This document shows positions 1 to 64,000 of a stretch of DNA of 64,000 bases, piece after piece. Source of the stretch: Glycomyces arizonensis DSM 44726. Lineage in GTDB: Bacteria; Actinomycetota; Actinomycetes; Mycobacteriales; Micromonosporaceae. The first letter of the stretch is position 1. Every line of letters starts with the position of its first letter. The notes beneath the pieces are model-generated. The model was not told the origin of the DNA. It saw nothing but the letters and a program-made list of their open reading frames with translations, and did no database searches. The stretch is from contig NZ_AXWO01000004.1 in assembly GCF_000482705.1 (NCBI RefSeq), forward strand, positions 186,001 to 250,000, given 5' to 3'. Both the position numbers and the translations under genes were made by a program.

Positions 1-972
1 CTCCTCGTCGGCGGCCGCGGCGACCGAGACGCCGTCGGGCCCGATCACGGCCACCTCGTCGGCGGCGACGCCGAGTTCGGCCAGGTGGTCGGTGAGCTGC
101 TCGACGAAGCGCTTCTCGTCCTCCTCGTCGACCGCGTAGTACCGGCCGATCCCCGAGCCCTCGAGCGCCGGGCGCTGCGGCTGGGTGAGCCTGCCGGGGA
201 CGCGGCTGATCGGCTCGATGACCTGGGAGGCGGCGACGAGGAGCGCGGCGGGGCTGCGGTGGTTGCGCGAGAGCCGCACGACGTGGGCGTTCGAGAACCG
301 CTCGGCGAACGCCCCGAACGCGGCGGGGCCGCCGCCCAGCGCCGAGTCGGGGTCGCCGGTGGCGGTGACGTCGGCTTCGGGGCCGCGGTGCTCCATGAGC
401 CGCTTGTAGAGCCGCATCGGCATGCGCGGCAGGTCATCGACGAACAGGTGGCCCAGCTCGGGCGGGGCCGCGGTGGTGAAGTCGGCGAATTCGGCGACGG
501 TGATCGCCGAGGACTCGCGGCCGAGCAGCGTGCCCAGCTCGCCGCGGATGCGGGCCGCTCCGGCGCCGGAGGCGGCGATGACGAGGCACTGCGCGGCTGG
601 GATGCCGAGTTCCTGCACGAGATAGGCGACGCGCCGGATGAGCAGATGGGTCTTGCCGGTGCCGGGGGAGGCGTTGATGAGCAGCGGTCCGGGCCCGGCC
701 GAGGCGGCCACGCGCTGCATGGCGTCGAGGGAGTCGAGCAGTCCCGCGCCCACTTCGTCCATGCCGGTGAGCAGCGGCGCGGAGTCCTGCCAGGGGTCGG
801 GGGCCTGCGTCGTCAGGGCCGGGTCGGGCATCGGGACGACCTCGCGCGCGGACCTGAGGTGCGGCCTGCTCGACCGGCGCCGCTTCTCGGCGGTGGTCCG
901 CATGTCCGCTGACAGCTCGAACAGCGGGGACGCCACCTGTGGTCTCGTTCGTTCGTCAGGACGGCGCACCAC
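1..972 (-). CDS. UvrD-like superfamily I helicase, N-terminal part (runs off the left edge)
   Basis: About 324 codons are visible; the C-terminus lies beyond base 1. The protein shows a Walker A loop ASPGTGKT (bases about 649-675), a motif Ia-like LVIAASGAGAA, a Walker B-like HLFVDDLP, a motif III-like TATGDPDSA and the motif IV-like LSRNHRS typical of UvrD/Rep/PcrA helicases. I chose the GTG at 972 because GAGGA lies 6-7 nt before it; a GTG at 969 and an ATG at 903 are alternatives. The Walker B element is VDDLP instead of the usual DExQ of SF1 helicases, so the family is clear but helicase activity is inferred. Three AT-rich palindromes lie just upstream (1074-1156) and may control it. Confidence 0.75.
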   Translation of the reverse strand, partial: MVRRPDERTRPQVASPLFELSADMRTTAEKRRRSSRPHLRSAREVVPMPDPALTTQAPDPWQDSAPLLTGMDEVGAGLLDSLDAMQRVAASAGPGPLLINASPGTGKTHLLIRRVAYLVQELGIPAAQCLVIAASGAGAARIRGELGTLLGRESSAITVAEFADFTTAAPPELGHLFVDDLPRMPMRLYKRLMEHRGPEADVTATGDPDSALGGGPAAFGAFAERFSNAHVVRLSRNHRSPAALLVAASQVIEPISRVPGRLTQPQRPALEGSGIGRYYAVDEEDEKRFVEQLTDHLAELGVAADEVAVIGPDGVSVAAAADEE

Positions 973-1073
973 TGCATCCTCGCAAACGGGAATCGGCGTC
1001 GACCAGGCGGCTCCCTGACAGAAGCGGTTTTCGTGAAACAGACATCGACTCGCAATCCTCTCAGTAAGAAGGA

Positions 1074-1156
1074 TATAGCCTATAACTTCGACTGCTGCTA
1101 AAGGGCGCCTTCGGCAGCGCGGAGGTTATATCCTATAAGTATGTTATAGCCTATAA
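1074..1156. promoter_or_regulatory. cluster of three AT-rich palindromes (unknown operator)
   Basis: Three near-identical copies of a 13-bp palindrome lie between the helicase and moaD genes: TATAGCCTATA at 1074-1084, TTATATCCTATAA at 1126-1138 and TTATAGCCTATAA at 1144-1156. Centres are 53 and 18 bp apart. Such AT-rich dyads stand out in GC-rich DNA, and two more copies occur at 8609-8621 and 9127-9139. They look like binding sites of one regulator, which I cannot identify. They sit about 100-185 bp upstream of the helicase gene. Confidence 0.6.
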
Positions 1157-1216
1157 GGCCGATTGTCTGGAAGAAGAGGTAAAACGTGCGATCAGCGCAT
1201 TGCTGAGATGGAAGAC

Positions 1217-1375
1217 CGGCCGCTCGCGAAGGGCGGGAGGACCGAGGCCGGCTTGAACGAGAAGGGTCGGCCGGGATCGGCCGCTCGCAAAGCGCAGTAG
1301 GGTCGAGGTCGGCGCGGACGAGAAGGGCCAGTCCGGGTCAGCCGCCCGCGAAGGGCGGGAGGACCTCGACCGTGG
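1217..1375. repeat. 61-bp degenerate tandem repeat of the moaD 3' end
   Basis: Units start at 1217, 1278 and 1339 (period 61 bp). The third unit contains the moaD stop and its last codons; the first two are diverged copies lying downstream of the gene. Roughly three quarters of positions agree between units 1 and 2, and the first 34 bp of units 1 and 3 agree at about 29 positions. This looks like tandem duplication of the moaD tail followed by decay. No function is apparent. Confidence 0.6.
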
Positions 1376-1589
1376 CGCCCTTGGCCAGCGCGGCCGTATC
1401 GTCCCGGGCGGCCAGGCCGTTCACGAGGAGCGTCGACGCCTTCAGCACGCGTTCGAGCTCGTAGCCGTGTCGCTCGGCCAGGACCGACTTGAGTTCGGCG
1501 AGGTCGCCCGCCCGCGCCGTCTCCTCGGCGGTGCCCGCGGCCGCCTTCGCCCCCGCGAAATAGCGGACCGTCACCTCGCTCGCCGCCAT
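1338..1589 (-). CDS. moaD: molybdopterin synthase sulfur-carrier subunit MoaD
   Basis: An 83-residue ubiquitin-fold protein ending in PPFAGG. The C-terminal Gly-Gly is the site that is adenylated and thiocarboxylated in the family, so that the protein can deliver sulfur to precursor Z/cPMP in molybdenum cofactor synthesis. Length is normal for MoaD. It starts one base after the moaA stop, so the two genes are an operon and translationally coupled. MoaE is not in the window. The last codons overlap a decaying 61-bp tandem repeat that continues downstream. Confidence 0.9.
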   Translation of the reverse strand: MAASEVTVRYFAGAKAAAGTAEETARAGDLAELKSVLAERHGYELERVLKASTLLVNGLAARDDTAALAKGATVEVLPPFAGG

Positions 1590-1590
1590 C

Positions 1591-2685
1591 TCAGCCCCCG
1601 ATCGCCGACATCGGGCGCGCGGGCTGGAGGAACGACGGGTCGTCGATGCCGTGACCGGGGAGTTTGCCCCACATGGCCTCGCGCCACCGCTCGGCGATCG
1701 CCGCGTCGTCCGCGCCGGAACGGACCAGGCCCCGCAGGTCGGTCTCGCCCCGCGCGAACAGGCAGTTGCGGACCTGGCCGTCGGCGGTCAGGCGGGTGCG
1801 GTCGCAGTCGCCGCAGAACGGGCGCGTGACCGAACCGATGACGCCGACCTTCACCGGGCCACCGTCCTTTGCGGAGGAGCCGTCTTTTGCAGAAGCACCG
1901 TCGACCAGCCACGTCTCGGCGGGGGCCGAACCCCGATGAGCAGGATCGGGCGTCAAGTCGAACTCGCCGCGCAGCGACTCCAGGATCTCGGCGGCGGTGA
2001 CCATCTCCTCGCGCCGCCACACCCCGCCCGCGTCCAGCGGCATCTGCTCGATGAACCGCAGCTGGTAGCCGTGCTCGATCGCGAAGCGCAGCAGCTCGGG
2101 CGCCTCGTCGTCGTTGACCCCGCGCATGAGCACGGTGTTGATCTTGATCGGCGCCAGCCCCGACGCGGCAGCGGCCTCCAGTCCGCGGAGCGTCGCGTCG
2201 AGCCGGTCTCGCTTGGCGAGCTCCTTGAACCGGCCGGGGTCGAGGGTGTCGAGCGAGACGTTGACGCGGTCCAGTCCCGCCTCGACGAGCGGGCCCGCGA
2301 TCCGGTCCAGGCCGATCGCGTTGGTGGTCAGGGAGATTTCGGGTCTGGGATCGAGCTTCGCGACGGCGGCGACGATGCCCGGCAGCCCCGGCCGCAGCAG
2401 CGGCTCGCCGCCGGTGAAGCGGACCTCGCGCACGCCCAGGTCCCGCACGGCGATGCCGACGAGGCGGATCACCTCGTCGTCGTCGAGCAGCGTCGGCTTC
2501 GGCAGCCACGGCAGCCCGGCCTCGGGCATGCAGTAGGTGCAGCGCAGGTTGCACCGGTCGGTGAGCGACACCCGCAGGTCGGTGGCCACTCGGCCGTGCC
2601 TGTCGCGAAGGGCGCCACCGCGCGACGGCTCGCGGGCGCCGCCGGGGGCGGGCGCTTCCGTGGGGCCGTGAGTCGGTGCTGGCAT
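1591..2685 (-). CDS. moaA: GTP 3',8-cyclase MoaA (radical SAM)
   Basis: 364 residues. Catalyses the first step of molybdenum cofactor synthesis (GTP to 3',8-cyclo-GTP). The radical SAM cluster motif CNLRCTYC lies at residues 45-52 (C-x3-C-x2-C), RFTGGEPLLR follows, the second-cluster cysteines are in FCGDCDRTRL plus a third Cys further on, and the protein ends in IGG, the conserved MoaA C-terminal Gly-Gly. A short linker with repeated SAKDG units precedes the C-terminal cluster. I chose the ATG at 2685; the open frame continues upstream but without family homology. It forms an operon with moaD and is transcribed divergently from the xylanase gene. Confidence 0.92.
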   Translation of the reverse strand: MPAPTHGPTEAPAPGGAREPSRGGALRDRHGRVATDLRVSLTDRCNLRCTYCMPEAGLPWLPKPTLLDDDEVIRLVGIAVRDLGVREVRFTGGEPLLRPGLPGIVAAVAKLDPRPEISLTTNAIGLDRIAGPLVEAGLDRVNVSLDTLDPGRFKELAKRDRLDATLRGLEAAAASGLAPIKINTVLMRGVNDDEAPELLRFAIEHGYQLRFIEQMPLDAGGVWRREEMVTAAEILESLRGEFDLTPDPAHRGSAPAETWLVDGASAKDGSSAKDGGPVKVGVIGSVTRPFCGDCDRTRLTADGQVRNCLFARGETDLRGLVRSGADDAAIAERWREAMWGKLPGHGIDDPSFLQPARPMSAIGG

Positions 2686-2891
2686 GCCTTCGAGCGTAGT
2701 GCGCCTCTGTGACAAGTTCGTAAAATGAGACGCGTTTCCCACCCTTCGGCGCCGGTTGTAAGCGGTTCTTAAGGTGGCACGCTCCCAAACGGCATACAGG
2801 CGGATCGGTAGGCCGAGTAGTTGATGCTCCGAGGTGATCGCCGGGTCCGGCATGACCGGCCGGCGCGCGGGCGGATGAGCAGGCCGAGCAG

Positions 2892-2920
2892 TTGACACCC
2901 GTCGATATCTCTCATAGCAT
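2892..2920 (+). promoter_or_regulatory. sigma70-type promoter of the xylanase gene
   Basis: TTGACA at 2892-2897, 17-bp spacer, TAGCAT at 2915-2920. Predicted start of transcription is near 2927, just before the twin operator at 2935-2965 and about 80 bp before the ATG at 3005. The match to the vegetative consensus is strong for a GC-rich actinomycete. Confidence 0.7.
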
Positions 2921-2934
2921 GACGAGGCCCCGAT

Positions 2935-2965
2935 CGAAAGTTTCATAGACTCCATGAAACTTTCG
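2935..2965 (+). promoter_or_regulatory. twin CGAAASTTTC operator of the xylanase gene
   Basis: Two 12-bp arms, CGAAAGTTTCAT (2935-2946) and ATGAAACTTTCG (2954-2965), form a perfect inverted repeat with a 7-bp spacer. Each arm carries GAAACTTTCG or its complement, very close to the CGAAACTTTCG element described upstream of Streptomyces xylanase genes. Position just downstream of the predicted start of transcription suits a repressor that blocks elongation or clearance. The regulator is not in the window. Confidence 0.7.
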
Positions 2966-3004
2966 GAATCACGAATCCCTCCCTGCTTTCGGAGCTGAAA
3001 CAAC

Positions 3005-5365
3005 ATGAACGACCCGACCCCTTCCAGTTGGCGTCGGCGCCTCCGCGCCCTCGCCGCCGGAGCGCTGGTGCTGCCCTCGGCCGCACTCGCCTTCGCCTCC
3101 CCCGCATCGGCCCAGGACGCGACCGTCCTCTACTCGGCCGACTTCGAGGACGGCCAGGTCGGCGCCTGGGCCCCCCGCGGCCCCGTCACCCTCGAAGTCG
3201 AAGAAGGCGCCCTCCTGACCACCGGCCGCACCGACACCTGGCACGGCCCCTCCCTCGACATCACCGACTACATCACCCCCGGCGGCCAGTACGAGATCGC
3301 GCTGTCCGCCCGCTTCGCCGACGGCAGTGCCGGCGAGCAGCTCACCGTCAGCGTCCAGCGCGAGGCCGCAGGCGAGACCAGCTACGACAGCGTCGTCTTC
3401 CAGGCCGCCGCCGGCACCGACTGGACCGACCTCAGCGGCGAGTACAGTATCGCCGCGCCCGCCGACAAGCTCACCCTCTACGTCGAGTCCCCGACCGTCG
3501 ACGCCTCCTACCTCATCGACGACGTCGCCATCACCGAGCTCACCCCGCCCGGCATCGAAGAGGACATCCCCTCCCTCAAGGACGTCCTCGCCGACGACTT
3601 CACCATCGGCGCGGCCATCGACTCGCGCGACATCGTCGGCGCCTCCGGTGACCTGCTGAGCAAGCACTTCAACTCCATCACCGCCGAGAACCACATGAAG
3701 CCCGAGGCGATCCAGCCCACCGAGGGCGAGTTCACCTGGACCGAGGCCGACCAGCTCGTCGAGTACGCCGAAGCCCACGACATGCGCGTCTGGGGCCACG
3801 TCCTGGTGTGGCACAGCCAGACCCCGGACTGGTGGTTCGAATACCCCGAGGGCCACCCGAACGCCGGGCAGCCCCTCGGCAACTCCGAAGCGGACCGCCA
3901 GATCATGCGCGACCGCCTCGCCGCCCACATCGGCGCCATCGCCGACCGCTACGGCGACCGGATCTGGGCCTGGGACGTGGTCAACGAGGTCATCAGCGAC
4001 AACAACGCCGAGGTCTACCGCCAGAGCCGCTGGTACGAGATCTTCGACGGCCCGTCCTACATCTCTGACGCGTTCAACATCGCCCGCGAGCAGTTCGACG
4101 AGGCCGGGGCCACCGACGTGAAGCTGTTCATCAACGACTACAACACCGAGAACCCCGGCAAGCGCGACAACCTCTACAACCTCGTCGAGGGCATGCTCGC
4201 CGACGGCGTCCCGGTCGACGGCGTCGGCCACCAGACCCACATCAACCTCAACACCTCGATCGACCAGGTCGAGGACTCGATCGTCAAGTTCGAGCAGCTC
4301 GGCGTCATCCAGGCGATCACCGAGCTCGACGTCGTCATCGGCGCGCCCGTCGAAGGCGAGCCGTTCCCCGAGTACGAGGCCAGGCTCATCGAGCAGGGCC
4401 ACTACTACCGCGACCTGTTCGCGGTCTTCCACGAGCACGCCGACGCGATCGAGTCGGTCACCGTCTGGGGCCTCCATGACGGCCGCACCTGGCAGCGGAG
4501 CCGCGAGACGCCCCGGCCGCTGGAGAGTCCGCTGGTCTTCAGCGACCAGCTCCAGTCCAAGTGGGCCTACTGGGGCATCGTGGACCCGAGCAAGCTGCCC
4601 GACATCCCCGTCGAGGAGGAGCCCGACTACGCCCGCGTGCAGATCCCGCACGCCGACACCGCCCCGGCCATAGACGGCGAGGCCGACGACGTCTGGGACG
4701 GCGCCGCGACGGTCGCCACCGAGGTCAACATCGAGGGCAGCCCCGACGGCGCCAAGGCCGACGTGTCGCTGCTGTGGGACGAGACGGCGATCTACGCCAT
4801 GTTCGAAGTGAAGGACCCGGTCCTCGACGACACGAGCCCGAACGCCTACGAGCAGGACTCGGTCGAGATCTTCCTCAACCCGGGCAACACCCGCACCGGC
4901 GGCTACGGCGAGATGGACGGGCAGTACCGCGTCAACTTCGCGAACGTGGTCAGCGTCGGCGCCAACGGCCCCGACGCGGGTGCGCTCACGAGTGCGACGT
5001 CGAAGACCGACACCGGTTACCGCGTGGAGCTGTCCATCGCGCTCGCGCCCGAGTTCGCCGCCGTGGGCGTCGAGCAGGGCCTGGAACTCCAGGTGAACGA
5101 CGCCGCCGACGGTGCCCGCACCGCCGTCCACACCTGGTACGACCCGACCGGCCAGTCCTGGAACACCAACGCGAACTGGGGCATCGCCGAATTCGTCGAC
5201 GAGCTCGGCGACACCCCCGGCGGCGGTGACGGGGACGGCAAGCTCCCGGTGACCGGCCTCGGCCTCACCGGCGGCATCGCCGCCGCGGTTCTTCTGGCCG
5301 CCGCGGGTGCGTTCGCCATCTGGATGGTGCGCCGCCGCCGCACCGCCGCCAACTGGGGCGAGTGA
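3005..5365 (+). CDS. secreted, LPXTG-anchored GH10 endo-beta-1,4-xylanase
   Basis: 786 residues; GGAG at 2991-2994 fixes the ATG. Order: signal peptide (RRR then hydrophobic stretch, cleavage likely after ASA at 36); a CBM4/9/22-type carbohydrate module (about 40-180); a GH10 catalytic domain (about 188-525) with acid/base Glu328 in WDVVNEV and nucleophile Glu440 in ITELDV, plus the family motif AENHMKPE; a CBM9-like module (about 545-735) starting near APAIDGEADDVWDG; then LPVTG (747-751), a hydrophobic span and an RRRR tail. The last part is a sortase signal, so the enzyme should be covalently attached to the cell wall. Under a strong promoter and twin xylanase-type operator. Confidence 0.93.
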   Translation: MNDPTPSSWRRRLRALAAGALVLPSAALAFASPASAQDATVLYSADFEDGQVGAWAPRGPVTLEVEEGALLTTGRTDTWHGPSLDITDYITPGGQYEIALSARFADGSAGEQLTVSVQREAAGETSYDSVVFQAAAGTDWTDLSGEYSIAAPADKLTLYVESPTVDASYLIDDVAITELTPPGIEEDIPSLKDVLADDFTIGAAIDSRDIVGASGDLLSKHFNSITAENHMKPEAIQPTEGEFTWTEADQLVEYAEAHDMRVWGHVLVWHSQTPDWWFEYPEGHPNAGQPLGNSEADRQIMRDRLAAHIGAIADRYGDRIWAWDVVNEVISDNNAEVYRQSRWYEIFDGPSYISDAFNIAREQFDEAGATDVKLFINDYNTENPGKRDNLYNLVEGMLADGVPVDGVGHQTHINLNTSIDQVEDSIVKFEQLGVIQAITELDVVIGAPVEGEPFPEYEARLIEQGHYYRDLFAVFHEHADAIESVTVWGLHDGRTWQRSRETPRPLESPLVFSDQLQSKWAYWGIVDPSKLPDIPVEEEPDYARVQIPHADTAPAIDGEADDVWDGAATVATEVNIEGSPDGAKADVSLLWDETAIYAMFEVKDPVLDDTSPNAYEQDSVEIFLNPGNTRTGGYGEMDGQYRVNFANVVSVGANGPDAGALTSATSKTDTGYRVELSIALAPEFAAVGVEQGLELQVNDAADGARTAVHTWYDPTGQSWNTNANWGIAEFVDELGDTPGGGDGDGKLPVTGLGLTGGIAAAVLLAAAGAFAIWMVRRRRTAANWGE

Positions 5366-5421
5366 AGGACGCGCTGAGAGCCGCCGCTCGACCCTGTTGA
5401 GGAGCGTCGGTGATGAGTGAA

Positions 5422-5449
5422 CGGGGCGGCGGCGCGAGCCGCCGCCCCG
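5422..5449. terminator. hairpin terminator after the xylanase gene
   Basis: Perfect 12-bp stem CGGGGCGGCGGC/GCCGCCGCCCCG with a GCGA tetraloop, between the convergent xylanase and Excalibur genes. No T-run follows, as is usual in actinomycetes; it can serve both strands. Confidence 0.7.
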
Positions 5450-5492
5450 AATTCGAGCGTTACCGGTCTTCTCGTTCTCCCTCGGTCACCGG

Positions 5493-6089
5493 CTACTGCT
5501 CGCAGCCGATGCCGTCGTTGTCGGCGTCGAGGTGCGGGCCGAAGCCGGGTTCGCCTTCGCGGACGGGAGCCGCCCCGTCGGCTTGAGCCGCGGCGCAGTT
5601 CTCGTAAGCGGTTTGGTCGTTCTCGGTGGTGTCGCTGGGTGTGCCCCATTGTTCGCAGCCGATGCCGTCGTTGTCGGCGTCGAGGTGCGGGCCGAAGCCG
5701 CGTTCGCCCTCGAGGACCGGAGCCGCTCCGTCGGCTTGAGCCGCGGCGCAGTTCTCGTAGGTGAACTCGGAATCCTCGGCATCGGAGTCCTCTGTAGAAT
5801 CTTCGTCGGAGGTGCCCTCGGACTCTTCATCCGAGGTGTCCTCGTTCGAGTCCTCCGTCTCCTCCGTCGCCCTTTCGTGGTCGTACGCGTCGGGTGGTTG
5901 GACGTCGACCAGCTCGAACTCGTGGGTGACCTCGTCTCCCTGTGTCTGTTCTCCCGGTGAAGTCGCGATGAATCCCAGAGTGAGGGTCATGACCCCTGCT
6001 GCTTCGAGTGCCCAGAGCAATGGGCGATTGCGGTGGAAGTGCTTCTTACGGAGTCTTTTGTGGACTGATGGTGAGGACGGTGATGACAT
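5493..6089 (-). CDS. membrane-anchored protein with two Excalibur calcium-binding domains
   Basis: 198 residues. GGAGG five bases before the ATG at 6089 fixes the start. A basic N-terminus is followed by one membrane span (PLLWALEAAGVMTLTLGF), a long Asp/Glu/Ser-rich acidic linker, and two nearly identical Excalibur repeats: YENCAAAQADGAAPV and later DADNDGIGCE, each with the DxDxDGxxC calcium-binding signature. The domain is normally extracellular. The two repeats are nearly the same at DNA level, so the duplication is recent. Role unknown; convergent with the xylanase gene. Confidence 0.8.
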   Translation of the reverse strand: MSSPSSPSVHKRLRKKHFHRNRPLLWALEAAGVMTLTLGFIATSPGEQTQGDEVTHEFELVDVQPPDAYDHERATEETEDSNEDTSDEESEGTSDEDSTEDSDAEDSEFTYENCAAAQADGAAPVLEGERGFGPHLDADNDGIGCEQWGTPSDTTENDQTAYENCAAAQADGAAPVREGEPGFGPHLDADNDGIGCEQ

Positions 6090-6600
6090 CACTACCTCCA
6101 GCGGCATCGTTTCCGTGTCATCCGAAGATTTCTCTGGATCTTTCCTCGACAGGATATGCGGGCTGACTGCGTCCAGGACGAAGAACCTGAATTAATTGAA
6201 CTCCGAGATCCCTTGTCGCACCGGGGGAAGGAGAAATTTCCGATCGCTTTCAGAATGGGACGATCATGCCGTAAACAACCAAAGAATGCGCAGGGCGGAG
6301 ACAGGTAATGGTGGTGATTTGTCTGTTTCCTGAAGATGTTCTCGTGTTATCGACAGCTCGCCGATTTTCCGTGGTCCTGGATGCTGCGGTCGCATCGGTG
6401 GGAGCCACGCACCAGCGCGCCGTGCTCGCAAACCCGGTCCCCACCCCGACCGAACCCGCCGGTCTCGCGGCACTCACCGGGTTCTCCGGATTTCTCGGGT
6501 ATTTCCGGCCCCGGCGCATCACGGCGGTATCTGAAGGAGCCGGCGTCCGCAACCGGCGACTGTTGACCACAAAGGACCGGTGCGCGACCGAGACGACCGC
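6090..6600. other. about 510 bp without a convincing gene
   Basis: The stretch has locally lower GC near 6190-6260 and holds only short open frames with no conserved character. It contains the upstream region of the leftward Excalibur gene and the 3' side of the leftward VOC gene. I see no clear RNA gene or terminator. Confidence 0.5.
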
Positions 6601-7098
6601 TCAGCGAGCCGAGCGCATGTACTCGTCGATGGTACGGAAGACGGTGTCCGAGCCTCCTTCCCACACGGGCTTCGGGTCCGGTTGCCCCGGCGTGGGCTGG
6701 TACACCCACCAGAGATTGCCCCACGGGTCTTCGACACGGGCAAGCGTCAGCGACCCGTAGAACGGCGTCGGAGGAGTCACGATCACCGATCCTCGATCGA
6801 CGGCACGACGCAGCACCGTCTCAATGTCGCCGATCCAGATCTGGAACAGGCCCGGGTGGGCCCGCCAGCCCTCCTGCACGTCGACAACCAGCACGAGGGA
6901 GTCACCGAAACGCAGCTCGGCATGGATCAGCTTGCCGGTCGGCGTCGGCGTGCGCACCTCCGTGACCTCGCGGGCGTCGAAGACCTCCTCGGCGAACGCC
7001 ATGAAGTCGGCCGCGCCCTCCACGATGACGAACGGATTGATCGTGTTGCCGCGCCCGGTGATGGCGTCGGCCTTGAGTGTGAGCTGGTTGTCTGCCAT
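6601..7098 (-). CDS. VOC/glyoxalase-fold protein (PhnB-like)
   Basis: 165 residues. The sequence has the paired beta-alpha-beta-beta-beta layout of the vicinal oxygen chelate fold: INPFVIVEGAADFMAFAEEV in the first half and ending in TLARVEDPWGNLWWV, a typical second-half signature of PhnB-like proteins (DPxGNxW). A GGGGG element precedes the ATG. Members include enzymes of unknown substrate and resistance-type binding proteins; the substrate here cannot be told. No operon partner. Confidence 0.8.
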   Translation of the reverse strand: MADNQLTLKADAITGRGNTINPFVIVEGAADFMAFAEEVFDAREVTEVRTPTPTGKLIHAELRFGDSLVLVVDVQEGWRAHPGLFQIWIGDIETVLRRAVDRGSVIVTPPTPFYGSLTLARVEDPWGNLWWVYQPTPGQPDPKPVWEGGSDTVFRTIDEYMRSAR

Positions 7099-7435
7099 GC
7101 CCCCATGTCTACCCGGCGGGACCGACAGTTAGACGCCGAAAGCACAGGCAAGCTGAGAGTGGCGTGAGGAGATCGGCCTATCCGGCGAGGATCTCTTCGA
7201 GCAAGCTCGCCGACGGCGCTCAGAGGGTGTGATTCGTTCTACTGCGCTCGGCGGTGAGTGGGTTACGCGCCGAACGCTATCGCGTTACGGCAAACCGCTG
7301 GATGCCTATTGTGGCCCGAGTCGTCCACCGTTTCGAAGAAACACGCGTGTTGGGGGTTAAGTTTTCGGAACCGATGTGCAAAGATGCTCACACGCGCAGT
7401 GCGCGGCATCCAAGTTCCACAAACGAATATGGCCC

Positions 7436-7477
7436 GGTGGGCCGCCCCTCTATCGCCAAACAGGTTGGCGGCCCACC
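7436..7477 (+). promoter_or_regulatory. strong leader hairpin upstream of the 7504 gene
   Basis: GGTGGGCCGCC (7436-7446) and GGCGGCCCACC (7467-7477) form a perfect 11-bp stem with a 20-nt loop, ending 26 nt before the ATG. It could be an attenuator, a 5' leader structure, or a terminator of upstream transcription. No T-run follows. Confidence 0.5.
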
Positions 7478-7503
7478 TACCTCACCTTGGAAGGAAACCT
7501 CCC

Positions 7504-8181
7504 ATGGTTGGTGTTAGCCTACGCCAAAAACCGGCGTCCGCAACAGACCAAAACGCTCACATCTCCCTCCGTCCCGCCGCCGTTCGACCGGTCTCCGGCA
7601 CGCCCTCCTGGGCCCGAAACGACCACGCCCCGGGCGCTCCGCGTCCGGCCTCGCCGTGGGACACCTGGACCATCCCGCCGAAGCCCGCCGCTCTCAACCG
7701 CACCCGCAAACCCAGCCCGCACCCGATCGAACCCGCCGCCGCTACCGCGGCCATCGCCACCACCGATTCCACCGCGACCCCCGAACCGTCACCGCCGTTT
7801 CGTCCCTGGCGCATCGACTACGCGCGCCCCGATGTCGTCGAGTACCCGGTGGACATCGAGCAGCCCGAGTCCTCGACCGTCGCCCGGCGGCTGCTCCTGC
7901 TGCTCGGCATCGCCTATCTCTTCCTCGCCGCCCTGGCCTCCGGACTGGTCTACACCGGCTACTTCACCGCCACCGCCACCGCCGAAGAAGAGGATTCCGA
8001 AGACCAGCCCGGCGAACTGCCGCCCCGCCCGCGCCCGCCGTCGCGCGACCCGAACGACCCCGGCCTGCACACCAGACCAGACGGCAGCCGCTACCTCGTC
8101 ATGCCGCTGCCGGCCGACCTCGCCGACCGCCTTCGCGGCCAGGCCTCCGCAGCTCCGGCGATCGGCGGTGGTCTCCTGTGA
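7504..8181 (+). CDS. single-span membrane protein with proline-rich N-terminus
   Basis: 225 residues. GGAAGGA upstream supports the ATG at 7504. About 125 residues of Pro/Ala-rich low-complexity sequence are followed by a membrane span (about 129-155, rich in Leu), then an acidic and proline-rich tail. No family recognised. It overlaps the next gene by GTGA and so is translationally coupled to it. The leader contains a strong hairpin. Confidence 0.65.
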   Translation: MVGVSLRQKPASATDQNAHISLRPAAVRPVSGTPSWARNDHAPGAPRPASPWDTWTIPPKPAALNRTRKPSPHPIEPAAATAAIATTDSTATPEPSPPFRPWRIDYARPDVVEYPVDIEQPESSTVARRLLLLLGIAYLFLAALASGLVYTGYFTATATAEEEDSEDQPGELPPRPRPPSRDPNDPGLHTRPDGSRYLVMPLPADLADRLRGQASAAPAIGGGLL

Positions 8182-8549
8182 GCCTGTCCCGCTATGCGCC
8201 CCACCGCATCCGCGCCCGCTACCTCCGCGCCGTCAAAGCCCTGCCGATCCCCGCACCGCTGCCGGACCCGGTCGACCCGAAGCGCCTGACCGTCCTCGGT
8301 CGCGCCTGGATCTCCGGCCGCCCGATCGTCTTCGGCACACTCGCCGACGCCCCGCGTTTGTGGGTGGCCTTCCACGGCACCGAACCGTCCTTGATCGGCT
8401 ACATGACCGGCCTGGTCACCGGCGAGCCCGACCTGTGGGTGTGCGACGAGGCGCACCGCCCCTGGACGCTCGAAGGCGAGAACACCGCGCATCTGAAGCG
8501 GGCCGCCGCCCGCGTCTGGTTCGACTGCCGACGCGACTGCGATGGCTGA
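8178..8549 (+). CDS. hypothetical protein
   Basis: 123 residues, GTG start overlapping the previous stop by four bases. A basic N-terminus (YAPHRIRARYLRAVK) leads into a compact region with APRLWVAFHGTEPSLIGYM and a WTLEGENTAHLKRAA segment. No membrane segment and no family recognised. Coupled to the membrane protein before it, which suggests a joint role. Confidence 0.6.
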   Translation: MSLSRYAPHRIRARYLRAVKALPIPAPLPDPVDPKRLTVLGRAWISGRPIVFGTLADAPRLWVAFHGTEPSLIGYMTGLVTGEPDLWVCDEAHRPWTLEGENTAHLKRAAARVWFDCRRDCDG

Positions 8550-9105
8550 GCCGATGGGCCACATCAGAGACACGGACAACACAAGTCATACAAGTTACAT
8601 GGCCTATTCTATAGGCTATAACGAGCGTCACGCGCTCTTCTGCGCCCACGCCGGCGCCGTCTTCAACGATGACGCCACCGAGGCCGACCGCCTCCAGCGG
8701 CTGATCTATCCGGAACATTTCCTCGCTCATCAGGTCTTCTCGTTCGCGCTGTTCGCCACGTGCGTGAGTGACCACTTCGGCGACGACTTGGACTGGGCGA
8801 GCATGGATGTCCTGATCGAGGGCGTACGCCGCACGGCACCCGGCGTCTCGGTGCTGAAGACTGAGGCGCTCGTCCGCACCTGCTACGACGAACCGCACCT
8901 GCTCATGGAGGTGCCGCAGTCCGAGCAGACAGCGTCGTTCTGGGCCGTCTGCCGCCTTATCATCGGCACTGACTCCGACGAGAACGAACTGGCCGACCTC
9001 TTCGAGCGCGCCGAGGAGTCCGGCCGCGAGGCAGTGCGCGGCATCTTCGCCGCATCACAGTTGTACGCATGGCGTGGTGAAGCGGAGCGCAACGTGCGGC
9101 AGTGA
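8542..9105 (+). CDS. hypothetical protein flanked by AT-rich palindromes
   Basis: 187 residues if the ATG at 8542 is used; no good ribosome-binding site is seen and ATG 8599 is an alternative. Mostly helical in character, rich in Glu and Leu, no membrane segment, no family recognised. Copies of the AT-rich palindrome lie inside its first codons (8609-8621) and just after its stop (9127-9139), so it may be an object of the same regulator that has sites upstream of the helicase gene. Confidence 0.5.
   Translation: MAEPMGHIRDTDNTSHTSYMAYSIGYNERHALFCAHAGAVFNDDATEADRLQRLIYPEHFLAHQVFSFALFATCVSDHFGDDLDWASMDVLIEGVRRTAPGVSVLKTEALVRTCYDEPHLLMEVPQSEQTASFWAVCRLIIGTDSDENELADLFERAEESGREAVRGIFAASQLYAWRGEAERNVRQ
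8609..8621. promoter_or_regulatory. AT-rich palindrome copy (CTATAGGCTATAA)
   Basis: Same family as the cluster at 1074-1156. It lies in a stretch of low GC, within the first codons of the gene that starts at 8542 or 8599, which makes an operator or a different true start plausible. Confidence 0.5.
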
Positions 9106-9126
9106 ACTGGACACCGGGTTTCGAGG

Positions 9127-9139
9127 CTATAACCTATAA
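9127..9139. promoter_or_regulatory. AT-rich palindrome copy (CTATAACCTATAA)
   Basis: Fifth copy of the family, 22 bp after the stop at 9105 and about 150 bp before the membrane-protein gene at 9291. It may mark the promoter of that gene. Confidence 0.5.
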
Positions 9140-9290
9140 GGAGCTGGACCATGCGCTGTCACTTTGTCCTCGCAAGGCGCAGTGAACGTATTCCGCGCCG
9201 CACGTTTAGATGAAACTTACAGCAGCGCACTTGAAAAATTGTATACAAGCGAACACTGTTCACTGTCATGATCCATGGGACTCTGTAGAG

Positions 9291-9734
9291 ATGACTGAGC
9301 GCAACGTTGCACCTCAATCTCACACAGTGCAGTCCATGAACGTGGAAGACACGGCCAGGTTCCTTCGGGATCAGGACACGACGCTTCGCGACGAGATCAT
9401 GTCGCAGATCAAGAACTACAACAAGACCGGCAGGCGGCTGGTCACGCTCGGCGTCCTGCTGGAGGTCCTGCTCGGCGCGGTGACGATCCCGCTGGCCTTC
9501 GCCGTGTACAACGGCGTCCACGTGTTCCTCGAAGAGGCCCCCAACGGGCTCGTTCTCCCTGGAGTGCTCATGGGCATCGGGGTCGCCGTCGCCGGGGTGT
9601 TCTACGCGGCGGCCAAGATGCTCGACGCCATACCGGCCATCCTCAAAGCGCGAAACGACAACGCGGCGACCATATTGGACTCACTTCGGGCGGCTCTGGC
9701 CGAAAGCGATGGCGATAAGGCCCCGTCGGCCTGA
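9291..9734 (+). CDS. membrane protein with two predicted spans
   Basis: 147 residues from the ATG at 9291 (weak GTAGAG upstream); ATG 9210 and ATG 9336 are other in-frame starts. A polar helical N-terminus (DTARFLRDQDTTLRDEIM) precedes two hydrophobic spans (about 49-72 and 86-110), then a polar tail. No family recognised. Its 3' end faces the leftward LRR gene. Confidence 0.55.
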   Translation: MTERNVAPQSHTVQSMNVEDTARFLRDQDTTLRDEIMSQIKNYNKTGRRLVTLGVLLEVLLGAVTIPLAFAVYNGVHVFLEEAPNGLVLPGVLMGIGVAVAGVFYAAAKMLDAIPAILKARNDNAATILDSLRAALAESDGDKAPSA

Positions 9735-9743
9735 AGCGGGTCG

Positions 9744-9781
9744 CAAGAGTTCCGAATGCGCTTATCTCGCATAACCCGTGG
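9744..9781. repeat. 38-bp direct repeat, left copy
   Basis: Begins CAAGAGTTCCGAATG and matches 10729-10766 at about 33 of 38 positions. The two copies bracket the LRR gene and are 985 bp apart. Confidence 0.6.
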
Positions 9782-10674
9782 AGGTTGAGAGGTTGAGCGC
9801 GGTGAGATTGCCGATGGCGTCGGGCAGCACTGCGAGCTTGTTGCCACTGAGGTTGAGGTCGGTGAGTGCGGTGAGGTCGCCGATGGCCTCCGGTAGCGCC
9901 TTGAGCCAGTTGAATTCGAGATCGAGATACGTGAGCGATCAGGTTGCCGATGGCGTCGGGGAGCGCCGTGAGTTGGTTCCGATCGAGGTGCAGCTCGTCG
10001 AGTGCGGCGAGATTGCCGACGGAATCGGGCAGCGCCTTGAGCTCGTTGCCGCTGAGATAGAGCTCGGTGAGCGCGGTGAGGTTGCCGATCGCCTCCGGTA
10101 GTACCTCGAGCCGGTTGAGGTCGAGATCGAGGCACGTGAGCGCGGTGAGGTTGCCGATGGCGTCGGGGAGTGCCGTGAGTTGGTTCCGATCGAGGTTGAG
10201 GGTGGTGAGTTCGGTGAGGTTGCCGATGGTCTCGGGCAGCACTGTGAGTTCGTTGTCGCCGAGATTGAGGGTGGTGAGTTCGGTGAGATCGCCGATGGCC
10301 TCGGGCAGGGCCTTGAGCTCGTTGCCGTGGAGGTGGAGCTCGCCGAGCGAGATGAGGTTGCCGATGGCCTCCGGTAGCGTCTCGAGCTTGTTGCTGCTAT
10401 TGAGATTGAGGTCGGTGAGCGCGGTGAGATCGCCGATGGCGTCGGGCAGCACTGCGAGCTTGTTGCCACTGAGGTTGAGGTCGGTGAGTGCGGTGAGGTC
10501 GCCGATGGCCTCCGGTAGCATCTCTAGCTCGTTGAAGCTGAGGTCGAGTGTGGTGAGGTCGGCCAAAGAGCACAGTCGCGGCGGGATATCCCGAATTCCC
10601 AATCCTGACAGATCGAGACTCGTGCTCGAATTGCGCTCGGCGTCTGCAATGCGCCGGTTGGCGACATCACTCAT
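9762..10674 (-). pseudogene. leucine-rich-repeat protein, frameshifted near its 3' end
   Basis: From the ATG at 10674 the protein has a short polar N-terminus (MSDVANRRIADAERNSS) and then about ten 23-residue LRRs of the form LTxLNLSGNKLxxLPDAIGN, as in bacterial or plant-type LRR proteins. Near 9937 a net loss of 2 bp breaks the frame: translation of the DNA in the shifted frame continues two more perfect repeats and ends at TAA 9762-9764, while the unshifted frame runs as nonsense to 9643. Either a pseudogene or a variant with an altered tail. LRRs are protein-binding modules; the partner is unknown. The gene is flanked by 38-bp direct repeats. Confidence 0.7.
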
Positions 10675-10728
10675 CAGGGCTACCTTCACTGGCCGACGTT
10701 GATTCGAATCCGCGACGGAAGTTCGTTC

Positions 10729-10766
10729 AAGAGTTCCGAATGTGCTTACCCCGCATAAGCTGTGGG
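10729..10766. repeat. 38-bp direct repeat, right copy
   Basis: Right partner of the repeat at 9744-9781. It ends exactly at the stop codon of the fructosamine-kinase-like gene, so it is that gene's downstream flank; the copy after the LRR gene may come from duplication or insertion of the LRR segment. Confidence 0.6.
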
Positions 10767-11633
10767 TCAAGCGTACCGGGACACCAGGTCCATCAGCCGG
10801 CCCCGGAACGACCTGCCGAACAGCGTGGTGTGGATCAGCAGCGGGAACAGCTGGTGGAGCCCGATGCGATCCTCCCAGCCGTCGGCGAGCGGGCTGACCT
10901 CCATGTATCCCGCGAGGATGTCCTCCAGCAGCGGCACCCCGCCCCACAGCCTGAGGTTCGCCAGGTCGGTCTCGCGGTGGCCGCCGTGCGCGGCCGGGTC
11001 GATCATCCAGGCGCGCTCATCGCCCCAGTGCACGTTGCCCCACCACAGGTCGCCGTGCGTGCGCGCGGGCGGCTCCTCCGGCCCGGCCAGTCCCGGGAGC
11101 TTCGCGGCCAGGGCCTCCACGGCGGCGACGTCGGCCGCGTCGAGCGCGCCGTTGTCGCGCGAGGGCCGCAGGTACGGCTCGACGCGCCTGGCCGCGTACC
11201 ACTCGGCCCACGTCTCCCCGGCGGGAGCGTTGTCCATGAACGTCTCGCCGATGTAGCCGCGCCACGGCGCCCCGAACCGGTCGGCGCCCGCCGCGTGCAT
11301 GGACGCGATCTGGCGGCCCAGCTCGGCGGCGTGCTCCCGGCTCGGCTCGGCCGGTTCGATCCACGGCTCGACCAGAAGCCGGTCGTCGGCGTACAGCACC
11401 GGCACGACCGCCTCAGCGGCTTCTCCCAGCCAGCGCAGCCCGTTCGCCTCGGCCGCCAGGTAACCGGGCCGCTCGCCGTGCGCGAACTTGGCGAACACCG
11501 AGCCGCCGTCGTCGAACGTCAGGCGCTGCGCCGACGCGCTCGCCTCGGCTTTGACGGGAGTGGTGCGGACGCGCTGGTGCTCGATGAGCTCGGGCAGCAG
11601 CCGCCACTGGCCTGCGTCTGGGGTGTGATCCAC
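10767..11633 (-). CDS. fructosamine/ketosamine-3-kinase family protein
   Basis: 288 residues, GTG start. Aminoglycoside-phosphotransferase-like kinase fold: the catalytic loop THGDLWWGNVHW (Brenner-type HGDxxxxN) is followed by MIDPAAHGGHRETDLAN, the metal-binding DPA motif characteristic of fructosamine-3-kinase homologues, and ADGWEDRIGLHQLFPLLIH. Bacterial members phosphorylate ketosamines or erythrulosamine/ribulosamine adducts on proteins, starting their removal. Length agrees with the family. Transcribed away from the sulfotransferase gene. Confidence 0.85.
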   Translation of the reverse strand: MDHTPDAGQWRLLPELIEHQRVRTTPVKAEASASAQRLTFDDGGSVFAKFAHGERPGYLAAEANGLRWLGEAAEAVVPVLYADDRLLVEPWIEPAEPSREHAAELGRQIASMHAAGADRFGAPWRGYIGETFMDNAPAGETWAEWYAARRVEPYLRPSRDNGALDAADVAAVEALAAKLPGLAGPEEPPARTHGDLWWGNVHWGDERAWMIDPAAHGGHRETDLANLRLWGGVPLLEDILAGYMEVSPLADGWEDRIGLHQLFPLLIHTTLFGRSFRGRLMDLVSRYA

Positions 11634-11716
11634 GGGACCAATGTAGCGGAGGGCGCTGACCGGCAGCTGATGTGAAAAACTCTTCGTGTTCGTCCCCTCT
11701 CGGTCTGGAGGACCCC

Positions 11717-12910
11717 ATGCGCCGTACCGCCCGATGGCTCCCCGTCGTCAGCGCCGTGAGCGCCCCCAAAGTGAACAGCGAGCGCGCCCGAGCCGACAAG
11801 GTCTTCGACCGGATGGTCCGCAAGGCCGAACGGCAGTCCGAATCCGACGCGAGCGTCGCCACCGAATTCATCGACTCCTACCGCTTCCTGTTCGGCGAAG
11901 TCGCCAAGCAGGAGACCCTCTCGGTCATCGGCTGGCAGGGCTACATCGACGACCTCACCCGCCGCATGGCCAACCACCTGCGCGTCGAGCGGCTCATCGC
12001 CGAGAACCCCGAGATCGCCGAGCAGCCGATAGACCGGCCCGTCGTCGTCGTGGGCCTGCCGCGCACGGCCACCACCCTCGCCCACAAGGTCCTCATCGAA
12101 CCGGCGGGCAACCGGGCGCCGCTGATGTGGGAGCTGATGAATACCCACCGCGGCGACATCGACGAGAAGCTGCGCAACAAGCTCATCAAGGACGCCCAGA
12201 CGATGGCGAGCCTCGCGAGCAAGGCCTCCCCGGTGTGGGACCTCATCCACCCGATGAACGCCCTCCAGCCCGAGGAGTGCATCTTCGCCCTGCCCCACGG
12301 CTACGGCTTCTACACGCGCGCGGCCATGCCCGGCTACCGCAAGTTCATCGACGAGCGCGACTACACCGACGACTACGGGCACCTCAAGCGCGTCCTCCAG
12401 GTGCTCCAGTGGAACCGGCCCCAGAAGCGCTGGGTCCTCAAATGCCCGTTCCACCTGTTCAACCTCGACGTCCTCCTCAAGGTCTTCAGCGACGCGACCA
12501 TCGTGTGGATGCACCGCGACCCCTCGACCGTCATGGGCTCGTGGTGCTCACTGGTGGAGACCGGCCGGGCCCTGCACCACCGCAAGTACGACCCTGAGAA
12601 GATCGGCCCCGAGTGGCTGGAGATCCTCTCCGGCGGCGTCAACGCCGCCCGCGAGGTGCGGTCGACGGCCTCGCGCGAGCGGTTCATCGACGTGCCGTAC
12701 CACTCGCTGACGGCCGACCCGTACGGCTTCCTGCCGAAGCTGTTCGACCGGCTGGACATGCCCTGGACCGAGAGCGAGGAGACCAACCTCGACAAGGTCC
12801 TGGCCCGCCCCGGGATGCGCCGCAGCCACGAGTACCACCTGTCGCGCTACGGCATCGAACTCGACGACGTCGAGGCCGCCTTCGGCGACTACGGCCGCCT
12901 CGGCTTCTGA
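11717..12910 (+). CDS. sulfotransferase family protein
   Basis: 397 residues; GGAGG with a 5-base gap fixes the ATG at 11717. The PAPS-binding 5' phosphosulfate loop is PVVVVGLPRTATT near residue 107, and the 3' phosphate element is in TIVWMHRDPSTVMGS. These place it in the PAPS-dependent sulfotransferase fold (Sulfotransf_3 type common in actinobacteria). Acceptor unknown; lipids or glycolipids are typical for related proteins. Single gene with no clear partner. Confidence 0.82.
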   Translation: MRRTARWLPVVSAVSAPKVNSERARADKVFDRMVRKAERQSESDASVATEFIDSYRFLFGEVAKQETLSVIGWQGYIDDLTRRMANHLRVERLIAENPEIAEQPIDRPVVVVGLPRTATTLAHKVLIEPAGNRAPLMWELMNTHRGDIDEKLRNKLIKDAQTMASLASKASPVWDLIHPMNALQPEECIFALPHGYGFYTRAAMPGYRKFIDERDYTDDYGHLKRVLQVLQWNRPQKRWVLKCPFHLFNLDVLLKVFSDATIVWMHRDPSTVMGSWCSLVETGRALHHRKYDPEKIGPEWLEILSGGVNAAREVRSTASRERFIDVPYHSLTADPYGFLPKLFDRLDMPWTESEETNLDKVLARPGMRRSHEYHLSRYGIELDDVEAAFGDYGRLGF

Positions 12911-13037
12911 CGGATCCGCTTGCCGCGCACTCCGATCGACCTCCCGGAGTCACGAGGCGAGCGCAATGAGCGAGGGTCCTCTATAGTGAAAGCCGCCTGA
13001 GTCACCAATTCGGCCCATTTCCCCCTGGAGGTCCCCT

Positions 13038-13130
13038 ATGGTCCGGCGCGTACTCGACCCTGCGTTCTCCGAAGGGGCCCGTGACGACGTCGCGGCGGCC
13101 CCCGCCCGCCGATCCACCGGCGCGCACTGA
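13038..13130 (+). CDS. 30-residue leader-like small ORF
   Basis: A well-placed GGAGGT precedes the ATG at 13038; the ORF of 30 codons ends in TGATG, sharing bases with the ATG of the next gene. The peptide is basic and Ala/Arg-rich with no membrane segment. The strong RBS and the stop-start overlap suggest that it mainly couples ribosomes into the next gene, although it may encode a real peptide. Confidence 0.5.
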   Translation: MVRRVLDPAFSEGARDDVAAAPARRSTGAH

Positions 13131-13504
13131 TGTCCGGCGCCGACGTCTTCACCATGGACCCCGGCGAGGTCCACAAGTCGGTGGAGACGCTCTTCGACGT
13201 CGAATCCGAAGTCGAAGCCCAGACCGGGACCCTCGCCGAGGCCACGGGCTCCCTCGCGCAGGGGCTGACCGACTCCAGCGCCGCGCTCGGCCCGGCGCTG
13301 GCCGAGGCCGCCGACTGGTGGAAGACCCTCCGAGCGGGCGGCTTCGCCGGGCTGTGCGGCAACACCGGCGAATACCTCGCCGTCTGCGCCGAAGAGGCCG
13401 TCGAGGTCGACGACTACAACGCGGGCGACTTCGCCTCCTACGCCGACCACGACCGCTACCCGGGCCGGGACAACGAGCACGCCTCGGCCCGCCCCGACTG
13501 GTAG
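13130..13504 (+). CDS. small acidic helical protein, possible secretion-system substrate or partner
   Basis: 124 residues with no signal peptide. The first about 90 residues are a helical hairpin-like stretch (DPGEVHKSVETLFDVE... then ADWWKTLRAGG), similar in size to ESX/WXG100-type proteins but without a classical WXG. The C-terminal 30 residues are Asp/Tyr-rich. First full gene of a cassette with the hydrolase and lipoprotein genes that follow. Confidence 0.6.
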   Translation: MSGADVFTMDPGEVHKSVETLFDVESEVEAQTGTLAEATGSLAQGLTDSSAALGPALAEAADWWKTLRAGGFAGLCGNTGEYLAVCAEEAVEVDDYNAGDFASYADHDRYPGRDNEHASARPDW

Positions 13505-13516
13505 GGGGCGCCCGCG

Positions 13517-15337
13517 ATGAGCGACATGTCCTGGAAGGACCTCCGAGGCCTCGACTGCGCGGCGGTCCGCGACGTCGGCGAGCAGTGGAAGCACTACGTG
13601 GCCAAGATGGCCGAGCAGTCCGAGCGGCTGCGCACCGACGTCATCGACGGGCACCTGAGCGCCGACAACTACGAGTCCGACACCGCCGACCTGGTCCGCG
13701 AGCAGATCGACCTCTTCACCGGGCGGTTCGAGGACGACCTGTCCGATTACGCCGACATCCGAGTGGCCACGACGCTGGTGGACGCCGCCGACGCGCTGGA
13801 GGCCGAGCAGAAGGAGCTGACCGAGGTCGTCGGCCTGATCGAGGAGCACGACTTCGAGATCGAAGGCGGCCCCCGCGAATACGAGGTGAACCCGACCGGG
13901 CACCTCCACCGCGCGATCTGGCTGCACCTGGACCCGCCGCAGTGGCTCTGCGACCGCGCGGGGGTCGACAAGCCCTCGGCCTGGTACGACGTGCTCGACC
14001 AGGCCGAAGTCCTCGCCCATCTCACCTGCCTCTACGACTCCGCGAACGAGCTGTGCGGGCAGTACCAGGACTGGTTGCGCGCGATCATGTCCCGCGCCCA
14101 CGACGCCGACGACGACGCGGCCGCCGTGCTCGCGGCGATGCGCGAGCACCCTCCAGAGCTGCCGCCGCAGTTCGGCGCCACCTACGACGACCTGATCGAC
14201 GACTACAAGGACCGGCTCTCCGAGGAGGTCGCCTCCGAAATGGAGGCGATCGCGAACGGCGAGTCCGACATGTCACCCGAGCAGGTCAACGAGTGGTGGG
14301 AGAGCCTCAGCGATGCCGAGCGGGAGGCGCTGATCGCCGAGCACCCCGAATGGGTCGGTCCCACCGACGGCATCCCCGTCGAGGCCCGCGACACGGCGAA
14401 CCGGGAAGTCCTGGACGACCGGATCGGCGACCTCGACACGCGGATCGCCTCCATCGAGGCCCAGCTGGCGACGCTAAACGGCGACCCGAACGCGGCGGGC
14501 ATGTACGGCCAGAGCGGCGCCGACCCCGACGAGCTGCGGGCCGAGCTGGAGGAGCTGCGCGCAGACCGCGACGGGCTCGCGGCGCTACAGGATCGGATCA
14601 CCGACGACAACGGCGATCCCGCCGTCTACGGCCAGACCGACCAGCAGTATTACCTGATGGACTTCGGCACCGAGGACAGCGGCCAGGCGGTGGTCGCCAT
14701 CGGCAATCCCGACACGGCCGAGAACGTCAACGCCTACGTGCCCGGCACGACCGCCGACCTGCAGGGGGCGGCGGGCGGACTCATGAACCGCACCGAGACG
14801 ATGGCCTACGACGCGTGGAGGCGGGAGGACGCGGGAGAAGAGACCGCCACAGTCCTGTGGATGGGCTACGACGCGCCGGACACGATCTTCCCCGAAGCGA
14901 CCCAGACCAAATGGGCCGAGGACGCCGCCGACGACCTCGAATCCTTCACCCAGGGCGTCCGCGCCACCGCCGAGGGCGATCCGTCGAATCTGACGCTCAC
15001 CGGGCACTCGTACGGCACCACCGTCATCGGCGAGGCCGCCGCCACCGAAGGCGTCGACGCCGACAACGTGGTCTTCGTCGCCTCGCCCGGGGTCACCGTC
15101 AGCACCGCCGACGCGCTCGGTGTCGGTGATGAGCACGTGTATGCGACCACCAACAGCCTCGACCCCATCGCGCTCACGCCGGACTTCCTGCTCGGCGAGA
15201 ACCCGAACGAGGAAGCATTCGGCGGCAGCACCTTCCACAGCGACCACGGATCCTGGTTCACCAACAACCACAGCACGTACTGGGACGAGACGAACATGGC
15301 GGGCCGCAACAGCATGGCCGAGATCGTCACCGGTTAG
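13517..15337 (+). CDS. alpha/beta hydrolase (DUF1023-like) with long helical N-terminus
   Basis: 606 residues. The first 370 are helical and acidic, with coiled-coil-like stretches (RIASIEAQLATLNGDP; ELRAELEELRADRDG). The C-terminal third is an alpha/beta hydrolase: nucleophile elbow LTGHSYGTTVIG, then FVASPGV, a candidate acid in NSLDPIAL and a candidate His in STFHSDHGSW. This layout is typical of actinobacterial DUF1023 proteins, often next to WXG100-like genes; some may be secreted effectors. Substrate unknown. It lies 12 bp after the small acidic gene and 14 bp before the lipoprotein gene. Confidence 0.78.
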   Translation: MSDMSWKDLRGLDCAAVRDVGEQWKHYVAKMAEQSERLRTDVIDGHLSADNYESDTADLVREQIDLFTGRFEDDLSDYADIRVATTLVDAADALEAEQKELTEVVGLIEEHDFEIEGGPREYEVNPTGHLHRAIWLHLDPPQWLCDRAGVDKPSAWYDVLDQAEVLAHLTCLYDSANELCGQYQDWLRAIMSRAHDADDDAAAVLAAMREHPPELPPQFGATYDDLIDDYKDRLSEEVASEMEAIANGESDMSPEQVNEWWESLSDAEREALIAEHPEWVGPTDGIPVEARDTANREVLDDRIGDLDTRIASIEAQLATLNGDPNAAGMYGQSGADPDELRAELEELRADRDGLAALQDRITDDNGDPAVYGQTDQQYYLMDFGTEDSGQAVVAIGNPDTAENVNAYVPGTTADLQGAAGGLMNRTETMAYDAWRREDAGEETATVLWMGYDAPDTIFPEATQTKWAEDAADDLESFTQGVRATAEGDPSNLTLTGHSYGTTVIGEAAATEGVDADNVVFVASPGVTVSTADALGVGDEHVYATTNSLDPIALTPDFLLGENPNEEAFGGSTFHSDHGSWFTNNHSTYWDETNMAGRNSMAEIVTG

Positions 15338-15351
15338 AAGGACCGACCGAC

Positions 15352-16041
15352 ATGGATTCCCCCACCCGCCGGACAGCGACCGCGGCACTCGCCGCCTTCG
15401 CACTGACCGCCTGCTCTGCCGTAGGAGACGCCGTGAACCAGCCGCCCGAGAGCGAATACACCCAGGCCGAGGCCTATGCCCCCATGGAGGCCGTCGCCGC
15501 CGAGGCGATCGAGTCCCTGGCCGACTTCCCCGGATTCGAGCAGCGGACCTGGGGAGAGATGCCGTGCAGCCACAACGGCATCGACGATCCCGACTACACC
15601 AACATCGAGATCCGTTACAGCTTCTCCGCCGAAGTCTCGGGAACCGACCAGGTCCGCGAGGCCTACGTCGAAGAACTGCGGGAATACTGGACCGCGCAGG
15701 GATACGAGATCACCTTCGAAGACGAGTCGGCCCACAACGACCGCCAGGACCGCGACCTGGCCGTGCGAACCGCCGACGGCATCACCCTCTGGTACAGCGT
15801 CGCAGGGCGCGTCACGTTCATGATCCAGTCCGGTTGCGTCCCGGTCAGCGATCCGAGCGAGATCGAGTACGTGCCGCCGACCGGCGGACTCGAACCCGGA
15901 GGCGAAGGCGACAAGCTCGACCGGTACTTCCCCGACGGCATCCCCACCGACCAGGCCGCCGTCGACCCCTTCGCGAACACGCGGCCCGTCGCCGGACCGG
16001 AGCCGTTCGACTCGCCCGGCTCCTACGACAACCTCCTCTGA
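15352..16041 (+). CDS. lipoprotein of unknown function
   Basis: 229 residues. A signal peptide with the lipobox LTAC (Cys at about residue 20) shows export and lipid anchoring. The mature part is acidic with two Cys residues likely to be disulfide-bonded. No family recognised with confidence. Last gene of the hydrolase cassette; such lipoproteins are frequent companions of DUF1023 hydrolases, perhaps as immunity or accessory factors (inference). Confidence 0.7.
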   Translation: MDSPTRRTATAALAAFALTACSAVGDAVNQPPESEYTQAEAYAPMEAVAAEAIESLADFPGFEQRTWGEMPCSHNGIDDPDYTNIEIRYSFSAEVSGTDQVREAYVEELREYWTAQGYEITFEDESAHNDRQDRDLAVRTADGITLWYSVAGRVTFMIQSGCVPVSDPSEIEYVPPTGGLEPGGEGDKLDRYFPDGIPTDQAAVDPFANTRPVAGPEPFDSPGSYDNLL

Positions 16042-16209
16042 AACGACCTCCGCCCCGCCCCGGGACGGGCCCGATTCCTCGAATGCTCCGAACCTCTCGC
16101 GCGAGCCCACCACACCCCGCCGTGGACCCGGCCGCCTCACAGCGGTCCTGCTGCGGGCCATTCATTGCGTCACCGGCGCAGTGGTCACCGAGAGAAGAAG
16201 GGAGCGACC

Positions 16210-17067
16210 ATGGCGGTAGGAAACCGACACGAACTCGTCATCGAACTGGTAGAGGAGGTGCCGGGCCTACTGGAGACCCTCATCGAGCAATCGACGGGGA
16301 TGGAGGTACCCGATCACGACACGATCATCGAAGGAGGCGAGTTTGCGAACATTCGCGTCCCGATCGAGCTTCGGGCCGATTCGGTCCGGGTGTTCCTCCG
16401 AGGAAATACGCCGCAGCTTGCGGTGGTGGTCGAGATGCAGCACCGGGAAGAGAAGAAGAAGTCGTTCGACTGGCCCTGCTTCCTGTTCAACGCGCGCGCC
16501 GAGCACCGGTGCCCGACCATCCTGCTTGTGATCACCGTATCGGCACGGACGGCCAAGTGGGCGCGCCGGACCATCGACGGCGGGCTGGGCCAGTCGCTGA
16601 TGCGCCCGGTGGTGATCTGCCTGGACGAACTCGAACCCGGAGGCGACCTCGGCTTGCGTTTGCTGGCGGCGTTCGCCGACAGCGCCTCGGATGAGCAGCT
16701 GAAACGCCTGTCGGCCAGTCTCGCGGAGCTTCCCGTCGACCGGGCCGAGCAGTATGCTGGCATTCTGCTCACCGGTCTGCAAGGTTCCGCCTACGAAACC
16801 TGGAGTGAACTGATGAAGTCTTCCGAGTACATGTACCAGAACGCCTACGCCCAAGAGCTTCTCCAGAAAGGTGAGGCCCGCGGTGAGGCCCGCGGTGAGG
16901 CCCGCGGGAAAGCCCGTTCGATCCTGCTCGTGCTCGCCCAGCGCGGCGTCGAGGTGCCCGATCGGGTTCGCGACAAGATCATGTCCTGCACCGACGAGGC
17001 CCGGCTGGACCACTGGCTCGGCCAAGCCGTGGTCACCGACGACGTGGAGCGGTTGTTCAGCGAGTGA
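16210..17067 (+). CDS. Rpn-like PD-(D/E)XK nuclease family protein
   Basis: 285 residues; AAGGGAG supports the ATG at 16210. Core nuclease motifs are ELRADSVRVF followed by AVVVEMQ (D then E-x-Q), as in Rpn/YhgA-like putative transposase-related nucleases that are abundant in actinomycetes. A DNA-level 12-bp repeat encodes GEARGEARGEARGKAR, a basic helical linker seen in many members. The C-terminus (DHWLGQAVVTDDVERLF) is the typical small domain. Members are DNA nucleases proposed to act in recombination; there are no inverted repeats here, so this is not an insertion sequence. Confidence 0.72.
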   Translation: MAVGNRHELVIELVEEVPGLLETLIEQSTGMEVPDHDTIIEGGEFANIRVPIELRADSVRVFLRGNTPQLAVVVEMQHREEKKKSFDWPCFLFNARAEHRCPTILLVITVSARTAKWARRTIDGGLGQSLMRPVVICLDELEPGGDLGLRLLAAFADSASDEQLKRLSASLAELPVDRAEQYAGILLTGLQGSAYETWSELMKSSEYMYQNAYAQELLQKGEARGEARGEARGKARSILLVLAQRGVEVPDRVRDKIMSCTDEARLDHWLGQAVVTDDVERLFSE

Positions 17068-17111
17068 TGCGCTCCCTGTAGGCGGGAAGCATCACGGATC
17101 CCGGACACAGT

Positions 17112-17145
17112 CGAGGCGGCCGGCCCCTCGGGGCCGACCGCCTCG
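17112..17145. terminator. bidirectional hairpin terminator
   Basis: Stem CGAGGCGG / CCGCCTCG continuing as CGGCCCC / GGGGCCG with single internal mismatch and a tiny loop; followed on the plus strand by CTCTTGTCTT. It sits between the convergent Rpn-like and serC genes. Confidence 0.75.
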
Positions 17146-17155
17146 CTCTTGTCTT

Positions 17156-18271
17156 CTAGGCGAGGTGCTCGACGACGTAGTCGATCGCCCCGGTCAGCTT
17201 CGCCGCGTCAGAGGGGTCCACGGCCGGGTAGGTCGCGACGCGCAGCTGGTTGCGGCCCAGCTTGCGGTACGGCTCGGTGTCGAGCACGCCGTTGGCGCGA
17301 AGGACCTTCGCGATCGCCGCAGCGTCGACACCGTCGAAGTCGATCGTGGCCACCACGTTCGAGCGCAGCCGCTCCTCGGTGACGAACGGCGTCGCGAACT
17401 CGCGCGAGTCGGCCCACGAGTACAGCGTCCCGGCCGACTCGGCGCAGCGCTTGGCGGCCGCTTCGAGCCCGCCCGCGGCATTGAGCGCGTCCACCTGCTC
17501 GGCGGCGAGCACGACCGTCGCCACCGCGGGCGTGTTGTACGTCTGGTCCTTGCGCGAGTTGTCGATCGCGGTCTTCAGGTCCAGGAACGCCGGGATGTAG
17601 CGCCCCGAGGCGGCGATCCGCTCGGCGCGCTCGATCGCGGCCGGGCTCATCAGCGCGATCCACAGCCCGCCGTCGGAGGCCAGGCCCTTCTGCGGCGCGA
17701 AGTAGTAGCAGTCGGTCTGCGTCATGTCGACCGGCAGGCCCGCCGCGGCGGACGTGGCGTCGTGCAGCATGAGGGCGCCGTCGGCGGCGACGCGCTCGAC
17801 GTCGACGGCCACGCCGGTCGAGGTCTCGTTGTGCGGCGTGGCGTACACGTCGACGCCGTCCTCGGCGCTCAGGTACGCGGCCGAGCCGGGCTCGGCGGTG
17901 ACCACGGTCGGGTCGGACAGGTGCGGGGCGATTTTGATCGCCTTGGCGAACTTGGAGCCGAACTCGCCGAAGCTCGCGGCCTGGGCCTTGTCGTCGACGA
18001 GGCCGAAGACGGCGACCTCCCAGAAGGCGGTGGTGCCGCCGACGCCGAGGACCACCTCGTAGCCCTCCGGCAGCGCGAACAGGTCGGACAGGCCGCGCCG
18101 CAGCCGCCCCACCTGGTCCTTGACGGCGCTCTTGCGGTGGGAGGTGCCCATGACGGACTTGCCGACCGCTGCCAGTGCGCTCATCGCTTCGGTGGGCACC
18201 TTGGAGGGCCCGGATCCGAACCGCCCGTCAGCGGGCAGGAGTTCGGCCGGGATGGTGATCGCGTCGGTCAC
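17156..18271 (-). CDS. serC: phosphoserine aminotransferase SerC
   Basis: 371 residues from GTG 18271, with GGAG 8 bases upstream. PLP-dependent class V transaminase that makes O-phosphoserine from 3-phosphohydroxypyruvate in serine synthesis. Actinobacterial signature start IPAELLPADGRFGSGPSKV; MGTSHRKSAVK; the PLP lysine is in YYFAPQKGLASDGG; NVVATIDFDG and a C-terminal LGRNQLRVATYPAVDP. Length is normal. The same reading frame is open upstream through the whole PIG-L gene, with no stop between them, so a fused product is possible, but the internal RBS and start look genuine. Confidence 0.9.
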   Translation of the reverse strand: MTDAITIPAELLPADGRFGSGPSKVPTEAMSALAAVGKSVMGTSHRKSAVKDQVGRLRRGLSDLFALPEGYEVVLGVGGTTAFWEVAVFGLVDDKAQAASFGEFGSKFAKAIKIAPHLSDPTVVTAEPGSAAYLSAEDGVDVYATPHNETSTGVAVDVERVAADGALMLHDATSAAAGLPVDMTQTDCYYFAPQKGLASDGGLWIALMSPAAIERAERIAASGRYIPAFLDLKTAIDNSRKDQTYNTPAVATVVLAAEQVDALNAAGGLEAAAKRCAESAGTLYSWADSREFATPFVTEERLRSNVVATIDFDGVDAAAIAKVLRANGVLDTEPYRKLGRNQLRVATYPAVDPSDAAKLTGAIDYVVEHLA

Positions 18272-20371
18272 TTGAGGCTCCGTTCTCGTCGGTCCTGAGC
18301 CACACCATAACTCCGCTGAGTCGCCTTCCCGCAGCGCGGGGGCCCATGTCGTACCAGGTGGGACGCCGGGCGCGGAGGCCGTGGTGTAGACCTCGCCGTC
18401 GGCGGCCGTCGCCCACAGCCTCAGGCCCCCGGCCTCGTCGAAGGCGATCGCGGGGCGGCGCGTGAGGACGATGTCGCCGCGGCTCCAAGGGGCGTCCACC
18501 CGGCCGGCCGGGCCGTGCTCGAGGTCGGCGAGGGCGAGGGCGGCCACCGCGGGGGCGCCGGTGGCGTCGTCGACGGCGACCGCGACGGTGCCGTCTGCGG
18601 CGACGGCCACGGCGGGCGCCAGGATGCCGCCGTCGAGCGGCAGGAGCGTCGCCGTCCACGTCTTGCCGAGCCCGTAGTGGAGGACGACGTCGGCGCTGCC
18701 CGCACTGCGGGAGGCGATGACGAGGCGCCCGTCGGGCGCGGCGGCGACGGTGACGGCGCTGGCCGGGACGTAGCCGTCCTCGCCGCCGACGTGCGGCAGG
18801 TCGAGGTCGCGGCCGGTCCAGTCCTCGCCGTCCCGTTCCCAGATCGCGATCCCGTCGGGGGTGGCGGCGAGGATCGCGATGCCCTCGGCGGTGACGACGG
18901 CGGCCGGGGAGTCGTGGACCATCGGCCCGTCGAGCGGCGTCCAGTCGCTCCACTCGCCGCCGGTGGGCCTGGTGCGCACCTCCACGCCCCGGTCGGGGCT
19001 GCGGACGGCGACGACGGTCGCGGTGCCGTCGTCGGCGCCCGTCGCCGACCCGATGTGGCGCGCGCGGTCGCCGCTCCCCGCGGGGTTGCCCAGGTTCGTC
19101 CACTCGCCGCCGGCCAGGTCGAGGCACTGGACGTCGCGGGTGTGGTCCTCGCGGGCGCGGGCGTACTCGGGGCTGACGCCGAAGACGTGCGAGGCGGTGA
19201 CGCCGATCTCCGGGATCAGCTCGGGCCCGCCCAGGTCCTGCCAGGCCTGGCCGCTTTGGACGTGCAGCCTGCTGCCGCGCACGGTGATCGGCCGCACGGC
19301 GCCGCCGACGGCCGCGGTGGCGACGGCCGCGGCGTAGCGCGGATGCGTGGCGATGCCGTACGTGTCGCCCGGTCCGGGGCCGTTGACGAGCCGGTCACCG
19401 CAGCCAGAGGGCTCGCCGCAGTCGAAGCCGTCGGCCCAGGCGTAGACGTTGAGGGCCCGGCCCTTGGTCTGGCGGTCGGCGATCCCGAGGTTCCCGGGCC
19501 AGCGGCGGTTGTAGTAGCCGCGCCAGGACTCGACGACGGCGGCCCCGCCCCAGTCGCGGACGGCGTCCCAGGCGAACAGGGCGGCGGCGGTGTGGTCGAT
19601 GTGGTCGGAATAGCCGTCCTGTTCGGCGCCGAGCCGCTCGCCGACGACCGGGTCGGGGTCGGGGTCGAGCGTGTTGACCACGGCGGGCCGGTAGTGCTCG
19701 AGCAGTTCGCGCAGGGTCGCCCGGATGGTGTCGTAGTCGACCAGGGACTCGCCGGTGAGCGGCGAGCCGGCCGGCGGCAGCGCCAGGGAGGTGTCGAGGT
19801 CGCCCTCCCACAGGCCGAGCAGCCGCGTGTATCCGCCGGTGAGGCGCCCGAGGTTCGTCCACAGTGAGCAGAAGACGAGGTGGATTTCGGGTCGGGCGCG
19901 CAGGACGCAGACCTCGACCTGCTGGCCCGAGCCGAGGTCGGCGGCCCGGCGGTCCCACGCCGACTCTGAGTCGCCGGTGGCGAGATGGGCGTAGGCGCGC
20001 CGCAGGCCGGTGTCGCGGGCGGCGGCGTACCCGGCGTAGTCGGGGGGCCGGTTCGGGTTCCAGCTGTTCTGGCCGTCGGACTCGCCCGCGGTGAGGACGA
20101 CGCCGCAGACGCCCGCGCCAGTGGCGAGAACGCGAGCGATGCGCGGGTTGATGAAGTACAGGCCGTCGTCGGGGTGGGCGACGATCTGCATGTGGACCGG
20201 TCCGGTCCGGGGGTGCTCGGGGAGCGGATAGTCGCCGGTCAGGCTCGAGTTCCACAGCGAGCTGGCACTCTCCCCTGCGGCGGCCGCGACGGTGAGGCCG
20301 GCGATCCCTCCGAACAGGAGGGTGCGCCGGCGCAGCGCAGGGTGCGGTGGCTCGGGGGCCGGGGTGGACAT
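17156..20371 (-). CDS. PIG-L deacetylase with propeller-like domain, open in frame into serC
   Basis: One uninterrupted frame of 1071 codons. N-terminus RRRTLLFGGIAGLTVA is a twin-arginine-like export signal. Residues about 55-330 are a PIG-L/LmbE-type zinc deacetylase with AHPDD and a later SDHIDHTAA motif; about 330-690 show repeated WxxLxGP...DGxxxV blocks like a beta-propeller lectin. Residues 701-1071 are SerC. PIG-L with a propeller is a normal secreted protein; fusing it to a cytosolic transaminase is not. The stop that should end the PIG-L gene is missing, so this is either a real fusion, read-through, or a sequence error. Weak RBS before ATG 20371. Confidence 0.7.
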   Translation of the reverse strand: MSTPAPEPPHPALRRRTLLFGGIAGLTVAAAAGESASSLWNSSLTGDYPLPEHPRTGPVHMQIVAHPDDGLYFINPRIARVLATGAGVCGVVLTAGESDGQNSWNPNRPPDYAGYAAARDTGLRRAYAHLATGDSESAWDRRAADLGSGQQVEVCVLRARPEIHLVFCSLWTNLGRLTGGYTRLLGLWEGDLDTSLALPPAGSPLTGESLVDYDTIRATLRELLEHYRPAVVNTLDPDPDPVVGERLGAEQDGYSDHIDHTAAALFAWDAVRDWGGAAVVESWRGYYNRRWPGNLGIADRQTKGRALNVYAWADGFDCGEPSGCGDRLVNGPGPGDTYGIATHPRYAAAVATAAVGGAVRPITVRGSRLHVQSGQAWQDLGGPELIPEIGVTASHVFGVSPEYARAREDHTRDVQCLDLAGGEWTNLGNPAGSGDRARHIGSATGADDGTATVVAVRSPDRGVEVRTRPTGGEWSDWTPLDGPMVHDSPAAVVTAEGIAILAATPDGIAIWERDGEDWTGRDLDLPHVGGEDGYVPASAVTVAAAPDGRLVIASRSAGSADVVLHYGLGKTWTATLLPLDGGILAPAVAVAADGTVAVAVDDATGAPAVAALALADLEHGPAGRVDAPWSRGDIVLTRRPAIAFDEAGGLRLWATAADGEVYTTASAPGVPPGTTWAPALREGDSAELWCGSGPTRTEPQVTDAITIPAELLPADGRFGSGPSKVPTEAMSALAAVGKSVMGTSHRKSAVKDQVGRLRRGLSDLFALPEGYEVVLGVGGTTAFWEVAVFGLVDDKAQAASFGEFGSKFAKAIKIAPHLSDPTVVTAEPGSAAYLSAEDGVDVYATPHNETSTGVAVDVERVAADGALMLHDATSAAAGLPVDMTQTDCYYFAPQKGLASDGGLWIALMSPAAIERAERIAASGRYIPAFLDLKTAIDNSRKDQTYNTPAVATVVLAAEQVDALNAAGGLEAAAKRCAESAGTLYSWADSREFATPFVTEERLRSNVVATIDFDGVDAAAIAKVLRANGVLDTEPYRKLGRNQLRVATYPAVDPSDAAKLTGAIDYVVEHLA

Positions 20372-20439
20372 GGGTGTCTCGTTCGGGTCGGCTGGGTGGT
20401 GTGGTTTCCAATGGCATCGTAGCCGAGCCGTTCACGCGA

Positions 20440-20477
20440 GAGGCCCGCGTGCCGTCGCGGTGCGGCATGCGGGCCTC
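20440..20477 (-). terminator. terminator after citrate synthase
   Basis: GAGGCCCGCGTGCCG (20440-20454) pairs with the arm at 20463-20477 (15 bp with one G-T pair). It lies 12 bp after the leftward citrate synthase stop and 68 bp before the PIG-L start. Confidence 0.75.
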
Positions 20478-20489
20478 AGGTTCGGTGGC

Positions 20490-21578
20490 CTACTTCCAGC
20501 CCTCGACGTCGGACGGCTTGCGGGGGCCGGGGCCGACGTACTTCGCGGAGGGGCGCACCAGCCGTCCGAGCTGCTTCTGCTCGAGGATGTGCGCGCTCCA
20601 TCCGGCGACGCGGGCGCAGGTGAACATGGGGGTGAACAGCTCGGCGGGCACCTCGGCGAAGTCGAGGAGCACCGCGGACCAGAACTCGACATTGGTGGCG
20701 AGGACGCGGTCGGGCTTGCGGGCCTTGAGCTCGGCGAGCGCGGCGGTCTCGAGCGCCTCGGCGACCTGGTAGCGGGGGGCGCCGAGCTCCTTGGCGGCGG
20801 CGCGCAGCACGCGCGAGCGCGGGTCCTCGGCGCGGTAGACGCGGTGGCCGAAGCCCATGAGGCGGTCGCCGGAGTCGAGCAGCTCCTTGACGTAGGCGTC
20901 GGCGTCGCCGCGCTGCTCGACCTGTTCGATCATGTGCAGCACGCGCGAGGGGGCGCCGCCGTGGAGCGGGCCGGAGAGGGCGCCGATGGCCGAGGAGATC
21001 GAGGCGGCGGCGTCGGCCCCGGTGGAGGCGACGACGCGGGAGGTGAAGGTGGAGGCGTTCATGCCGTGCTCGGCGGCGGACATGAGGTAGGTGTCGACGG
21101 CCTTGACGTGGGCGGGGTCGGGCTCGCCGCGCCAGCGGCGCATGAACCGCTCGGTGATGGTCTCGGACTTGTCGATCTCCGACTGCGGGACGGCAGGGCG
21201 GCCGGATCCGCGGGCGGACTGGGCGATGAACGACAGCGTGGTGACCGAGACGCGGGCGAGGTCGTCGCGGGCGGTGTCGTCGTCGATGTCGAGCAGCGGT
21301 TTGAGGCCCCAGAAGGGGGCGAGCATGGCGACGGCGGCCTGGGCGTCGACGCGGGTGTCTCCTGAGGAGATGGGGACCGGGACGGGCTCGGCCGCGGGCA
21401 GGCCGTTGCCGAACTTGCCATCGACGAGCAGGCCCCAGACGTCGCCGTAGGAAGTCTGGCCGACCAGGTCCTGGATGTCGACACCGCGGTAGCGGAGCGA
21501 TCCACCTTCCTTGTCGGGCTCGGCGATTTCGGTCTCGAAGGCCACTACGCCCTCGAGACCGGGCTTGAACTCAGACAT
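20490..21578 (-). CDS. citrate synthase 2
   Basis: 362 residues; AGGAG before the ATG. Condenses acetyl-CoA and oxaloacetate. Family motifs: SGPLHGGAPSR with the substrate His, MGFGHRVYR with the second catalytic His, and the acidic residue in the C-terminal part LDFAEVP. The size and start (GLEGVVAFETEIAEPD) match the actinobacterial citrate synthase 2 group. Monocistronic with its own terminator; the upstream 280 bp contain a lower-GC stretch with TATAAAT on the leftward strand that may be part of its promoter. Confidence 0.9.
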   Translation of the reverse strand: MSEFKPGLEGVVAFETEIAEPDKEGGSLRYRGVDIQDLVGQTSYGDVWGLLVDGKFGNGLPAAEPVPVPISSGDTRVDAQAAVAMLAPFWGLKPLLDIDDDTARDDLARVSVTTLSFIAQSARGSGRPAVPQSEIDKSETITERFMRRWRGEPDPAHVKAVDTYLMSAAEHGMNASTFTSRVVASTGADAAASISSAIGALSGPLHGGAPSRVLHMIEQVEQRGDADAYVKELLDSGDRLMGFGHRVYRAEDPRSRVLRAAAKELGAPRYQVAEALETAALAELKARKPDRVLATNVEFWSAVLLDFAEVPAELFTPMFTCARVAGWSAHILEQKQLGRLVRPSAKYVGPGPRKPSDVEGWK

Positions 21579-21934
21579 CGTTGTACTCCTGAGTGGTTGT
21601 CCCTGTTGTTGCCGACCGGGGGCTTCCGGGAGGCGACGGTTCGTAGTTGTTTGGGAAATGGTGCCTCAATGCGATCGGCTACGGAAGGCCGCGCTCTGTC
21701 GGGGTGATCTCCTTCCGGCGCCCGAGAGTGGCGCAAAATATGGACAGCGCAGTGTGAGGCGGGGTATTTATACCTTTTTGACCGTTTCTATGGGAGGGTT
21801 CCAATAAACGGTCTTGTCGGATTCAACGGTTCGTTGCGATTTCGCCCACATCGATACGCGTGCCGCAGATCATCGGCCATGAGCTAACGTCAAAGCACGT
21901 CCCGCCCCATCCTGAACGACATGGAGGTACCCCG
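21579..21934. other. divergent intergenic region, citrate synthase / aldose epimerase
   Basis: About 355 bp without a gene. It holds a low-GC patch around 21765-21815 with TATAAAT on the minus strand, the best candidate for the citrate synthase -10, but no good -35 at standard spacing. GGAGGT at 21923-21928 serves the epimerase gene. Confidence 0.4.
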
Positions 21935-22831
21935 ATGGCGCTGTCCGGCGAGCAATGGTCTATCGCCTACAACGACCACGAGGCGACCATCGTCGCCGTC
22001 GGCGGTGGCGTACGCGCCTACACCTACCGCGGACGCCATGTCGTCGCCACCTACGGAGACGACGAGCTCGCCCCAGGCTGGGCCGGCCACGTCCTGGCCC
22101 CCTGGCCCAACCGGGTCCGCGACGGCGAGTACACCTACGGCGGCGAGGACTACCAGCTGCCGATCAACGAGATCCCGACCAACACCGCCCTCCACGGCTT
22201 CGTCGCCTGGGCCGAATGGTCCGCCGTCGAGGTCACCGACACCTCGGTCACGCTCGAATGCCGGCTCCCCGCGCGCATGGGCTACCCCTGGACGCTCCAG
22301 CTGCGCACCCGCTGGTCGGTGGGCCCCGGCGGCCTGCGGGCCGCGCACACCGTGTCCAATCCGGGCACGCGCACCGCGCCGTTCGGGCTCGGCACGCACT
22401 CCTACCTCATGGCCGGGGAGCTCGAGCGCATCGATCAGGCCACGCTCCACGTGCCCGCCAAGAAGAAGCTCAAGCTCGACAAGCAGCAGATCCCGACCGG
22501 GTCGGGCCCGGCCGACCTGCCCGAGGGAACGGTCCTGGGCGACCAGGTCATCGACGACGCGTACGGCGAGCTCCAGCGCGGCTCGGACGGCAAGGCCGAG
22601 GTGCGGCTGGCCGACCCCGTCTCGGGCACGGCCGTGACGGTGTGGATGGACGAGTCGTTCGACTGGGTCCACATCTACACCTCCGACGGCCTCGAAGGCG
22701 ATCGCAAGCGCGGCTCGGTGGCGATCGAGCCGACCACGTGCCCGCCCAACGCGCTCGCCACCGGCGAGGACCTCATCGAACTGGCGCCGAGCGAGGCGTG
22801 GTTCGGCGTCTGGGGCATCCGCCCCGAGTAG
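21935..22831 (+). CDS. aldose 1-epimerase family protein
   Basis: 298 residues; GGAGGT upstream fixes the ATG at 21935. Galactose-mutarotase fold: LAPWPNRVRDGEYTYGG, NTALHGFV with a catalytic His, then FGLGTHSYLMAG with the second catalytic His and a C-terminal Glu in VAIEPTTCPPNA. It should equilibrate alpha and beta anomers of a hexose. Length fits the family. A strong terminator follows. Monocistronic. Confidence 0.88.
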   Translation: MALSGEQWSIAYNDHEATIVAVGGGVRAYTYRGRHVVATYGDDELAPGWAGHVLAPWPNRVRDGEYTYGGEDYQLPINEIPTNTALHGFVAWAEWSAVEVTDTSVTLECRLPARMGYPWTLQLRTRWSVGPGGLRAAHTVSNPGTRTAPFGLGTHSYLMAGELERIDQATLHVPAKKKLKLDKQQIPTGSGPADLPEGTVLGDQVIDDAYGELQRGSDGKAEVRLADPVSGTAVTVWMDESFDWVHIYTSDGLEGDRKRGSVAIEPTTCPPNALATGEDLIELAPSEAWFGVWGIRPE

Positions 22832-22845
22832 CGCAGAGCAGCTCC

Positions 22846-22887
22846 GGACCGGGGACCGTCGCCTTGCGACGGTCCCCGGTCCTTTTT
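22846..22887 (+). terminator. strong intrinsic terminator after the epimerase gene
   Basis: A perfect 16-bp stem (22846-22861 with 22867-22882), 5-nt loop CCTTG, followed by TTTTT at 22883-22887. A classic intrinsic terminator. Confidence 0.9.
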
Positions 22888-22925
22888 GGCCCTATCTGCC
22901 GACCTCGCCCCGCTATAGACCGAAG

Positions 22926-22934
22926 TTATCCACA
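22926..22934 (+). promoter_or_regulatory. consensus DnaA box 1
   Basis: TTATCCACA, exact E. coli-type consensus DnaA box, inside a 16-bp direct repeat AAGTTATCCACAGGCC (22923-22938). Upstream of the ssd-tadA genes. Confidence 0.5.
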
Positions 22935-23013
22935 GGCCCCGCCGCGCACCACGACCTGAAACGATCTCACATGAACAGTGCCTGACCTGCGGAAACAAAT
23001 GTCCACTCCAAAG

Positions 23014-23022
23014 TTATCCACA
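23014..23022 (+). promoter_or_regulatory. consensus DnaA box 2
   Basis: Second exact TTATCCACA in the second copy of the 16-bp repeat (23011-23026), 88 bp from box 1 and about 90 bp before the ssd start. DnaA could regulate this promoter or be titrated here; no origin-like AT-rich region is visible. Confidence 0.5.
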
Positions 23023-23108
23023 GGCCAAAAACTTTTTCTTGCCACCCCTTGACAACCCGGTCATGGTTACTCCAAGCAATACAAAGCACACTCAACGTAG
23101 GAGTAGCC

Positions 23109-24272
23109 ATGGTCGCGTCAACGCCCGCCCGCACCCCGGGAGGCTCGAAGCACGCCGGAGCCCAGCGCCCCGCCTCCCTGCTCGTCACCGGCGACGACCG
23201 CCTGGCCGAAACGGTCGCACCGCTCGCCGCGGCCACCGGCCACACACTCCACCGCGTCAGACGCCCCGCCGACGCCGAACCCCACTGGCAGCACGCCCCG
23301 CTGGCCATCGTCGGCGCCGACGTCGCCGAGGACTGCCTCGCGCACGGCCTGCCCGTGCGGCCCGGGCTCGTCCTGTGCGCCACGATGGCGTGGATCAGCG
23401 ACGACCCGACCGGCACGTCCATGCTGTGGCCGCTCGCCATCCGGCTCCACGCCGACCACGTCATCGCCGTCCCCCAAGGCACCGAATGGCTCCTCGAGCA
23501 CTTCACGCGCACCGCCCGCGACACCTCGCCCGCGCCCGTGGTCGCCGCCGTCGCCGGGCACGGCGGCGCGGGCGCCTCCACGCTCGCGCTCGCCGCGGCC
23601 ACCGCCGCCGCACAGGGCGGCAAGCGCGTGGTCCTGATCGACCTCGACCCCTCCGGCGGCGGCATCGACACCGCCGCCGGCCTCGCCTCGCAACTCGGTT
23701 GGCGGTGGCCGTCGCTGGCCGCCCGCTCGGGCCAGCTCGAACCCGAACGCCTCCTCGCCGGCCTGCCGCAGCGCGAGGGCCTCCACCTCGTCGCCCCCGA
23801 CACCCGCGACCGCGCCGTCCCCGGCGCCGAGGCGTTCGAGCGGGTGCTGCACGCCGCCCGCATCGGCGCCGACCTCGTCGTCGTCGACCTGCCGCGCACC
23901 CGCACCGAGGCCGCCACCCGCGCCGCGGCGGCCGCCTCCTCGCTCGCCGTCGCGATCGGGCCCTCGCCCCGGTCGTGGGAGGCGGCGCGCGGCACCGTCG
24001 CCGAATACGCCCTCCACGCCTCCCGCATCGGCATGGTCCTGCGCGGCGGCGTGGCCCAGCGGCCCGAACCCGCCCCGGACGGCGCCGACCCGTTCGACGC
24101 CATCGCGCCGCCGGTCTGGGGCCGCGTGCCCCACGACCGGAGGCTCCCCGAACGGCTGCGCCGAGGACGCCTCCCGCGCGGCCGCACCAGGCGGCGCCTG
24201 CACGACCTCATGACCGAACTCGACCGCCCGCGCCCTGTCCGGTCGGCGGCAGAGGCGGGAGCCGCCCGATGA
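23109..24272 (+). CDS. ssd: Ssd/CpaE-like P-loop protein of a Tad-type pilus locus
   Basis: 387 residues; AGGAG precedes the ATG at 23109. N-terminal receiver-like region (LLVTGDDRLAETVAPLAAA), then a MinD/ParA-type ATPase domain with a deviant Walker A GHGGAGAST (residues 150-158, no signature lysine) and VVLIDLDPSGGGID. This pattern is that of Mycobacterium septum-site-determining protein Ssd and CpaE-like proteins that head actinobacterial Tad/Flp loci. Stop overlaps the tadA start (ATGA). Likely membrane-associated, localising pilus or export machinery. Confidence 0.82.
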   Translation: MVASTPARTPGGSKHAGAQRPASLLVTGDDRLAETVAPLAAATGHTLHRVRRPADAEPHWQHAPLAIVGADVAEDCLAHGLPVRPGLVLCATMAWISDDPTGTSMLWPLAIRLHADHVIAVPQGTEWLLEHFTRTARDTSPAPVVAAVAGHGGAGASTLALAAATAAAQGGKRVVLIDLDPSGGGIDTAAGLASQLGWRWPSLAARSGQLEPERLLAGLPQREGLHLVAPDTRDRAVPGAEAFERVLHAARIGADLVVVDLPRTRTEAATRAAAAASSLAVAIGPSPRSWEAARGTVAEYALHASRIGMVLRGGVAQRPEPAPDGADPFDAIAPPVWGRVPHDRRLPERLRRGRLPRGRTRRRLHDLMTELDRPRPVRSAAEAGAAR

Positions 24273-24874
24273 ACCTCGAACTGATCAACCGCGTCCGCCG
24301 CCAACTCGCCGCCCAGACCAGGCCGGGGCGGCCCTCGCACCGCCACCCGGCCGCCAGGGCCGACATCGTCAAGGCGCTGTGCGAGGCCGGAGCCGCACCA
24401 CCGGACCAGCCGGGGCTGCTCGAACTGTCGGCGACGCTGGCGGACGACCTCAACGGCGCCGGACCGCTGCAACCGCTGCTGGACGACACCACCGTCACCG
24501 ACGTGGTCGTCAACGGCACCGACGGCGTCTGGATCGACCGGGGCGAGGGCCTCCAGGCCGCCCAGGTCCGACTCGGCGACACCGACACGATCCGGTCGCT
24601 CGCCTGCCGCCTGGCCGCCGCCGCGGGACGCCGCCTCGACGCGGGCAGTCCGTACGCGGACGTGCGCCTGCCCGACGGCACCCGGTTCCACGCGATCCTC
24701 CCGCCGATCGCCACCGGCGGCCCCTACCTGTCGTTCCGCACCCACCGCGCGAAGGCGTTCACCCTCGCGCAGCTGGTCGAGGCCGACACGCTCACCGCCG
24801 ACATGGCCGACCTGCTCCTGCGCGTGGTCACCGCCCGAATTCCTTATCTCATAACAGGAGCGACGGGATACTAA
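24269..24874 (+). pseudogene. tadA: TadA/CpaF secretion ATPase, cut by prophage integration at its Walker A motif
   Basis: 201 residues remain of a family that is normally about 380 or more. The N-terminal domain is normal (DLNGAGPLQPLLDDTTVTDVVVNGTDGVW, RLPDGTRFHAILPP). It ends RIPYLITGATGY-stop: the homologous protein would continue GATGSGKT. So the break falls inside the Walker A codons and the ATPase cannot work. The last 11 codons (from 24836) use CGA, ATT, CCT, TAT, ATA, ACA, GGA, very unlike the preceding GC-rich codons, which suggests that they come from the phage att arm. The 3' part should be beyond the far end of the prophage. Confidence 0.82.
24836..24871. other. attL region of the prophage
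   Basis: Junction of host tadA and phage DNA. The sequence still encodes the conserved RIPYLITGATG but with AT-rich codons foreign to the host gene, then becomes unrelated. The crossover must lie at or near this stretch; the exact core needs attR, which is outside the window. Confidence 0.65.
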
Positions 24875-24897
24875 CGGGTAAAAGATGAGGCACAGAA

Positions 24898-24929
24898 CCG
24901 CCGCCCGACTTTCCCAATCCGGGCGGCGG
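24898..24929. terminator. terminator at the left prophage end
   Basis: CCGCCGCCCG (24898-24907) pairs with CGGGCGGCGG (24920-24929), 12-nt loop. It can insulate the truncated tadA transcript from phage genes, and leftward phage transcription from the host. Confidence 0.6.
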
Positions 24930-25252
24930 CCCTTCCCCAGCGGGCTGTGCCCACTAGATCCCAGAGTCCTCTAATGCAAGACAGTCTTGCATCATCCGTA
25001 CAGCCTGATGTGCCTGCCCGGTCGGTGTGGAGGGGTGAGGCGGCCCGACCTGGCCCCCCAGAGCCGGGCCGCTGCCCCCTCCCGGAGGAGGGGACGTCTC
25101 GTGTTCAGCGTGCCTCGCTGAGTTGAGTTGAAACGTCAAGTTCACCCGTGTGGGCTACCTCGGGTGGTGGCCCGGCCGTCCGTGGCGGGGGAATCCGGCC
25201 GGGCCGATACTGCCCGCCGAGGCGGGCCTCCCGGTCTCGGCGGGAGCATGGG
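24930..25252. other. non-coding left prophage arm
   Basis: No convincing gene. It contains a perfect inverted repeat ATGCAAGACAGTCTTGCAT (24974-24992; 8-bp arms, 3-bp centre) about 100 bp inside the att junction, which could be an integrase/excisionase arm site or an operator, and some G/C-rich hairpins. Confidence 0.45.
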
Positions 25253-25281
25253 GTCCGGCCCCGTCCACCACGGGGCCGGAC
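25253..25281 (-). terminator. terminator of the leftmost phage genes
   Basis: Perfect 12-bp stem GTCCGGCCCCGT / ACGGGGCCGGAC with a 5-nt loop, 2 bp downstream of the stop of the small membrane protein gene on the minus strand. Confidence 0.75.
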
Positions 25282-25283
25282 GG

Positions 25284-25400
25284 TCAACGGCGGCGCTGGC
25301 GCCGGACGATCACGAGGTGCGCCAAGGCCACCCCGGCGGTACCGCCGACCAGGACCGACAGGAACACGGCCACGATGCCGAGCGGCGAGAGGAGCGTCAT
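25284..25400 (-). CDS. 38-residue single-span membrane peptide
   Basis: ATG at 25400 overlaps the preceding stop (ATGA). Peptide starts MTLLSPLGIVAVFL and ends LVIVRRQRRR: a 25-residue hydrophobic helix with a strongly basic C-terminus, so cytoplasmic tail inside. It is the last gene before a perfect terminator. Function unknown; small phage membrane proteins can act in superinfection exclusion or lysis control (inference only). Confidence 0.6.
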   Translation of the reverse strand: MTLLSPLGIVAVFLSVLVGGTAGVALAHLVIVRRQRRR

Positions 25401-25672
25401 CGCTCGGCCCTCCTGGCGATCGCCGAGTAGATCATCGTGTCCCACGCATCCCGCTTGTACTGCTCGATCTCCATGGCCCCCTCATCGGTCCACTCGATCC
25501 GGGTGGGCTCGGTGCCGTAGGTGACATCGGCGGCGTAGATGCGCTCGTCTCCTCTGGTGACGACCACGGCGGCGCGGCCGTCGCCGAGGTCGAGCAGGCG
25601 CATCCACCCGTCCTGCCATGAGGTGATGGTCTCGCCCTCGGGCGCGGGCCGCCGTACCCTAGGTCTCGGCAT
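25397..25672 (-). CDS. phage hypothetical protein
   Basis: 91 residues, basic N-terminus (PRPRVRRPAPEG), then a small beta-rich part (RLLDLGDGRAAVVVTRGDERIY) and a helical end. No family recognised. Coupled to the 38-residue membrane peptide. Divergent from the rightward regulator gene at 25859. Confidence 0.55.
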   Translation of the reverse strand: MPRPRVRRPAPEGETITSWQDGWMRLLDLGDGRAAVVVTRGDERIYAADVTYGTEPTRIEWTDEGAMEIEQYKRDAWDTMIYSAIARRAER

Positions 25673-25700
25673 GCCAGGCTCCTATCCTGTCGTGTCGGAG

Positions 25701-25796
25701 GCGGGGCGCCCGGGTGATGGTCAGTCGGTCGGCGCCCCGCCGTCGTATGCCCGGCGGGTCAGCGACCGGGCAGGCCGGTCACGCCTGGTGACCGGA
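25701..25796. other. two inverted repeats in a divergent intergenic region
   Basis: GGCGGGGCGCC (25701-25711) with GGCGCCCCGCC (25732-25742), and CCGGTCAC (25776-25783) with GTGACCGG (25789-25796). They lie between divergent genes at 25672 and 25859, so regulatory or transcription-stopping roles are likely. Confidence 0.4.
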
Positions 25797-25826
25797 GGAC
25801 CCCACGATATCGCGTATGCGAAGACA

Positions 25827-25856
25827 TATGAAGGTCTTCATAGCAAGATCTTCATA
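25827..25856 (+). promoter_or_regulatory. operator half-sites (CTTCATA) at the regulator gene start
   Basis: TATGAAG (25827-25833) and CTTCATA (25836-25842) form a dyad with 2-bp centre; a third CTTCATA (25850-25856) stands 14 bp on, 2 bp before the ATG at 25859. The pattern of short half-sites suits autoregulation by the ribbon-helix-helix-like protein encoded immediately after. Confidence 0.5.
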
Positions 25857-25858
25857 GG

Positions 25859-26029
25859 ATGGCGAAGGTGACAGCGGTATATGTGAAGGACTCGGACATG
25901 CCGCTCTGGGAGCGTGCCGTGGAGTACGCGGATGAGCACCGGCTGAAGATGAGCGGGCTGCTGCTGCTCGCGCTTGAGCGGTACCTGGACGAGCAGGAGC
26001 GTCTCGACAGGGAGCGGGAAGGCCGCTAG
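25859..26029 (+). CDS. small ribbon-helix-helix-like regulator
   Basis: 56 residues: MAKVTAVYVKDSDMPLWER, then a helix-turn-helix pair with LKMSGLLLLALERYLDEQER. The N-terminal strand plus two amphipathic helices fit Arc/MetJ/CopG-type repressors. No good Shine-Dalgarno is seen and the ATG directly follows operator-like half-sites, so a leaderless transcript or a later start is possible. It faces the opposite way to the phage late genes. The CRISPR mini-array begins 12 bp after its stop. Confidence 0.55.
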   Translation: MAKVTAVYVKDSDMPLWERAVEYADEHRLKMSGLLLLALERYLDEQERLDREREGR

Positions 26030-26040
26030 GCTGGGCCCAT

Positions 26041-26128
26041 TGGTCCCCGCGTCAGCGGGGATGATCCGGATGTGCTGCGCCAATACGCCTGTATGGCTGG
26101 GTGTGCCTCGCGTCAGCGGGGATGAGCC
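26041..26128 (+). CRISPR. two-repeat type I-E mini CRISPR array (one spacer), no cas genes
   Basis: Repeat 1 (26041-26067) contains CCCCGCGTCAGCGGGGATGA; repeat 2 (26102-26128) shares 23 of 27 positions. Period is exactly 61 bp, the type I-E period, and the spacer (26068-26101) is 34 bp. The stem CCCCGC/GCGGGG and the GGGGATGATCC end are those of actinobacterial I-E repeats. Repeat 2 has its 5' stem degraded (CCTCGC), as often in terminal repeats. Reading the reverse strand gives SSPLTRGT and IIPADAGTNG, the familiar false peptides produced by I-E repeats. No cas gene occurs in the window, so processing would need host Cascade. Confidence 0.75.
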
Positions 26129-26165
26129 TCGATGCGTCGGAGTTTGCGCGCGCGTCCGTGGTCGG

Positions 26166-26198
26166 CCCCGGGGTCTGCTGTTGTAGGCCCCGGGGTTT
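26166..26198 (+). terminator. probable terminator after the mini-array
   Basis: CCCCGGGG at 26166-26173 and at 26188-26195 can pair around a 14-nt loop and is followed by TTTC. It would end a regulator plus mini-array transcript. Confidence 0.5.
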
Positions 26199-26247
26199 CG
26201 CCGTTTCTGGGCTCCTACCTGCGGGAATATCCCCATCTCACCCCCCA

Positions 26248-26277
26248 TTGCATGACCGTCATACAGTGCTGTATGAT
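26248..26277 (+). promoter_or_regulatory. promoter with embedded dyad for the rightward accessory genes
   Basis: TTGCAT (26248-26253), 18-bp spacer, TATGAT (26272-26277). A dyad CATACAG-TG-CTGTATG (26260-26275) fills the spacer and overlaps the -10, a classic repressor position. A small GGGGGA/TCCCCC hairpin follows in the leader. Confidence 0.6.
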
Positions 26278-26329
26278 GGACGTACACCAAGGGGGAGATG
26301 GTCCCCCACCCGAGATCGGAGCAGCGACG

Positions 26330-26896
26330 ATGAGCTACCAGACCTGGCAGACCACCTCCACCGCCTACCAGGCGTACCTGGCCGCCGCCGAACGCTGTGA
26401 CCGCGCCTTCCAGGAGGACACGATGACCGACCAGCCGACCATCACCGCCCGCGCGTGGACCCACCCGGGCACCGGCGAGATGCGCTACTACCTCGACGGC
26501 GAGAGCATCGCCGCGGCCGCGGGCATCGACTACCGCGCCCGCACCATCGCCGGTGAGACCGTCACCGCCCGGGACATGACGCAGGCCCGCCAGACCGTCG
26601 AGGACTCGAAATTCTGGACCGACGAGGACGGCGAGCTGCACTACCGCCTCGCCCGCAAGGCCGAGGGCACCTACGCCGCGCGCCTGGTCATCGACCGCGT
26701 CCGCGCCGCCCGGATCGTCAAGGCCGAGCAGCCCCAGCGCACCGAGCGCGCCAGCGCTCGCGGCACCGGCTGGTCGAAGTACTCCCGGCCCAGCAACGAC
26801 AGCGGAGTCGGGGCCATGCTCGGCCGCCGCTCCCCCGCCCGCGGTACCGAGTGCCACTTCTGCGGCCTCGACGTCCGCACCTGCGACTGCCGCTAA
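26330..26896 (+). CDS. phage accessory protein with C-terminal Cys cluster
   Basis: 188 residues from the ATG at 26330 (GGAG upstream); ATG 26423 is an alternative start. Middle part is a small alpha-beta domain (TITARAWTHPGTGEMRYYLDG). The end has CHFCGLDVRTCDC, a probable zinc site. Function unknown. Rightward, from a repressed-looking promoter, against the main phage direction, so likely expressed in the lysogen. Confidence 0.6.
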   Translation: MSYQTWQTTSTAYQAYLAAAERCDRAFQEDTMTDQPTITARAWTHPGTGEMRYYLDGESIAAAAGIDYRARTIAGETVTARDMTQARQTVEDSKFWTDEDGELHYRLARKAEGTYAARLVIDRVRAARIVKAEQPQRTERASARGTGWSKYSRPSNDSGVGAMLGRRSPARGTECHFCGLDVRTCDCR

Positions 26897-26904
26897 CCCG
26901 CCAC

Positions 26905-26930
26905 GCTCCCGGGGCTGCGGCCCCGGGAGC
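26905..26930. terminator. intergenic hairpin between the two accessory genes
   Basis: GCTCCCGGGGC pairs with GCCCCGGGAGC around TGCG (11-bp stem). Either a partial terminator or an mRNA stabilising structure. Confidence 0.5.
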
Positions 26931-26948
26931 CCTACCAATGGAGCGACC

Positions 26949-27587
26949 ATGACCGACACCACCACCATTGCCGTCGACTGGCCGGCGCGGCTCCGCGCCG
27001 CCCGGGACGCCATCGCGGCCGCCCGCGCCGTCGAAGCCCAGACCATCCGCGACGCACACGGCGCCGGGATGCCCACTACGCAGATCGCCGACGCGCTCGG
27101 CGTCAAGAACCGCGGCCGCATCACCGAGATCATCGCGCGCGAGCCCGGCGAAGGCGAGCGCACCGAGCTGGCCCCGGTGGTCTACCTGCGCGGCGCCGGC
27201 GTCGGCGAGGCGGCCTGGGCGCGGGTCCGATCGGCGATGTGGCGCCGCGGCTGGGCGACCGAGTCGAACCGCACCCGCGCGTGGCACCTCGCCCGCGGCG
27301 GCGCCGAGGTCATCATGTGCGACTTCTCCGCGCGCGTCGGCGACGACTTCGTCGTGGTCGGGCCCGTCCAGGCCAAATACCGCGACGATGAGACCGAGCT
27401 GGCCCTGGAGCTGCCCGGCGAGCGCGAAGGGCGCCCGTACGGGACGTGGCGGCGCTCCCGGCCGCGCTGTGACGACCCGGCCGGGAGCGTCAGCCCCGGC
27501 GGGGGCCCGGCGCAGGTGACCGACGCCGAGGCGCTCGCCCGGCACGTGGCCGACGCGCTCGACGGCATCGACCCCGGCGGCTGGTAG
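26949..27587 (+). CDS. HTH-containing phage accessory protein
   Basis: 212 residues; GGAG precedes the ATG. N-terminal third is helical with an HTH-like GMPTTQIADALGVKNRGRITEII (split here: PTTQIADALGVKNRG). Then a mixed alpha/beta part with SAMWRRGWATESNRTRAWHL and a disordered C-terminus. DNA binding is likely from the HTH; target unknown. Second gene of the rightward accessory pair. Confidence 0.6.
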   Translation: MTDTTTIAVDWPARLRAARDAIAAARAVEAQTIRDAHGAGMPTTQIADALGVKNRGRITEIIAREPGEGERTELAPVVYLRGAGVGEAAWARVRSAMWRRGWATESNRTRAWHLARGGAEVIMCDFSARVGDDFVVVGPVQAKYRDDETELALELPGEREGRPYGTWRRSRPRCDDPAGSVSPGGGPAQVTDAEALARHVADALDGIDPGGW

Positions 27588-27602
27588 CCAGACACGACGA
27601 AG

Positions 27603-27636
27603 CGCCCCCACCCGCCGTGAGGCAGGTGGGGGCGCG
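27603..27636. terminator. bidirectional terminator between accessory and lysis genes
   Basis: GCGCCCCCACC (27603-27613) with GGTGGGGGCGC (27626-27636), 12-nt loop. Lies between convergent transcription units (gene ending 27587 and the holin ending 27674). Confidence 0.8.
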
Positions 27637-27673
27637 GTGCTTTCAAGGATAGGTCCTTCTGGGACCCATCTTC

Positions 27674-27895
27674 CTACTTGACGAGGTCGGGCGAGTCCTT
27701 CTCGCCGACACCGGCGGTCGCCATGGACGTCAGGTAGGACAGCAGCGCCCCGCCGAGGGCCACCCCGGCGGCGAGCTTCCAGTCCAGCGTGAACGCGTTC
27801 ACGACGCCGTCGAGGGCGACCGCGCCGATGACGGCCTGCGCGGCGCTCTTGCCCGCGCGCTCGGTGGCTTTCTTCCAGAATCGCTTGGTGAACAT
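27674..27895 (-). CDS. holin (phage r1t-type)
   Basis: 73 residues: KRFWKKATERAGKSAAQAVI, then two hydrophobic segments (about 20-38 and 43-62) and a charged tail. The FWKxAxERAxKxxAQA start and the VxNAFxLDW turn are typical of the r1t holin family. It should form membrane lesions that let the endolysin out at lysis. Located directly after the endolysin and the coiled-coil membrane protein, as expected for a lysis cassette. Confidence 0.85.
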   Translation of the reverse strand: MFTKRFWKKATERAGKSAAQAVIGAVALDGVVNAFTLDWKLAAGVALGGALLSYLTSMATAGVGEKDSPDLVK

Positions 27896-27907
27896 GATCG
27901 TTCTCTC

Positions 27908-28177
27908 CTATCCGGTCTGCTGCATCAGGCCGATGATCAATGAAGCGACGGCGAGGACCGTCGCCGCCGACGGGATCGCCCACACCCGCTTTTCGAGCAG
28001 GCGGAGCCGGGACTCGTGGTCGGTGAGGGTCTCGCGGGCGGACTTGTCCTCGGCGGCCATGCGCGCCAGCTCGGCGTGCAGTCCCGCAAGTTCGGTGCGC
28101 AGCAGCAGCACCGAGTCGTAGATCTCCCTCGGGCCGATCTGCACCGGCCCGAGGGATTCAGGGGGCGGGAACGTCAC
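27908..28177 (-). CDS. coiled-coil membrane protein of the lysis cassette
   Basis: 89 residues. Heptad-like helix (LLLRTELAGLHAELARMAAE ... RLRLLEKRVW) then one C-terminal span (AATVLAVASLIIGLM). Start overlaps the endolysin stop. Position and build resemble the second membrane protein of many actinophage lysis cassettes (holin-like or XhlA-like). Exact role not shown. Confidence 0.65.
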   Translation of the reverse strand: MTFPPPESLGPVQIGPREIYDSVLLLRTELAGLHAELARMAAEDKSARETLTDHESRLRLLEKRVWAIPSAATVLAVASLIIGLMQQTG

Positions 28178-29196
28178 GATCCGGCCCCGGTGAGGCGGGC
28201 GGCGATCTGGTCGACGACGGCGGCGGCGGCGAGTTCCCCGGACTGCGCGGCTTCGATCAGGGCCAGGATGTCGGCGCGCTCGGCGGCCGCCGCGGCGTCG
28301 CGTTCGGCGTCCTCGGCGGCGCGCTGGTCGATCCGGGCCAGGATCGCCTCGCCGTCGACGCCCTGCACGGCGTCGAGGAGCGCGGCGTCGCGCTGCTTGG
28401 CGGCGGCGAGCTCGGTCAGGATCTGATGCTCCGGGTTCGAGGACCGCAGATGCGCGTACGCGTCCCGGCCGGTGAGGTCCTCGTTCGTGTAGCGCCAGAC
28501 TTCCAGCGCGACTTCCTTAGCTGTGGGCATGTCGTCCTCCAATGCGTCGATGGCCTCGGCGAGGCGGCCGGCCGAGACCGGGCCGTAGATGCCGTCGTCG
28601 TCGATGCCGGCGCGGCGTTGAAATTCCTTGAGCTGGGCCTCGGTGAGCGGCCCGAAGTCGTTGTCGACGTTGAGCCCGGCGTCGATGACGGCGTTGAGCG
28701 CGCGCTGTAGCTGCCCCACCCGGTGGCCCTCGTCGCCCTCTTCGAGGGACGGCGCGGGCGCGGTGAGGCCGCGTGGCGCCGCCCCGTGCCCGATCGAGGC
28801 GACGCCCCACGAGCTGGTGTCGTCGTAGTCGCGGGTCGAGCGGCCGTCGGGCCCGTCGCCGACGCTCACGTGCACGTGCGTCTTGTGCGCGTTGACGCCG
28901 CTGTACCGACGCCCCCTGAACCCGTATCGCCGCTGGTAGATCCTGCGGTTATAGATGACGTACCGCAGATTCGGGTGCGGGTTCGCGATCAGGTGCGCGA
29001 CGAAACTCGACAGGTCCAGGCCGCCGTCGCCGAGGATGTCGAGCGCGCACACCACGTCACCGCGGACCGATGGGTTGTGGTCCGACCACGAGTCCTGGTG
29101 GTCCTCGTCGCCGATGTCCCACACGGTCGTACCGGGGTGCGCCGACTGGATCTCGGATTCGAGGCGTTGCAGGCTGCGGGCCAGTCTCCAGGCCAT
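28174..29196 (-). CDS. endolysin: M15-type peptidase plus peptidoglycan-binding domain
   Basis: 340 residues. N-terminal metallopeptidase of the D-Ala-D-Ala carboxypeptidase (M15-like) type: zinc ligands in SDHNP, VCALDI and HKTHVHVSV. Residues about 150-215 form a peptidoglycan-binding_1 domain (GHRVGQLQRALN, DNDFGPLTEAQLKEFQRR). The last 110 residues are a Glu/Ala-rich helical tail. It should cut cell-wall peptides. No signal peptide, so it relies on the holin. Confidence 0.85.
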   Translation of the reverse strand: MAWRLARSLQRLESEIQSAHPGTTVWDIGDEDHQDSWSDHNPSVRGDVVCALDILGDGGLDLSSFVAHLIANPHPNLRYVIYNRRIYQRRYGFRGRRYSGVNAHKTHVHVSVGDGPDGRSTRDYDDTSSWGVASIGHGAAPRGLTAPAPSLEEGDEGHRVGQLQRALNAVIDAGLNVDNDFGPLTEAQLKEFQRRAGIDDDGIYGPVSAGRLAEAIDALEDDMPTAKEVALEVWRYTNEDLTGRDAYAHLRSSNPEHQILTELAAAKQRDAALLDAVQGVDGEAILARIDQRAAEDAERDAAAAAERADILALIEAAQSGELAAAAVVDQIAARLTGAGS

Positions 29197-29238
29197 GAGG
29201 CCTCCTCTCGTCAGGGCACGGCCGGGCCGTGCCGGTGG

Positions 29239-30000
29239 TCAGGATTGGCGGCCGTAGAGGCGGTCGCATTGGATCCAGGCGCGTGTCGCGCCTCCGGTGC
29301 ACCAGGCGTACAGGTCGAAGCCGACCGTGTCGCCGGGGTTGATGCCGTCCTCTTCGCCCCAGCCGGGGATAGCGACGGTCTCCTCCCCGGTCCCGGTCCC
29401 GGAGGCGGCCGTGACACCGTCAATGTCCAGGCGCCATTCGACGTTCCCGTCGCCGATCGTCGCCGTCGCGACGCCGATCGAGACGCGCGGATGCCAGATC
29501 GGGTTGAGGCCCTGCATGAGTTTCGTCGCGGAAGTGCTGGTCGTGGAGGGCCACAGCGACGCCGCCCCCTCCCCGACGCCCTCGGCCTCGAACGAGGGCA
29601 CAAGCCGGTAAGGGAGGTACGGGCGGGCGAGCCCGACGCCGGTCAGGCCGTCGTTGCCGATGAGCTCTCGGCCTCCGCGGTCCAGCCACGACCAGTGCAT
29701 CGAGCCCGGCGCCCCGAGCAGTCCCCCGGCGACCTCGCCGTCATCGAAGGAGAACACCCAAGTGGGCTGGCCCGCGGAATTCGGCCCGAAGTACAGCAGA
29801 CCGACTGAGCCGGTCTCGTCGTGCATGATCAGCGACCCGCCGGAGATGGTGAGCGAGCCGCCCTCCAGCAGCCGGAGGCCCCGGGCGCCGATCGAGGCGT
29901 CCTCCAGCCGCCTGCCGGAGGTGAGGTTCCGCAGTTCGCGTTCGACCGCGGCCATGCGCCGTTGCAGGTCGCCGGTGAACATGCCGTCAGAGATGCCCAT
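29239..30000 (-). CDS. minor tail / tail-tip protein
   Basis: 253 residues. N-terminal helix (GDLQRRMAAVERELRNLTSGRRLEDASI) followed by beta-rich, glycine-rich repeats (GGSLTISGGSLIMHDETG), then a C-terminal beta domain. This form, at the end of the tail module just before lysis genes, is typical of receptor-binding or tail-fibre-like proteins. Specific receptor unknown. Confidence 0.6.
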   Translation of the reverse strand: MGISDGMFTGDLQRRMAAVERELRNLTSGRRLEDASIGARGLRLLEGGSLTISGGSLIMHDETGSVGLLYFGPNSAGQPTWVFSFDDGEVAGGLLGAPGSMHWSWLDRGGRELIGNDGLTGVGLARPYLPYRLVPSFEAEGVGEGAASLWPSTTSTSATKLMQGLNPIWHPRVSIGVATATIGDGNVEWRLDIDGVTAASGTGTGEETVAIPGWGEEDGINPGDTVGFDLYAWCTGGATRAWIQCDRLYGRQS

Positions 30001-30001
30001 A

Positions 30002-32059
30002 TCAGATCCTTAGGACGGGTTCGAAGGTGCCGGCGAGGGGGTCGAGGCGGTAGCCGACCATGCGGCCGGTGCCTCGCAGGCCGGTCGGGTGCATGTGGCC
30101 GACCAGGTCGTAGGCGACCGCATCGCCGAGGTTGAGGTCGATCCCGAGGCGGGCGGGCTCGATGTTCCACCGGGACGTGACGGCGAGGGTGGTAGTGCCG
30201 CCGTCGAGGCGCGCCAGCTCCGACGCCGCATGCGCGTTGAGCGTGGCGGTGTCTTTGATCGAGGAGGACGGCGACCAGCGGTGCTCGACACGAGGCACAC
30301 CAGCGGCGAGAGCGAGATTGTTGCGCAGGTGCTGCGACTGCGGCCGGTCGACACCCTCACCCGAGGAGTAGGCGAGGACGTCGTTGGCGCCCATGCCTTT
30401 GCCGTAGTCGTGCGTGACCTCGTAGCGGGTGACCGCCTCCGACTCGGTCGCCAAAGGCCCCCTGGGGACGGTGGAGCCGAGCCGCTCAGCAGCCCGGAAG
30501 ATCATCCGCACCGCCTGCTGCTTCGGTGTTTTCCAGTCGAGGTCGATGGTCCATTCCAGGCCCCGGTCGACGTCCATGAGCTCTTGGAGCCGCTGGTAGA
30601 AGGTGGCGTCCTCGTCGTCGAAATACTCGCGGTCGCGCAGCACACCGGTGGGGGGCGCGTCGATTTCGAGGTTGATGCCCTCGTTGTTGACCGCGTCGAT
30701 GAGGGAGGCGGCGAGGGTCGCCTGGTCGACGCCGTCGAACGCCATGTCCTCTATAAACCGGCGGTCCAGGTAGGATTCGGGGGTGGCGCAGCCGAGGCTG
30801 ATCGTCGCATCCGTCCCACCCCGCACTTTCCAGATGAGCCCGGCCCATTGGGGCAGGTCGTTGACGATGCATACGATCATCCGCGTCGGCAGCTGATCAG
30901 GCCCTACCGCCTGGTCAAGGAGCCCCCCGAGCGCCAGCGGGCCCGCGAGGGGCGCGGGGATGGTGAGCGTCGATGAGGTGTAGGCGCCCAGTGCCCGCGA
31001 GATCGCGCCCTTGACCCCGAGGTAGGCGACTTTGTTGCCGGTGGTGACGTCGCAGGCGATCCACTCCACGACCGAGCGGAGCACCGCCCGCCCGATCGGC
31101 GGCCCCGCCTCCGGTACTTCAGGGACGTACGGGGCATTGATGAACGTCCGGTAGACGTGCCAGATGCTGTCGGCCTCGGTGCGGAAAGCGCCGTACCAGA
31201 CCCGCCACCCCGAAATGATCCCGTCGACCTCGGGCAGGAGCACGGCCCGGTACAGGGCCGTGTGCTCCCCGACCTGCACGCGCGGGACCACCGTCCGCCC
31301 CGAATTAGTCCAGGTGATCCCGTCAGCAGAGACGACCATGACCAGCTCGCCCGAGGCGCCCCCGATCAGCCGGTCGTTGATCAGCCCCACATATCCCCCG
31401 TCGACGGGGGTGATGCCGAGGTGCCAGGGCTGCCGGTCGGGCTGCATAGGCCCCATGTCGACCCCGGCCGGATCCCCCCACGGCCCCGCCGGATCCGCAG
31501 TGCCTTGGAGGCGGACGACCCGGTAGGGGGAGGGGACGATGTCGACCGCCCACATCACCCAGGCCCCGTCCTCGAGCGCGAAGCACGGCGACAGCAGCCG
31601 CAGCACGTGATGGTCGGAGGAGTAGACCAGGACCTTCGGAGTCCAGGTGCGGCCGTCGATGCTCGTCGAGTAGTAGATCTTCTCCTCAGCGCCTTCGGCG
31701 GCCCCGGACCCGTCGTAGGTCCGCCAGAACAAGTGCAAGGCCCCGTTGTAGTACTTGAGGTCAGGGTCCGAGTTGTAGGCACCCGGGGACCCCGGTTGAT
31801 CGTCGATCGGGTTGGAGACGCCCGCAGGCACCACCCAGTGCACGCCGTCGAACGAGGCGACGATACAAGGATCCTCATAGGAGTCATCGCTGCCCGGGTA
31901 GGGCGTCATCGCCATCCAGTACGGGTAGCCGCCGAGCATATCGGGGCTGTACGCCACCGCCGGGTGTGTCGCTTGACCGTCGATGCCGTCCAGCGGTGTC
32001 GGGATCTGGAGACGGGCCCCGACCGGGCCCGAGACGAGCGTGGGATCCGGGAGCGCCAT
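30002..32059 (-). CDS. tail protein with N-terminal glycosidase-like beta-propeller
   Basis: 685 residues; ATG 32059 overlaps the previous stop. Residues 1 to about 330 resemble a GH43/GH32-type five-bladed propeller: repeated DGxxWxxP blades such as SFDGVHWVVPAG, IYYSTSIDGRTWTP, VVSADGITWTN with SYEDPCIV and DPDLKYYNGALHLFW. The remaining 350 residues are the Gp37/Gp29-like siphovirus tail component (VVEWIACDVTTGNK ... YLDRRFIEDMAF). The fusion suggests a tail-tip protein that recognises or trims cell-surface glycans. Enzymatic activity is not proved. Confidence 0.72.
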   Translation of the reverse strand: MALPDPTLVSGPVGARLQIPTPLDGIDGQATHPAVAYSPDMLGGYPYWMAMTPYPGSDDSYEDPCIVASFDGVHWVVPAGVSNPIDDQPGSPGAYNSDPDLKYYNGALHLFWRTYDGSGAAEGAEEKIYYSTSIDGRTWTPKVLVYSSDHHVLRLLSPCFALEDGAWVMWAVDIVPSPYRVVRLQGTADPAGPWGDPAGVDMGPMQPDRQPWHLGITPVDGGYVGLINDRLIGGASGELVMVVSADGITWTNSGRTVVPRVQVGEHTALYRAVLLPEVDGIISGWRVWYGAFRTEADSIWHVYRTFINAPYVPEVPEAGPPIGRAVLRSVVEWIACDVTTGNKVAYLGVKGAISRALGAYTSSTLTIPAPLAGPLALGGLLDQAVGPDQLPTRMIVCIVNDLPQWAGLIWKVRGGTDATISLGCATPESYLDRRFIEDMAFDGVDQATLAASLIDAVNNEGINLEIDAPPTGVLRDREYFDDEDATFYQRLQELMDVDRGLEWTIDLDWKTPKQQAVRMIFRAAERLGSTVPRGPLATESEAVTRYEVTHDYGKGMGANDVLAYSSGEGVDRPQSQHLRNNLALAAGVPRVEHRWSPSSSIKDTATLNAHAASELARLDGGTTTLAVTSRWNIEPARLGIDLNLGDAVAYDLVGHMHPTGLRGTGRMVGYRLDPLAGTFEPVLRI

Positions 32060-33345
32060 CAGCCGCTCACGTACTCCACGGTCAGGTACGCCGGCTCGTT
32101 CGCGTTCGCGTTGCACGAGAACGTGCCCGTGCCGAGGCGGCGCTCGGCGGTGGCCACGAACGTTTTCGACCCGGTAGCGGCGGCGGTCCAGTCCGCTTCG
32201 ACCGTGATCCCGAAGTCCTGGTTGGCCATGGCCATGCGGAGGTGGTTGATCTGCCGGACGGTCCCGGAGATGCTGTCCTCACGCAGATACAGGCGCGCCA
32301 CATCCTCAGCGACCGTCGAGGACACGTCCACAATCCACTTCAAATGGTACGTTTTCCCCGCCTCCACGGGCGCGGTCACCGAATCGATCACTACCGCCGA
32401 GGCGAACCCGATCGAGTTCATGGTGCGCTTACTGGTCGCGACCCGCCGCACCGACTGGAACGAGGCAGTGGAGGCGACCGGCGTATACGTCGAGCCCGCG
32501 TCCGTGTTGACCAGCAGGGTCTCGGTCGATGCGTCCCAGATCGGCATGCCCCGGTAGCCGTCGGCCGGGTAGTCGTCCTCCCCTGCGACGGGGACCAGGC
32601 CGCCGCGGGTACCGGTGAAGCGTGGCAGGGTCGGCTCGCCGGTGGAGCCTGCCCCGGCCTCCACGCGCCACGTAGACAAGCGCTCAGCGTTGCCCACCGG
32701 GTCGGGCTCGGTCGGGATCGACGCGGGCACACCTGCGGTGTAGATGACCTCCCCTTGTGCGAATCCCGAGGAATCCAGGGCGGTGTCCTGGATCCGCAAA
32801 TCGAGGGCGTCGATGCGGGGCTGGGAGGGGTCGGCGGCGGTGACCGGTCCGGTCTCGGTCGCGTGCGGAACGAGGTACATGCGGCCGGTCGAATGCTGAA
32901 CCACGGCCACGATGTCGGCGACGGTCCAGTTCATGCCCGACGTGGTCACATGCGCGCCCTCGTCGCCGTTCGGGAGGACGCCGGGCCGGGCCTGGAAGCC
33001 CCCGGCCGCGCCGCCGCGGGCGATGAGCCCGGAGAACGCGTCCCGGAGAGTCTGCGGGTCGAACAGGCCCGCGGTCTGATACACCTGGCATCCGCCGTCG
33101 GTCTCAAAGACCATGACCGGCGCGCCAGGGGCGGGGCGCAGCTGGAACGTGTCCGTCGCCGCGGCCGCGACGAAATAGGGGGCGTCCTCGACCAGGGCTG
33201 TTGCGCCACCGGCGAGGGCGGCGACGGTGACCTGCTGGCCGTCGACCAGGCCGTGCCCGGTGATCGTCAGCGTGTCGGGGGCGGTGACGGTCGCGGTCCC
33301 GACCGACGCGCCGCGAGTCGTGGTGACCCACAAGGGCGTAGACAT
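32059..33345 (-). CDS. minor tail protein
   Basis: 428 residues; AGGAGG with 7-base gap favours ATG 33345. N-terminal beta domain (ATVTAPDTLTITGHGLVDGQ, like phage Ig/jelly-roll adapters), a middle section (STGRMYLVPHATETG), and a C-terminal beta domain (GKTYHLKWIVDVSST). No enzymatic motif. Sits between the distal-tail protein and the propeller protein, so a tail-tip component. Confidence 0.65.
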   Translation of the reverse strand: MSTPLWVTTTRGASVGTATVTAPDTLTITGHGLVDGQQVTVAALAGGATALVEDAPYFVAAAATDTFQLRPAPGAPVMVFETDGGCQVYQTAGLFDPQTLRDAFSGLIARGGAAGGFQARPGVLPNGDEGAHVTTSGMNWTVADIVAVVQHSTGRMYLVPHATETGPVTAADPSQPRIDALDLRIQDTALDSSGFAQGEVIYTAGVPASIPTEPDPVGNAERLSTWRVEAGAGSTGEPTLPRFTGTRGGLVPVAGEDDYPADGYRGMPIWDASTETLLVNTDAGSTYTPVASTASFQSVRRVATSKRTMNSIGFASAVVIDSVTAPVEAGKTYHLKWIVDVSSTVAEDVARLYLREDSISGTVRQINHLRMAMANQDFGITVEADWTAAATGSKTFVATAERRLGTGTFSCNANANEPAYLTVEYVSG

Positions 33346-33356
33346 GGGCATACCTC

Positions 33357-34208
33357 CTAGTAGGTGTCCCGGAAGCGGATATTCAGACGGGCGCCGGACT
33401 CGTACACGTCGGACTCGAAGCGGACGGTGCAATCGCCGGGGGGCAGCAGCGGCCAGTCGCCCCACTGGTCAGGCAGCCGCGACGTCGTCGAGTTGAGGAG
33501 AATGAGCTTGGTTTTCGTGTCGATATCGAGGTAGTCGTCCTCACCGAGCACCGTGTCCAGACGGAGGGTCTGCACGCTCGATGCGGTGATGACCGAGATG
33601 CGCGGCTCTACGACAGGCCCGGTGATCCGCAGCCCCAGCCGCGCCGGAGACTTCCCGGCGTTGACCAGGTCGACCTCGCCGTCGGCCACAACCGTGTTGA
33701 TCCCGGTCGGCAGCCCGAACGGCGTTGCCAGGCCGCCGATGCGGTGGAGGAGGCCGATCTTGGCGACATGCTCGGCCGCGGAGTAGATCGTCGGGTCCGG
33801 GGCGAACAGCTCCGCCTCCACTTTCGCCTTCCCGGTGCGGCCGCGCTTGTTGATCAGCCGGACCTTTCGCGGCCGGACGTACATCAAGTACTCAGTTCCG
33901 GCGGCGTTCCAGGTGGCCTCGACTGCGGGGCTGGTACGCACCGGTGCGAGGGCGGCACCCAGTGCCCACCAGGCGTCCATGAGCTCAGCCCACGACCCGG
34001 TGTGGATACCCAGCCGCAGAGGAATGGTGGCTGGCTCGCGCCATTCGGCACCGGACCAGCCGCCGTCGCCCCACGGGACGGTCCCGACCTGGTCGGCCCT
34101 GGTCCCGCGGTCGAACGGCTCGAACTCGTTGACCCGGTACACGGTGCCGTGGTGAAGGAGCAGGGACGTGCCGTCGCTGCGGGTGATCTGGATCTGTCCC
34201 GGTTCCAT
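33357..34208 (-). CDS. distal tail protein (Dit-like)
   Basis: 283 residues; start overlaps the tape-measure stop. The position directly after the tape measure, the length and the two-part beta-rich composition (GTVYRVNEFEPFDRGTRADQ ... RLPDQWGDWPLLPPGDCTV) fit siphovirus Dit/tail-component proteins that cap the tail tube. The closing motif with pick-up of DIDTKTKLILLN is usual in the family. Confidence 0.72.
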   Translation of the reverse strand: MEPGQIQITRSDGTSLLLHHGTVYRVNEFEPFDRGTRADQVGTVPWGDGGWSGAEWREPATIPLRLGIHTGSWAELMDAWWALGAALAPVRTSPAVEATWNAAGTEYLMYVRPRKVRLINKRGRTGKAKVEAELFAPDPTIYSAAEHVAKIGLLHRIGGLATPFGLPTGINTVVADGEVDLVNAGKSPARLGLRITGPVVEPRISVITASSVQTLRLDTVLGEDDYLDIDTKTKLILLNSTTSRLPDQWGDWPLLPPGDCTVRFESDVYESGARLNIRFRDTY

Positions 34209-36448
34209 CAGGCCACCCCCATCGCGTACTCGCGCTGCGTCGCATCGGTCAGGTTCGCGCCCAGGGAGACGTCCACACGGGTGCGGGCCTCGGCGAGCTC
34301 ACGCAGCAGCTCCCGGTCGGTCTCGGACAGGGACGCGGTCGCGTCCACGCGCATCGTGTTCGAGGCGGCCGGTGCGGCGGCGGCGTCGACCATGAGCGGG
34401 ATGTCGGAGGTGAGCCCTTCGAGGGAGCGGCGGATCGCGGGGATACCGTCGGCGATCCCGTCGGCGAAGCCGCCCATGACGAGGCGTCCGGCGGGGCGGA
34501 GAATGCTCGCGTCCCGCTCGGCCGGGCCTTTCCAGTCCGGGAGCATGTCGGTGAGGTTCGAGAGCTTGTCCTGCACCGAGTTCCACATGTCTTCGATGCC
34601 GTCGAGGAAGCCCTGGAGGAGGTCTCGCCCGGCGTCCGCCAGGAGCGAGCCGAGGTCGCCGAGGCCGTCCATGATCCGGTCCGGGAGGCCCTTCACCCAG
34701 TCGATGAGGTCCCAGAATTTATCGACCGCGCGGTCCTTGAGGTCCCCGATCCAGCCCGCGACGCGGCCGGGGAGCTGTTGCAGCCAGCCGACGATGTCGA
34801 GGAATTCGTTGATCCGGTCTTGCACGTAGGAGACGATCGACTGCCAGATGCCCTGGAGCCAGCCAACGAATTCCGTCCACTTTGAACTAAAGAATCCGAT
34901 GAAGGATGAAATGCCCTCCTGCATCCATTCGACAAAGGACGCCCATTTCTCCTTCAGCCAGTCCCAAGCTTGCCCGATCGCAGCGGTGACCGAATCCCAG
35001 TTCATGACCAGGAGGATGATGATCGCGATCAATGCGACGATCGCCAGAATGATCCAGGTGATCGGGTTCGCGAACAACGCGGCATTCCACGCCCATTGGG
35101 CGATCGTGGCGACGATGAGGATCGCCCGCCAGACTTTGATCGCGCCGACGATGATGAGGATCGCCGACGCCAAGGGGATCAGCACGGGCGCGAGGTCGAG
35201 GACGAGCCCGACGATTTCGGCGAGCGGCGGCAGCAGATCGGAGGCAATCCGCAGGAAGTCGCCGAGCGCGTCGGCGACGGTGTCCACGTCGATGCGGGAC
35301 AGGGCCTCCCCGATGCGGTCGACCACGTGCTCTAGGTCGGGGCCGACCTCCTCGGCGATGGTCGCGACCTTCGGGGCGAGCTGCGTCGCGAACACGTCGG
35401 CCAGCTCCAGCACGATCGGGATCACGGCGTCAGCGACGCGGCCCAGCGCATCGAAGAACGTGTTCAGGGCGGTCTGGCCCTCGGCGGAGTTGAAGAAGTC
35501 GGCGAGGCGCCCGGTCAGTTTCTCGACCGTGCCGAGCAGGCCGCCGGACTGCTCGTTGGCGGCCCCGAACACCGAAGAGAAGATCGACCCGACGTTGCCG
35601 ATGATGCCGCCGATGGTCGACAGCGTGTCCTTCATCGTCTGGATCAGGTCCGCGAGGATCCCCGCGTCCTCCGCCTTCGCGATCCACTCGGCGAACCGGA
35701 AGCCCAGTTGCCCGGCGGCGGACCCGGCGTCGGTCAGCAGCGGCGAGAACGCGCCGATGAGGATCGCGATCCCCTCCAGCCACGGCCCCACACCCTGCGC
35801 GAACTTCGCGAGCCCGGCCGCGACGTCGTCAACGACGGTCCCGAACGTCTCGACGATCCGCTGGGAGCCGAGCGCCTCGGCGGCAGCCGAGACGACGTCG
35901 TTCCACCCCCCGGCGACCTTGCCCAGGCCGTCTTCGAGCAGCGGCAGCCACGTGGCGGCCAACTTCTCGATATCCCCGGCCAGGCCCTGCCAGAACGCCT
36001 CCTGCGCGGAGCGGACCACATCGTCCCAGGCGTCGGCCTGGTCCTGGAGCACCGACACGACATCAGCGGCGGCCGGGGAGAGCCGCTCCAGGGCCTCCTC
36101 GTCCCCGGCTATGGCGTCGCCCATGTCGGTGAACGCGAGCGTGACTGTCCCGATCGCGACCGCTGCACCAGCGGCGAAGGCGGGTACCGCAGCCGCGAGC
36201 CCGCCGACGGCGACCACGAGCTGAGACACCAGACCCAGCACCGGCCCGATCGCCGAGGCAGCACCGGCCGCGCCGGTCGCCAGCACACTGAACGCCGTGG
36301 CCTTCCCCAGCACCTTCAGCATGCCGGTCAGGCCGTCCATGCGCTCGGCGGTGTCGTCCATCTTCCTGTGGACACGGTCGATCGTCCGATTGAAGCCCTT
36401 GTCGTCGCCGTCGATGATCGCGTTCAATTCGCCCAGGTTCAGAGCCAC
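34208..36448 (-). CDS. tail tape measure protein
   Basis: 746 residues, the largest tail gene and placed just after the tail assembly chaperones. N-terminal alpha-helical MEP region (NRTIDRVHRKMDDTAERMDG), Gly/Ala-rich membrane-like segments near residues 50-105, further hydrophobic segments around 430-485 (AILIIVGAIKVWRAILIVA ... WIILAIVALIAIIILLVMNW) and repeated Trp-rich motifs (WEDDLxxxLQxIWQ type). It sets tail length and may help DNA entry. A local GC drop occurs around 34.85-35.1 kb. Confidence 0.88.
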   Translation of the reverse strand: MALNLGELNAIIDGDDKGFNRTIDRVHRKMDDTAERMDGLTGMLKVLGKATAFSVLATGAAGAASAIGPVLGLVSQLVVAVGGLAAAVPAFAAGAAVAIGTVTLAFTDMGDAIAGDEEALERLSPAAADVVSVLQDQADAWDDVVRSAQEAFWQGLAGDIEKLAATWLPLLEDGLGKVAGGWNDVVSAAAEALGSQRIVETFGTVVDDVAAGLAKFAQGVGPWLEGIAILIGAFSPLLTDAGSAAGQLGFRFAEWIAKAEDAGILADLIQTMKDTLSTIGGIIGNVGSIFSSVFGAANEQSGGLLGTVEKLTGRLADFFNSAEGQTALNTFFDALGRVADAVIPIVLELADVFATQLAPKVATIAEEVGPDLEHVVDRIGEALSRIDVDTVADALGDFLRIASDLLPPLAEIVGLVLDLAPVLIPLASAILIIVGAIKVWRAILIVATIAQWAWNAALFANPITWIILAIVALIAIIILLVMNWDSVTAAIGQAWDWLKEKWASFVEWMQEGISSFIGFFSSKWTEFVGWLQGIWQSIVSYVQDRINEFLDIVGWLQQLPGRVAGWIGDLKDRAVDKFWDLIDWVKGLPDRIMDGLGDLGSLLADAGRDLLQGFLDGIEDMWNSVQDKLSNLTDMLPDWKGPAERDASILRPAGRLVMGGFADGIADGIPAIRRSLEGLTSDIPLMVDAAAAPAASNTMRVDATASLSETDRELLRELAEARTRVDVSLGANLTDATQREYAMGVA

Positions 36449-36461
36449 GGCTCACCTCCCC

Positions 36462-37222
36462 TCATCTGCGGCGCCCACGCGGCACGTGCGGCATGGACGG
36501 TGCCTTGGGTTGTTTCTCGGGGGGCGCGAGCTTGCGCTGAATGCGGGATTCGCAGGTGAGGAGGCCGAGGAGGCGGCGCCTCAGCCACGGCCACGACCGC
36601 TGGTCGAGGATCCCGGAGGCGGTGTCGATGCCGTAGATCTCGTGCAGGTCGGCGTCGACCAGGTCCCAGTGGCGCCTTACGAGGTCGCCGAGGGTCGTCT
36701 CGGGGTCTTTGTACTCTTCGTAGAGGCCCGACGCTTCGTCGTACTCGCCGACGCCCCACTGGCCGAGCTCGGCGAGCCAGACGCGCGCTTCTTCGGGGCC
36801 GCCTTCTTGGCTCGGCGTTCGGCCCGGTTCGCTTTTGGGGTCCCGCCGGACTCCCACACCCTCCGGGCTCCGCTCACGCCGCTCAACACCCACGCATAGG
36901 CGATCTGGCCTACCAGCATGGCTTTGCGGTGGGGGACCTTGTCGGCCTCCATCGCGTCGTAGGTCGCGCCCAGGAGGGTCTCGTACAGGTCCTCTTCGGC
37001 CTCGTCGGACAGGTGGAGGTCGGCGTCGATGTCCTCGGCGTCCTCCCCGGCGTCGAGGCGGCGTTTCGCCTCGGTGGCCTTGTCGGTCAGGCGGTGCACC
37101 CACCGGCCGGTACCCGCCGAGACGTCGTCGACGACGTACTCGCGGGGCCCTGCCTTGAGGTCGAGGAGGACCACGAGGTTGCCGTCGTCGTCCTCCCACA
37201 CGTGCTGTTCAGCGTCGCTCAC
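36462..37222 (-). CDS. tail assembly chaperone, frameshifted long form (GT-like)
   Basis: Product of a predicted -1 ribosomal frameshift: translation begins as the short chaperone at 37222, slips at CCCAAAA (36833-36839) and continues in the overlapping frame to 36462, giving about 253 residues. The extension (VWLAELGQWGVGEYDEASG ... DQRSWPWLRRRLLGLL) is the normal T-type region. Two overlapping genes before the tape measure are the hallmark of this system in siphoviruses. Confidence 0.8.
36677..37222 (-). CDS. tail assembly chaperone, short form (G-like)
   Basis: 181 residues, helical and acidic, ending in a Ser/Arg/Lys-rich tail. It lies between the major tail protein and the tape measure. 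The frame overlaps a second open frame that lacks its own start region, and the slippery heptamer CCCAAAA (read C-CCA-AAA) is in the right register for a -1 shift. Confidence 0.82.
   Translation of the reverse strand: MSDAEQHVWEDDDGNLVVLLDLKAGPREYVVDDVSAGTGRWVHRLTDKATEAKRRLDAGEDAEDIDADLHLSDEAEEDLYETLLGATYDAMEADKVPHRKAMLVGQIAYAWVLSGVSGARRVWESGGTPKANRAERRAKKAAPKKRASGSPSSASGASASTTKRRASTKSTKTPRRPSATS
36833..36839 (-). promoter_or_regulatory. programmed -1 frameshift site CCCAAAA
   Basis: Canonical X-XXY-YYZ heptamer: zero-frame codons CCA AAA, -1 frame codons CCC AAA. Located about 130 codons into the short chaperone gene, exactly where its frame and the T frame overlap. Confidence 0.8.
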
Positions 37223-37231
37223 GACAGGCCC

Positions 37232-37969
37232 CTAAGCGGTGTAGGTGTAGGCGTCGGTGCCGGTGGTGGAGGCGCCGTTGGTGGTGGTCACGACGACATC
37301 GACCGCGCCCGCACTGCCCGCGGGGGTGATCGCCGAGATCTTCGTGTCCGAGATGACGGCGAAGTCCTCGGCGGCGACCGCATCGAAGGTCACCGCGGAA
37401 GCGCCGGTGAAGTGCGCGCCGGTGATGGTGACCAGCTCGCCCCCGGCCGCCGCGCCCGACGACGGGCTGGCAGTCGAGACGATCGGGACCGGCGAGGCGT
37501 TGACCGGGTTCGCGATGGTGACCAGCGCCGGAGACGTCGCCGAGGGCGTGACGGTGATGGAGACGCGCTCCAGGTCGGCCATGCCGCCCCCGTCGGGCGC
37601 CCACGTGATCAGCCCGTACCCCTCGTACGCCTCCACCGAGCCGTTCTTGTCGAACCAGCGCATGTGGATGACGCCGTCCTCGGGGTCGATCGCTGTCGCC
37701 GCGAGCCGCAGCTTCGCGTGCACGGCGTTCTCGACGTGCGTCGAGGTGTCCTTGCGGTGCGAGATGTTCCCCTCGATGCCCCACACGAGCATCGTGCGCG
37801 TGGAGCCGCCCCACCCGTCGGACTCGTAATCGTTGTCCTCCTGGTCGGTCGGCTCGGTGCTCGGGGTGAACTCCTGGAGACCGACGACGGTCTGCCAGTC
37901 CTCCACGGCGGCGGTGCCCATGTTGATCTGCCAGCGCCATTTGCGCTGCAACGCTGTTGCCTCAGTCAT
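37232..37969 (-). CDS. major tail protein with C-terminal IPT/TIG-like domain
   Basis: 245 residues. The first about 160 residues are a tail-tube type domain (TALQRKWRWQINMG ... WGIEGNISHRKDTS). The C-terminal 80 residues (PVPIVSTASPSSGAAAGGELV ... ITGAHFTGASAVTFD) are an Ig-like IPT/TIG domain of the type displayed on virion surfaces. Located just upstream of the chaperones, as expected for the tube protein. Confidence 0.8.
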   Translation of the reverse strand: MTEATALQRKWRWQINMGTAAVEDWQTVVGLQEFTPSTEPTDQEDNDYESDGWGGSTRTMLVWGIEGNISHRKDTSTHVENAVHAKLRLAATAIDPEDGVIHMRWFDKNGSVEAYEGYGLITWAPDGGGMADLERVSITVTPSATSPALVTIANPVNASPVPIVSTASPSSGAAAGGELVTITGAHFTGASAVTFDAVAAEDFAVISDTKISAITPAGSAGAVDVVVTTTNGASTTGTDAYTYTA

Positions 37970-37978
37970 GAGGTGCTC

Positions 37979-38428
37979 CTATTCGGTGAGCAGCGCGGAC
38001 GTGCGCTGCGCTTGGATGTCGTAGTTGTCGGACCGCTCATGCCGCCCGTTGCCGTCGACGCCCATCGGGGTGCCGTTGATGTGGTTGATCTGCGAGACCG
38101 TGACCTGCCCGAACGTGACGAAGGCGAGGCCGTCGAGGGCGTCGCGGGCGTCGGAGGCGAGGTCGATCGCCGAGACCGGGTCGTTGCGCGCGCCCCGGCA
38201 GCGGACCTGCACGCGCGGGGTGACATCCCCTGCACTGTTGCCCCCCGCGGGGTCGTAGTCGGTCAAGACGATGCACCGGTCAGGGCCGGTGGCCCCGCCG
38301 GGCGGCATGTAGGCAATGAACACCCCGACCTCATCGGTCGTGTAGAGCCCGTCGGGGCGCCAGACGCCGACACCCGCAGCAGCGAGAGTCTCGGCGATCC
38401 CGACGAGGAGGTCACTTGTCCAGGACAC
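37979..38428 (-). CDS. tail terminator-like / head-tail completion protein
   Basis: 149 residues; GGAGG precedes GTG 38428, which overlaps the gene before by 17 bp. Features a small alpha/beta body: TSDLLVGIAETLAAAGVGVW, then VGVFIAYMPPGG, PRVQVRCRG and RDALDGLAFVTFGQV. The composition is that of DUF3168/tail terminator-like proteins between connectors and tail tube. Assignment from position and composition. Confidence 0.6.
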   Translation of the reverse strand: MSWTSDLLVGIAETLAAAGVGVWRPDGLYTTDEVGVFIAYMPPGGATGPDRCIVLTDYDPAGGNSAGDVTPRVQVRCRGARNDPVSAIDLASDARDALDGLAFVTFGQVTVSQINHINGTPMGVDGNGRHERSDNYDIQAQRTSALLTE

Positions 38429-38621
38429 GGGCCACCTCCCCGCAGTCCATACAGGCGCGGATCGCGCCGAGGCGGATGATGTTCGGCACCCGGTGGCCGG
38501 GAGTCGCGGGCAGGCCGTACACGGTGTAGGAGACCGCCGAAGGGAGCGCGCAGGCGTCGCACCACGCGCCCGTGCGGGCACGGCCGAGGACCGGGTAAAG
38601 CGTGAGATGGGTGGACGGCAT
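38412..38621 (-). CDS. small zinc-ribbon phage protein
   Basis: 69 residues with CDAC and CMDC pairs (a four-cysteine zinc ribbon). Overlaps the preceding and following genes in the connector module, so translation is coupled. Function unknown; possibly structural. Confidence 0.6.
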   Translation of the reverse strand: MPSTHLTLYPVLGRARTGAWCDACALPSAVSYTVYGLPATPGHRVPNIIRLGAIRACMDCGEVARVLDK

Positions 38622-38968
38622 CAGCCGCGCAGGCTCCGACGGATCTGGGCGGCGATGATCGCTGCGATGGTCTTCGCCTCGGTGTGCATCGGCTGCTCGA
38701 GGTATTTCGCCTGGCCCTTTTTCGGGTGGTGGTAGTCGAGCTCTTCATGCTGGCGGACCGCGTACGGCGTATCGAACGACACGGCGGCCGTGCCAGCGGA
38801 CTCGTCCACGCTGGCCGTCCCGGAGTCCTCGAGGATCGCATCGCGCAGCGGCACGAGCGGCAGCGCGGCACCGAGGAGATGCTCGGCGCTCAAGCGCAGG
38901 CCCCTGTTGCGGCCCTCGCGCTCGCGGCGCTTGACCTCGTCGCCGTTCCAGGTGAACCGAACAGCCAT
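38621..38968 (-). CDS. minor capsid / neck protein (HK97 gp10-like)
   Basis: 115 residues from ATG 38968. Helical start (RREREGRNRGLRLSAEHLLG), a central AILEDSGTASVDES...AAVSFDTPYAVRQHEELDYHH and a KAKYLEQPM-type end: this order is typical of gp10-like head-tail joining or minor capsid proteins. Sits in the connector block. Confidence 0.68.
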   Translation of the reverse strand: MAVRFTWNGDEVKRREREGRNRGLRLSAEHLLGAALPLVPLRDAILEDSGTASVDESAGTAAVSFDTPYAVRQHEELDYHHPKKGQAKYLEQPMHTEAKTIAAIIAAQIRRSLRG

Positions 38969-38981
38969 CACCGCACCTCCT

Positions 38982-39311
38982 TCACTCGAACGCCACTTGC
39001 AGGTGCGAGGGGAGCGGGAGCGTCTGGCCGTCGAGGTGGGAGACGGCGACCACTTCCGTGACCTTCCCCGAGGGGAGCGTGCCCTTCGACAGCTCGGGCA
39101 CGTCGGCGCCCAAGTCGCAGTGCAGCTGCGTCGAGGAGACGACCTCGGCGCCGTCCTTGTTCCGGACGACCTTCCGCGTCTCCTCAAGCCACCCCTGCAC
39201 CGGCATGGCCTGGCCGTACTGCTTACGGCCGTACCCGTCGGTGCCGAGATACGGCTCGATGGACACGGTGTGCTGCTTCCACATCGACAGGAGCCCGGTC
39301 ACCGCGTCCAC
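38982..39311 (-). CDS. head-tail connector (head closure-like)
   Basis: 109 residues with a beta-barrel character: HTVSIEPYLGTDGYGRKQY, then VVRNKDGAEVVSSTQLHC and a C-terminal VTEVVAVSHLDGQTLPLPSHL. This matches the head-closure (stopper) proteins placed after the adaptor gene. Overlaps the next gene by 13 bp. Confidence 0.68.
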   Translation of the reverse strand: MDAVTGLLSMWKQHTVSIEPYLGTDGYGRKQYGQAMPVQGWLEETRKVVRNKDGAEVVSSTQLHCDLGADVPELSKGTLPSGKVTEVVAVSHLDGQTLPLPSHLQVAFE

Positions 39312-39712
39312 GGCTCCCTGTTGGTGAGGTTCTGGCGCCGGAGGATCTGGAGTACGCGCGGGGCGTAGGCGATCCCGCCAACCCGCACCTCGGGCGCGGC
39401 CTTCTGGCGGGTGATCGAGGCGGACCCGATCGACGCCGACGACACGCCCGCCGGGAGTTCCCCCTCGGCGAGCCCTGCGGCCGGGTCAATCCCGTAGGAG
39501 GTCTGCGCGATCGTCGCGTCCCGCAGCGCCTCGGCGGTGTCGGTGTCGGTCGGCTGGCCGTCGTCGTCGACGTCGTAGACCGCGGTGACGATCAGGTCGT
39601 CGATGTCGCGCGAGGCGATGGCGAGCCGGTCGTCGATGTCCTCAGGCGCGGTAGCCCTCCCGTAGGGAGAGGCCCCGTATTCCTCGGCTGTCGCATAGAC
39701 CGGCTGCGCCAT
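39299..39712 (-). CDS. head-tail adaptor (gp6/gp15-like)
   Basis: 137 residues from ATG 39712. Helical: QPVYATAEEYGASPYGRATAP, DIDDRLAIASRDIDDLIV, then ATIAQTSYGIDPAAG. Helical bundle proteins of this size after the capsid gene are connector/adaptor proteins. The name is based on position and form. Confidence 0.68.
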   Translation of the reverse strand: MAQPVYATAEEYGASPYGRATAPEDIDDRLAIASRDIDDLIVTAVYDVDDDGQPTDTDTAEALRDATIAQTSYGIDPAAGLAEGELPAGVSSASIGSASITRQKAAPEVRVGGIAYAPRVLQILRRQNLTNREPWTR

Positions 39713-39714
39713 CG

Positions 39715-40137
39715 CTACTCGCCCCCGTCGCCCTCGGAGCCGTCGAGGTCGCCCTCGTCGTCGCCCTCGGAGCCGTCGGCCTGGTCCTCGTCGCCCTCGC
39801 CGTCGGCCTCGGGGGCGTCGGGGAGGGCCTGAAGGTCGGCAACGGTCATCGCGCCCACGGCTCCGTCGGTGAGGCCGTGGACGTGGACCGCCCACGCGAC
39901 CCACGGCGCCCGCGGCGCCGACTTCGCGGGCCGCTTCGACGGGTCGACGGGGGCCGACTCGACGGCCGAGGACCCATCGACCCATACGACAGCGCCGGAG
40001 CGCGCCAGGGTGGCGAGCTCCTCAGCGGGGATGTCCTCGGGGAGGCGGGCGCCGGCCGGGAAGTCGACGCTCGCCCGCCCGGGGCCGATACGGGTTTCGG
40101 CGGTCACGTAGCCGCGCTGCACTTCATAGGGAGGCAT
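39715..40137 (-). CDS. head-associated protein with acidic Asp/Glu/Gly tail
   Basis: 140 residues. A compact N-terminal domain (YEVQRGYVTAETRIGPGR ... AELATLARSGAVVWVDGS) resembles capsid accessory or decoration modules; the last 35 residues are nearly all Asp, Glu, Gly and Ser. Located right after the capsid gene. Function not certain. Confidence 0.55.
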   Translation of the reverse strand: MPPYEVQRGYVTAETRIGPGRASVDFPAGARLPEDIPAEELATLARSGAVVWVDGSSAVESAPVDPSKRPAKSAPRAPWVAWAVHVHGLTDGAVGAMTVADLQALPDAPEADGEGDEDQADGSEGDDEGDLDGSEGDGGE

Positions 40138-40144
40138 GAGTCAC

Positions 40145-41338
40145 CTACGCCTTCAGGTTCACGATCTTGCCGTGCGCCATCTCGTTACCGGGCATGAGAC
40201 CGACCTCGCCGTAGAGCTGGGTCTTCTCGTTCGCGCCGGTCTTGGCGAGCGCCTCGGCGAAGAAGTGGCCCTTGCCGGGGGTCTCCCGGTACACGGGCAT
40301 GCACTGCTCCATGGAGACGATCGCGAGCTGCGAGGCGGGCATGTGCCGGTTGAGCATGACGTTCAACGGCCCGAAATCGGTGTTGATCCGGTCGACGGTC
40401 ACGCCGCCGACGTTGCCCTGGAGCTCCTTGGTGACGTACCCCTCGGAGCTGTAGGCGGCGGTGACGGCGCGCTTGAGACCAGAGTTGACCATGATCGTTG
40501 CGGTCGCGTTCTCCTGGATGCCGCCGTTGTCGTAGGCGAGCTGGCACACCGAGTCGACGTGGTCCTTGGTGAGGGTCACGGTCACCTTCGTCCAGGACAC
40601 CGAGCCGTCGGCGGTGATGTCGACCGCGGGGCCGTTCTTGACCGCCGAGACCTTGAACACGCCCGTGGTGAGCCCGTCCTCCAGGACGTAGTAGGTGGTG
40701 CCGACGGTCAGCGGGGCCGCGGCGGAGGCGGTCATGACGATCTGGTCCCCGGCGGTGAGGCCGTGCGTGGTCAGGGTGATCAGGTCCGTGGACTCGGCGG
40801 CGGCGCCGGTCTGCGCTGCCTCGGCGTCGAGGGTGATCACGTTCGAGGTGATCGCGGCGAGCAGGCCCCGGGTCTTGCGCGGGGTCGTGTTGTCGGTCGG
40901 CTTCTGGTAGGTGCCGCGGATGAACGAGTATTCGATGTCGCGGACCATTTCCTTCAGCTTCTGCTCCACCTGCCAGTCCAGCTCGTTCGTGACCGGGTTC
41001 GTCGCGTTGTTGTTGACGCCGGCCTTCTGCTGGTCGGCGGCGAGCTTGCTGTAGGACACGCCCACCGAGTCGTGCTGGATCTGCACGATGTTGGTGCGGT
41101 TCGCGCGGACCCGGTTGGTCGGGGTCGGCGCGTCGGCGCCCTCAAGGGCGACGTTCTGGCCCGCGGACCGCAGGTCGAAGTCCTGCCACTCGAACTCGTC
41201 CGAGGAGGTCTGGCCGCCGCCGGACAGGCCCCCGATCGCCGAGAAGAACGGCGTGTCGCCGGGGGTGAGCTGGTGGAGGATGCCGGTGTAATTGGGCAGG
41301 TTGTAGACGGTGCCCAAGCCTGTGATCTTTCCCGCCAT
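40145..41338 (-). CDS. major capsid protein (DUF5309/SU10-like, HK97 fold)
   Basis: 397 residues. N-arm region YNLPNYTGILHQLTPGDTPFF, then the diagnostic DEFEWQDFDLRSAGQNVALEG and NPVTNELDWQVEQKLKEMV followed by RDIEYSFIRGTYQ. This matches the DUF5309 capsid family with a HK97-type fold. An inserted beta-rich part (residues about 165-260) may be a surface domain. Preceded by the scaffold gene. Confidence 0.85.
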   Translation of the reverse strand: MAGKITGLGTVYNLPNYTGILHQLTPGDTPFFSAIGGLSGGGQTSSDEFEWQDFDLRSAGQNVALEGADAPTPTNRVRANRTNIVQIQHDSVGVSYSKLAADQQKAGVNNNATNPVTNELDWQVEQKLKEMVRDIEYSFIRGTYQKPTDNTTPRKTRGLLAAITSNVITLDAEAAQTGAAAESTDLITLTTHGLTAGDQIVMTASAAAPLTVGTTYYVLEDGLTTGVFKVSAVKNGPAVDITADGSVSWTKVTVTLTKDHVDSVCQLAYDNGGIQENATATIMVNSGLKRAVTAAYSSEGYVTKELQGNVGGVTVDRINTDFGPLNVMLNRHMPASQLAIVSMEQCMPVYRETPGKGHFFAEALAKTGANEKTQLYGEVGLMPGNEMAHGKIVNLKA

Positions 41339-41383
41339 GGCGGAAGTCTCCTTACTGGATCATGGGCACCACGGGTGCCCTGG

Positions 41384-42100
41384 TTACTGCCCGCCCTGGT
41401 TGGCGAACTTCTGGTTCTGGAGGCGGATGACCTCGCGGGCGTCGCCCTTCTTCTGCGCCTCGGCGATCTGCGCGTCAAGCGACGCCGGGGGCAGGTTGGG
41501 GCCGCCGCCGAAGTCGCCGCCGGAGCGGTGGGCGCCAGCGCCGGGCTGGGCCTTGAACTTCGGGTTTGCGGTGACGAACTCGGTCACGTGCGCTTCGAGC
41601 TTCTGGCCGAAGTCGGCCCCGACGTGATCGGTGTCGAGCTCGGCGAGCGAGTCGAGGAACGCAACGGAGTCGAGCAGTCCGTCGGCGTCGACGCCGAGCC
41701 GGGGCGCGGCGCGGAGGAGCTTGTTCTCCACGACGGTCTCCCACTCGCGTGCGCGCATCTGGTCGACTTGCGCGGACAGCTTGTCGGGGTCGACGGCTTC
41801 GGAGCCGTCGGCATTGAGGCCGTATGCCTTGAGGACCGCATCGCGCTGCGAGGCCGCCGCCTGGGCGTCCTTCTGCGCGGTTTGGTACTTGGTCCGGTAG
41901 TCCGCCTCTTTCGTGCGGCCCTTGGTGATGAGGTCCTGCGCCCACTGGGGGAGCGAGGACACGTCCTGCGGGCCGTCCGGCGCCTGGCCGGGATCGGTCG
42001 CGGGATCGGTGGTGGTTCCCTGCTGCGGGGACGCTTCCGGCGCCTGGCCGGTCGGTCCCGCGTCGGTTGGCGCGCCTGGCGCCTGCGACGGCTGGGTCAT
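41384..42100 (-). CDS. scaffolding protein
   Basis: 238 residues: Pro/Gln/Gly-rich disordered N-terminus, a long helical middle (KGRTKEADYRTKYQTAQKD ... VDPDKLSAQVDQMRARE), and a polar C-terminal end. This composition, directly before the capsid gene, is typical of siphovirus scaffolds that shape the procapsid. Confidence 0.78.
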   Translation of the reverse strand: MTQPSQAPGAPTDAGPTGQAPEASPQQGTTTDPATDPGQAPDGPQDVSSLPQWAQDLITKGRTKEADYRTKYQTAQKDAQAAASQRDAVLKAYGLNADGSEAVDPDKLSAQVDQMRAREWETVVENKLLRAAPRLGVDADGLLDSVAFLDSLAELDTDHVGADFGQKLEAHVTEFVTANPKFKAQPGAGAHRSGGDFGGGPNLPPASLDAQIAEAQKKGDAREVIRLQNQKFANQGGQ

Positions 42101-42147
42101 TGGTTGGGTCCTTTCGGAACACCCGGCCGCACACCGCGGCCGGGAGA

Positions 42148-42768
42148 CTAGTAGTCGCCCTTGAGCGACGTGATCAGCGTCGACGCCTGCTGTTTGGTGA
42201 GCTTGGCGACGCCCGCGCGCGTGGTCGGCATGCCGCCGATGAACCCGCCGCCTTCGCCGGAGCGGCGGCGCTGGCGCATCAGCGACATGATGTAGTCGAC
42301 CTGGCGGGGCGTGGCCTGGCCGGTCATCTGCTGCGGCTGGGCGCCTTTGTCCATCTGTTGCCGGAACTGGCGGCGGCGCTCGGCGATGTCCTTGTCGTGC
42401 TGCTCGGCCGCCCGTTTGATATGCGGGTCGAGGGCGCGGTCGACTTGACGGGCGGCATCGATACTGGGCATGACCCATGTTTTGGTCTGCCGGTCGAATT
42501 TGCCGCCGAGGCGTTTAGCGAGGGCTCGCGCGTCGTCGTGCTCGAACGGGATGTTGACGTTCTTGGGGCGGGTGATACCGCCGATGCGCGGGGCTCGGCC
42601 GTCGCGGTTCCGGTCGGCCCGGGCTCGGTCCCTGGTGCTCGGTTTGCTGGCGGTGGGGTTGGCCCGTTTCCCGTCGGCGCCTTTCGGGCGGATCTTGCCG
42701 TCCTCGGACATGCGGGCGAACGCGGCCCGCTTGGCCTTGAGTGGCAGTTCTAGGAAGTCGAACGCCAT
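42148..42768 (-). CDS. protein with DUF5710-like and DUF3072-like segments
   Basis: 206 residues. After a basic low-complexity start, NVNIPFEHDDARALAKRLGG plus KFDRQTKTWVMP is the DUF5710 signature (also found in primases and topoisomerases as a small DNA-interaction module). The end, TPRQVDYIMSLMRQ ... LTKQQASTLITSLK, is DUF3072-like. Found between scaffold and MuF genes; its role in the virion or DNA handling is unknown. Confidence 0.6.
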   Translation of the reverse strand: MAFDFLELPLKAKRAAFARMSEDGKIRPKGADGKRANPTASKPSTRDRARADRNRDGRAPRIGGITRPKNVNIPFEHDDARALAKRLGGKFDRQTKTWVMPSIDAARQVDRALDPHIKRAAEQHDKDIAERRRQFRQQMDKGAQPQQMTGQATPRQVDYIMSLMRQRRRSGEGGGFIGGMPTTRAGVAKLTKQQASTLITSLKGDY

Positions 42769-42778
42769 GGTTGCCTCC

Positions 42779-44968
42779 TCACCTTGCGGTGCCGATCTGC
42801 TCGCGGTGCGGCTGGCGCTGCGGGCCGGTTTCGGCGACGTGAGCCCGGATCTGGGCTTGCTTGGCGCGGATCTTCTTGCCGAAGGCGGTCTTCGCGGCGG
42901 GGTCGATGACGGCGGCCTCTTGGCGTTTGAGCGCGCGCAGTTCGCGTTCCAGGCGGCGGAGCTTCTGCCGGGCGTGGTCGCCCTCGGGGTCGGCGGTGTG
43001 CGTCGGGACCTTCGTGACCCCAGGCAGGTACATTGATATACGATGGCGACAGTTGGACACGACTAGTCCGCCTGCCACATACCAGCCATCCCCTGTCTGA
43101 AGGTTGTAGACATGCCCCGCAAAATCCCTGACGTCGACCTTGACGACGTCATCCGCCGTTACCTCGCTGGCGAGAGCCCGCACAAGATTGCGCCCACCAT
43201 CGGCGTCAGCCCCGCGTGGGTCAGCAAGCGGCTCAAAGCCGCTGGCGTCTCCCGGTCGCCCCTCGAAGCCCGACGGCTGTCCGCTGAGCAGCAGGTCTCC
43301 TCTGGCGAGGGATGGGCCGTCGATGCCATCCGGATGCACCTCGAAGGCGTCCCTCAGTCCGAGATCGCCAAGCGCGTCAACCGGTCCCAGTCCACCGTCA
43401 GCAGCGTCTTGCTGCGGCGCGGCTACCGCACCGACCGTGGCGAGGCTGAGCGCCGGAAGTGGCAGTCCATGACGGCAGAGCAGCGAGCCGCTCAAGTCGC
43501 CGCCGCCCACGAATCCGTGCGCGGCATGGCCCGAACTCTCGACGATCTCGAACGCCGTGCCCTCGGGAAGGAGCGCGCTCGTTCTCACGCCACCCTCGAA
43601 GAGCTCGAACTCGCCGAGCATCTCGACAGTCTCGGCGTTGACTGCATCCCGCAGAAAGCCATCGGCAAGTACAACATCGACATCGGAGCCGATCCCGTCG
43701 CCGTGGAATTGTTCGGGGGCAACTGGCACGCGGACGGGCGGCATCTGGCTCGACTCCCGCAGCGCGTTGAAGATCTCGCCGATGCTGGCTGGAACCTCAT
43801 GGTCGTCTGGTGTGCTCAGGGCCGGGGTCTCGACATCCGCGCAGTAGCGCAGGACGTGATCGCCTTCCGTGATCTCGCCCGCCGGGACCCAGCCTTTCGG
43901 CGTCAGTATCGGGTGGTTTGGGGTGACGGGGAGTTCATCGCCACCGGCTGTGTGGATGACGACGAGCGGACCCTCATACCAGCGAGCATCAGCCGCTCGA
44001 ACACCGCTGGGCGCTGAAACGGCCACCTCGGCGGGGAAGCAGTTCGGGTGCATCAGTCCGGCGGCGATGGCTTCGCCGACGGTGGCCTTGACGTCGATGG
44101 TGAGCATGTTGAAGTCCTCGATCGCGTGCTCCTCCACACGAGGACCGGCCGGGCCGGAGATCGACAGGACCTGGCCCTCCCAGGGGCGGCAGCGTTTACA
44201 CTCTTCGGGGGCGTTGGAGACGATCACCAGGTCGGCGCCGGCTTGGGTGATCCGGTCGAGGTGGCCCTCGATGCCGGCTTGTGCGACGGCGGTGCGGGTC
44301 GCCATCTCCACGTAGCTCGCGAGCTCCCAGTTGCGGCCGCGCTTGTCGGTGAACCCGGCGACGCCCTTCGACAGCAGGTGCTCCCATGCGACCTGTGCGG
44401 CCCTGAGCCTGGTTTTCGTGCCCGCGAGGACGTCGAACACGGGCTGGCCCATGACCTCGCGGTAGGCGTCGTCTTGCCACCGGAGGACGTGCAGGTGCGT
44501 GGAGGACATCCGCTGCGTGAGCTCCCGGGCGAGGACCATGATCGAGTCGATGCCGGGCAGGTCGGCCCGGAGTGCGGCGACGGCCTCAGCCAGGCGCATC
44601 TCGCGGCGGCGGGCGATCCCGAATAGCCGGGTGATGGCGGCGGCGACACGGGAGCGGCGGGCGAGCCAGTCGACCCACCGTTCACCGGAGAGCCGGGCCA
44701 TCTCGTCGACAGCGGCGGAAGCGCCGCGCGCGTACGCGGTCATGAGCGCGCGTTCGGCCTCGACGGCGTGGCGGCCTGACAGCTCGGCCAGGACCGCCTC
44801 GGACTGGCGCCGGAGCGATGCGAGCGCGGTGAGGCGGTTGTCCGAGGAGGTAGTGATGTCGGTCCGGATGCGGCGGGCGAGGTTCTGCGCGAGGCGGGTC
44901 TCGGCGTCGCGGTACAGGGCCGCGAGGTTGGCCGCGAGGCCCTCGGCGAGCGTGCGCGAGACGGGCAT
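42779..44968 (-). CDS. MuF-type minor capsid protein interrupted by an intein
   Basis: 729 residues; start overlaps the portal stop (TAATG). Extein residues 1-309 and 640-729 together make a normal phage MuF protein: long helical N-terminus, KRCRPWEGQVLSISG, and then the MuF motif HPNCRHRISMYLPG, which is split between Asn309 and Cys640 by the intein. The C-terminal 80 residues are a charged helix. MuF proteins sit at the portal and help head assembly or carry ejected effectors. Splicing would restore HPN-CRH. Confidence 0.88.
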   Translation of the reverse strand: MPVSRTLAEGLAANLAALYRDAETRLAQNLARRIRTDITTSSDNRLTALASLRRQSEAVLAELSGRHAVEAERALMTAYARGASAAVDEMARLSGERWVDWLARRSRVAAAITRLFGIARRREMRLAEAVAALRADLPGIDSIMVLARELTQRMSSTHLHVLRWQDDAYREVMGQPVFDVLAGTKTRLRAAQVAWEHLLSKGVAGFTDKRGRNWELASYVEMATRTAVAQAGIEGHLDRITQAGADLVIVSNAPEECKRCRPWEGQVLSISGPAGPRVEEHAIEDFNMLTIDVKATVGEAIAAGLMHPNCFPAEVAVSAPSGVRAADARWYEGPLVVIHTAGGDELPVTPNHPILTPKGWVPAGEITEGDHVLRYCADVETPALSTPDDHEVPASIGEIFNALRESSQMPPVRVPVAPEQFHGDGIGSDVDVVLADGFLRDAVNAETVEMLGEFELFEGGVRTSALLPEGTAFEIVESSGHAAHGFVGGGDLSGSLLCRHGLPLPALSLATVGAVAAPQQDAADGGLGPVDALGDLGLRDAFEVHPDGIDGPSLARGDLLLSGQPSGFEGRPGDASGFEPLADPRGADADGGRNLVRALASEVTADDVVKVDVRDFAGHVYNLQTGDGWYVAGGLVVSNCRHRISMYLPGVTKVPTHTADPEGDHARQKLRRLERELRALKRQEAAVIDPAAKTAFGKKIRAKQAQIRAHVAETGPQRQPHREQIGTAR
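43052..44041 (-). mobile_element. intein inserted in the MuF HPN/CRH motif (330 codons)
   Basis: Intein residues are 310-639 of the MuF precursor. Block A: Cys310 in CFPAEVAVSAPSG. Block B: TPNH (349-352) in VTPNHPILTPKGWVPAGEI. Block F/G: HVYNLQTGDGWYVAGGLVVSN with terminal Asn639 and Cys640 as +1 residue. The penultimate residue is Ser638 where His is usual. The hint domain ends account for about 110 residues; the middle 220 have no intein homology and correspond to the antisense of a homing endonuclease gene on the other strand (43112-44017). Confidence 0.85.
43112..44017 (+). CDS. Vsr-like homing endonuclease encoded antisense inside the intein
   Basis: 301 residues; GAAGG with an 8-base gap precedes the ATG. 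Order: two HTH units (residues about 9-46, AGESPHKIAPTIGVSPAWVS; and 68-106, GVPQSEIAKRVNRSQSTVSS), a basic helical link, then a Vsr/EDxHD-like nuclease core: VDCIPQKAIGKYNIDIG, VAVELFGGNWH with Asp190, Glu199 and His206, then WNLMVVWC. The form agrees with Vsr-related homing endonucleases that are found in phage inteins and introns, with HTH DNA-binding modules. All of it lies within the intein on the reverse strand, codon boundaries aligned. Confidence 0.78.
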   Translation: MPRKIPDVDLDDVIRRYLAGESPHKIAPTIGVSPAWVSKRLKAAGVSRSPLEARRLSAEQQVSSGEGWAVDAIRMHLEGVPQSEIAKRVNRSQSTVSSVLLRRGYRTDRGEAERRKWQSMTAEQRAAQVAAAHESVRGMARTLDDLERRALGKERARSHATLEELELAEHLDSLGVDCIPQKAIGKYNIDIGADPVAVELFGGNWHADGRHLARLPQRVEDLADAGWNLMVVWCAQGRGLDIRAVAQDVIAFRDLARRDPAFRRQYRVVWGDGEFIATGCVDDDERTLIPASISRSNTAGR

Positions 44969-46656
44969 TACGCCGCCTCGGTCGCCTCAGGCTCGCTCGC
45001 CTGCTCCTCGTCGGCCTCGGTGTCCTCGGGTTGCTCGTCGCCGAAGGACCCGCCGGTGAACTCGCTGGGGTCCTCGGCCTGGCCGATCGCGTACTCCTCC
45101 TTGAGCCGCTCCACTTCGGCTTCGACCTGCTTCGCTTTCCAGTCAGGGTGCAGGCGGCGGGCCTTCTCTTCAAGGGAGATCGCGCGCGCGGATTCGAGGT
45201 TGGCGAGGGTGCGCGATTCGGTCTCGGGGTCGACGGCTACGGCAGGGGGCCATTCGATGAGGGGCCGCTGCGGAACGATCTTGGTGTTGAACTGGTGGGC
45301 GTCGACGGCGAGGAGGGCTTCGAGGATCGCGGGCAGCTCCACACCCCAGTATCGGGCCTTCCTGCCCGTGGTCACGTGGGACTTGCGTTCGTCGGCGTTG
45401 ACCTCGGTGGCGGTGACAGCCTGGCCGCCGTCGGTGAGGCCGAACGTGGCCGCCGAATACCCGGCGGAGGCGACGATGTCGCGCTTGATCTGGTTCACGG
45501 TCTCTTGGTGCTCGGCCCAGCGGATCGGGAACTGCACTTGCGTGATGTCGGTCTTCTCGTCGTCGCCGCCCGCGTTGACGCCCTCATAGAGTTCCCGGTC
45601 GAGGTCGAAGGCGGCGCCTTGTCCGGCGCCGAGGTTCTGAAGGTAGTCGGCGGGGACGATCAGGCGGGCCTTGCCGAGTTCGACGTCGCGGGCCCATGAG
45701 GAGTAGGTGAGGTCGAGGAAGTCGAGGAGGTCTTCGGTGCCGGAGTAGTCGGAGGCGCCGAGCGCGGAGGCGTCGGGGAGTCCTCTCCAGATCCGGTTGG
45801 GCCGCATGTTGGGGACGTAGACCGCGGTAAGTCCGGCGTGGCCGGTGTCGATCTCGTCGCCCCAGTCGATCGAGGACGCGAGACCAGAGGTTTCGGGGAA
45901 GTCGGTGAGGGCGGCGAGGTTCCCGAGGCTCGCGAGGCCGCCGTCATAGACGCCGTGGCGGATGATCCCCCGCGGTGTCTCGCCGGTCCGGTCGACTTCG
46001 TGGCGTTCGAGGTGGCGGACCACGCGGTTGCCGTTGACGAGGATCGACCGCCAGAACGTGACGGCCCACAGGCGGCCGTACCGCCATTCGGGGACGGCGG
46101 CGTCAGGGTGGACAGCAGCGATCCACGGCCGGTCCGGCTCAACCTCCTTGTCCCACACGACACGCAGGTACACCCCGCCCATCGCGGCGGCGATCTCGGC
46201 GGCTTCCAGGAACGCGGCTATGGCGCCGTCGTCGATCAGTTCGTCGAGGCGGGTCTGCGTGGGGTCCTCGGCTTCGTCGTCGACATCCCCGCCTTCGCCC
46301 TGCTCGCCCTCGTCGGGCTCTGTGCCGGGTTCGTCGACGTGTATGCGAATCTTCGGCGGGTCGGAGAACAGCAGATCGGCGGAGGTCGCGGCGACGTCCC
46401 CGGCGAGGGGCACGTGCACCCGCTGGCGGGGCCGAGACTCGCTCTCGGTGTTCCCCCAGAACCAGCGCCTGACGGTGGTGACGAGTCGACCGAGGAAGGT
46501 GCGGCGGGTCTGCGGTGTGGCGGCGCCTTCGTAGACGGCGGCGAGCTGCTCGGGGTCGCCGGAGTGCCACGCGGACCATTCGGCGTACTTGGCGTACACC
46601 GGCTTGAGGTGCTCGGGCGGCCAGGTCTCTTCGGTTCCACCAGTCGGGAGCGGCAT
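44968..46656 (-). CDS. portal protein
   Basis: 562 residues; AAGGGAG before ATG 46656. Signature parts: RRWFWGNTESESRPRQRVHV, DVAATSADLLFSDPP, the IAAAMGGVYLRVVWD region and the long tunnel-helix type segment ETVNQIKRDIVASAGYSAATF. Length and place (between TerL and MuF) are as expected. It forms the dodecameric channel for DNA packaging. C-terminus is very acidic. Confidence 0.88.
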   Translation of the reverse strand: MPLPTGGTEETWPPEHLKPVYAKYAEWSAWHSGDPEQLAAVYEGAATPQTRRTFLGRLVTTVRRWFWGNTESESRPRQRVHVPLAGDVAATSADLLFSDPPKIRIHVDEPGTEPDEGEQGEGGDVDDEAEDPTQTRLDELIDDGAIAAFLEAAEIAAAMGGVYLRVVWDKEVEPDRPWIAAVHPDAAVPEWRYGRLWAVTFWRSILVNGNRVVRHLERHEVDRTGETPRGIIRHGVYDGGLASLGNLAALTDFPETSGLASSIDWGDEIDTGHAGLTAVYVPNMRPNRIWRGLPDASALGASDYSGTEDLLDFLDLTYSSWARDVELGKARLIVPADYLQNLGAGQGAAFDLDRELYEGVNAGGDDEKTDITQVQFPIRWAEHQETVNQIKRDIVASAGYSAATFGLTDGGQAVTATEVNADERKSHVTTGRKARYWGVELPAILEALLAVDAHQFNTKIVPQRPLIEWPPAVAVDPETESRTLANLESARAISLEEKARRLHPDWKAKQVEAEVERLKEEYAIGQAEDPSEFTGGSFGDEQPEDTEADEEQASEPEATEAA

Positions 46657-46669
46657 AGGTGTCTCCCTT

Positions 46670-47902
46670 CTATGCGGCGAGGACGTAGGGGCGCCACAGG
46701 CGCCGGGTGGTGAAGATGGCGTACCGGCTCGCGTCGATGCCGTGGTCATCGAGTTTGATCGGGGCGTCTTCGCCGAGGAGGGCCTTGTCGGGGTCCCACG
46801 TGTAGCCGGGGATCTCGTCGAGCAGGTGCGTACAGGAGGCGTGGATCTTCAACTTGTCGGTGGCGAACAGGGACGACATGGTGCGGATGCCTTCGATCAC
46901 CGAGTTGTTGCCCGGCCTGGTGGGGCGGCCGTCGGCCCGGAGCTGCTCGCGGAAGTCCCGGGCGGCGGGGTCGACGACCACCCATGTGGGCTGCTCGGGC
47001 TGCTTCGCGAGCCATGCCCGGATGCGCTTGGAGTACTCCACGGGCGAGAGCGATCCGAGCTGGATGCGGGAGTCGTAGCGCCACTCGGAGGTCACATAGA
47101 GCCGGTTGTCGTCGCCGAGGCCGAGCATGACCGCGTGCGTGGGGTTGGTGGTGCCGTAGTCGATCCCGGCGGCGAGGTAGCGGCGGATCGCGGGCAGTGT
47201 GGGCACGACGTGCCTGGTTTCGTCGAAGGCGTCGAATATGGCGCCGTCGGCCATGACCCACAGGCCCTGGATGAACCGCTTGTACCACAGGCCCACGTAT
47301 TCGGCTTTGAGGTTGGCGACATAGGCGGGGTCGAGGCCGGGGTTGTCGTCGAGCGTGAAATGCCATGTGGCGAGGTCGAGCTCTGCGGCGCGGAGGATGA
47401 ACTTCTTGCGGAGCCAGTGCGCCGGGGAGTCCGGGTTGGTGGTGGCGAGGAGCCGCGCGCCGGGGACCGAGAGGCGGGCCAACAGTTGGTTCCAGAACGA
47501 CTCGGGAACCAGGGTGGCTTCGTCGACGTACGCGAGGTAGACGGTCGCGCCCCTGATGCGGCCTTCGGCGCGGGCGTCGGAGGCGCCGATGAGGTGGACG
47601 GTGCGGCCGAGGATGACCGCGGTGGTGGCGCCGCGCGTGTGGTGGACGTGGTCGGCGACGGTCCCGAAGATCGTCCGGTCCTGCAACGGGTCGAGGATGT
47701 TCCGCTCGATGGTCTGGAGGGTGCGGCCGACGCATAGAACCAATCCGGAGTCGGGCGCTTCGGCCACGGCCATCAGGAACGCGAGGAGGCTCGCGATCGT
47801 TTTACCCGACCTGACTGCCCCCGTCCAGCATGAAATTCTGGCCTGCTTCGACTCGACGATCGACTGGATCTGCTTGGGCGACAGCGGGAGGCTGTCAATC
47901 AT
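46670..47902 (-). CDS. terminase large subunit
   Basis: 410 residues from ATG 47902. PBSX/phage T4-like packaging ATPase: Walker A GAVRSGKT, Walker B VYLAYVDEAT, C-motif LLATTNPDSPAHW, nuclease domain with GIDYGTTNPT and VVVDPAARDF. It pumps and cuts phage DNA. The HNH gene precedes it by 2 bp. Confidence 0.92.
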   Translation of the reverse strand: MIDSLPLSPKQIQSIVESKQARISCWTGAVRSGKTIASLLAFLMAVAEAPDSGLVLCVGRTLQTIERNILDPLQDRTIFGTVADHVHHTRGATTAVILGRTVHLIGASDARAEGRIRGATVYLAYVDEATLVPESFWNQLLARLSVPGARLLATTNPDSPAHWLRKKFILRAAELDLATWHFTLDDNPGLDPAYVANLKAEYVGLWYKRFIQGLWVMADGAIFDAFDETRHVVPTLPAIRRYLAAGIDYGTTNPTHAVMLGLGDDNRLYVTSEWRYDSRIQLGSLSPVEYSKRIRAWLAKQPEQPTWVVVDPAARDFREQLRADGRPTRPGNNSVIEGIRTMSSLFATDKLKIHASCTHLLDEIPGYTWDPDKALLGEDAPIKLDDHGIDASRYAIFTTRRLWRPYVLAA

Positions 47903-47904
47903 GC

Positions 47905-48711
47905 TCACTCCAGTCTGGCGAGAAGCACCTCCAGCAAGGGGCGGTCTTTCTTGGCCGAGTTGCAGGATTGGCAGGCAGGTGCGAGGTTGGTCCAGCGGTC
48001 GGAGCCGCCGTGCATGACCGGGCGGATGTGGTCGATTGCCTCGCTTGGACCTCCGCAGTACACGCACGGGTCGGTGGCGATGAGCGCCCGGTATTCCTTA
48101 GCGCGGCGTCGGCATTCGTCGGTCATGCCTGCGTTGTTGGCGGCCAGGCGTTCGCGCCGGAGGAGGGCCCATCCGCGCGGGCCGTCGGCGGCGCAGTTGG
48201 GGCAGTAGTGGTACGAGCCAGTCTTGCCGAGCGTTCGCGTGAAGACGGTCCCGCATCGGCGGCAGGGGATCTCGGGCTCGGGAGCGCCGCGACGCAGGGT
48301 GGCCTTGTAGTGGCCGATGCAGTAGCCCTTGCCGGAGTGTTTCGCGGTGCACCCGTCGACGGTGCACTGTTCACGGAAGGTCGCGATGGTCTTGAGCGGG
48401 TCTCCAGTGCGGCGGAGCCGTTGGGCGTGCACCCCGCAGTAGCCGCCCGCGTGGTACGGAGCCTCGCATCCGTCGACTGCACACCCGGCGGCCTTCCCTG
48501 CCCCCTGCGGAGGGGCGTCGAAGGGAATCCCTTTGCGCTGGCGCTTGTAGTGCATGGAGCACATGCCCTTGGCGGCGTAGGGTCGTTCGCACTCGTCAAC
48601 GGAGCAGGAGCGCTCGGCCTTCCATATGCGCTGGTAGTGCATTCCGCACATGCCGCGCCGGGAGGCGGCGGGGCGATCGCATTCGGGCACGGAGCATGTA
48701 GATTGGGGCAT
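47905..48711 (-). CDS. HNH endonuclease with four zinc-knuckle repeats
   Basis: 268 residues. Four repeats of C-x4-C-x(8-10)-G-x-C-x2-H (CSVPECDRPAASRRGMC ... CTVDGCTAKHSGKGYC), a zinc ribbon (CRRCGTVF ... CPNC), and a C-terminal HNH domain: CVYCGGPSEAIDHIRPV, HGGSDRWTNLAPACQSCN. HNH enzymes next to TerL are commonly required in DNA packaging; the four knuckles are an uncommon DNA-binding array, so a homing-type role is an alternative. Confidence 0.78.
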   Translation of the reverse strand: MPQSTCSVPECDRPAASRRGMCGMHYQRIWKAERSCSVDECERPYAAKGMCSMHYKRQRKGIPFDAPPQGAGKAAGCAVDGCEAPYHAGGYCGVHAQRLRRTGDPLKTIATFREQCTVDGCTAKHSGKGYCIGHYKATLRRGAPEPEIPCRRCGTVFTRTLGKTGSYHYCPNCAADGPRGWALLRRERLAANNAGMTDECRRRAKEYRALIATDPCVYCGGPSEAIDHIRPVMHGGSDRWTNLAPACQSCNSAKKDRPLLEVLLARLE

Positions 48712-48783
48712 GTCGGCCTGCTTTCATCAGGTCGTCCACGACCCGGGAGTGTTACCAGCACTCGCCGGGTCCTTTGCTGTCGA

Positions 48784-49293
48784 TTATTCCTCGGGGGTAC
48801 GACAGTTCTGTTCGTACATCGCGCTGAGCGCCTTGTCGAGTGAGCCCAGAAGCGATTTCGTGGCGTCGGCGCCGGAGTCGTTGTCGGTCACGCGCTCGGC
48901 GGCGGTCGTGTAGGAGGAGACGGCGGCGGCGAGGTCGCGCTCGTCGCGGGCGGGTGGGTGCTCGGTCTCGACGGTCACCACGGCGCCGTTCGGGGCGACT
49001 TGCTTCGAGCTGTAGGTGTCGGCGTCGAGCCGGTCGAGGACCTTGTGCGCGCGGCGGAGGGTGCGCTCGGCCAGGCGGGCGCGGAGTTCGCGGATGTCGG
49101 CGAGCCTCGCGCGCGTCGCGTGGACGGTCTTGGAACGGTCCAGCGCGAGCCCTGCGTCTTTGGCGATGCGGGAGACGCTGGCGTGTCCGACGCCGTGCCG
49201 TTCGGCGATGTCGCGCGTGGAGCCGTTCTCGGCTTGGAGGTCGGCCAGGATCGCCGCTCGGGTCTGGTCGTCGATGCGGGGAGGCATGGGCAC
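48784..49293 (-). CDS. terminase small subunit-like protein
   Basis: 169 residues. HTH of the TerS type at the N-terminus (TRAAILADLQAENGSTRDIA, GVGHASVSRIAKDAG), then a long helical oligomerisation region (ADIRELRARLAERTLRRAHKV) and a polar C-terminus. Together with TerL nearby, it should recognise the packaging site. Not identified with a specific TerS family. Confidence 0.72.
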   Translation of the reverse strand: MPMPPRIDDQTRAAILADLQAENGSTRDIAERHGVGHASVSRIAKDAGLALDRSKTVHATRARLADIRELRARLAERTLRRAHKVLDRLDADTYSSKQVAPNGAVVTVETEHPPARDERDLAAAVSSYTTAAERVTDNDSGADATKSLLGSLDKALSAMYEQNCRTPEE

Positions 49294-49305
49294 CTCCCCG
49301 TGGGC

Positions 49306-49806
49306 TTACTGGGTGATCTTGGCGACCGCAGCCCGGTAGGTGGCTTCGTCGATGGTGCCGTTCTGGCGCATCTGGCCGAGTTGGGCGAGCTGTTCGGGGA
49401 TGGAGGGCCCGGCAGCTTGCGGCGCTTGGACGGGCGCGTGGGCGACGGTGGCTTGGTGCATCCTCATGCGGATGATCCGCTCCAACTCCGCGGGGTCGCC
49501 GTCGACGATGCCGCGAATCGAGAGGGTGTGCTCGGTGGAGTGGATCTTGAAGTTCTTGCCGCCGACGGTTCTACCGGCTTCGACGGATCCAATGGAGCCG
49601 TAGGAGACGGCCTGGAACTCGTCGCCGCCCAACTTCTTGACGAACAGGACGACTCTGCCGGTGGTGGCGGCGAGGACGCCGAGGCGGGGGACCGACTGGT
49701 GGAACACTTCGGATTCGGCGAGGCCGCACGCGGAGGCTACGACGTGTTCGCCGGGTTCGAGGTGGGGCTGGAGCTGTGAGAGGAGCTTTTCGAGTTTCTT
49801 ACCCAT
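49306..49806 (-). CDS. PH-domain plus SHOCT protein
   Basis: 166 residues. Residues about 20-115 form a bacterial PH-like domain (HLEPGEHVVASACGLAES ... GRVVLFVKKLGGDEFQAVSY), ending in a SHOCT motif (QLGQMRQNGTIDEATYRAAVAKI). Such proteins often bind membranes or other proteins. Its place at the head of the late genes is unusual; it could be a host-derived moron gene. Function unknown. Confidence 0.65.
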   Translation of the reverse strand: MGKKLEKLLSQLQPHLEPGEHVVASACGLAESEVFHQSVPRLGVLAATTGRVVLFVKKLGGDEFQAVSYGSIGSVEAGRTVGGKNFKIHSTEHTLSIRGIVDGDPAELERIIRMRMHQATVAHAPVQAPQAAGPSIPEQLAQLGQMRQNGTIDEATYRAAVAKITQ

Positions 49807-49941
49807 CGGCCCAGGGTACCGGTGTTCGGCAATGTGGACATCCCCCGAACGGGCGCGGGGGAGGCCTGGGTGTGCCTCCCCCGCTGGTACCCCTACCCCG
49901 GAAAGGATGACGGGCCGGGTGCCAATGCTCCCGACCCTAGT

Positions 49942-49977
49942 GAACGTATGTTCTCACATCGAACTTAATCGTGTCAA
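49942..49977 (-). promoter_or_regulatory. candidate late promoter overlapping a LexA-type box
   Basis: On the minus strand TTGACA (49977-49972) with GAACAT 18 bp downstream (49953-49948). GAACGTATGTTC (49942-49953) matches the GAAC-N4-GTTC core of actinobacterial/Gram-positive SOS boxes and covers the -10. It would give DNA-damage control of the packaging and structural genes. The -10 is weak, so moderate confidence only. Confidence 0.45.
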
Positions 49978-50186
49978 GACGGGGGCGGTAGTCGCCTGAA
50001 CCGGCGCTCGATGCGCCAAGCCCATTCGCTGAAGCGGTCGAAGGCGACGATGAACGGCCATGCCATCCACGCCGCGGCGTCCTGGAGTGCGCCAATCGTG
50101 GCCTCAAGCGCGGCCCCGGTCTTCGCGAGTCCGATCCACCAGGCCCATATGAGGCGGTCGATCCAGGTGAAGCCCTGTGGTGTCAC
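49974..50186 (-). CDS. small Trp-rich amphipathic phage protein
   Basis: 70 residues, GTG 50186 overlapping the previous stop (GTGA). Rich in Trp and aromatic residues (TWIDRLIWAWWIGLAKTG, MAWPFIVAFDRFSEWAWRI), amphipathic helical, with a basic C-terminus. Could be membrane-associated; no family. Confidence 0.55.
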   Translation of the reverse strand: MTPQGFTWIDRLIWAWWIGLAKTGAALEATIGALQDAAAWMAWPFIVAFDRFSEWAWRIERRFRRLPPPS

Positions 50187-50653
50187 GGCCGCCACTCCTC
50201 GCGCCAGTCGGGATCGTCGGCGTAGGCGGCGGCGAGGTGGCGAAGGTCCGGGCACGGGGCGTCCTCCTCGTCGAGGTCGTGCCTTGGGGCGTCGCAGTCC
50301 ACATCCCATTGGCAGGCGGTGCAGAGCTGGCTCTCGTAATCGTCGCTGGGGCGGTGCCGCTTGATGATCGCCCGCTTGGCTTCGACCTCGCGGAGGACAC
50401 GGGCCGGGTCGAATCGGGCGATGTGCTCGCCGTACGAGTCGGTCATGTGGATCTCGCGGGAGTCGGCCGGGTCGTCGCGGCGGGTGGCGACGTTCCACCT
50501 GCCGTGCGTGGCGCGCACGGCGAATGCGTCGCGATCATATACCCAGGTCTCTCGGTCGCCCCCGACGGTCGGCGGCATGCCCGCGTTGCGCGCGATCTGC
50601 TCGTCCTCGTCGAGGCGGGCGGCGATGAACTCGGTGATGGTCGGGGCGGTCAT
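50183..50653 (-). CDS. DUF6221 family protein
   Basis: 156 residues. The start TITEFIAARLDEDEQIARNA and the core EHIARFDPARVLREVEAKRAII are the DUF6221 signature, a family common in actinophages and actinobacterial genomes; it contains a Cys pair (CTACQWDVDCDAP). Function of the family is not known. Confidence 0.75.
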   Translation of the reverse strand: MTAPTITEFIAARLDEDEQIARNAGMPPTVGGDRETWVYDRDAFAVRATHGRWNVATRRDDPADSREIHMTDSYGEHIARFDPARVLREVEAKRAIIKRHRPSDDYESQLCTACQWDVDCDAPRHDLDEEDAPCPDLRHLAAAYADDPDWREEWRP

Positions 50654-50856
50654 CGGAGCCGCTCCAATCCGGTTGCGGCGTACAGGGCGGCCCGCTGCTC
50701 GTCGGTCATCGCGTCGAAGGAGACGAAGAACCGAGGCTCCAGGGTGATGCCCCCGTCGTGGACTTCGTAGCCGGGGTCGGCGAGCACCCGGTCGGTGGGG
50801 ATGCCGAACGCTTGGAGTGCGGCGGCCATCTTCTCGTTGTACTCGTGATTCATCAT
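50650..50856 (-). CDS. phage hypothetical protein
   Basis: 68 residues: MMNHEYNEKMAAALQAFGIP then a small beta/helical part. AAGGAG gives good support for ATG 50856. Overlaps both neighbours. No family. Confidence 0.6.
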   Translation of the reverse strand: MMNHEYNEKMAAALQAFGIPTDRVLADPGYEVHDGGITLEPRFFVSFDAMTDEQRAALYAATGLERLR

Positions 50857-51701
50857 GCTGCGGTCTCCTTCTCGGCCGACTTCGCGGCCTTCAGTATGGC
50901 TTGCTGGATGTCGAGGTCGTGGAGGCGGCGGGCGTCGCCGAGGCGGTAGAGGGGGCGGCCTCGCTGGTCGCGGTCGACGGGCCGGAGTTTCCCCCATTGG
51001 ACTCGGTTGGTGATCCATTTCTCGGGGCGGATGATGAGCCTGCCGTCGGGGTAGCGGTCGCCGAGGGCGGTGAGGATGCGGGCGAGGCGGGCGGCACCGA
51101 AGCGCCTCTGGTCGGCGCGGGCGAGGAGCTGGTCTCGGCGTTTGGCGACGTCGTAGGCGGTGCGGCAGGCGGGGCATTTGGTCCAGGGCGCCTCGGGGTG
51201 TGCCCGTAGTTCGCCGTCGCAGTCGTCGGCGTCGCAGGTGCCGAGCGCGATCATCGGGGGTGGGGTGTCGATGGCGCGGGCGAGGTCGACCGCTACCCGG
51301 CCGATGTCGTCGAAGCATTCCGGGCCCCACTCTTGGCGTGCGATCCACCCGGTGACGCCTCGGATGAACCGGGCGATCTCGGCGAGGTCGTCGTCTGGTT
51401 CTTGGAAGCCGCGCTCGTCGATGATGACCCGTGCCCACGTGGTAAGGGTGTTCCTCAGGCGGTGGCCGACGTCGGAGGCGCGGAGGTTGATCGGGAGGGG
51501 TGCCTCGTCGGTGGCGTGTCGGCCGCTGCCGGGGGCGGTGACGCGGTCCTGTCGGGTGAGGGTGACGTCGAGGTCGTCTACGTCCTCGGCGATGGAGTCC
51601 AGGTTCTCCTCGGTCTGGTGGACGCATGGGGTGCAGCAGTGGGCGCCGTCGGCGACGGGACGGGCGCAGCGGCGGCAAGTGGTGGTGTTCTCGGTGCTCA
51701 T
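50853..51701 (-). CDS. zinc-finger/HTH-containing phage protein
   Basis: 282 residues from ATG 51701 (GGGGG upstream); ATG 51731 is an alternative. N-terminal zinc site CRRCARPVADGAHCCTPC, helical middle, a second Cys motif (CDADDCDGELR, WTKCPACRTAYDV), and a C-terminal winged/HTH-type segment (ARLARILTALGDRYPDG ... LIIRPEKWITNR). Common form in Streptomyces and related phages. DNA binding is likely. Confidence 0.6.
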   Translation of the reverse strand: MSTENTTTCRRCARPVADGAHCCTPCVHQTEENLDSIAEDVDDLDVTLTRQDRVTAPGSGRHATDEAPLPINLRASDVGHRLRNTLTTWARVIIDERGFQEPDDDLAEIARFIRGVTGWIARQEWGPECFDDIGRVAVDLARAIDTPPPMIALGTCDADDCDGELRAHPEAPWTKCPACRTAYDVAKRRDQLLARADQRRFGAARLARILTALGDRYPDGRLIIRPEKWITNRVQWGKLRPVDRDQRGRPLYRLGDARRLHDLDIQQAILKAAKSAEKETAA

Positions 51702-51789
51702 GGTTCCCCCTGGTTTGAGTGTTTCAGACATGCGAGGGGCGCCCCTGGCATGTTTATTCGTCTCATTCGGGTGTCGGATGGGAGGTCGC

Positions 51790-52185
51790 CTACGGCTGGA
51801 TGAGGCGGGCGGCGGCCTGGTCGATCTCGTCGGCGCGGTCGCGGAGCCTTCGGGATTCCTCATGCAGCCGCGCGGCCTCGGCAGCGGGGTCGGCGCAGGT
51901 GTACATGACCCCGGGGCTTCCGTCGCACCGGTTGGCCTCCTTGTCGAGGTGGTACTTGATCAGGGGGCCGCGGCGCGTCCAGATGTCCTCGGCGAGGTAC
52001 AGCTTCCCGGGGATGCGCCCCTTGGGGCTCCACAGGCGCACCATGTCGCCGTCGCGCGGGCCGCCGCTGATGTAGGCGTCACGGGTGCTGGCGCTCCCCC
52101 ACCGCTGGTCGGACGGGTCATCGATCACCTGGACTCCGCCCGCGCCCTTGGCGGTGTCGCCGATGTGCCTGAACTTGGCGCTCAT
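51790..52185 (-). CDS. phage hypothetical protein
   Basis: 131 residues. Contains GGPRDGDMVRLWSPKGRIPG and a helical C-terminal end (AEAARLHEESRRLRDRADE). No family recognised. Followed by an 88-bp gap and the 51701 gene. Confidence 0.55.
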   Translation of the reverse strand: MSAKFRHIGDTAKGAGGVQVIDDPSDQRWGSASTRDAYISGGPRDGDMVRLWSPKGRIPGKLYLAEDIWTRRGPLIKYHLDKEANRCDGSPGVMYTCADPAAEAARLHEESRRLRDRADEIDQAAARLIQP

Positions 52186-52237
52186 GTCGTTCCTTTCGGG
52201 TGTGCCGGCCCCGCGGGGTGCGGGGCCGGCGGATCGG

Positions 52238-52630
52238 TCAGGTGCGGGCGAACGCGGCGAGGCGGTGCTCGGCGACGTGCTCGGTCGCGGCCTTGTGGAG
52301 GGCGGGCAGGTTGAGGCACCAGACCCGGCCGTCTCCGTGGCGGAAGATGTGACCGCCGGGGCCGCTGCCGTCGCATTCGGCGACCCAGGCGCGGCCGTCG
52401 TCGTCGATCTGCTGGCGGATCTTCACGCGGCAGTGCCGGTCACACCCGGTCTTCGGCGCGCACCCGCAGGGGGCGGGCAGGTTCTTCGACTGTTCGAGCA
52501 TCAGGCCGGAGGCGCGGCGGATCATGTCGCGGGCGATCTCCGACGGGGTGCGGCCCGTGTACTCGGGGAGGGGGCGGGCGCCTTCGCCGGTGACGAGCTG
52601 GGCGAGTCCTTCGCTGTTGAGGTCACGCAT
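52238..52630 (-). CDS. cysteine-containing phage hypothetical protein
   Basis: 130 residues from ATG 52630, overlapping the stop of the large helical gene by 8 bp. Contains PCGCAPKTGCDRHCRVKIRQ, a Cys/His cluster likely to bind zinc, and a polar remainder. Function unknown. Confidence 0.6.
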   Translation of the reverse strand: MRDLNSEGLAQLVTGEGARPLPEYTGRTPSEIARDMIRRASGLMLEQSKNLPAPCGCAPKTGCDRHCRVKIRQQIDDDGRAWVAECDGSGPGGHIFRHGDGRVWCLNLPALHKAATEHVAEHRLAAFART

Positions 52631-53768
52631 CGGCCTGGCCCTCCTCGTCGACCCGGCGGGCCTCACGGGCCCTCTTGGCGACGTCCCGCCACGCTTCCCC
52701 GAGCTGGCGGAAGGAGGCGCCGAGGCGCTCGGCGGCGGCCTTCAGCTCGTCTCGCTGACGCTCGCGCACTGCGCGCTCGTAGGTCGCGCGGGCGGCGATC
52801 CAGTCGGCGGCGGCCTGGATGCCGCGGATGACGTCGGCCTCGCCGTGCGGCCAGTCGCGGCGGGCGCCGGTGGTGAGGTCGTCGGCCCACTGGTGGAGGG
52901 CCTCGGCGGTCCGGTCGAGGGTGAGGCGTTCGGTGTCGCCGGGGGCGGCGACGTCGAGGGCGGGCGGGGCGGCCTCCTCGCCTCCGGTCTCGCCGAGGGC
53001 GCGGGCGGTCGCGCACGGCCACGGGACGGCGTACCCGTCGAGGGGACCGCACCCGTGGCAGGCGGTCCGGATCGCGCCCCAGGCGACGTCGCCGTGGTGG
53101 CCCATAGGGGTGTGTCCCTCGTCGGCGGTGACGGGGTAGTGGATCGCTCGGACGGCGTCGAGCCGGGCGGCCAGGGCGTCCCGCTCATCTGAGGAGCGGT
53201 CGGCTGCCTCCACGAGCGCCGAGTTCGCGAGCCTGGTCGCATCCCGCTCGGTGCGGGCGTCGCCGAGGTCGTCCATGTGCTCCCCGAGACGGCGGTGCAG
53301 GTCGGCGTTCCTGGCATGGAGCTGGTCGACCCACCGCACCAGCGACACGATCCGAGGCCCAGGGTCCCGCGTATCGGGGGAGGCCACGGTCGGGAAGATG
53401 CCCTCCGGATAGTGCTGCTCGACGAGGGCCATGAGCCCGTCCCAGGTGTGGTGGAAGGCGACCTCGCCGCGGGCCTCGTCCAAAGCGGCGGAGAGCTGCT
53501 TGGTGTGGTCGTTGTAGGCGTTGCCGACAGCGATGGTGTGGCTCATGCGGCGCCTGTGCAGCTCGTCGGCCTGTTCGGCGTTCACCTCGCGGAGCCGATC
53601 GACCTCGGCGAGGAGGACGTCGATGTCCTTCAGCTCGTCGGGGTCGACGACATGGACCGCACGCCAGAGCTGGGCGTGCGAGCGGATATCCTCCAGCGCT
53701 TTGTCGGACAGCGGTGTGGTGTCGGTGTTCTCGCGGGCGGCGAGCCCTTCGGGGGTCTGGTCGGTCAT
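52623..53768 (-). CDS. large helical phage protein
   Basis: 381 residues, ATG 53768. Mostly helical with coiled-coil-like stretches (LLAEVDRLREVNAEQADELH; DLGDARTERDATRLANSA), a single CHGCG, and a charged C-terminus. Overlaps both neighbours. No family recognised. Confidence 0.6.
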   Translation of the reverse strand: MTDQTPEGLAARENTDTTPLSDKALEDIRSHAQLWRAVHVVDPDELKDIDVLLAEVDRLREVNAEQADELHRRRMSHTIAVGNAYNDHTKQLSAALDEARGEVAFHHTWDGLMALVEQHYPEGIFPTVASPDTRDPGPRIVSLVRWVDQLHARNADLHRRLGEHMDDLGDARTERDATRLANSALVEAADRSSDERDALAARLDAVRAIHYPVTADEGHTPMGHHGDVAWGAIRTACHGCGPLDGYAVPWPCATARALGETGGEEAAPPALDVAAPGDTERLTLDRTAEALHQWADDLTTGARRDWPHGEADVIRGIQAAADWIAARATYERAVRERQRDELKAAAERLGASFRQLGEAWRDVAKRAREARRVDEEGQADA

Positions 53769-54307
53769 CGGGTGGCGTCCTCTCGGTGCTGGGCGAGGTC
53801 TGCGACCAGGCCGCGGGCTTTCTCTTCGGGTAGGTCCAGCGGGCCCTTCAGGAACTCGTAATAGGCGGAGTCGAGCCGGGCCGCTGCGGCGACGTTCATG
53901 ACGTTCATGACGTGGTCGTGCGCATCGACCGGTTCCCACTGCGTGAGCGGGTGCCCGTCGACGTCGATGCGGACGTACGGGCGGCGGTCGCGCTGCGAGA
54001 TGAGCGGGACCGCGCGGACGCCGTCGGCGAGGTCGAGGCCCTTCCATGCCTTGCCCATGAGGTCGCCGACCGTCGGGGCGGCGTTGTCCTCGTCGACGCC
54101 GATCGTGGTGAGCTGCCGCAGGACGGCCGCGGCGTACTCTGCGGTGCTGATCGCGCCGGTGACGTCGCGGGCGTAGGCCCGTGCGAGGGGCGCGTTGAGC
54201 GAGATGGAGCGGTCCGGCGTGTAGTGGATCGCCACGGTGTAGGCCCCATCGGGCAGCGGCTCGGATTCGACCCAGATGGCGTTGGTGTAGTCGGGTTCGG
54301 TGGTCAT
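53765..54307 (-). CDS. phage hypothetical protein
   Basis: 180 residues. Beta-rich N-terminus (IWVESEPLPDGAYTVAIHYT) then helical (AEYAAAVLRQLTTIGVDEDN). It overlaps the next gene by ATGA. No family. Confidence 0.58.
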   Translation of the reverse strand: MTTEPDYTNAIWVESEPLPDGAYTVAIHYTPDRSISLNAPLARAYARDVTGAISTAEYAAAVLRQLTTIGVDEDNAAPTVGDLMGKAWKGLDLADGVRAVPLISQRDRRPYVRIDVDGHPLTQWEPVDAHDHVMNVMNVAAAARLDSAYYEFLKGPLDLPEEKARGLVADLAQHREDATR

Positions 54308-54360
54308 GTGTGCCTTTCGGGTAGGGCGGCGGCCGGGGGCACCGGCCGCCGCCGGGGGGA

Positions 54361-54864
54361 TCAGGACTCGGCGAACTCGCCGCGCGCGGCGGCCTTCAGA
54401 CCGTCAGCGATCGCCTTCAGCTCGTGGCGCAGCTCGGTCTGCGTCAGCGACGGCTCGGACAGGACCCGGTCGGCGTAGTGCGACCAGTGCCGGGCGGCCA
54501 CGGCGAGGTGTGCGGCCTTGACGGCGTTCACCTCGCCCGCGGTGGCCGCGAGGGTGGATTCGGAGAGTTCGAGTTCGCCGTGCTCGTTGAGGGTGCCGGA
54601 GGCGGTGCGCTGGGTGTAGAGCGCGAGGAGTGCCTCCCGGACGGCGTCTTCCTGCTTGTCGTCGGCGACTTCCAGGTGGGCGACTTGGAGCTTGACGGAG
54701 GCCGTGCCGTCGGAGTCGGGGGCCGGTTCGGTGCGTTCGATGTGGCGGAGCTCGACGATGCCGACGACGCGCAGGCCCGGCTTGGCGTAGATCGCGGGGA
54801 CGTGGGGCTCCAGGCCCGCTTCGGCGGGGGCGCCGAGTTTGGTAGCGAGTTTCGCTGTGGTCAC
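54361..54864 (-). CDS. phage hypothetical protein
   Basis: 167 residues: beta strands (GLRVVGIVELRHIERTEP) followed by helices (KQEDAVREALLALYTQRT, HWSHYADRVL). Similar layouts are seen in actinophage genomes between replication and packaging genes. No function assignable. Confidence 0.58.
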   Translation of the reverse strand: MTTAKLATKLGAPAEAGLEPHVPAIYAKPGLRVVGIVELRHIERTEPAPDSDGTASVKLQVAHLEVADDKQEDAVREALLALYTQRTASGTLNEHGELELSESTLAATAGEVNAVKAAHLAVAARHWSHYADRVLSEPSLTQTELRHELKAIADGLKAAARGEFAES

Positions 54865-54885
54865 GGTGTGTCCTTTCGGGTTGGG

Positions 54886-55218
54886 TTAGAGCGGGGTTCG
54901 GGTGGTCGGGTAGGGGCCGCGGCGGAGGCGGCGCTTGAACTTCTTGCGCCAGCGGGTCTCGCGCCAGTCGTAGAGGCGTCTGCGCCACCACGGCAGGGCC
55001 GCGTAGGTCTCGGCGGCCTCCGCTTCGTCGCGGGCGATGTCGGCCCGTATGCGGGCGCTGGCGAGGGCGTGGAGGCTGTAGTGGGTCGCGTCGCGCCCGT
55101 GATCGGCAGCCTCGGCGAGGTAGGCGGCGGCCTCGATGTCAGCGAGGGCCTCGGCGCAGTCGCCGGGGTGGACGTCGGCGCCGCCGGTGGGGTGTCCGCA
55201 GATGCAGCAGTAGGTCAT
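54886..55218 (-). CDS. zinc-ribbon phage protein with basic tail
   Basis: 110 residues from ATG 55218. CCICGHPTGG ... HPGDC forms a Cys/His site; the middle is helical and Ala-rich; the C-terminus is strongly basic (WRKKFKRRLRRGPY), suggesting nucleic-acid binding. Unknown role. Confidence 0.58.
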   Translation of the reverse strand: MTYCCICGHPTGGADVHPGDCAEALADIEAAAYLAEAADHGRDATHYSLHALASARIRADIARDEAEAAETYAALPWWRRRLYDWRETRWRKKFKRRLRRGPYPTTRTPL

Positions 55219-55463
55219 CGGTCGCTCCTTTCGGGGAGGTGCTTGAACTTGTCGACCAGGACGGCCGGGTCGACGTCGGTGATGTCGGCGAGGGGTCGGG
55301 GGCGGTCGCGGTCGCGCTTGTAGGCGCGGGCGACCTCGCGGGCCCTGCGGAGCGTTTCGGACACGCCCGGCTCGGGTTCGGGTTCGATCACGCGGCGGTG
55401 CTCGGCGATGGCCTTGCGGCACATCTCGGCGCCGCGGTGGGCTCGTTCGGCGCGCTCGTTCAC
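55215..55463 (-). CDS. small phage hypothetical protein
   Basis: 82 residues, GTG 55463 overlapping the helicase-loader stop (GTGA). Helical and charged (ERAHRGAEMCRKAIAEHRRV). No family recognised. Confidence 0.55.
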   Translation of the reverse strand: MNERAERAHRGAEMCRKAIAEHRRVIEPEPEPGVSETLRRAREVARAYKRDRDRPRPLADITDVDPAVLVDKFKHLPERSDR

Positions 55464-56140
55464 TTGGCCCTCCTGCGGTCGGGGCCGTCGAGGACGACCA
55501 GGCGGCAGGACTCGGCCAGGCGGGAGGCGATCCGGTCGCCGAGCGCGTGCTTCAGCTCGGCGGGCGGCAAGTTCGTGGTGAAGATCGAGGGCCGCATGTC
55601 GTCGTAGCGGCCCGACAGGATCCGGTAGGTGGTCTCTTCGACGAACTCTGAGTTCTTGGCGGCGCCGAGGTCGTCGACCAGGAGCATGTCGACGCGGCGG
55701 TAGGTCTCCATGACCGCTTCGGTGTCGACGCCGGTGCGGGGCCGCAGGGAGGCGTACAGGTCGGCCGAGGTGACCGCCTCCCACGAGGGGCCGGGCACCC
55801 GGTTGATGAACCGCGGGTGCTGGCGGACGGTCGTAGCGGCCTCGCGGAGCGCGGCGTACGCCTGCCAGGTCTTCCCGACGCCGACGGCCCCGGCGAGCAG
55901 CAGCGAGGGCGCGGCCTCGGGGTCGGCCCGCCAGGTCTCGACCCAGTCCTTGACGTCCGGGTGGTCGACGGCGGCCGCGGCGAAGCGGCGGGGGAACCGG
56001 TCGTCGCAGTCGGCGGCGAGCCGGGCGGCGCCCCACATCCGGAGTCCGGCGGCGTCGCGGGCCTCCAGGAGCTCATCGAAACATTCCTGGCAGGCGACGG
56101 CGGGCTGACGGGGGTGCGTGGGGCATTGGGTGTCGGTCAT
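55460..56140 (-). CDS. DnaC-like helicase loader ATPase
   Basis: 226 residues. AAA+ core of the DnaC/IstB group: Walker A GAVGVGKT, Walker B MLLVDDLGAA, sensor SIFTTNLPPAEL and arginine finger region ALGDRIASRL. A short Cys-rich N-terminus (CPTHPRQPAVACQECFDELL). Stop-start overlap with the replication initiator gene upstream. It probably loads the host replicative helicase at the phage origin. Confidence 0.85.
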   Translation of the reverse strand: MTDTQCPTHPRQPAVACQECFDELLEARDAAGLRMWGAARLAADCDDRFPRRFAAAAVDHPDVKDWVETWRADPEAAPSLLLAGAVGVGKTWQAYAALREAATTVRQHPRFINRVPGPSWEAVTSADLYASLRPRTGVDTEAVMETYRRVDMLLVDDLGAAKNSEFVEETTYRILSGRYDDMRPSIFTTNLPPAELKHALGDRIASRLAESCRLVVLDGPDRRRAK

Positions 56141-57030
56141 CAGATGCTCCCTTGGTGGTAGGCGGACCGGTCAGGGTCCTGGTACGGCTGGTGGACGTTG
56201 CGGCCTTGGCGCTCAGGAAGCGAGCCGTTCTCCCACGAACCGGCGTTGAGCCAGGACGTCGGGAGCTTCGTGTACTTCGGGTCGCGGTTGGGGTCGTCGC
56301 GGTAGCGCTGGGCGCCGGCGATGATGTCGGCCGCCTCGGTGTCCTTGACCGCGGACTTCCACGCCGACCACGCTTTCTTCTTGTCGTCCTTGCGCGGGTA
56401 GGCCGCCCAGAACTCGCCGAAGGCGGGATCGTCGTAGCGATTGCGCTTCGACTTGACAGGCTCGGGCGGTTCCGGCGCGTCGATCGGCAGCGGCTCGGAG
56501 AGCCGCGGTGGGTTCTGATGGGAAAGGGTGGGTAGGTGGGTATCTTTTCCGTCCGGCTCCCGGACTAGGTCTGGTCCGGCTCCCGGACTACCCCCGTCCG
56601 GCTCCCGGACTAGGTCTGGTCCGGCTCCCGGACTAGGAGCCGTCGTGTCCTGGTCCGGCTCCCGGACTAGTCCGGCTCCCGGACTAGAAGAACCGGGCGG
56701 AACGGACACGTCCTTCTTCGTGGGTTTCACGCCCGCCTTGGGGTCGCCAACGGCCAGCGCATACCGGGTTCTCACTCCCGAACGCGCCTCGGCCACGGTC
56801 GGGCGGTCGCGCTTAACCCAGCCGCCAGCCTCCAGATCGTTGAGGCGGTCGGCGACAGTGCCGCGGCCGAGGCCGGTTCGGTTCACCAGGTCGGTCAGCG
56901 AGGGCGTGAACCGCGCGGGGATCACTCCATCCAGTCCCGCGCCGTCGAGGAAGACGAGCATGATCAACCGCATCGGCGGCGGCATCTTGGACGCCAGTAC
57001 CGCCTTCGCGATCTCCCACTTCAACTCCAC
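56140..57030 (-). CDS. phage replication initiator carrying internal iterons
   Basis: 296 residues. The N-terminus is a winged-HTH (LTDLVNRTGLGRGTVADRLND, split: LTDLVNRTGLG, RGTVADRLNDLEAGGW). A central low-complexity tract is made of repeated SPGAGPDLVREPDG units produced by the iteron DNA at 56551-56687. The C-terminal part (DDPAFGEFWAAYPRKDDKKK, AWSAWKSAV) is the DnaD-like/ReplisO-type helicase-loader contact region. Together with the DnaC-like gene this is a lambda O/P-like module. Confidence 0.78.
   Translation of the reverse strand: MELKWEIAKAVLASKMPPPMRLIMLVFLDGAGLDGVIPARFTPSLTDLVNRTGLGRGTVADRLNDLEAGGWVKRDRPTVAEARSGVRTRYALAVGDPKAGVKPTKKDVSVPPGSSSPGAGLVREPDQDTTAPSPGAGPDLVREPDGGSPGAGPDLVREPDGKDTHLPTLSHQNPPRLSEPLPIDAPEPPEPVKSKRNRYDDPAFGEFWAAYPRKDDKKKAWSAWKSAVKDTEAADIIAGAQRYRDDPNRDPKYTKLPTSWLNAGSWENGSLPERQGRNVHQPYQDPDRSAYHQGSI
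56551..56687. repeat. six iterons, putative phage origin inside the initiator gene
   Basis: Six exact copies of GTCCGGCTCCCGGACTA (the last base varies) start at 56551, 56574, 56596, 56619, 56653 and 56670 (steps 23, 22, 23, 34, 17). Each unit contains a small dyad TCCGG-CTC-CCGGA. The 22-23 bp period is two helical turns, typical for initiator binding, and the place inside the initiator gene parallels ori in the lambda O gene. Confidence 0.75.
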
Positions 57031-57504
57031 TCAGACCTCCCTCACGCGGATCACGGCGCCGGGCGCGGCGAGCGCGTCGGGGTCGGCCGGGTCGAGGACG
57101 TAGACCTTCTCCAGGCGCCCATAGGCGACGACTCGGGCGTCATCAGCCCACACGCCAGCGGTCGTGAGGGCGTCCTCAGTCGCCCGGCACAGCTTCGAGA
57201 GGTCCGGGACGCGGTAGGGGCGCGCCGAGGCGTACCGGGCCTTCAGGACGCCCTCGTTGCGCCCGGTCCCGTAGTGCGAGCGCGGCCGGGGCATCGTGAA
57301 CACCATGTCGGCGATGAGCGGGCCGTCGAGCGGGACGGCCGGGAGGTGATCGGCGGCGGCGGCCACGACCGCGGCCCGCCACGGCTTGACCTTCCGAGAG
57401 GACTCGACGAGGATCACGGACCCGTTGCGGCGGCGGCCCTTCGGCGATTTACTGCCCTGCGGGCCAGGGAGGCCGTAGGCGACGAACGCGACGGGGTAAT
57501 CCAC
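57031..57504 (-). CDS. RusA-like Holliday junction resolvase
   Basis: 157 residues. GLPGPQGSKSPKGRRRNG, then ESSRKVKPWRAAVVAAAADH and the diagnostic RVPDLSKLCRATEDALTTAG with VWADDARVV: the aspartates in PDLSKL and DDA are the RusA metal site. It resolves branched DNA in phage recombination or replication. Neighbours are the initiator and small zinc-finger genes. Confidence 0.85.
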   Translation of the reverse strand: MDYPVAFVAYGLPGPQGSKSPKGRRRNGSVILVESSRKVKPWRAAVVAAAADHLPAVPLDGPLIADMVFTMPRPRSHYGTGRNEGVLKARYASARPYRVPDLSKLCRATEDALTTAGVWADDARVVAYGRLEKVYVLDPADPDALAAPGAVIRVREV

Positions 57505-57700
57505 GGTCCACCGCCCTCCTGTGCCCGATGTGGAAATTGCGACAGTCAGGCTCGGGGCACCGGTACGTCTTCCAGTCCGAGAGCTGCTCGCCGTTGAGCT
57601 GGCACGTGGCGCGTTTCGCGGCGTTCGCGGTCTGGCGGTTCTCGTAGGAGCGTTTCCCGCTGGTCGGGCAGGTGGAGAGGTAGCGCTGACGAGAGGTCAT
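57449..57700 (-). CDS. small Cys/His phage protein
   Basis: 83 residues from ATG 57700, overlapping the RusA gene by 56 bp. The first 55 residues carry Cys pairs CPTSGKRSY and YRCPEPDCRNFHIGHRR, a zinc-finger-like layout. The C-terminal third overlaps RusA and may be artefactual. Possible DNA-binding role. Confidence 0.5.
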   Translation of the reverse strand: MTSRQRYLSTCPTSGKRSYENRQTANAAKRATCQLNGEQLSDWKTYRCPEPDCRNFHIGHRRAVDRGLPRRVRRLRPPWPAGQ

Positions 57701-58077
57701 GCCGCACCGTCCCGCGGCTCGTAGTCGCGGCAGGCGGGCCAGCCGGACCGCAGGTCGGTGGCCTCGGAGTGCGCGCACCGCGGCCACACCTCCCGGTATC
57801 CGGCCCCGTCTGGGACACGGACGGCCCCGACGTCGCACTTGGGGTAGGCGCGGCGGTGATGGTGCGGGCGGGCCTTGTGCGCGCACGTCCCGCACGTGCC
57901 TGTCCCCGCAGGGGCGAGCGGGATGCGTTCGGGCCGCTCGCCGACGCCCGACAGCGGGTGGAGTCCCGCGCGGATCTTGTCGGCCTGCCGCTCATACAGG
58001 GGCACCGTCCGGCGCGCGGCCGGGACGGGCACGATGCCCGCCTCGGCCGCGTCGAACAGGGGCTCAGGGGCGCTCAT
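57697..58077 (-). CDS. Cys-rich phage hypothetical protein
   Basis: 126 residues, ATG 58077 overlapping the WhiB stop. C-terminal half has a Cys/His cluster (TCGTCAHKARPHHHRR, YPKCDV, WPRCAHSEATD, WPACRDY) that likely binds zinc or an Fe-S cluster. Function unknown. Confidence 0.58.
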   Translation of the reverse strand: MSAPEPLFDAAEAGIVPVPAARRTVPLYERQADKIRAGLHPLSGVGERPERIPLAPAGTGTCGTCAHKARPHHHRRAYPKCDVGAVRVPDGAGYREVWPRCAHSEATDLRSGWPACRDYEPRDGAA

Positions 58078-58463
58078 GAGGCGGCCTTCGCTTTCTGGCG
58101 CGCCCGGTGGCGCCGCCCGCCTTCGGCCGCGCACGCGCGGCACACCCGCTGGCCGTTGTAGCCGCTGATGCGCGTGTTCTCAGGCGTGAACTCGTGCCCC
58201 CACTTGCAGTGCGTTTTAGCGGCGTTGGCCCTGCCCAGGTCCGTTGTGGCGCCGCGGCGCATGTAGGCCCGGCTGCTGCTGCTCCTGCCACCCCAGATGC
58301 CATCCAGGTCAGGGATGGCGAGGGCGTACTCCAGGCAGGTCCGTTGGACCGGGCATTCCGAGCAGATCTCCTTGGCGGGCCCGGCCAGCTCGGCCCGGTC
58401 GGGGAAGAACAGCTCCGGATCGGCGCCGCGGCACGCGGCCTGGAGCCTCCACTCCTCATCCAT
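58074..58463 (-). CDS. phage WhiB-family regulator with C-terminal zinc ribbon
   Basis: 129 residues. Residues 1-70 are a WhiB core: Cys11, Cys34, Cys37, Cys43 (C-x22-C-x2-C-x5-C, the 4Fe-4S ligands) and the GIWGG turn at about 55-59. Unusually, residues 80-125 form a second module THCKWGHEFTPENTRI and RVCRACAAEG, like zinc ribbons linked to HNH proteins. Phage WhiB proteins can repress host whiB-dependent septation and exclude other phages. Probably a transcription factor binding the host sigma factor. Confidence 0.85.
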   Translation of the reverse strand: MDEEWRLQAACRGADPELFFPDRAELAGPAKEICSECPVQRTCLEYALAIPDLDGIWGGRSSSSRAYMRRGATTDLGRANAAKTHCKWGHEFTPENTRISGYNGQRVCRACAAEGGRRHRARQKAKAAS

Positions 58464-58797
58464 CGAGCGCCCCCTCGGTGATCTCGGCCCAGGCCCAGCC
58501 GCCCTCGTCGTCGAGCAGCAGCGGGCCCATGTGGGTCTGGACAGGGATGGCGTGCTCGTCGTCCCAGGACCGGACCGACCAGCCCTTCAGGCACGCCTCG
58601 TCGGGGTGGGCGTGGATGTAGCCGTGGCATCCGGTCGTCCCGGAACCGCACACGTCGAGCCCGTTCGCGGCGCTCCAGGGGCCGCCTTGCGAGCGGTTCT
58701 TGCGGTGCTGGTAGTTGGTGGCGCGGGCGGCGCCGCAGACCTCGCAGACGCCGCCCGAGCGCTCCCTGACCAGCTGGCGGGCGCGCTTCTCACTCAC
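58456..58797 (-). CDS. HNH endonuclease
   Basis: 113 residues, GTG 58797. HNH core CEVCGAARATNYQHRKN then SQGGPWSAANGLDVCGSGTTG and CHGYIHAHP. Overlaps the WhiB gene by 8 bp. Could aid replication or packaging, or be a free-standing homing enzyme. Confidence 0.78.
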   Translation of the reverse strand: MSEKRARQLVRERSGGVCEVCGAARATNYQHRKNRSQGGPWSAANGLDVCGSGTTGCHGYIHAHPDEACLKGWSVRSWDDEHAIPVQTHMGPLLLDDEGGWAWAEITEGALDG

Positions 58798-59260
58798 CGG
58801 TGCCCCCGGCGAGCTCCAGCAGCCCGGAGGAGGCCAGCAGGCCGTGCATCCGCTCCCGAGCCTCGGGCGTCGGCCGCGCCGAGACGTAGGCCGATCCGGT
58901 CTTGATCTCCACGCCGGGGATGACCTCACCGGTGGCGACGTCGACCGGCTCGCCCGCTTTCTTCGCGGCGTTCAGCAGCCGCAGCCGGACGTCGGGGTCG
59001 ACGGTGCGCACGATCGCGTCGGGGTAGGTCTTCTCGACCCAGTCGGCGAAGGCGTCCTCGTCGACCACGGTGGCCGAGACGCGCCCGGCGCCCTTGGAGA
59101 CGACGCCGAGCTTGACGTCGTCGACGTCCTTGACGGTCACCCGGTCGGCGCCGGACGCCTCGAACTCGTCCATGAGTCCGGCCTTCGCGGCCTTCTCGAT
59201 GTCCTTGAGCTCGTCGGCGATGAGCTTCGCCGCGAGGGCTTTCTGCGCGAGGTCTTTCAC
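58790..59260 (-). CDS. phage hypothetical protein downstream of the Rad52-like gene
   Basis: 156 residues, GTG 59260 overlapping the Rad52-like stop (GTGA). Helical start (KDLAQKALAAKLIADELKD) then beta-alpha region (RVTVKDVDDVKLGVV). The constant neighbour of the annealing protein, so likely a recombination accessory, but no family recognised. Confidence 0.58.
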   Translation of the reverse strand: MKDLAQKALAAKLIADELKDIEKAAKAGLMDEFEASGADRVTVKDVDDVKLGVVSKGAGRVSATVVDEDAFADWVEKTYPDAIVRTVDPDVRLRLLNAAKKAGEPVDVATGEVIPGVEIKTGSAYVSARPTPEARERMHGLLASSGLLELAGGTGE

Positions 59261-60075
59261 TGCTGGGCTCCTGTCTCGATCAGCTCGCCCTCCAAGGCGG
59301 CCGGGGTGTCCTGCGGGGTGGTCTCGGTGGCGTCCTGCACGTCGGGGTCGGGCGGCAGCTCGGGGGCGCGCTCGCCAGCGCGGGCGCGCAGCCAGTTCGC
59401 CTCGGCCTCGTCGATCGCCCCCGCCTTGAAGGCGTCGACGACGCGGGACCACACTCGGCCCGCTGCGCCCTGGTGCGCGGCGGCGTTGACCGACGCCATG
59501 AGCCCTTGGGCCTCGGCCCCGGGGTGGAACTCGGGGGCGGCGACTGGGGCGTCTTCGCTCTCGCGGATGTAGTCGCCCTCATCGGGGATCAGGGACCACT
59601 TCACGACCGCCTCGGCGGCGCCGTTGTTGTACAGCGACAGCCCGAACTGGTCGCCGAGATTGACCGCGCACCGCTTGATCGCCTGCGACATCGCCGTTTT
59701 CAGGGCCATGTCGTGCGCATCCCCGACTGACGGCTGGTTGATGGCGTCCCCGGCGGCGCCGTCGTCGTAGGCGGCGATCACCTCGCCGGTCTCGTCCTTG
59801 AGGATCAGGCGGCCGGTCACTCGGTAGACGACCGTGTGCAGGTACGCCATGTACTGGCGGCCGTCCTTGTCCTTCTTCGGCCGCTCGGTCACGCTGGTGT
59901 GCACCAGCTCGGTCTCCATGACCTGGAAGTCCCAGCCGCCGAGCCCGAAGATGCGGATCAGGTAGCGGCGGACGTCCCACGCTTCGAGGTGGGCCATGCC
60001 GCGGAGCATCTGCACCCGGCCCTCGTTGATCGGCGAGAGGAGCGCGGCGCGCTGCTTGTCGGTGAGGCTCGCCAT
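59257..60075 (-). CDS. Rad52/Sak-type single-strand annealing protein
   Basis: 272 residues. N-terminal 170 residues have the Rad52/22-like core: LLSPINEGRVQMLRGMAHLE, YLIRIFGLGGWDFQVMETE, GDAINQPSVGDAHDMALKTA and MSQAIKRCAVNLGDQFGLSLY. The KTAMSQAIKRC segment is the conserved DNA-binding helix. It anneals ssDNA in phage recombination. The C-terminus is an acidic, disordered tail that could bind SSB. Confidence 0.85.
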   Translation of the reverse strand: MASLTDKQRAALLSPINEGRVQMLRGMAHLEAWDVRRYLIRIFGLGGWDFQVMETELVHTSVTERPKKDKDGRQYMAYLHTVVYRVTGRLILKDETGEVIAAYDDGAAGDAINQPSVGDAHDMALKTAMSQAIKRCAVNLGDQFGLSLYNNGAAEAVVKWSLIPDEGDYIRESEDAPVAAPEFHPGAEAQGLMASVNAAAHQGAAGRVWSRVVDAFKAGAIDEAEANWLRARAGERAPELPPDPDVQDATETTPQDTPAALEGELIETGAQQ

Positions 60076-60497
60076 CAGAAAGGCACCTCGGCGTTCTTGG
60101 GGGTGAACCCGTCGGCCTCGTACTCGGTCTGCCCGCGCTCGGCCCAGCCGCGGACGAGCGCGCGGGCGTCGAGCTGGTCGAGCGCGATCCCGTCGAGCCA
60201 GTCCTCGAAGAGCGTCTCGGCGATGCTGGCGAGGTCTTCGCCCTCGGGGCAGGGCAGGCCCTCGTCGTCGCAGGCGGGGCCGATGTAGTGCGCGGCCAGC
60301 AGGGCGCGGACGGCCTGCTCGGCGCGGTCGGCCCGCTCGGTGGCGGCACGGCGGGCCGCGTCGGCGAACGCCTCGCGCTGCTCGGCGCGCTCGGCGGCGG
60401 CGCGGGCGATGCTCGCCTCGTCGTCGAGGTGGACGTCCAGTGCGGCGATGGCGTCGAGCTGGACGTCGGACAGGGGACGGGTGGTGGTGTCGGTCAT
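60075..60497 (-). CDS. helical phage protein upstream of the annealase
   Basis: 140 residues, Glu/Ala-rich helix (DDEASIARAAAERAEQREAF) with a C-terminal small part. Ends by overlapping the annealase start. Possibly a host-nuclease inhibitor or recombination partner, but this is only by position. Confidence 0.55.
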   Translation of the reverse strand: MTDTTTRPLSDVQLDAIAALDVHLDDEASIARAAAERAEQREAFADAARRAATERADRAEQAVRALLAAHYIGPACDDEGLPCPEGEDLASIAETLFEDWLDGIALDQLDARALVRGWAERGQTEYEADGFTPKNAEVPF

Positions 60498-60499
60498 GG

Positions 60500-61327
60500 C
60501 TACTGGGCTCCTTCGGTGGAGGCGGCCGCGAGCGCGGCGCGGTGGCGGGCGGTCTCGGCGTCGATGCGCCGACGGATGAACTCCACGCCAGAGGGCCGGA
60601 CGTAGAGCGTGTAGTGCGAGCAGGCGCCCCACGTGTGGTCGACGACCTTCTCGACGGGCTTGAAGTGCTGGGCGTGCGCGGCGTACACGTCGTACTGCGC
60701 GGTCCCGCACGGCGCCTGGCGGTAGAAGATGATCTTCTGATCGAGCAGGAACCGGCGCAGGTCCTTCTCCTTGAGGCCCAGCAGCTTCGCGACCTGGCGG
60801 ACGAGCCGGTCGCCCTTGTCGGCGGCGAGGTAGGCGTCGTGCGCGAGCGCCTTCGGCTCCATCTCCTTGCGGGCGGCCTCGGAGGCGATCAGGTCCCGCG
60901 CGGTCTTGGCGGCCATCTCGGCGAGCGCCAGCACGCCCTCAGGTGTGGTGAGGTCGGGCAGCAGCCGGGCGGGTGCCACTTCGGCCTCGCGGGTCTTGAT
61001 CGCGAAGTACGCCTGCGCGGCAGCCACTTCGGGCTTGTTCGGGTCGCCGTTCATGGCGACGAGGTAGGCGGCGAAGCGGGTCAGGCGGAAGTCCTCGCGT
61101 GGTCGGCCGCCGGTGCCTTCTTCGGTGACCACCGAAAAAGCCTGGTCGGCGTCGTGGCCGGAGTTCTTCGCGGACTGGTAGGCGCGCTCCACGATGCGGC
61201 GGAAGTCCTCCCATCGTGCGTACTGCATGACGGACTGGAGGTCGCGGCCCATCCAGTGCTCGCCGCGCTCGTCGGTGCGGGCGATCTGGTCGAAGGGGGA
61301 CAGGCCCCCGATCATCTCGGGGAGCAT
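60500..61327 (-). CDS. phage antirepressor (DinD/BRO-like plus KilAC)
   Basis: 275 residues. N-terminal DinD/BRO-N-type domain (FDQIARTDERGEHWMGRDLQ, YARWEDFRRIVERAYQSAK, FRLTRFAAYLVAMNGDPNKP); C-terminal KilAC-like domain (VAKLLGLKEKDLRRFLLDQK). Such proteins antagonise phage repressors in the switch to lytic growth. Located in the early region, downstream of the leftward early promoter. Confidence 0.82.
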   Translation of the reverse strand: MLPEMIGGLSPFDQIARTDERGEHWMGRDLQSVMQYARWEDFRRIVERAYQSAKNSGHDADQAFSVVTEEGTGGRPREDFRLTRFAAYLVAMNGDPNKPEVAAAQAYFAIKTREAEVAPARLLPDLTTPEGVLALAEMAAKTARDLIASEAARKEMEPKALAHDAYLAADKGDRLVRQVAKLLGLKEKDLRRFLLDQKIIFYRQAPCGTAQYDVYAAHAQHFKPVEKVVDHTWGACSHYTLYVRPSGVEFIRRRIDAETARHRAALAAASTEGAQ

Positions 61328-61852
61328 CTACTCGGCCTCGCCTTCGGCGGCGGCGCGGGAGCACGGGCGGTTGACGCCGCCCCCGCCGGTCTCGTGCCGC
61401 TCGTGGAGCATGTTGTGGCGGCCGCCCTCTCCCATGCACTCGGGGCAGCGGCCGGGCTCGTCTTCGCCCCCGGCGTGGACGGGCGGCTCGATCAGGTTCA
61501 GGGCGTACTCGGCGTACGACCGGAGGCGATCGGCGCGGATGGCGATCGTCTCCAGGCACCGGACGGCGTCGTTGACGCGCTCCATCTCGGCGCTCACCAC
61601 GGCAGGGTGTTCGTCCTCGTCGATGCCGTTCATGTAGTCGATGACGGCCGACTCGCGCAGGCGGGCGACCGCCTCATCGATGGGCATGAGTTCCTCGAAC
61701 TCGCCGAAGCCGTCCAGGGCCCGGTTCAGGACGTCGTTCAGGTACCGCTGTTCGTCCTTCATCTGGCCGGCCCAGTGGGCGGCGCGGGCGAGGTCGATCA
61801 GGCGGTGGGTGAGCACGTCGGACCCGGCGATCAGATCGGGATTGGTGGTCAT
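61328..61852 (-). CDS. phage hypothetical protein with Cys motif
   Basis: 174 residues: helical with a CPECMGEGGRH zinc-knuckle-like motif near the C-terminus. Ends directly before the antirepressor start. No family. Confidence 0.55.
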   Translation of the reverse strand: MTTNPDLIAGSDVLTHRLIDLARAAHWAGQMKDEQRYLNDVLNRALDGFGEFEELMPIDEAVARLRESAVIDYMNGIDEDEHPAVVSAEMERVNDAVRCLETIAIRADRLRSYAEYALNLIEPPVHAGGEDEPGRCPECMGEGGRHNMLHERHETGGGGVNRPCSRAAAEGEAE

Positions 61853-61903
61853 GTCTCCTCTTTCGGGTGGTGGTGCGGGGCGCGGCGTGCGCGCCCCGCA
61901 GGG

Positions 61904-62236
61904 CTACGTCTGGTTGGGCCAGTTCTCGGCGACGATCGCGTGGAACTGGCGGTTCATCTCGGTGAACTCGGCGGCGGTCATGTGGTGGATCTCGCGGACC
62001 GCGCGGGGCCGGTCGACGATGTCGAGCGGCTCGGTGGCCTCGGCGAGCGCGGCGAGGTCGGCGTCGACCTCGCCCCGACACAGCCGGTCGGCCAGGTCGC
62101 CGGAGGCGGCGCACTGGGGGGCCTGGCGGTCGGCCCGGGTGTCGGCGGCCAGCGAGCAGACGACCCAGACGATGACCGCGAGAGCGGCCAGGCCCACCAG
62201 TGAGGCGGCGGCGATGACGATGTAGGGCGTGCTCAC
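61904..62236 (-). CDS. phage membrane protein with cytosolic helical domain
   Basis: 110 residues. One N-terminal span (YIVIAAASLVGLAALAVIVW) then a polar domain with two Cys (QCAASGDLADRLC). Early-region membrane protein; may act in exclusion or in host membrane changes. Unknown. Confidence 0.6.
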   Translation of the reverse strand: MSTPYIVIAAASLVGLAALAVIVWVVCSLAADTRADRQAPQCAASGDLADRLCRGEVDADLAALAEATEPLDIVDRPRAVREIHHMTAAEFTEMNRQFHAIVAENWPNQT

Positions 62237-62472
62237 TGGGACCTCCAGTCCTCGCGCGGCCAGGCGGCCGTGCTGTCGTCGTGCAGCACGGCCGCCAGGC
62301 GGCGCCTGGGCGCCCGGTGCGACCGGGGCGCGATCAGGCGGCCGTCCTGGTCGATCACGACCGGCTCGGGCTCAGGGGCGGGCGCATCGGTGAGGTGGTC
62401 GGCGAGGACCCACGCGCCGATCCAGACGACGGCGAGCAGCGCCAGCGCGGCGACGATCACGGGGCCGGTCAC
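62233..62472 (-). CDS. small phage membrane protein
   Basis: 79 residues. N-terminal span (PVIVAALALLAVVWIGAWVL) then a basic proline-containing tail (APRSHRAPRRRLAAV). Coupled to both neighbours by overlapping stops. Unknown function. Confidence 0.6.
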   Translation of the reverse strand: MTGPVIVAALALLAVVWIGAWVLADHLTDAPAPEPEPVVIDQDGRLIAPRSHRAPRRRLAAVLHDDSTAAWPREDWRSQ

Positions 62473-62729
62473 AGCGCACCCCCCTCGTCCAGGTGGGACA
62501 TGACCTCGTCGAACTGCGCGGCGGCCTCCACCTGGGCGTCGGAGTCGGCCACGGCCAGCGCGAGAGCGCGCAGCTGCTGCGCGGCCGGGATCAACTCGTC
62601 GAGGACGGCGGCGATCTGCGCGGCCTGGGCGGCATCGTCGATCAGGTGGATACGGGAGTGCAGGACCCGGGAGCCGGACACGACGATCTGCGTCAGCTCG
62701 ACCGGGGAGAGAATGCGATCGGTGGTCAT
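62469..62729 (-). CDS. small helical phage protein
   Basis: 86 residues, all-helical, acidic C-terminus (DEVMSHLDEGGAL). No DNA-binding or membrane feature. Overlaps neighbours. Unknown. Confidence 0.58.
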   Translation of the reverse strand: MTTDRILSPVELTQIVVSGSRVLHSRIHLIDDAAQAAQIAAVLDELIPAAQQLRALALAVADSDAQVEAAAQFDEVMSHLDEGGAL

Positions 62730-62887
62730 CAGTTGTCGCCGTCCTTCCGCGCCTGCTGCGAGGCCCAGAAGCCCCGGGACTCGGTCATGCGGCGGTGCTG
62801 CTCGGAGTCGTCCGACGCGGTGCGCGGGTCCGGCTGGCGGTCGTCGCGGTCCCGCTCACGGGCGGCGCTGTTACGCTTGCTGTTCAT
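62729..62887 (-). CDS. 52-residue charged phage protein
   Basis: ATG 62887 to stop at 62729-62731, which shares a base with the next start (ATCAG on the plus strand). Very rich in Arg, Asp and Ser (MNSKRNSAARERDRDDRQ). RBS is weak, so moderate confidence. Coupled to the 62469 gene. Confidence 0.5.
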   Translation of the reverse strand: MNSKRNSAARERDRDDRQPDPRTASDDSEQHRRMTESRGFWASQQARKDGDN

Positions 62888-62988
62888 GGGTTGCTCATCT
62901 CGGGTGAGTGATTCCTAGGCCCGTCGTCCTGTGTCATCAGGCGGCGGGCCGCTTCCGTATGTGGTGTGTGTGGAGGGGCTTAGGGAGT

Positions 62989-63021
62989 GGGCCGCCCCCG
63001 ACCCCTCAGCGGGGGCGGCCC
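62989..63021 (-). terminator. early-region terminator hairpin
   Basis: GGGCCGCCCCCG (62989-63000) pairs with CGGGGGCGGCCC (63010-63021) with a 9-nt loop, a perfect 12-bp stem. It lies 31 bp after the proline-rich gene and ahead of the long early operon; possibly an antitermination or attenuation point. Confidence 0.7.
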
Positions 63022-63051
63022 GTGCCAGCCTGGGGACTGGCGGAGGAGGGT

Positions 63052-63285
63052 CTAAGCGGCGCGGGCGTGCTCGGTGCGCTTCGCGGTCCGGACGGCGGGG
63101 GCGACGATGAGGCCGAGGCGGCGGGCGATGTGCGGAGGGATCGGCGGGTACGCCTGGCCCCTGGGCGGGTCGTCGACGGCGCGGAGGCGCTTCGGCGGGG
63201 CGGGGTCGGGCGGGCCGCTGGGGGACGGCGGGGCGCCAGTCGGGCGCGGCCTCGGGCCGCTGTCGGGAGGAGTCTGGTTAGGCAT
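63052..63285 (-). CDS. proline-rich phage protein
   Basis: 77 residues; first 50 are Pro/Arg-rich and unstructured (PPDSGPRPRPTGAPPSPSG), the end is a short amphipathic helix (PPHIARRLGLIVAPAV). Overlaps the preceding excisionase-like gene by 8 bp. Unknown. Confidence 0.52.
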   Translation of the reverse strand: MPNQTPPDSGPRPRPTGAPPSPSGPPDPAPPKRLRAVDDPPRGQAYPPIPPHIARRLGLIVAPAVRTAKRTEHARAA

Positions 63286-63520
63286 GGGTTCGCCTCGCCT
63301 TCGATCGCTGCTCGTCGAGCTCGTGAACCTCGTCGGTGGGGACGCAGATCCCCTTGCTGTCCGCGTCCGGGTAGTGGCGTTTCGTGAGCGTGCCGTCGTC
63401 GAACCAGCGGTAGACCTGGCGCTCGCTCACTCCGAGGAAGGCCATAACGTCCGGCACGAGGTAGTGGGGTATGCCCGCCAGGAACACCTGACATGTGGGG
63501 AGCGGATGTGTCAACTTCAC
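63278..63520 (-). CDS. excisionase/Cro-like HTH protein
   Basis: 80 residues from a GTG at 63520, 7 bases after the -10 TACGAT, so probably leaderless; GTG 63487 is an alternative. The core GIPHYLVPDVMAFLGVSERQ with VYRWFDDGTLTKR is a MerR/Xis-type winged helix. First gene of the leftward early operon and divergent from the repressor, so it is likely a Cro-type regulator, an excisionase, or both. Confidence 0.75.
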   Translation of the reverse strand: MKLTHPLPTCQVFLAGIPHYLVPDVMAFLGVSERQVYRWFDDGTLTKRHYPDADSKGICVPTDEVHELDEQRSKARRTHA

Positions 63521-63526
63521 CTGACG
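63509..63526. promoter_or_regulatory. repressor operator O1
   Basis: TGTCAACTTCACCTGACG; consensus TGTCA-N8-TGACR. It covers the predicted start of the leftward early transcript. Confidence 0.65.
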
Positions 63527-63556
63527 ATCGTAGGCACGTCGAGACCATGGTGTCAA
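63527..63556 (-). promoter_or_regulatory. leftward early promoter
   Basis: TTGACA (63556-63551), 18-bp spacer, TACGAT (63532-63527) on the minus strand. Operator O2 covers the -35 and O1 abuts the -10 on its downstream side, so a bound repressor would shut it off. The predicted start coincides with GTG 63520. Confidence 0.72.
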
Positions 63557-63568
63557 CTGAACCGGACA
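63551..63568. promoter_or_regulatory. repressor operator O2
   Basis: TGTCAACTGAACCGGACA; the left half is the -35 of the leftward promoter. Confidence 0.65.
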
Positions 63569-63611
63569 CCTAATTTTCCGACCGTCACTCGCGAGGTGGA
63601 TAGGCGGGGGG

Positions 63612-63640
63612 TTGAATGTCAACTTGAACTGACATAACAT
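63612..63640 (+). promoter_or_regulatory. repressor promoter with operator O3 in its spacer
   Basis: TTGAAT (63612-63617), 17-bp spacer, TAACAT (63635-63640). Operator O3, TGTCAACTTGAACTGACA (63617-63634), fills the spacer exactly. The predicted start falls on GTG 63647, giving a leaderless repressor mRNA. Confidence 0.7.
63617..63634. promoter_or_regulatory. repressor operator O3
   Basis: TGTCAACTTGAACTGACA, the most symmetrical copy. Its position between -35 and -10 of the repressor promoter implies autorepression. Confidence 0.65.
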
Positions 63641-63646
63641 GACGCG

Positions 63647-64000
63647 GTGAACGAAAATCTGAGCTCGCGACAAAAGCGACGACGTAAGCAGGGCGTGTCA
63701 ATCAGACTTGACGGTCGGGAGGCGCGCTGGCGGGCGCACTATCGGCGTCAATACCCTGGGCTTATGTCAAGTCAAGCTGACGGCACCCCCGAGCAGATCG
63801 CGTTCGGGCGCTGGGTAGAGGAACACCTCGCCTATCTCAAAGAGGTCAAGGGCATCTCGATGCGTGCCGCGTGCAGGCGGGCCGACGTCAGCCACACGCA
63901 GGTGTACGCCTGGATGGGGCAGCCCGAGTCCACCGGGTACAACGACGCCTCGCCGGCGGCAGTCAAGAAGTTCTGCACGGCGTTCGGGTTCGACTACGCC
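63647..64000 (+). CDS. phage immunity repressor, N-terminal part (runs off right edge)
   Basis: 118 codons are visible from GTG 63647, which lies at the predicted transcription start (leaderless). ATG 63764 in the same frame is an alternative. The segment from 63764 shows EQIAFGRWVEEHLAYLKEVK and a HTH-type stretch MRAACRRADVSHTQVYAWMG followed by KKFCTAFGFDYA. Operators O3-O5 in its promoter and first codons point to autoregulation. Divergent from the excisionase/Cro-like gene. The C-terminus is beyond the window. Confidence 0.8.
   Translation, partial: MNENLSSRQKRRRKQGVSIRLDGREARWRAHYRRQYPGLMSSQADGTPEQIAFGRWVEEHLAYLKEVKGISMRAACRRADVSHTQVYAWMGQPESTGYNDASPAAVKKFCTAFGFDYA
63696..63713. promoter_or_regulatory. 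repressor operator O4
   Basis: TGTCAATCAGACTTGACG within the 5' part of the repressor gene, about 50 bp after its predicted start. Confidence 0.6.
63765..63782. promoter_or_regulatory. repressor operator O5
   Basis: TGTCAAGTCAAGCTGACG, overlapping the alternative ATG start at 63764. Spacing of the five sites from start to start is 42, 66, 79 and 69 bp. Confidence 0.6.

Follow-up and report, generated by a model that had tools for sequence, protein, structure and literature searches.

Inteins have been described as single polypeptides that carry out both splicing and homing. I-Bth0305I (3r3p), which we take to be an EDxHD, or Vsr-like, homing endonuclease, is encoded within an intron, and EDxHD members located near fractured genes are free-standing. 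In the locus described here, a predicted enzyme of this type is instead encoded antisense inside an intein and carries two N-terminal helix-turn-helix (HTH) units. Full-length inteins such as PI-PfuI (1dq3), the Mtu RecA intein, and the mycobacteriophage LAGLIDADG TerL inteins share with the present one the HINT fold, the residues of blocks A, B, F, and G, a nuclease between blocks B and F, and a conserved insertion site (PMC5050341). However, those inteins carry their endonuclease in frame, whereas here the nuclease has a gene of its own on the opposite strand, and the corresponding intein stretch was modelled as disorder.

The nearest known case is the ShiLan insertion (PMC11855218), a phage-spread insert that is likewise open in the host frame, with an endonuclease hidden in a second frame. 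That endonuclease is an HNH enzyme in a shifted frame of the same strand, without intein or splicing blocks, whereas the gene described here lies on the opposite strand of an insert with intein blocks. PMC11855218 cites a preprint (bioRxiv 10.1101/2025.01.02.630785) for overlapping reading frames in actinobacteriophages; judging from its title and this citation, the preprint, on actinobacteriophage inteins with a "non-canonical architecture", may already describe part of what we report, for example the Gordonia members. Inteins were also reported in the minor head proteins of the Salmonella and E. coli phages Snoke, UPWr_S, and vKMB36 (PMC6776784, PMC8425127, PMC11162368), with no mention of an antisense gene in the consulted sections of these three papers; we found that the Snoke and UPWr_S1 inteins hold the same antisense nuclease as our locus. 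The words "opposite", "antisense", and "overlap" were absent from the main text of the mycobacteriophage intein survey (PMC5050341), and among the full-text literature matches listed, no title or displayed abstract described an intein whose opposite strand encodes an endonuclease.

We analysed a 64,000-nucleotide stretch of the Glycomyces arizonensis DSM 44726 genome (contig NZ_AXWO01000004.1, positions 186,001 to 250,000), hereafter the window. Its minus strand encodes a phage head module, with a terminase (PF03237), an SPP1-type portal, the MuF/minor capsid protein 2, and an SU10-like major capsid protein. Since the window is surrounded by a 5.05-Mb bacterial genome and a second record of the same locus was found on a 36.9-kb viral contig (L002), this phage locus is most likely a prophage. 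Overall, the analysis makes it very probable that the capsid gene harbours a mobile intein and that the homing endonuclease of this intein is encoded antisense to it, between blocks A and F, with the two coding sequences overlapping codon to codon.

The MuF gene (42779..44968, minus strand; 729 aa) was assigned by Pfam to a phage minor capsid family (Phage_min_cap2, PF06152; E = 1.6e-47). It is interrupted at HPN/C by an intein of 330 codons (43052..44041; MuF residues 310-639, from Cys1 to Asn330 and followed by Cys+1), which separates the N-extein (44042-44968) from the C-extein (42782-43051), all on the minus strand. The first-pass annotation had claimed a MuF frame open across such an insert, with Cys310, T349-P-N-H352, and Asn639/Cys640, and the open reading frame was exactly as claimed. 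From the N-terminal end, the intein was characterized by a block A (CFPAEVAVS; 44015..44041), a block B core (T349-P-N-H352; 43913..43924), and a block F (GHVYNLQ region; 43094..43117), likewise on the minus strand. Residues C1, T40, H43, and N330 were present and were invariant in alignments A2 (58 relatives, hand-picked for breadth from 145 loci) and A3, so that the Thr and His of block B never varied in A2; the penultimate residue was Ser, where His is common. The match of the 729-aa protein to Intein_splicing (E = 1.9e-6, 28.2 bits) did not reach the curated cut-off of 35.8, and the predicted structure of the intein contained the HINT fold. Residues 80-127 of the intein were modelled with intermediate confidence, and pLDDT was below 50 at residues 128-157 and 168-277. 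This centre (residues 128-277; 43211..43660, minus strand), modelled as disorder, lies opposite the HTH units and the early part of the nuclease domain. No endonuclease family was identified by Pfam in the 729-aa frame, nor was an in-frame endonuclease found between blocks B and F.

The opposite strand contains a 301-codon gene lying wholly inside the intein (43112..44017, plus strand), as previously annotated. Its ATG faces the CAT codon of His619 and its TGA stop codon faces the Ser318 codon in block A (44015-44017); a Shine-Dalgarno sequence, GAAGG (43099..43103, plus strand), formed by the CTT codon of the intein Leu623, precedes the ATG by 8 nt. Within the overlap, nuclease codon positions 1, 2, and 3 face sense positions 3, 2, and 1, respectively. 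Pfam identified two HTH_23 (PF13384) stretches in the 301-aa protein (E = 2.7e-9), and a match to REase_MTES_1575 (PF18741; E = 1.3e-5) whose 25.6 bits fall below the curated cut-off of 38.2. The first HTH unit (nuclease residues 10-43; 43139..43240) was delimited from AlphaFold2 helices together with the two HTH_23 stretches, and the second (residues 67-102; 43310..43417) from the model and the best HTH_23 stretch (residues 72-99). They are followed by a Vsr-like nuclease domain (residues 158-258; 43583..43885) with D190, E199, and H206, and by a C-terminal beta hairpin (residues 265-280; 43904..43951), all on the plus strand. In the hairpin, strands were modelled at residues 265-270 and 275-280, the Vsr alignment reaches residue 280, and both frames were constrained. 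The model was confident and the predicted catalytic fold is shared with Vsr and I-Bth0305I, in agreement with the two HTH units and Vsr-like core proposed in the first-pass annotation. Residues E164, D190, E199, and H206, candidates for the E-D-x-H-D active site, were conserved. An NCBIfam search returned no useful name. The first-pass annotation proposed that expression of intein and nuclease could be timed separately; a simple sigma-70 scan of positions 42000-45000 revealed no promoter-like site for the plus-strand gene.

To describe the overlap in relatives, we built a nuclease profile from 26 homologues (alignment A1) and placed it on 146 loci. Of these, 121 came from viral and genome contigs, including the viral contig that duplicates our locus, 2 from genomes of the order, and 23 from named phages (L153-L175, drawn from 112 phage records with a nuclease match). 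Eighty of the 488 relatives in viral_contigs were taken. The window itself (L001, L123) and weak matches (L126-L152) were left out of the frame count. Near-duplicates are included in the 146 loci, and dereplication by shared 5-mers left 114 of 145; one locus (L125) was counted in the 146 and is absent from the dereplication, omega, block-F, codon-choice, and nuclease-frame sets. Among 298 genomes of the order, 184 gave a nuclease-profile match at E 0.001; beyond the top three (the G. arizonensis genome itself, G244, and G081), which alone were used, the best score was 62.8 bits over about 100 residues.

The sense frame opposite the nuclease was open over the whole match, and in the same register, in 146 out of 146 loci. 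Neither of the other two registers was free of stops in any of the 145 loci (L125 aside), with up to 33 and 17 stops, respectively, and the same open-frame pattern was observed in loci down to 42-44% GC. In this register, the nuclease codons TTA, CTA, and TCA correspond to stops in the intein frame. In the 24 dereplicated loci with a GC content of at most 0.53, none of the 931 Leu and Ser codons of the nuclease was one of these three, versus 187 out of 840 in the N-exteins belonging to these loci. The nuclease frame itself was open in 124 of 145 loci; in 18 others a stop occurred solely within the last 45 residues, and 3 loci had an internal stop. The nuclease was split between frames in a few further loci. 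Other MuF inteins at HPN/C carry the same antisense gene, and the predicted nuclease recurs inside inteins in phages of distant bacteria. Gene finders that forbid overlaps would miss one of the two genes.

Few long antisense overlaps are as clear as this one: each of the two proteins has a recognisable function and natural variants are numerous, so constraint can be measured for each frame. Counts from 19 pairs, chosen greedily at 70-98.5% nucleotide identity with each locus used once, were fitted with a log-linear model in which amino-acid change in each frame had its own factor. Mutations that would create a stop in one frame or the other were omitted. As a control, we used the same register behind the exteins, presumed to be gene-free, in pairs whose exteins were more than 62% identical in nucleotide sequence, omitting sense-frame stops only; omega was 0.89 (0.80-0.99) and 1.02 (0.87-1.19). 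Over nuclease residues 1-250, the nuclease had an omega of 0.27 (0.23-0.31) and the intein one of 0.60 (0.51-0.71) in the 11 pairs with at least 79% identity. Opposite block B (residues 256-301), the same 11 pairs gave 0.35 (0.23-0.53) for the nuclease and 0.23 (0.15-0.34) for the intein. When all 19 pairs were used, nuclease and intein values were 0.39 and 0.72 over residues 1-250, and 0.39 and 0.28 opposite block B. Both frames are thus not only open but, by these estimates, under purifying selection, and the stronger constraint switches along the DNA, from the nuclease over residues 1-250 to the intein opposite block B. There, T349-P-N-H352 faces nuclease residues V268-G271, within the confidently modelled hairpin, and this stretch is dual-coded with a nuclease strand. 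According to the first-pass annotation, the antisense gene would be a chance open frame if it had neither homologues nor purifying selection while the intein centre was under selection; homologues were many and the 301-aa frame was the more constrained one over residues 1-250, both of which support an intein-endonuclease pair on opposite strands. GC content at codon positions 1, 2, and 3 of the overlap (0.724, 0.495, and 0.781 for the nuclease; 0.780, 0.497, and 0.727 for the sense frame) favoured the nuclease frame weakly, and was not relied on.

Sense omega in the nuclease zone (0.60-0.72) is under the control and leaves room for weak selection on the intein loop. This value, together with the intermediate model confidence at intein residues 80-127, would also be expected if the intein centre were a functional protein domain and both proteins were functional over the whole overlap. 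We consider this unlikely, given the very low pLDDT over most of the centre and the fact that no Pfam family was found there. Moreover, the motif conserved in the sense frame of the centre, FHGDG, was rejected as an intein motif because it is the nuclease core read in reverse. This cautions that conservation of a motif in the middle of an intein can reflect an antisense gene.

Alleles without the insertion were then compared with those of intein-bearing relatives, and exact absence of the insertion from homologous genes was observed in related phages. The MuF genes of Salmonella phages S104 and SETP3 lack the insert and are exactly 272 codons shorter, at HPN/C, than that of an intein-bearing Jerseyvirus. 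In Gordonia phage Bibwit, no insert is present at the site of the Vivi2 intein, and the flanks of the two phages are 95.2% and 96.7% identical. The three intein-free alleles gave no significant match to the nuclease, which bears on the earlier question of whether intein-free relatives lack the antisense gene. The intein of Salmonella virus VSe103 was 96.8% identical to that of Escherichia phage GZMU_E2010, versus 70.4% for the N-extein and 81.4% for the C-extein. Between Vivi2 and Fosterous or Angelicage, the intein was the part less alike than the exteins, and the locus pairs L043/L047 and L048/L052 displayed no clear excess of intein likeness. The pattern fits a joint transfer of the intein with its nuclease; at the level of distribution, it supports the proposal in the first-pass annotation that homing would copy both as one unit.

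The antisense protein might be real and yet be a DNA-binding regulator, or a nuclease directed against the host or rival phages, since its pair of HTH units is similar to domains of regulators and resolvases. We regard this as slightly less likely still than a functional intein centre. In the 146 loci examined, the gene was found solely inside inteins, although protein-only homologues without gene context may include free-standing copies, and insert and gene were present or absent as one block. Moreover, the fold is common to the homing endonuclease I-Bth0305I, and D190 and E199 were present in 114 and 113 of the 114 dereplicated loci, respectively. In the favoured reading of an antisense-encoded homing endonuclease, the capsid precursor would be translated and the intein would splice itself out, and the region facing the HTH units and nuclease core would be tolerated as a disordered loop. 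The nuclease would be produced as a free protein from a plus-strand transcript, its HTH units would locate an intein-less MuF allele, and it would cut near the HPN/C codons; repair from the intein-bearing copy would then transfer intein and nuclease jointly. Freed from the intein chain, the nuclease could fold and be dosed independently. Splicing and homing would in this way be assigned to opposite strands of one DNA and still be inherited as one unit.

The start of the nuclease gene coincides with block F. Read in reverse, GHVYNLQ corresponds to CTG GAG GTT GTA GAC ATG, that is, a Shine-Dalgarno sequence and a start codon; the element in the window is GAAGG, 8 nt, and ATG. Block F was recognisable in 107 of the 114 dereplicated loci (seven were without it), with a Shine-Dalgarno-like 4-mer present in 96 of the 107. 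The codon located 9 nt past the block-F Leu codon was ATG in 70 and GTG in 20 of these loci. The Leu codon was CTC or CTT, which read GAGG or AAGG on the other strand, in 93 out of 102 cases versus 951 out of 2496 extein Leu codons (p = 4e-28), and the His codon was CAT in 70 out of 90 cases versus 129 out of 397 in exteins (p = 5e-15). In a small control of canonical inteins (59 loci with 20 motif matches, all kept although two or more are probably spurious), CTC or CTT was found in 5 of 14 Leu codons (p = 9e-6), and none of the 20 matches had a His before the VY position. This codon choice indicates that block F also supplies the nuclease with its ribosome-binding site and its start codon. 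The first-pass annotation had overlooked that these signals lie in block F, that the stop codon faces Ser318 of block A, and that block B faces a modelled strand of the nuclease.

An antisense transcript acting as an RNA that damps capsid-gene expression, with the protein secondary, is highly improbable: overlapping opposite transcripts would be expected to pair, but selection was detected on the amino acids, the Shine-Dalgarno sequence, and the start codon. Finally, a chance open frame in GC-rich DNA, with the intein centre as the remnant of an in-frame endonuclease, was rejected as having practically no probability on the basis of the open frames, omega versus control, and codon avoidance: long antisense frames are common in GC-rich coding DNA and GC by codon position barely separates the two frames, but the pattern was the same in the loci of lowest GC, sense-stopping codons were avoided, antisense omega was far under the control, the ribosome-binding site left its mark on codon choice, and a confident Vsr-like model faces a disordered intein centre.

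The nested arrangement, a putative endonuclease gene opposite a MuF intein, was also observed with another predicted enzyme. Gordonia phage Lennon has a different intein, of 275 aa, at the same MuF site, between flanks that are about 95% identical; blastn found no match between the Lennon and Vivi2 inteins. On the other strand of the Lennon intein, in the same codon register, we found a 236-aa open reading frame (start codon uncertain) with AYVAAFIDGEG, a LAGLIDADG-like motif. This type of antisense frame was present in 9 Gordonia records (6 phages). The other relatives detected by tblastn stand free in phages of Caulobacter and of cyanobacteria, where the genes are labelled either endonuclease or hypothetical. 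Among these, CcrRogue gp061 matched LAGLIDADG_1 above the cut-off (E = 2e-6), and the relative in Cyanophage PP_36 exhibited a weak match (E = 0.003). The Lennon protein itself matched no Pfam family at E 0.1 and had no relative in viral_contigs in the related-locus search; we describe it as LAGLIDADG-like from the motif, recognised by eye, and from its relatives.

The antisense arrangement thus seems to have two origins, with enzymes that are unrelated to each other, which makes antisense endonuclease coding testable as a repeated solution. Antisense homing endonucleases are probably a convergent architecture of phage inteins, with at least two unrelated families (Vsr-like with HTH units, and LAGLIDADG-like) that lie opposite MuF inteins and use the same codon register. 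In the Vsr-like family, the larger one, block F would have been recruited to provide the ribosome-binding site and the start codon, and the codons of block B would face, and be dual-coded with, a beta strand of the nuclease. In a single pair, Lennon versus Barsten, omega was 0.30 (0.20-0.45) for the antisense frame and 0.61 (0.39-0.96) for the sense frame. Substitutions in this pair at sense codon positions 1, 2, and 3 numbered 59, 19, and 35 in the overlap, versus 7, 6, and 29 in the N-extein.

Homologues of the antisense nuclease, a 301-aa protein encoded within the MuF intein, were predicted as separate proteins by gene callers (P0001-P0150); most of these came from short contigs, and some carried the name very-short-patch-repair endonuclease. 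A deposited record, that of Salmonella phage PK1, already contains an antisense CDS at this place (L157:1905-2714, + strand), labelled hypothetical protein and adjoining the head morphogenesis CDS.

In the Guernseyvirinae loci (L153, L157, L161, L165, and L172-L175), the profile built from 26 nuclease homologues matched only from position 56-58, and the first HTH unit of these nucleases therefore looks reduced or missing.

A different intein was observed at the same MuF site in Gordonia phages Lennon (L179) and Barsten (L239), with an antisense ORF inside (L179:1224-1934, - strand, in Lennon). This ORF exhibited a LAGLIDADG-like motif and, in the comparison of this one phage pair, was under purifying selection.

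Other genes in the window included an HNH endonuclease gene (47905-48711, - strand; PF01844, E 1.8e-11), which overlaps the terminase ORF at its 5' end, and the major capsid protein gene (40148-41338, - strand; SU10_MCP, PF17236, E 1.5e-82).
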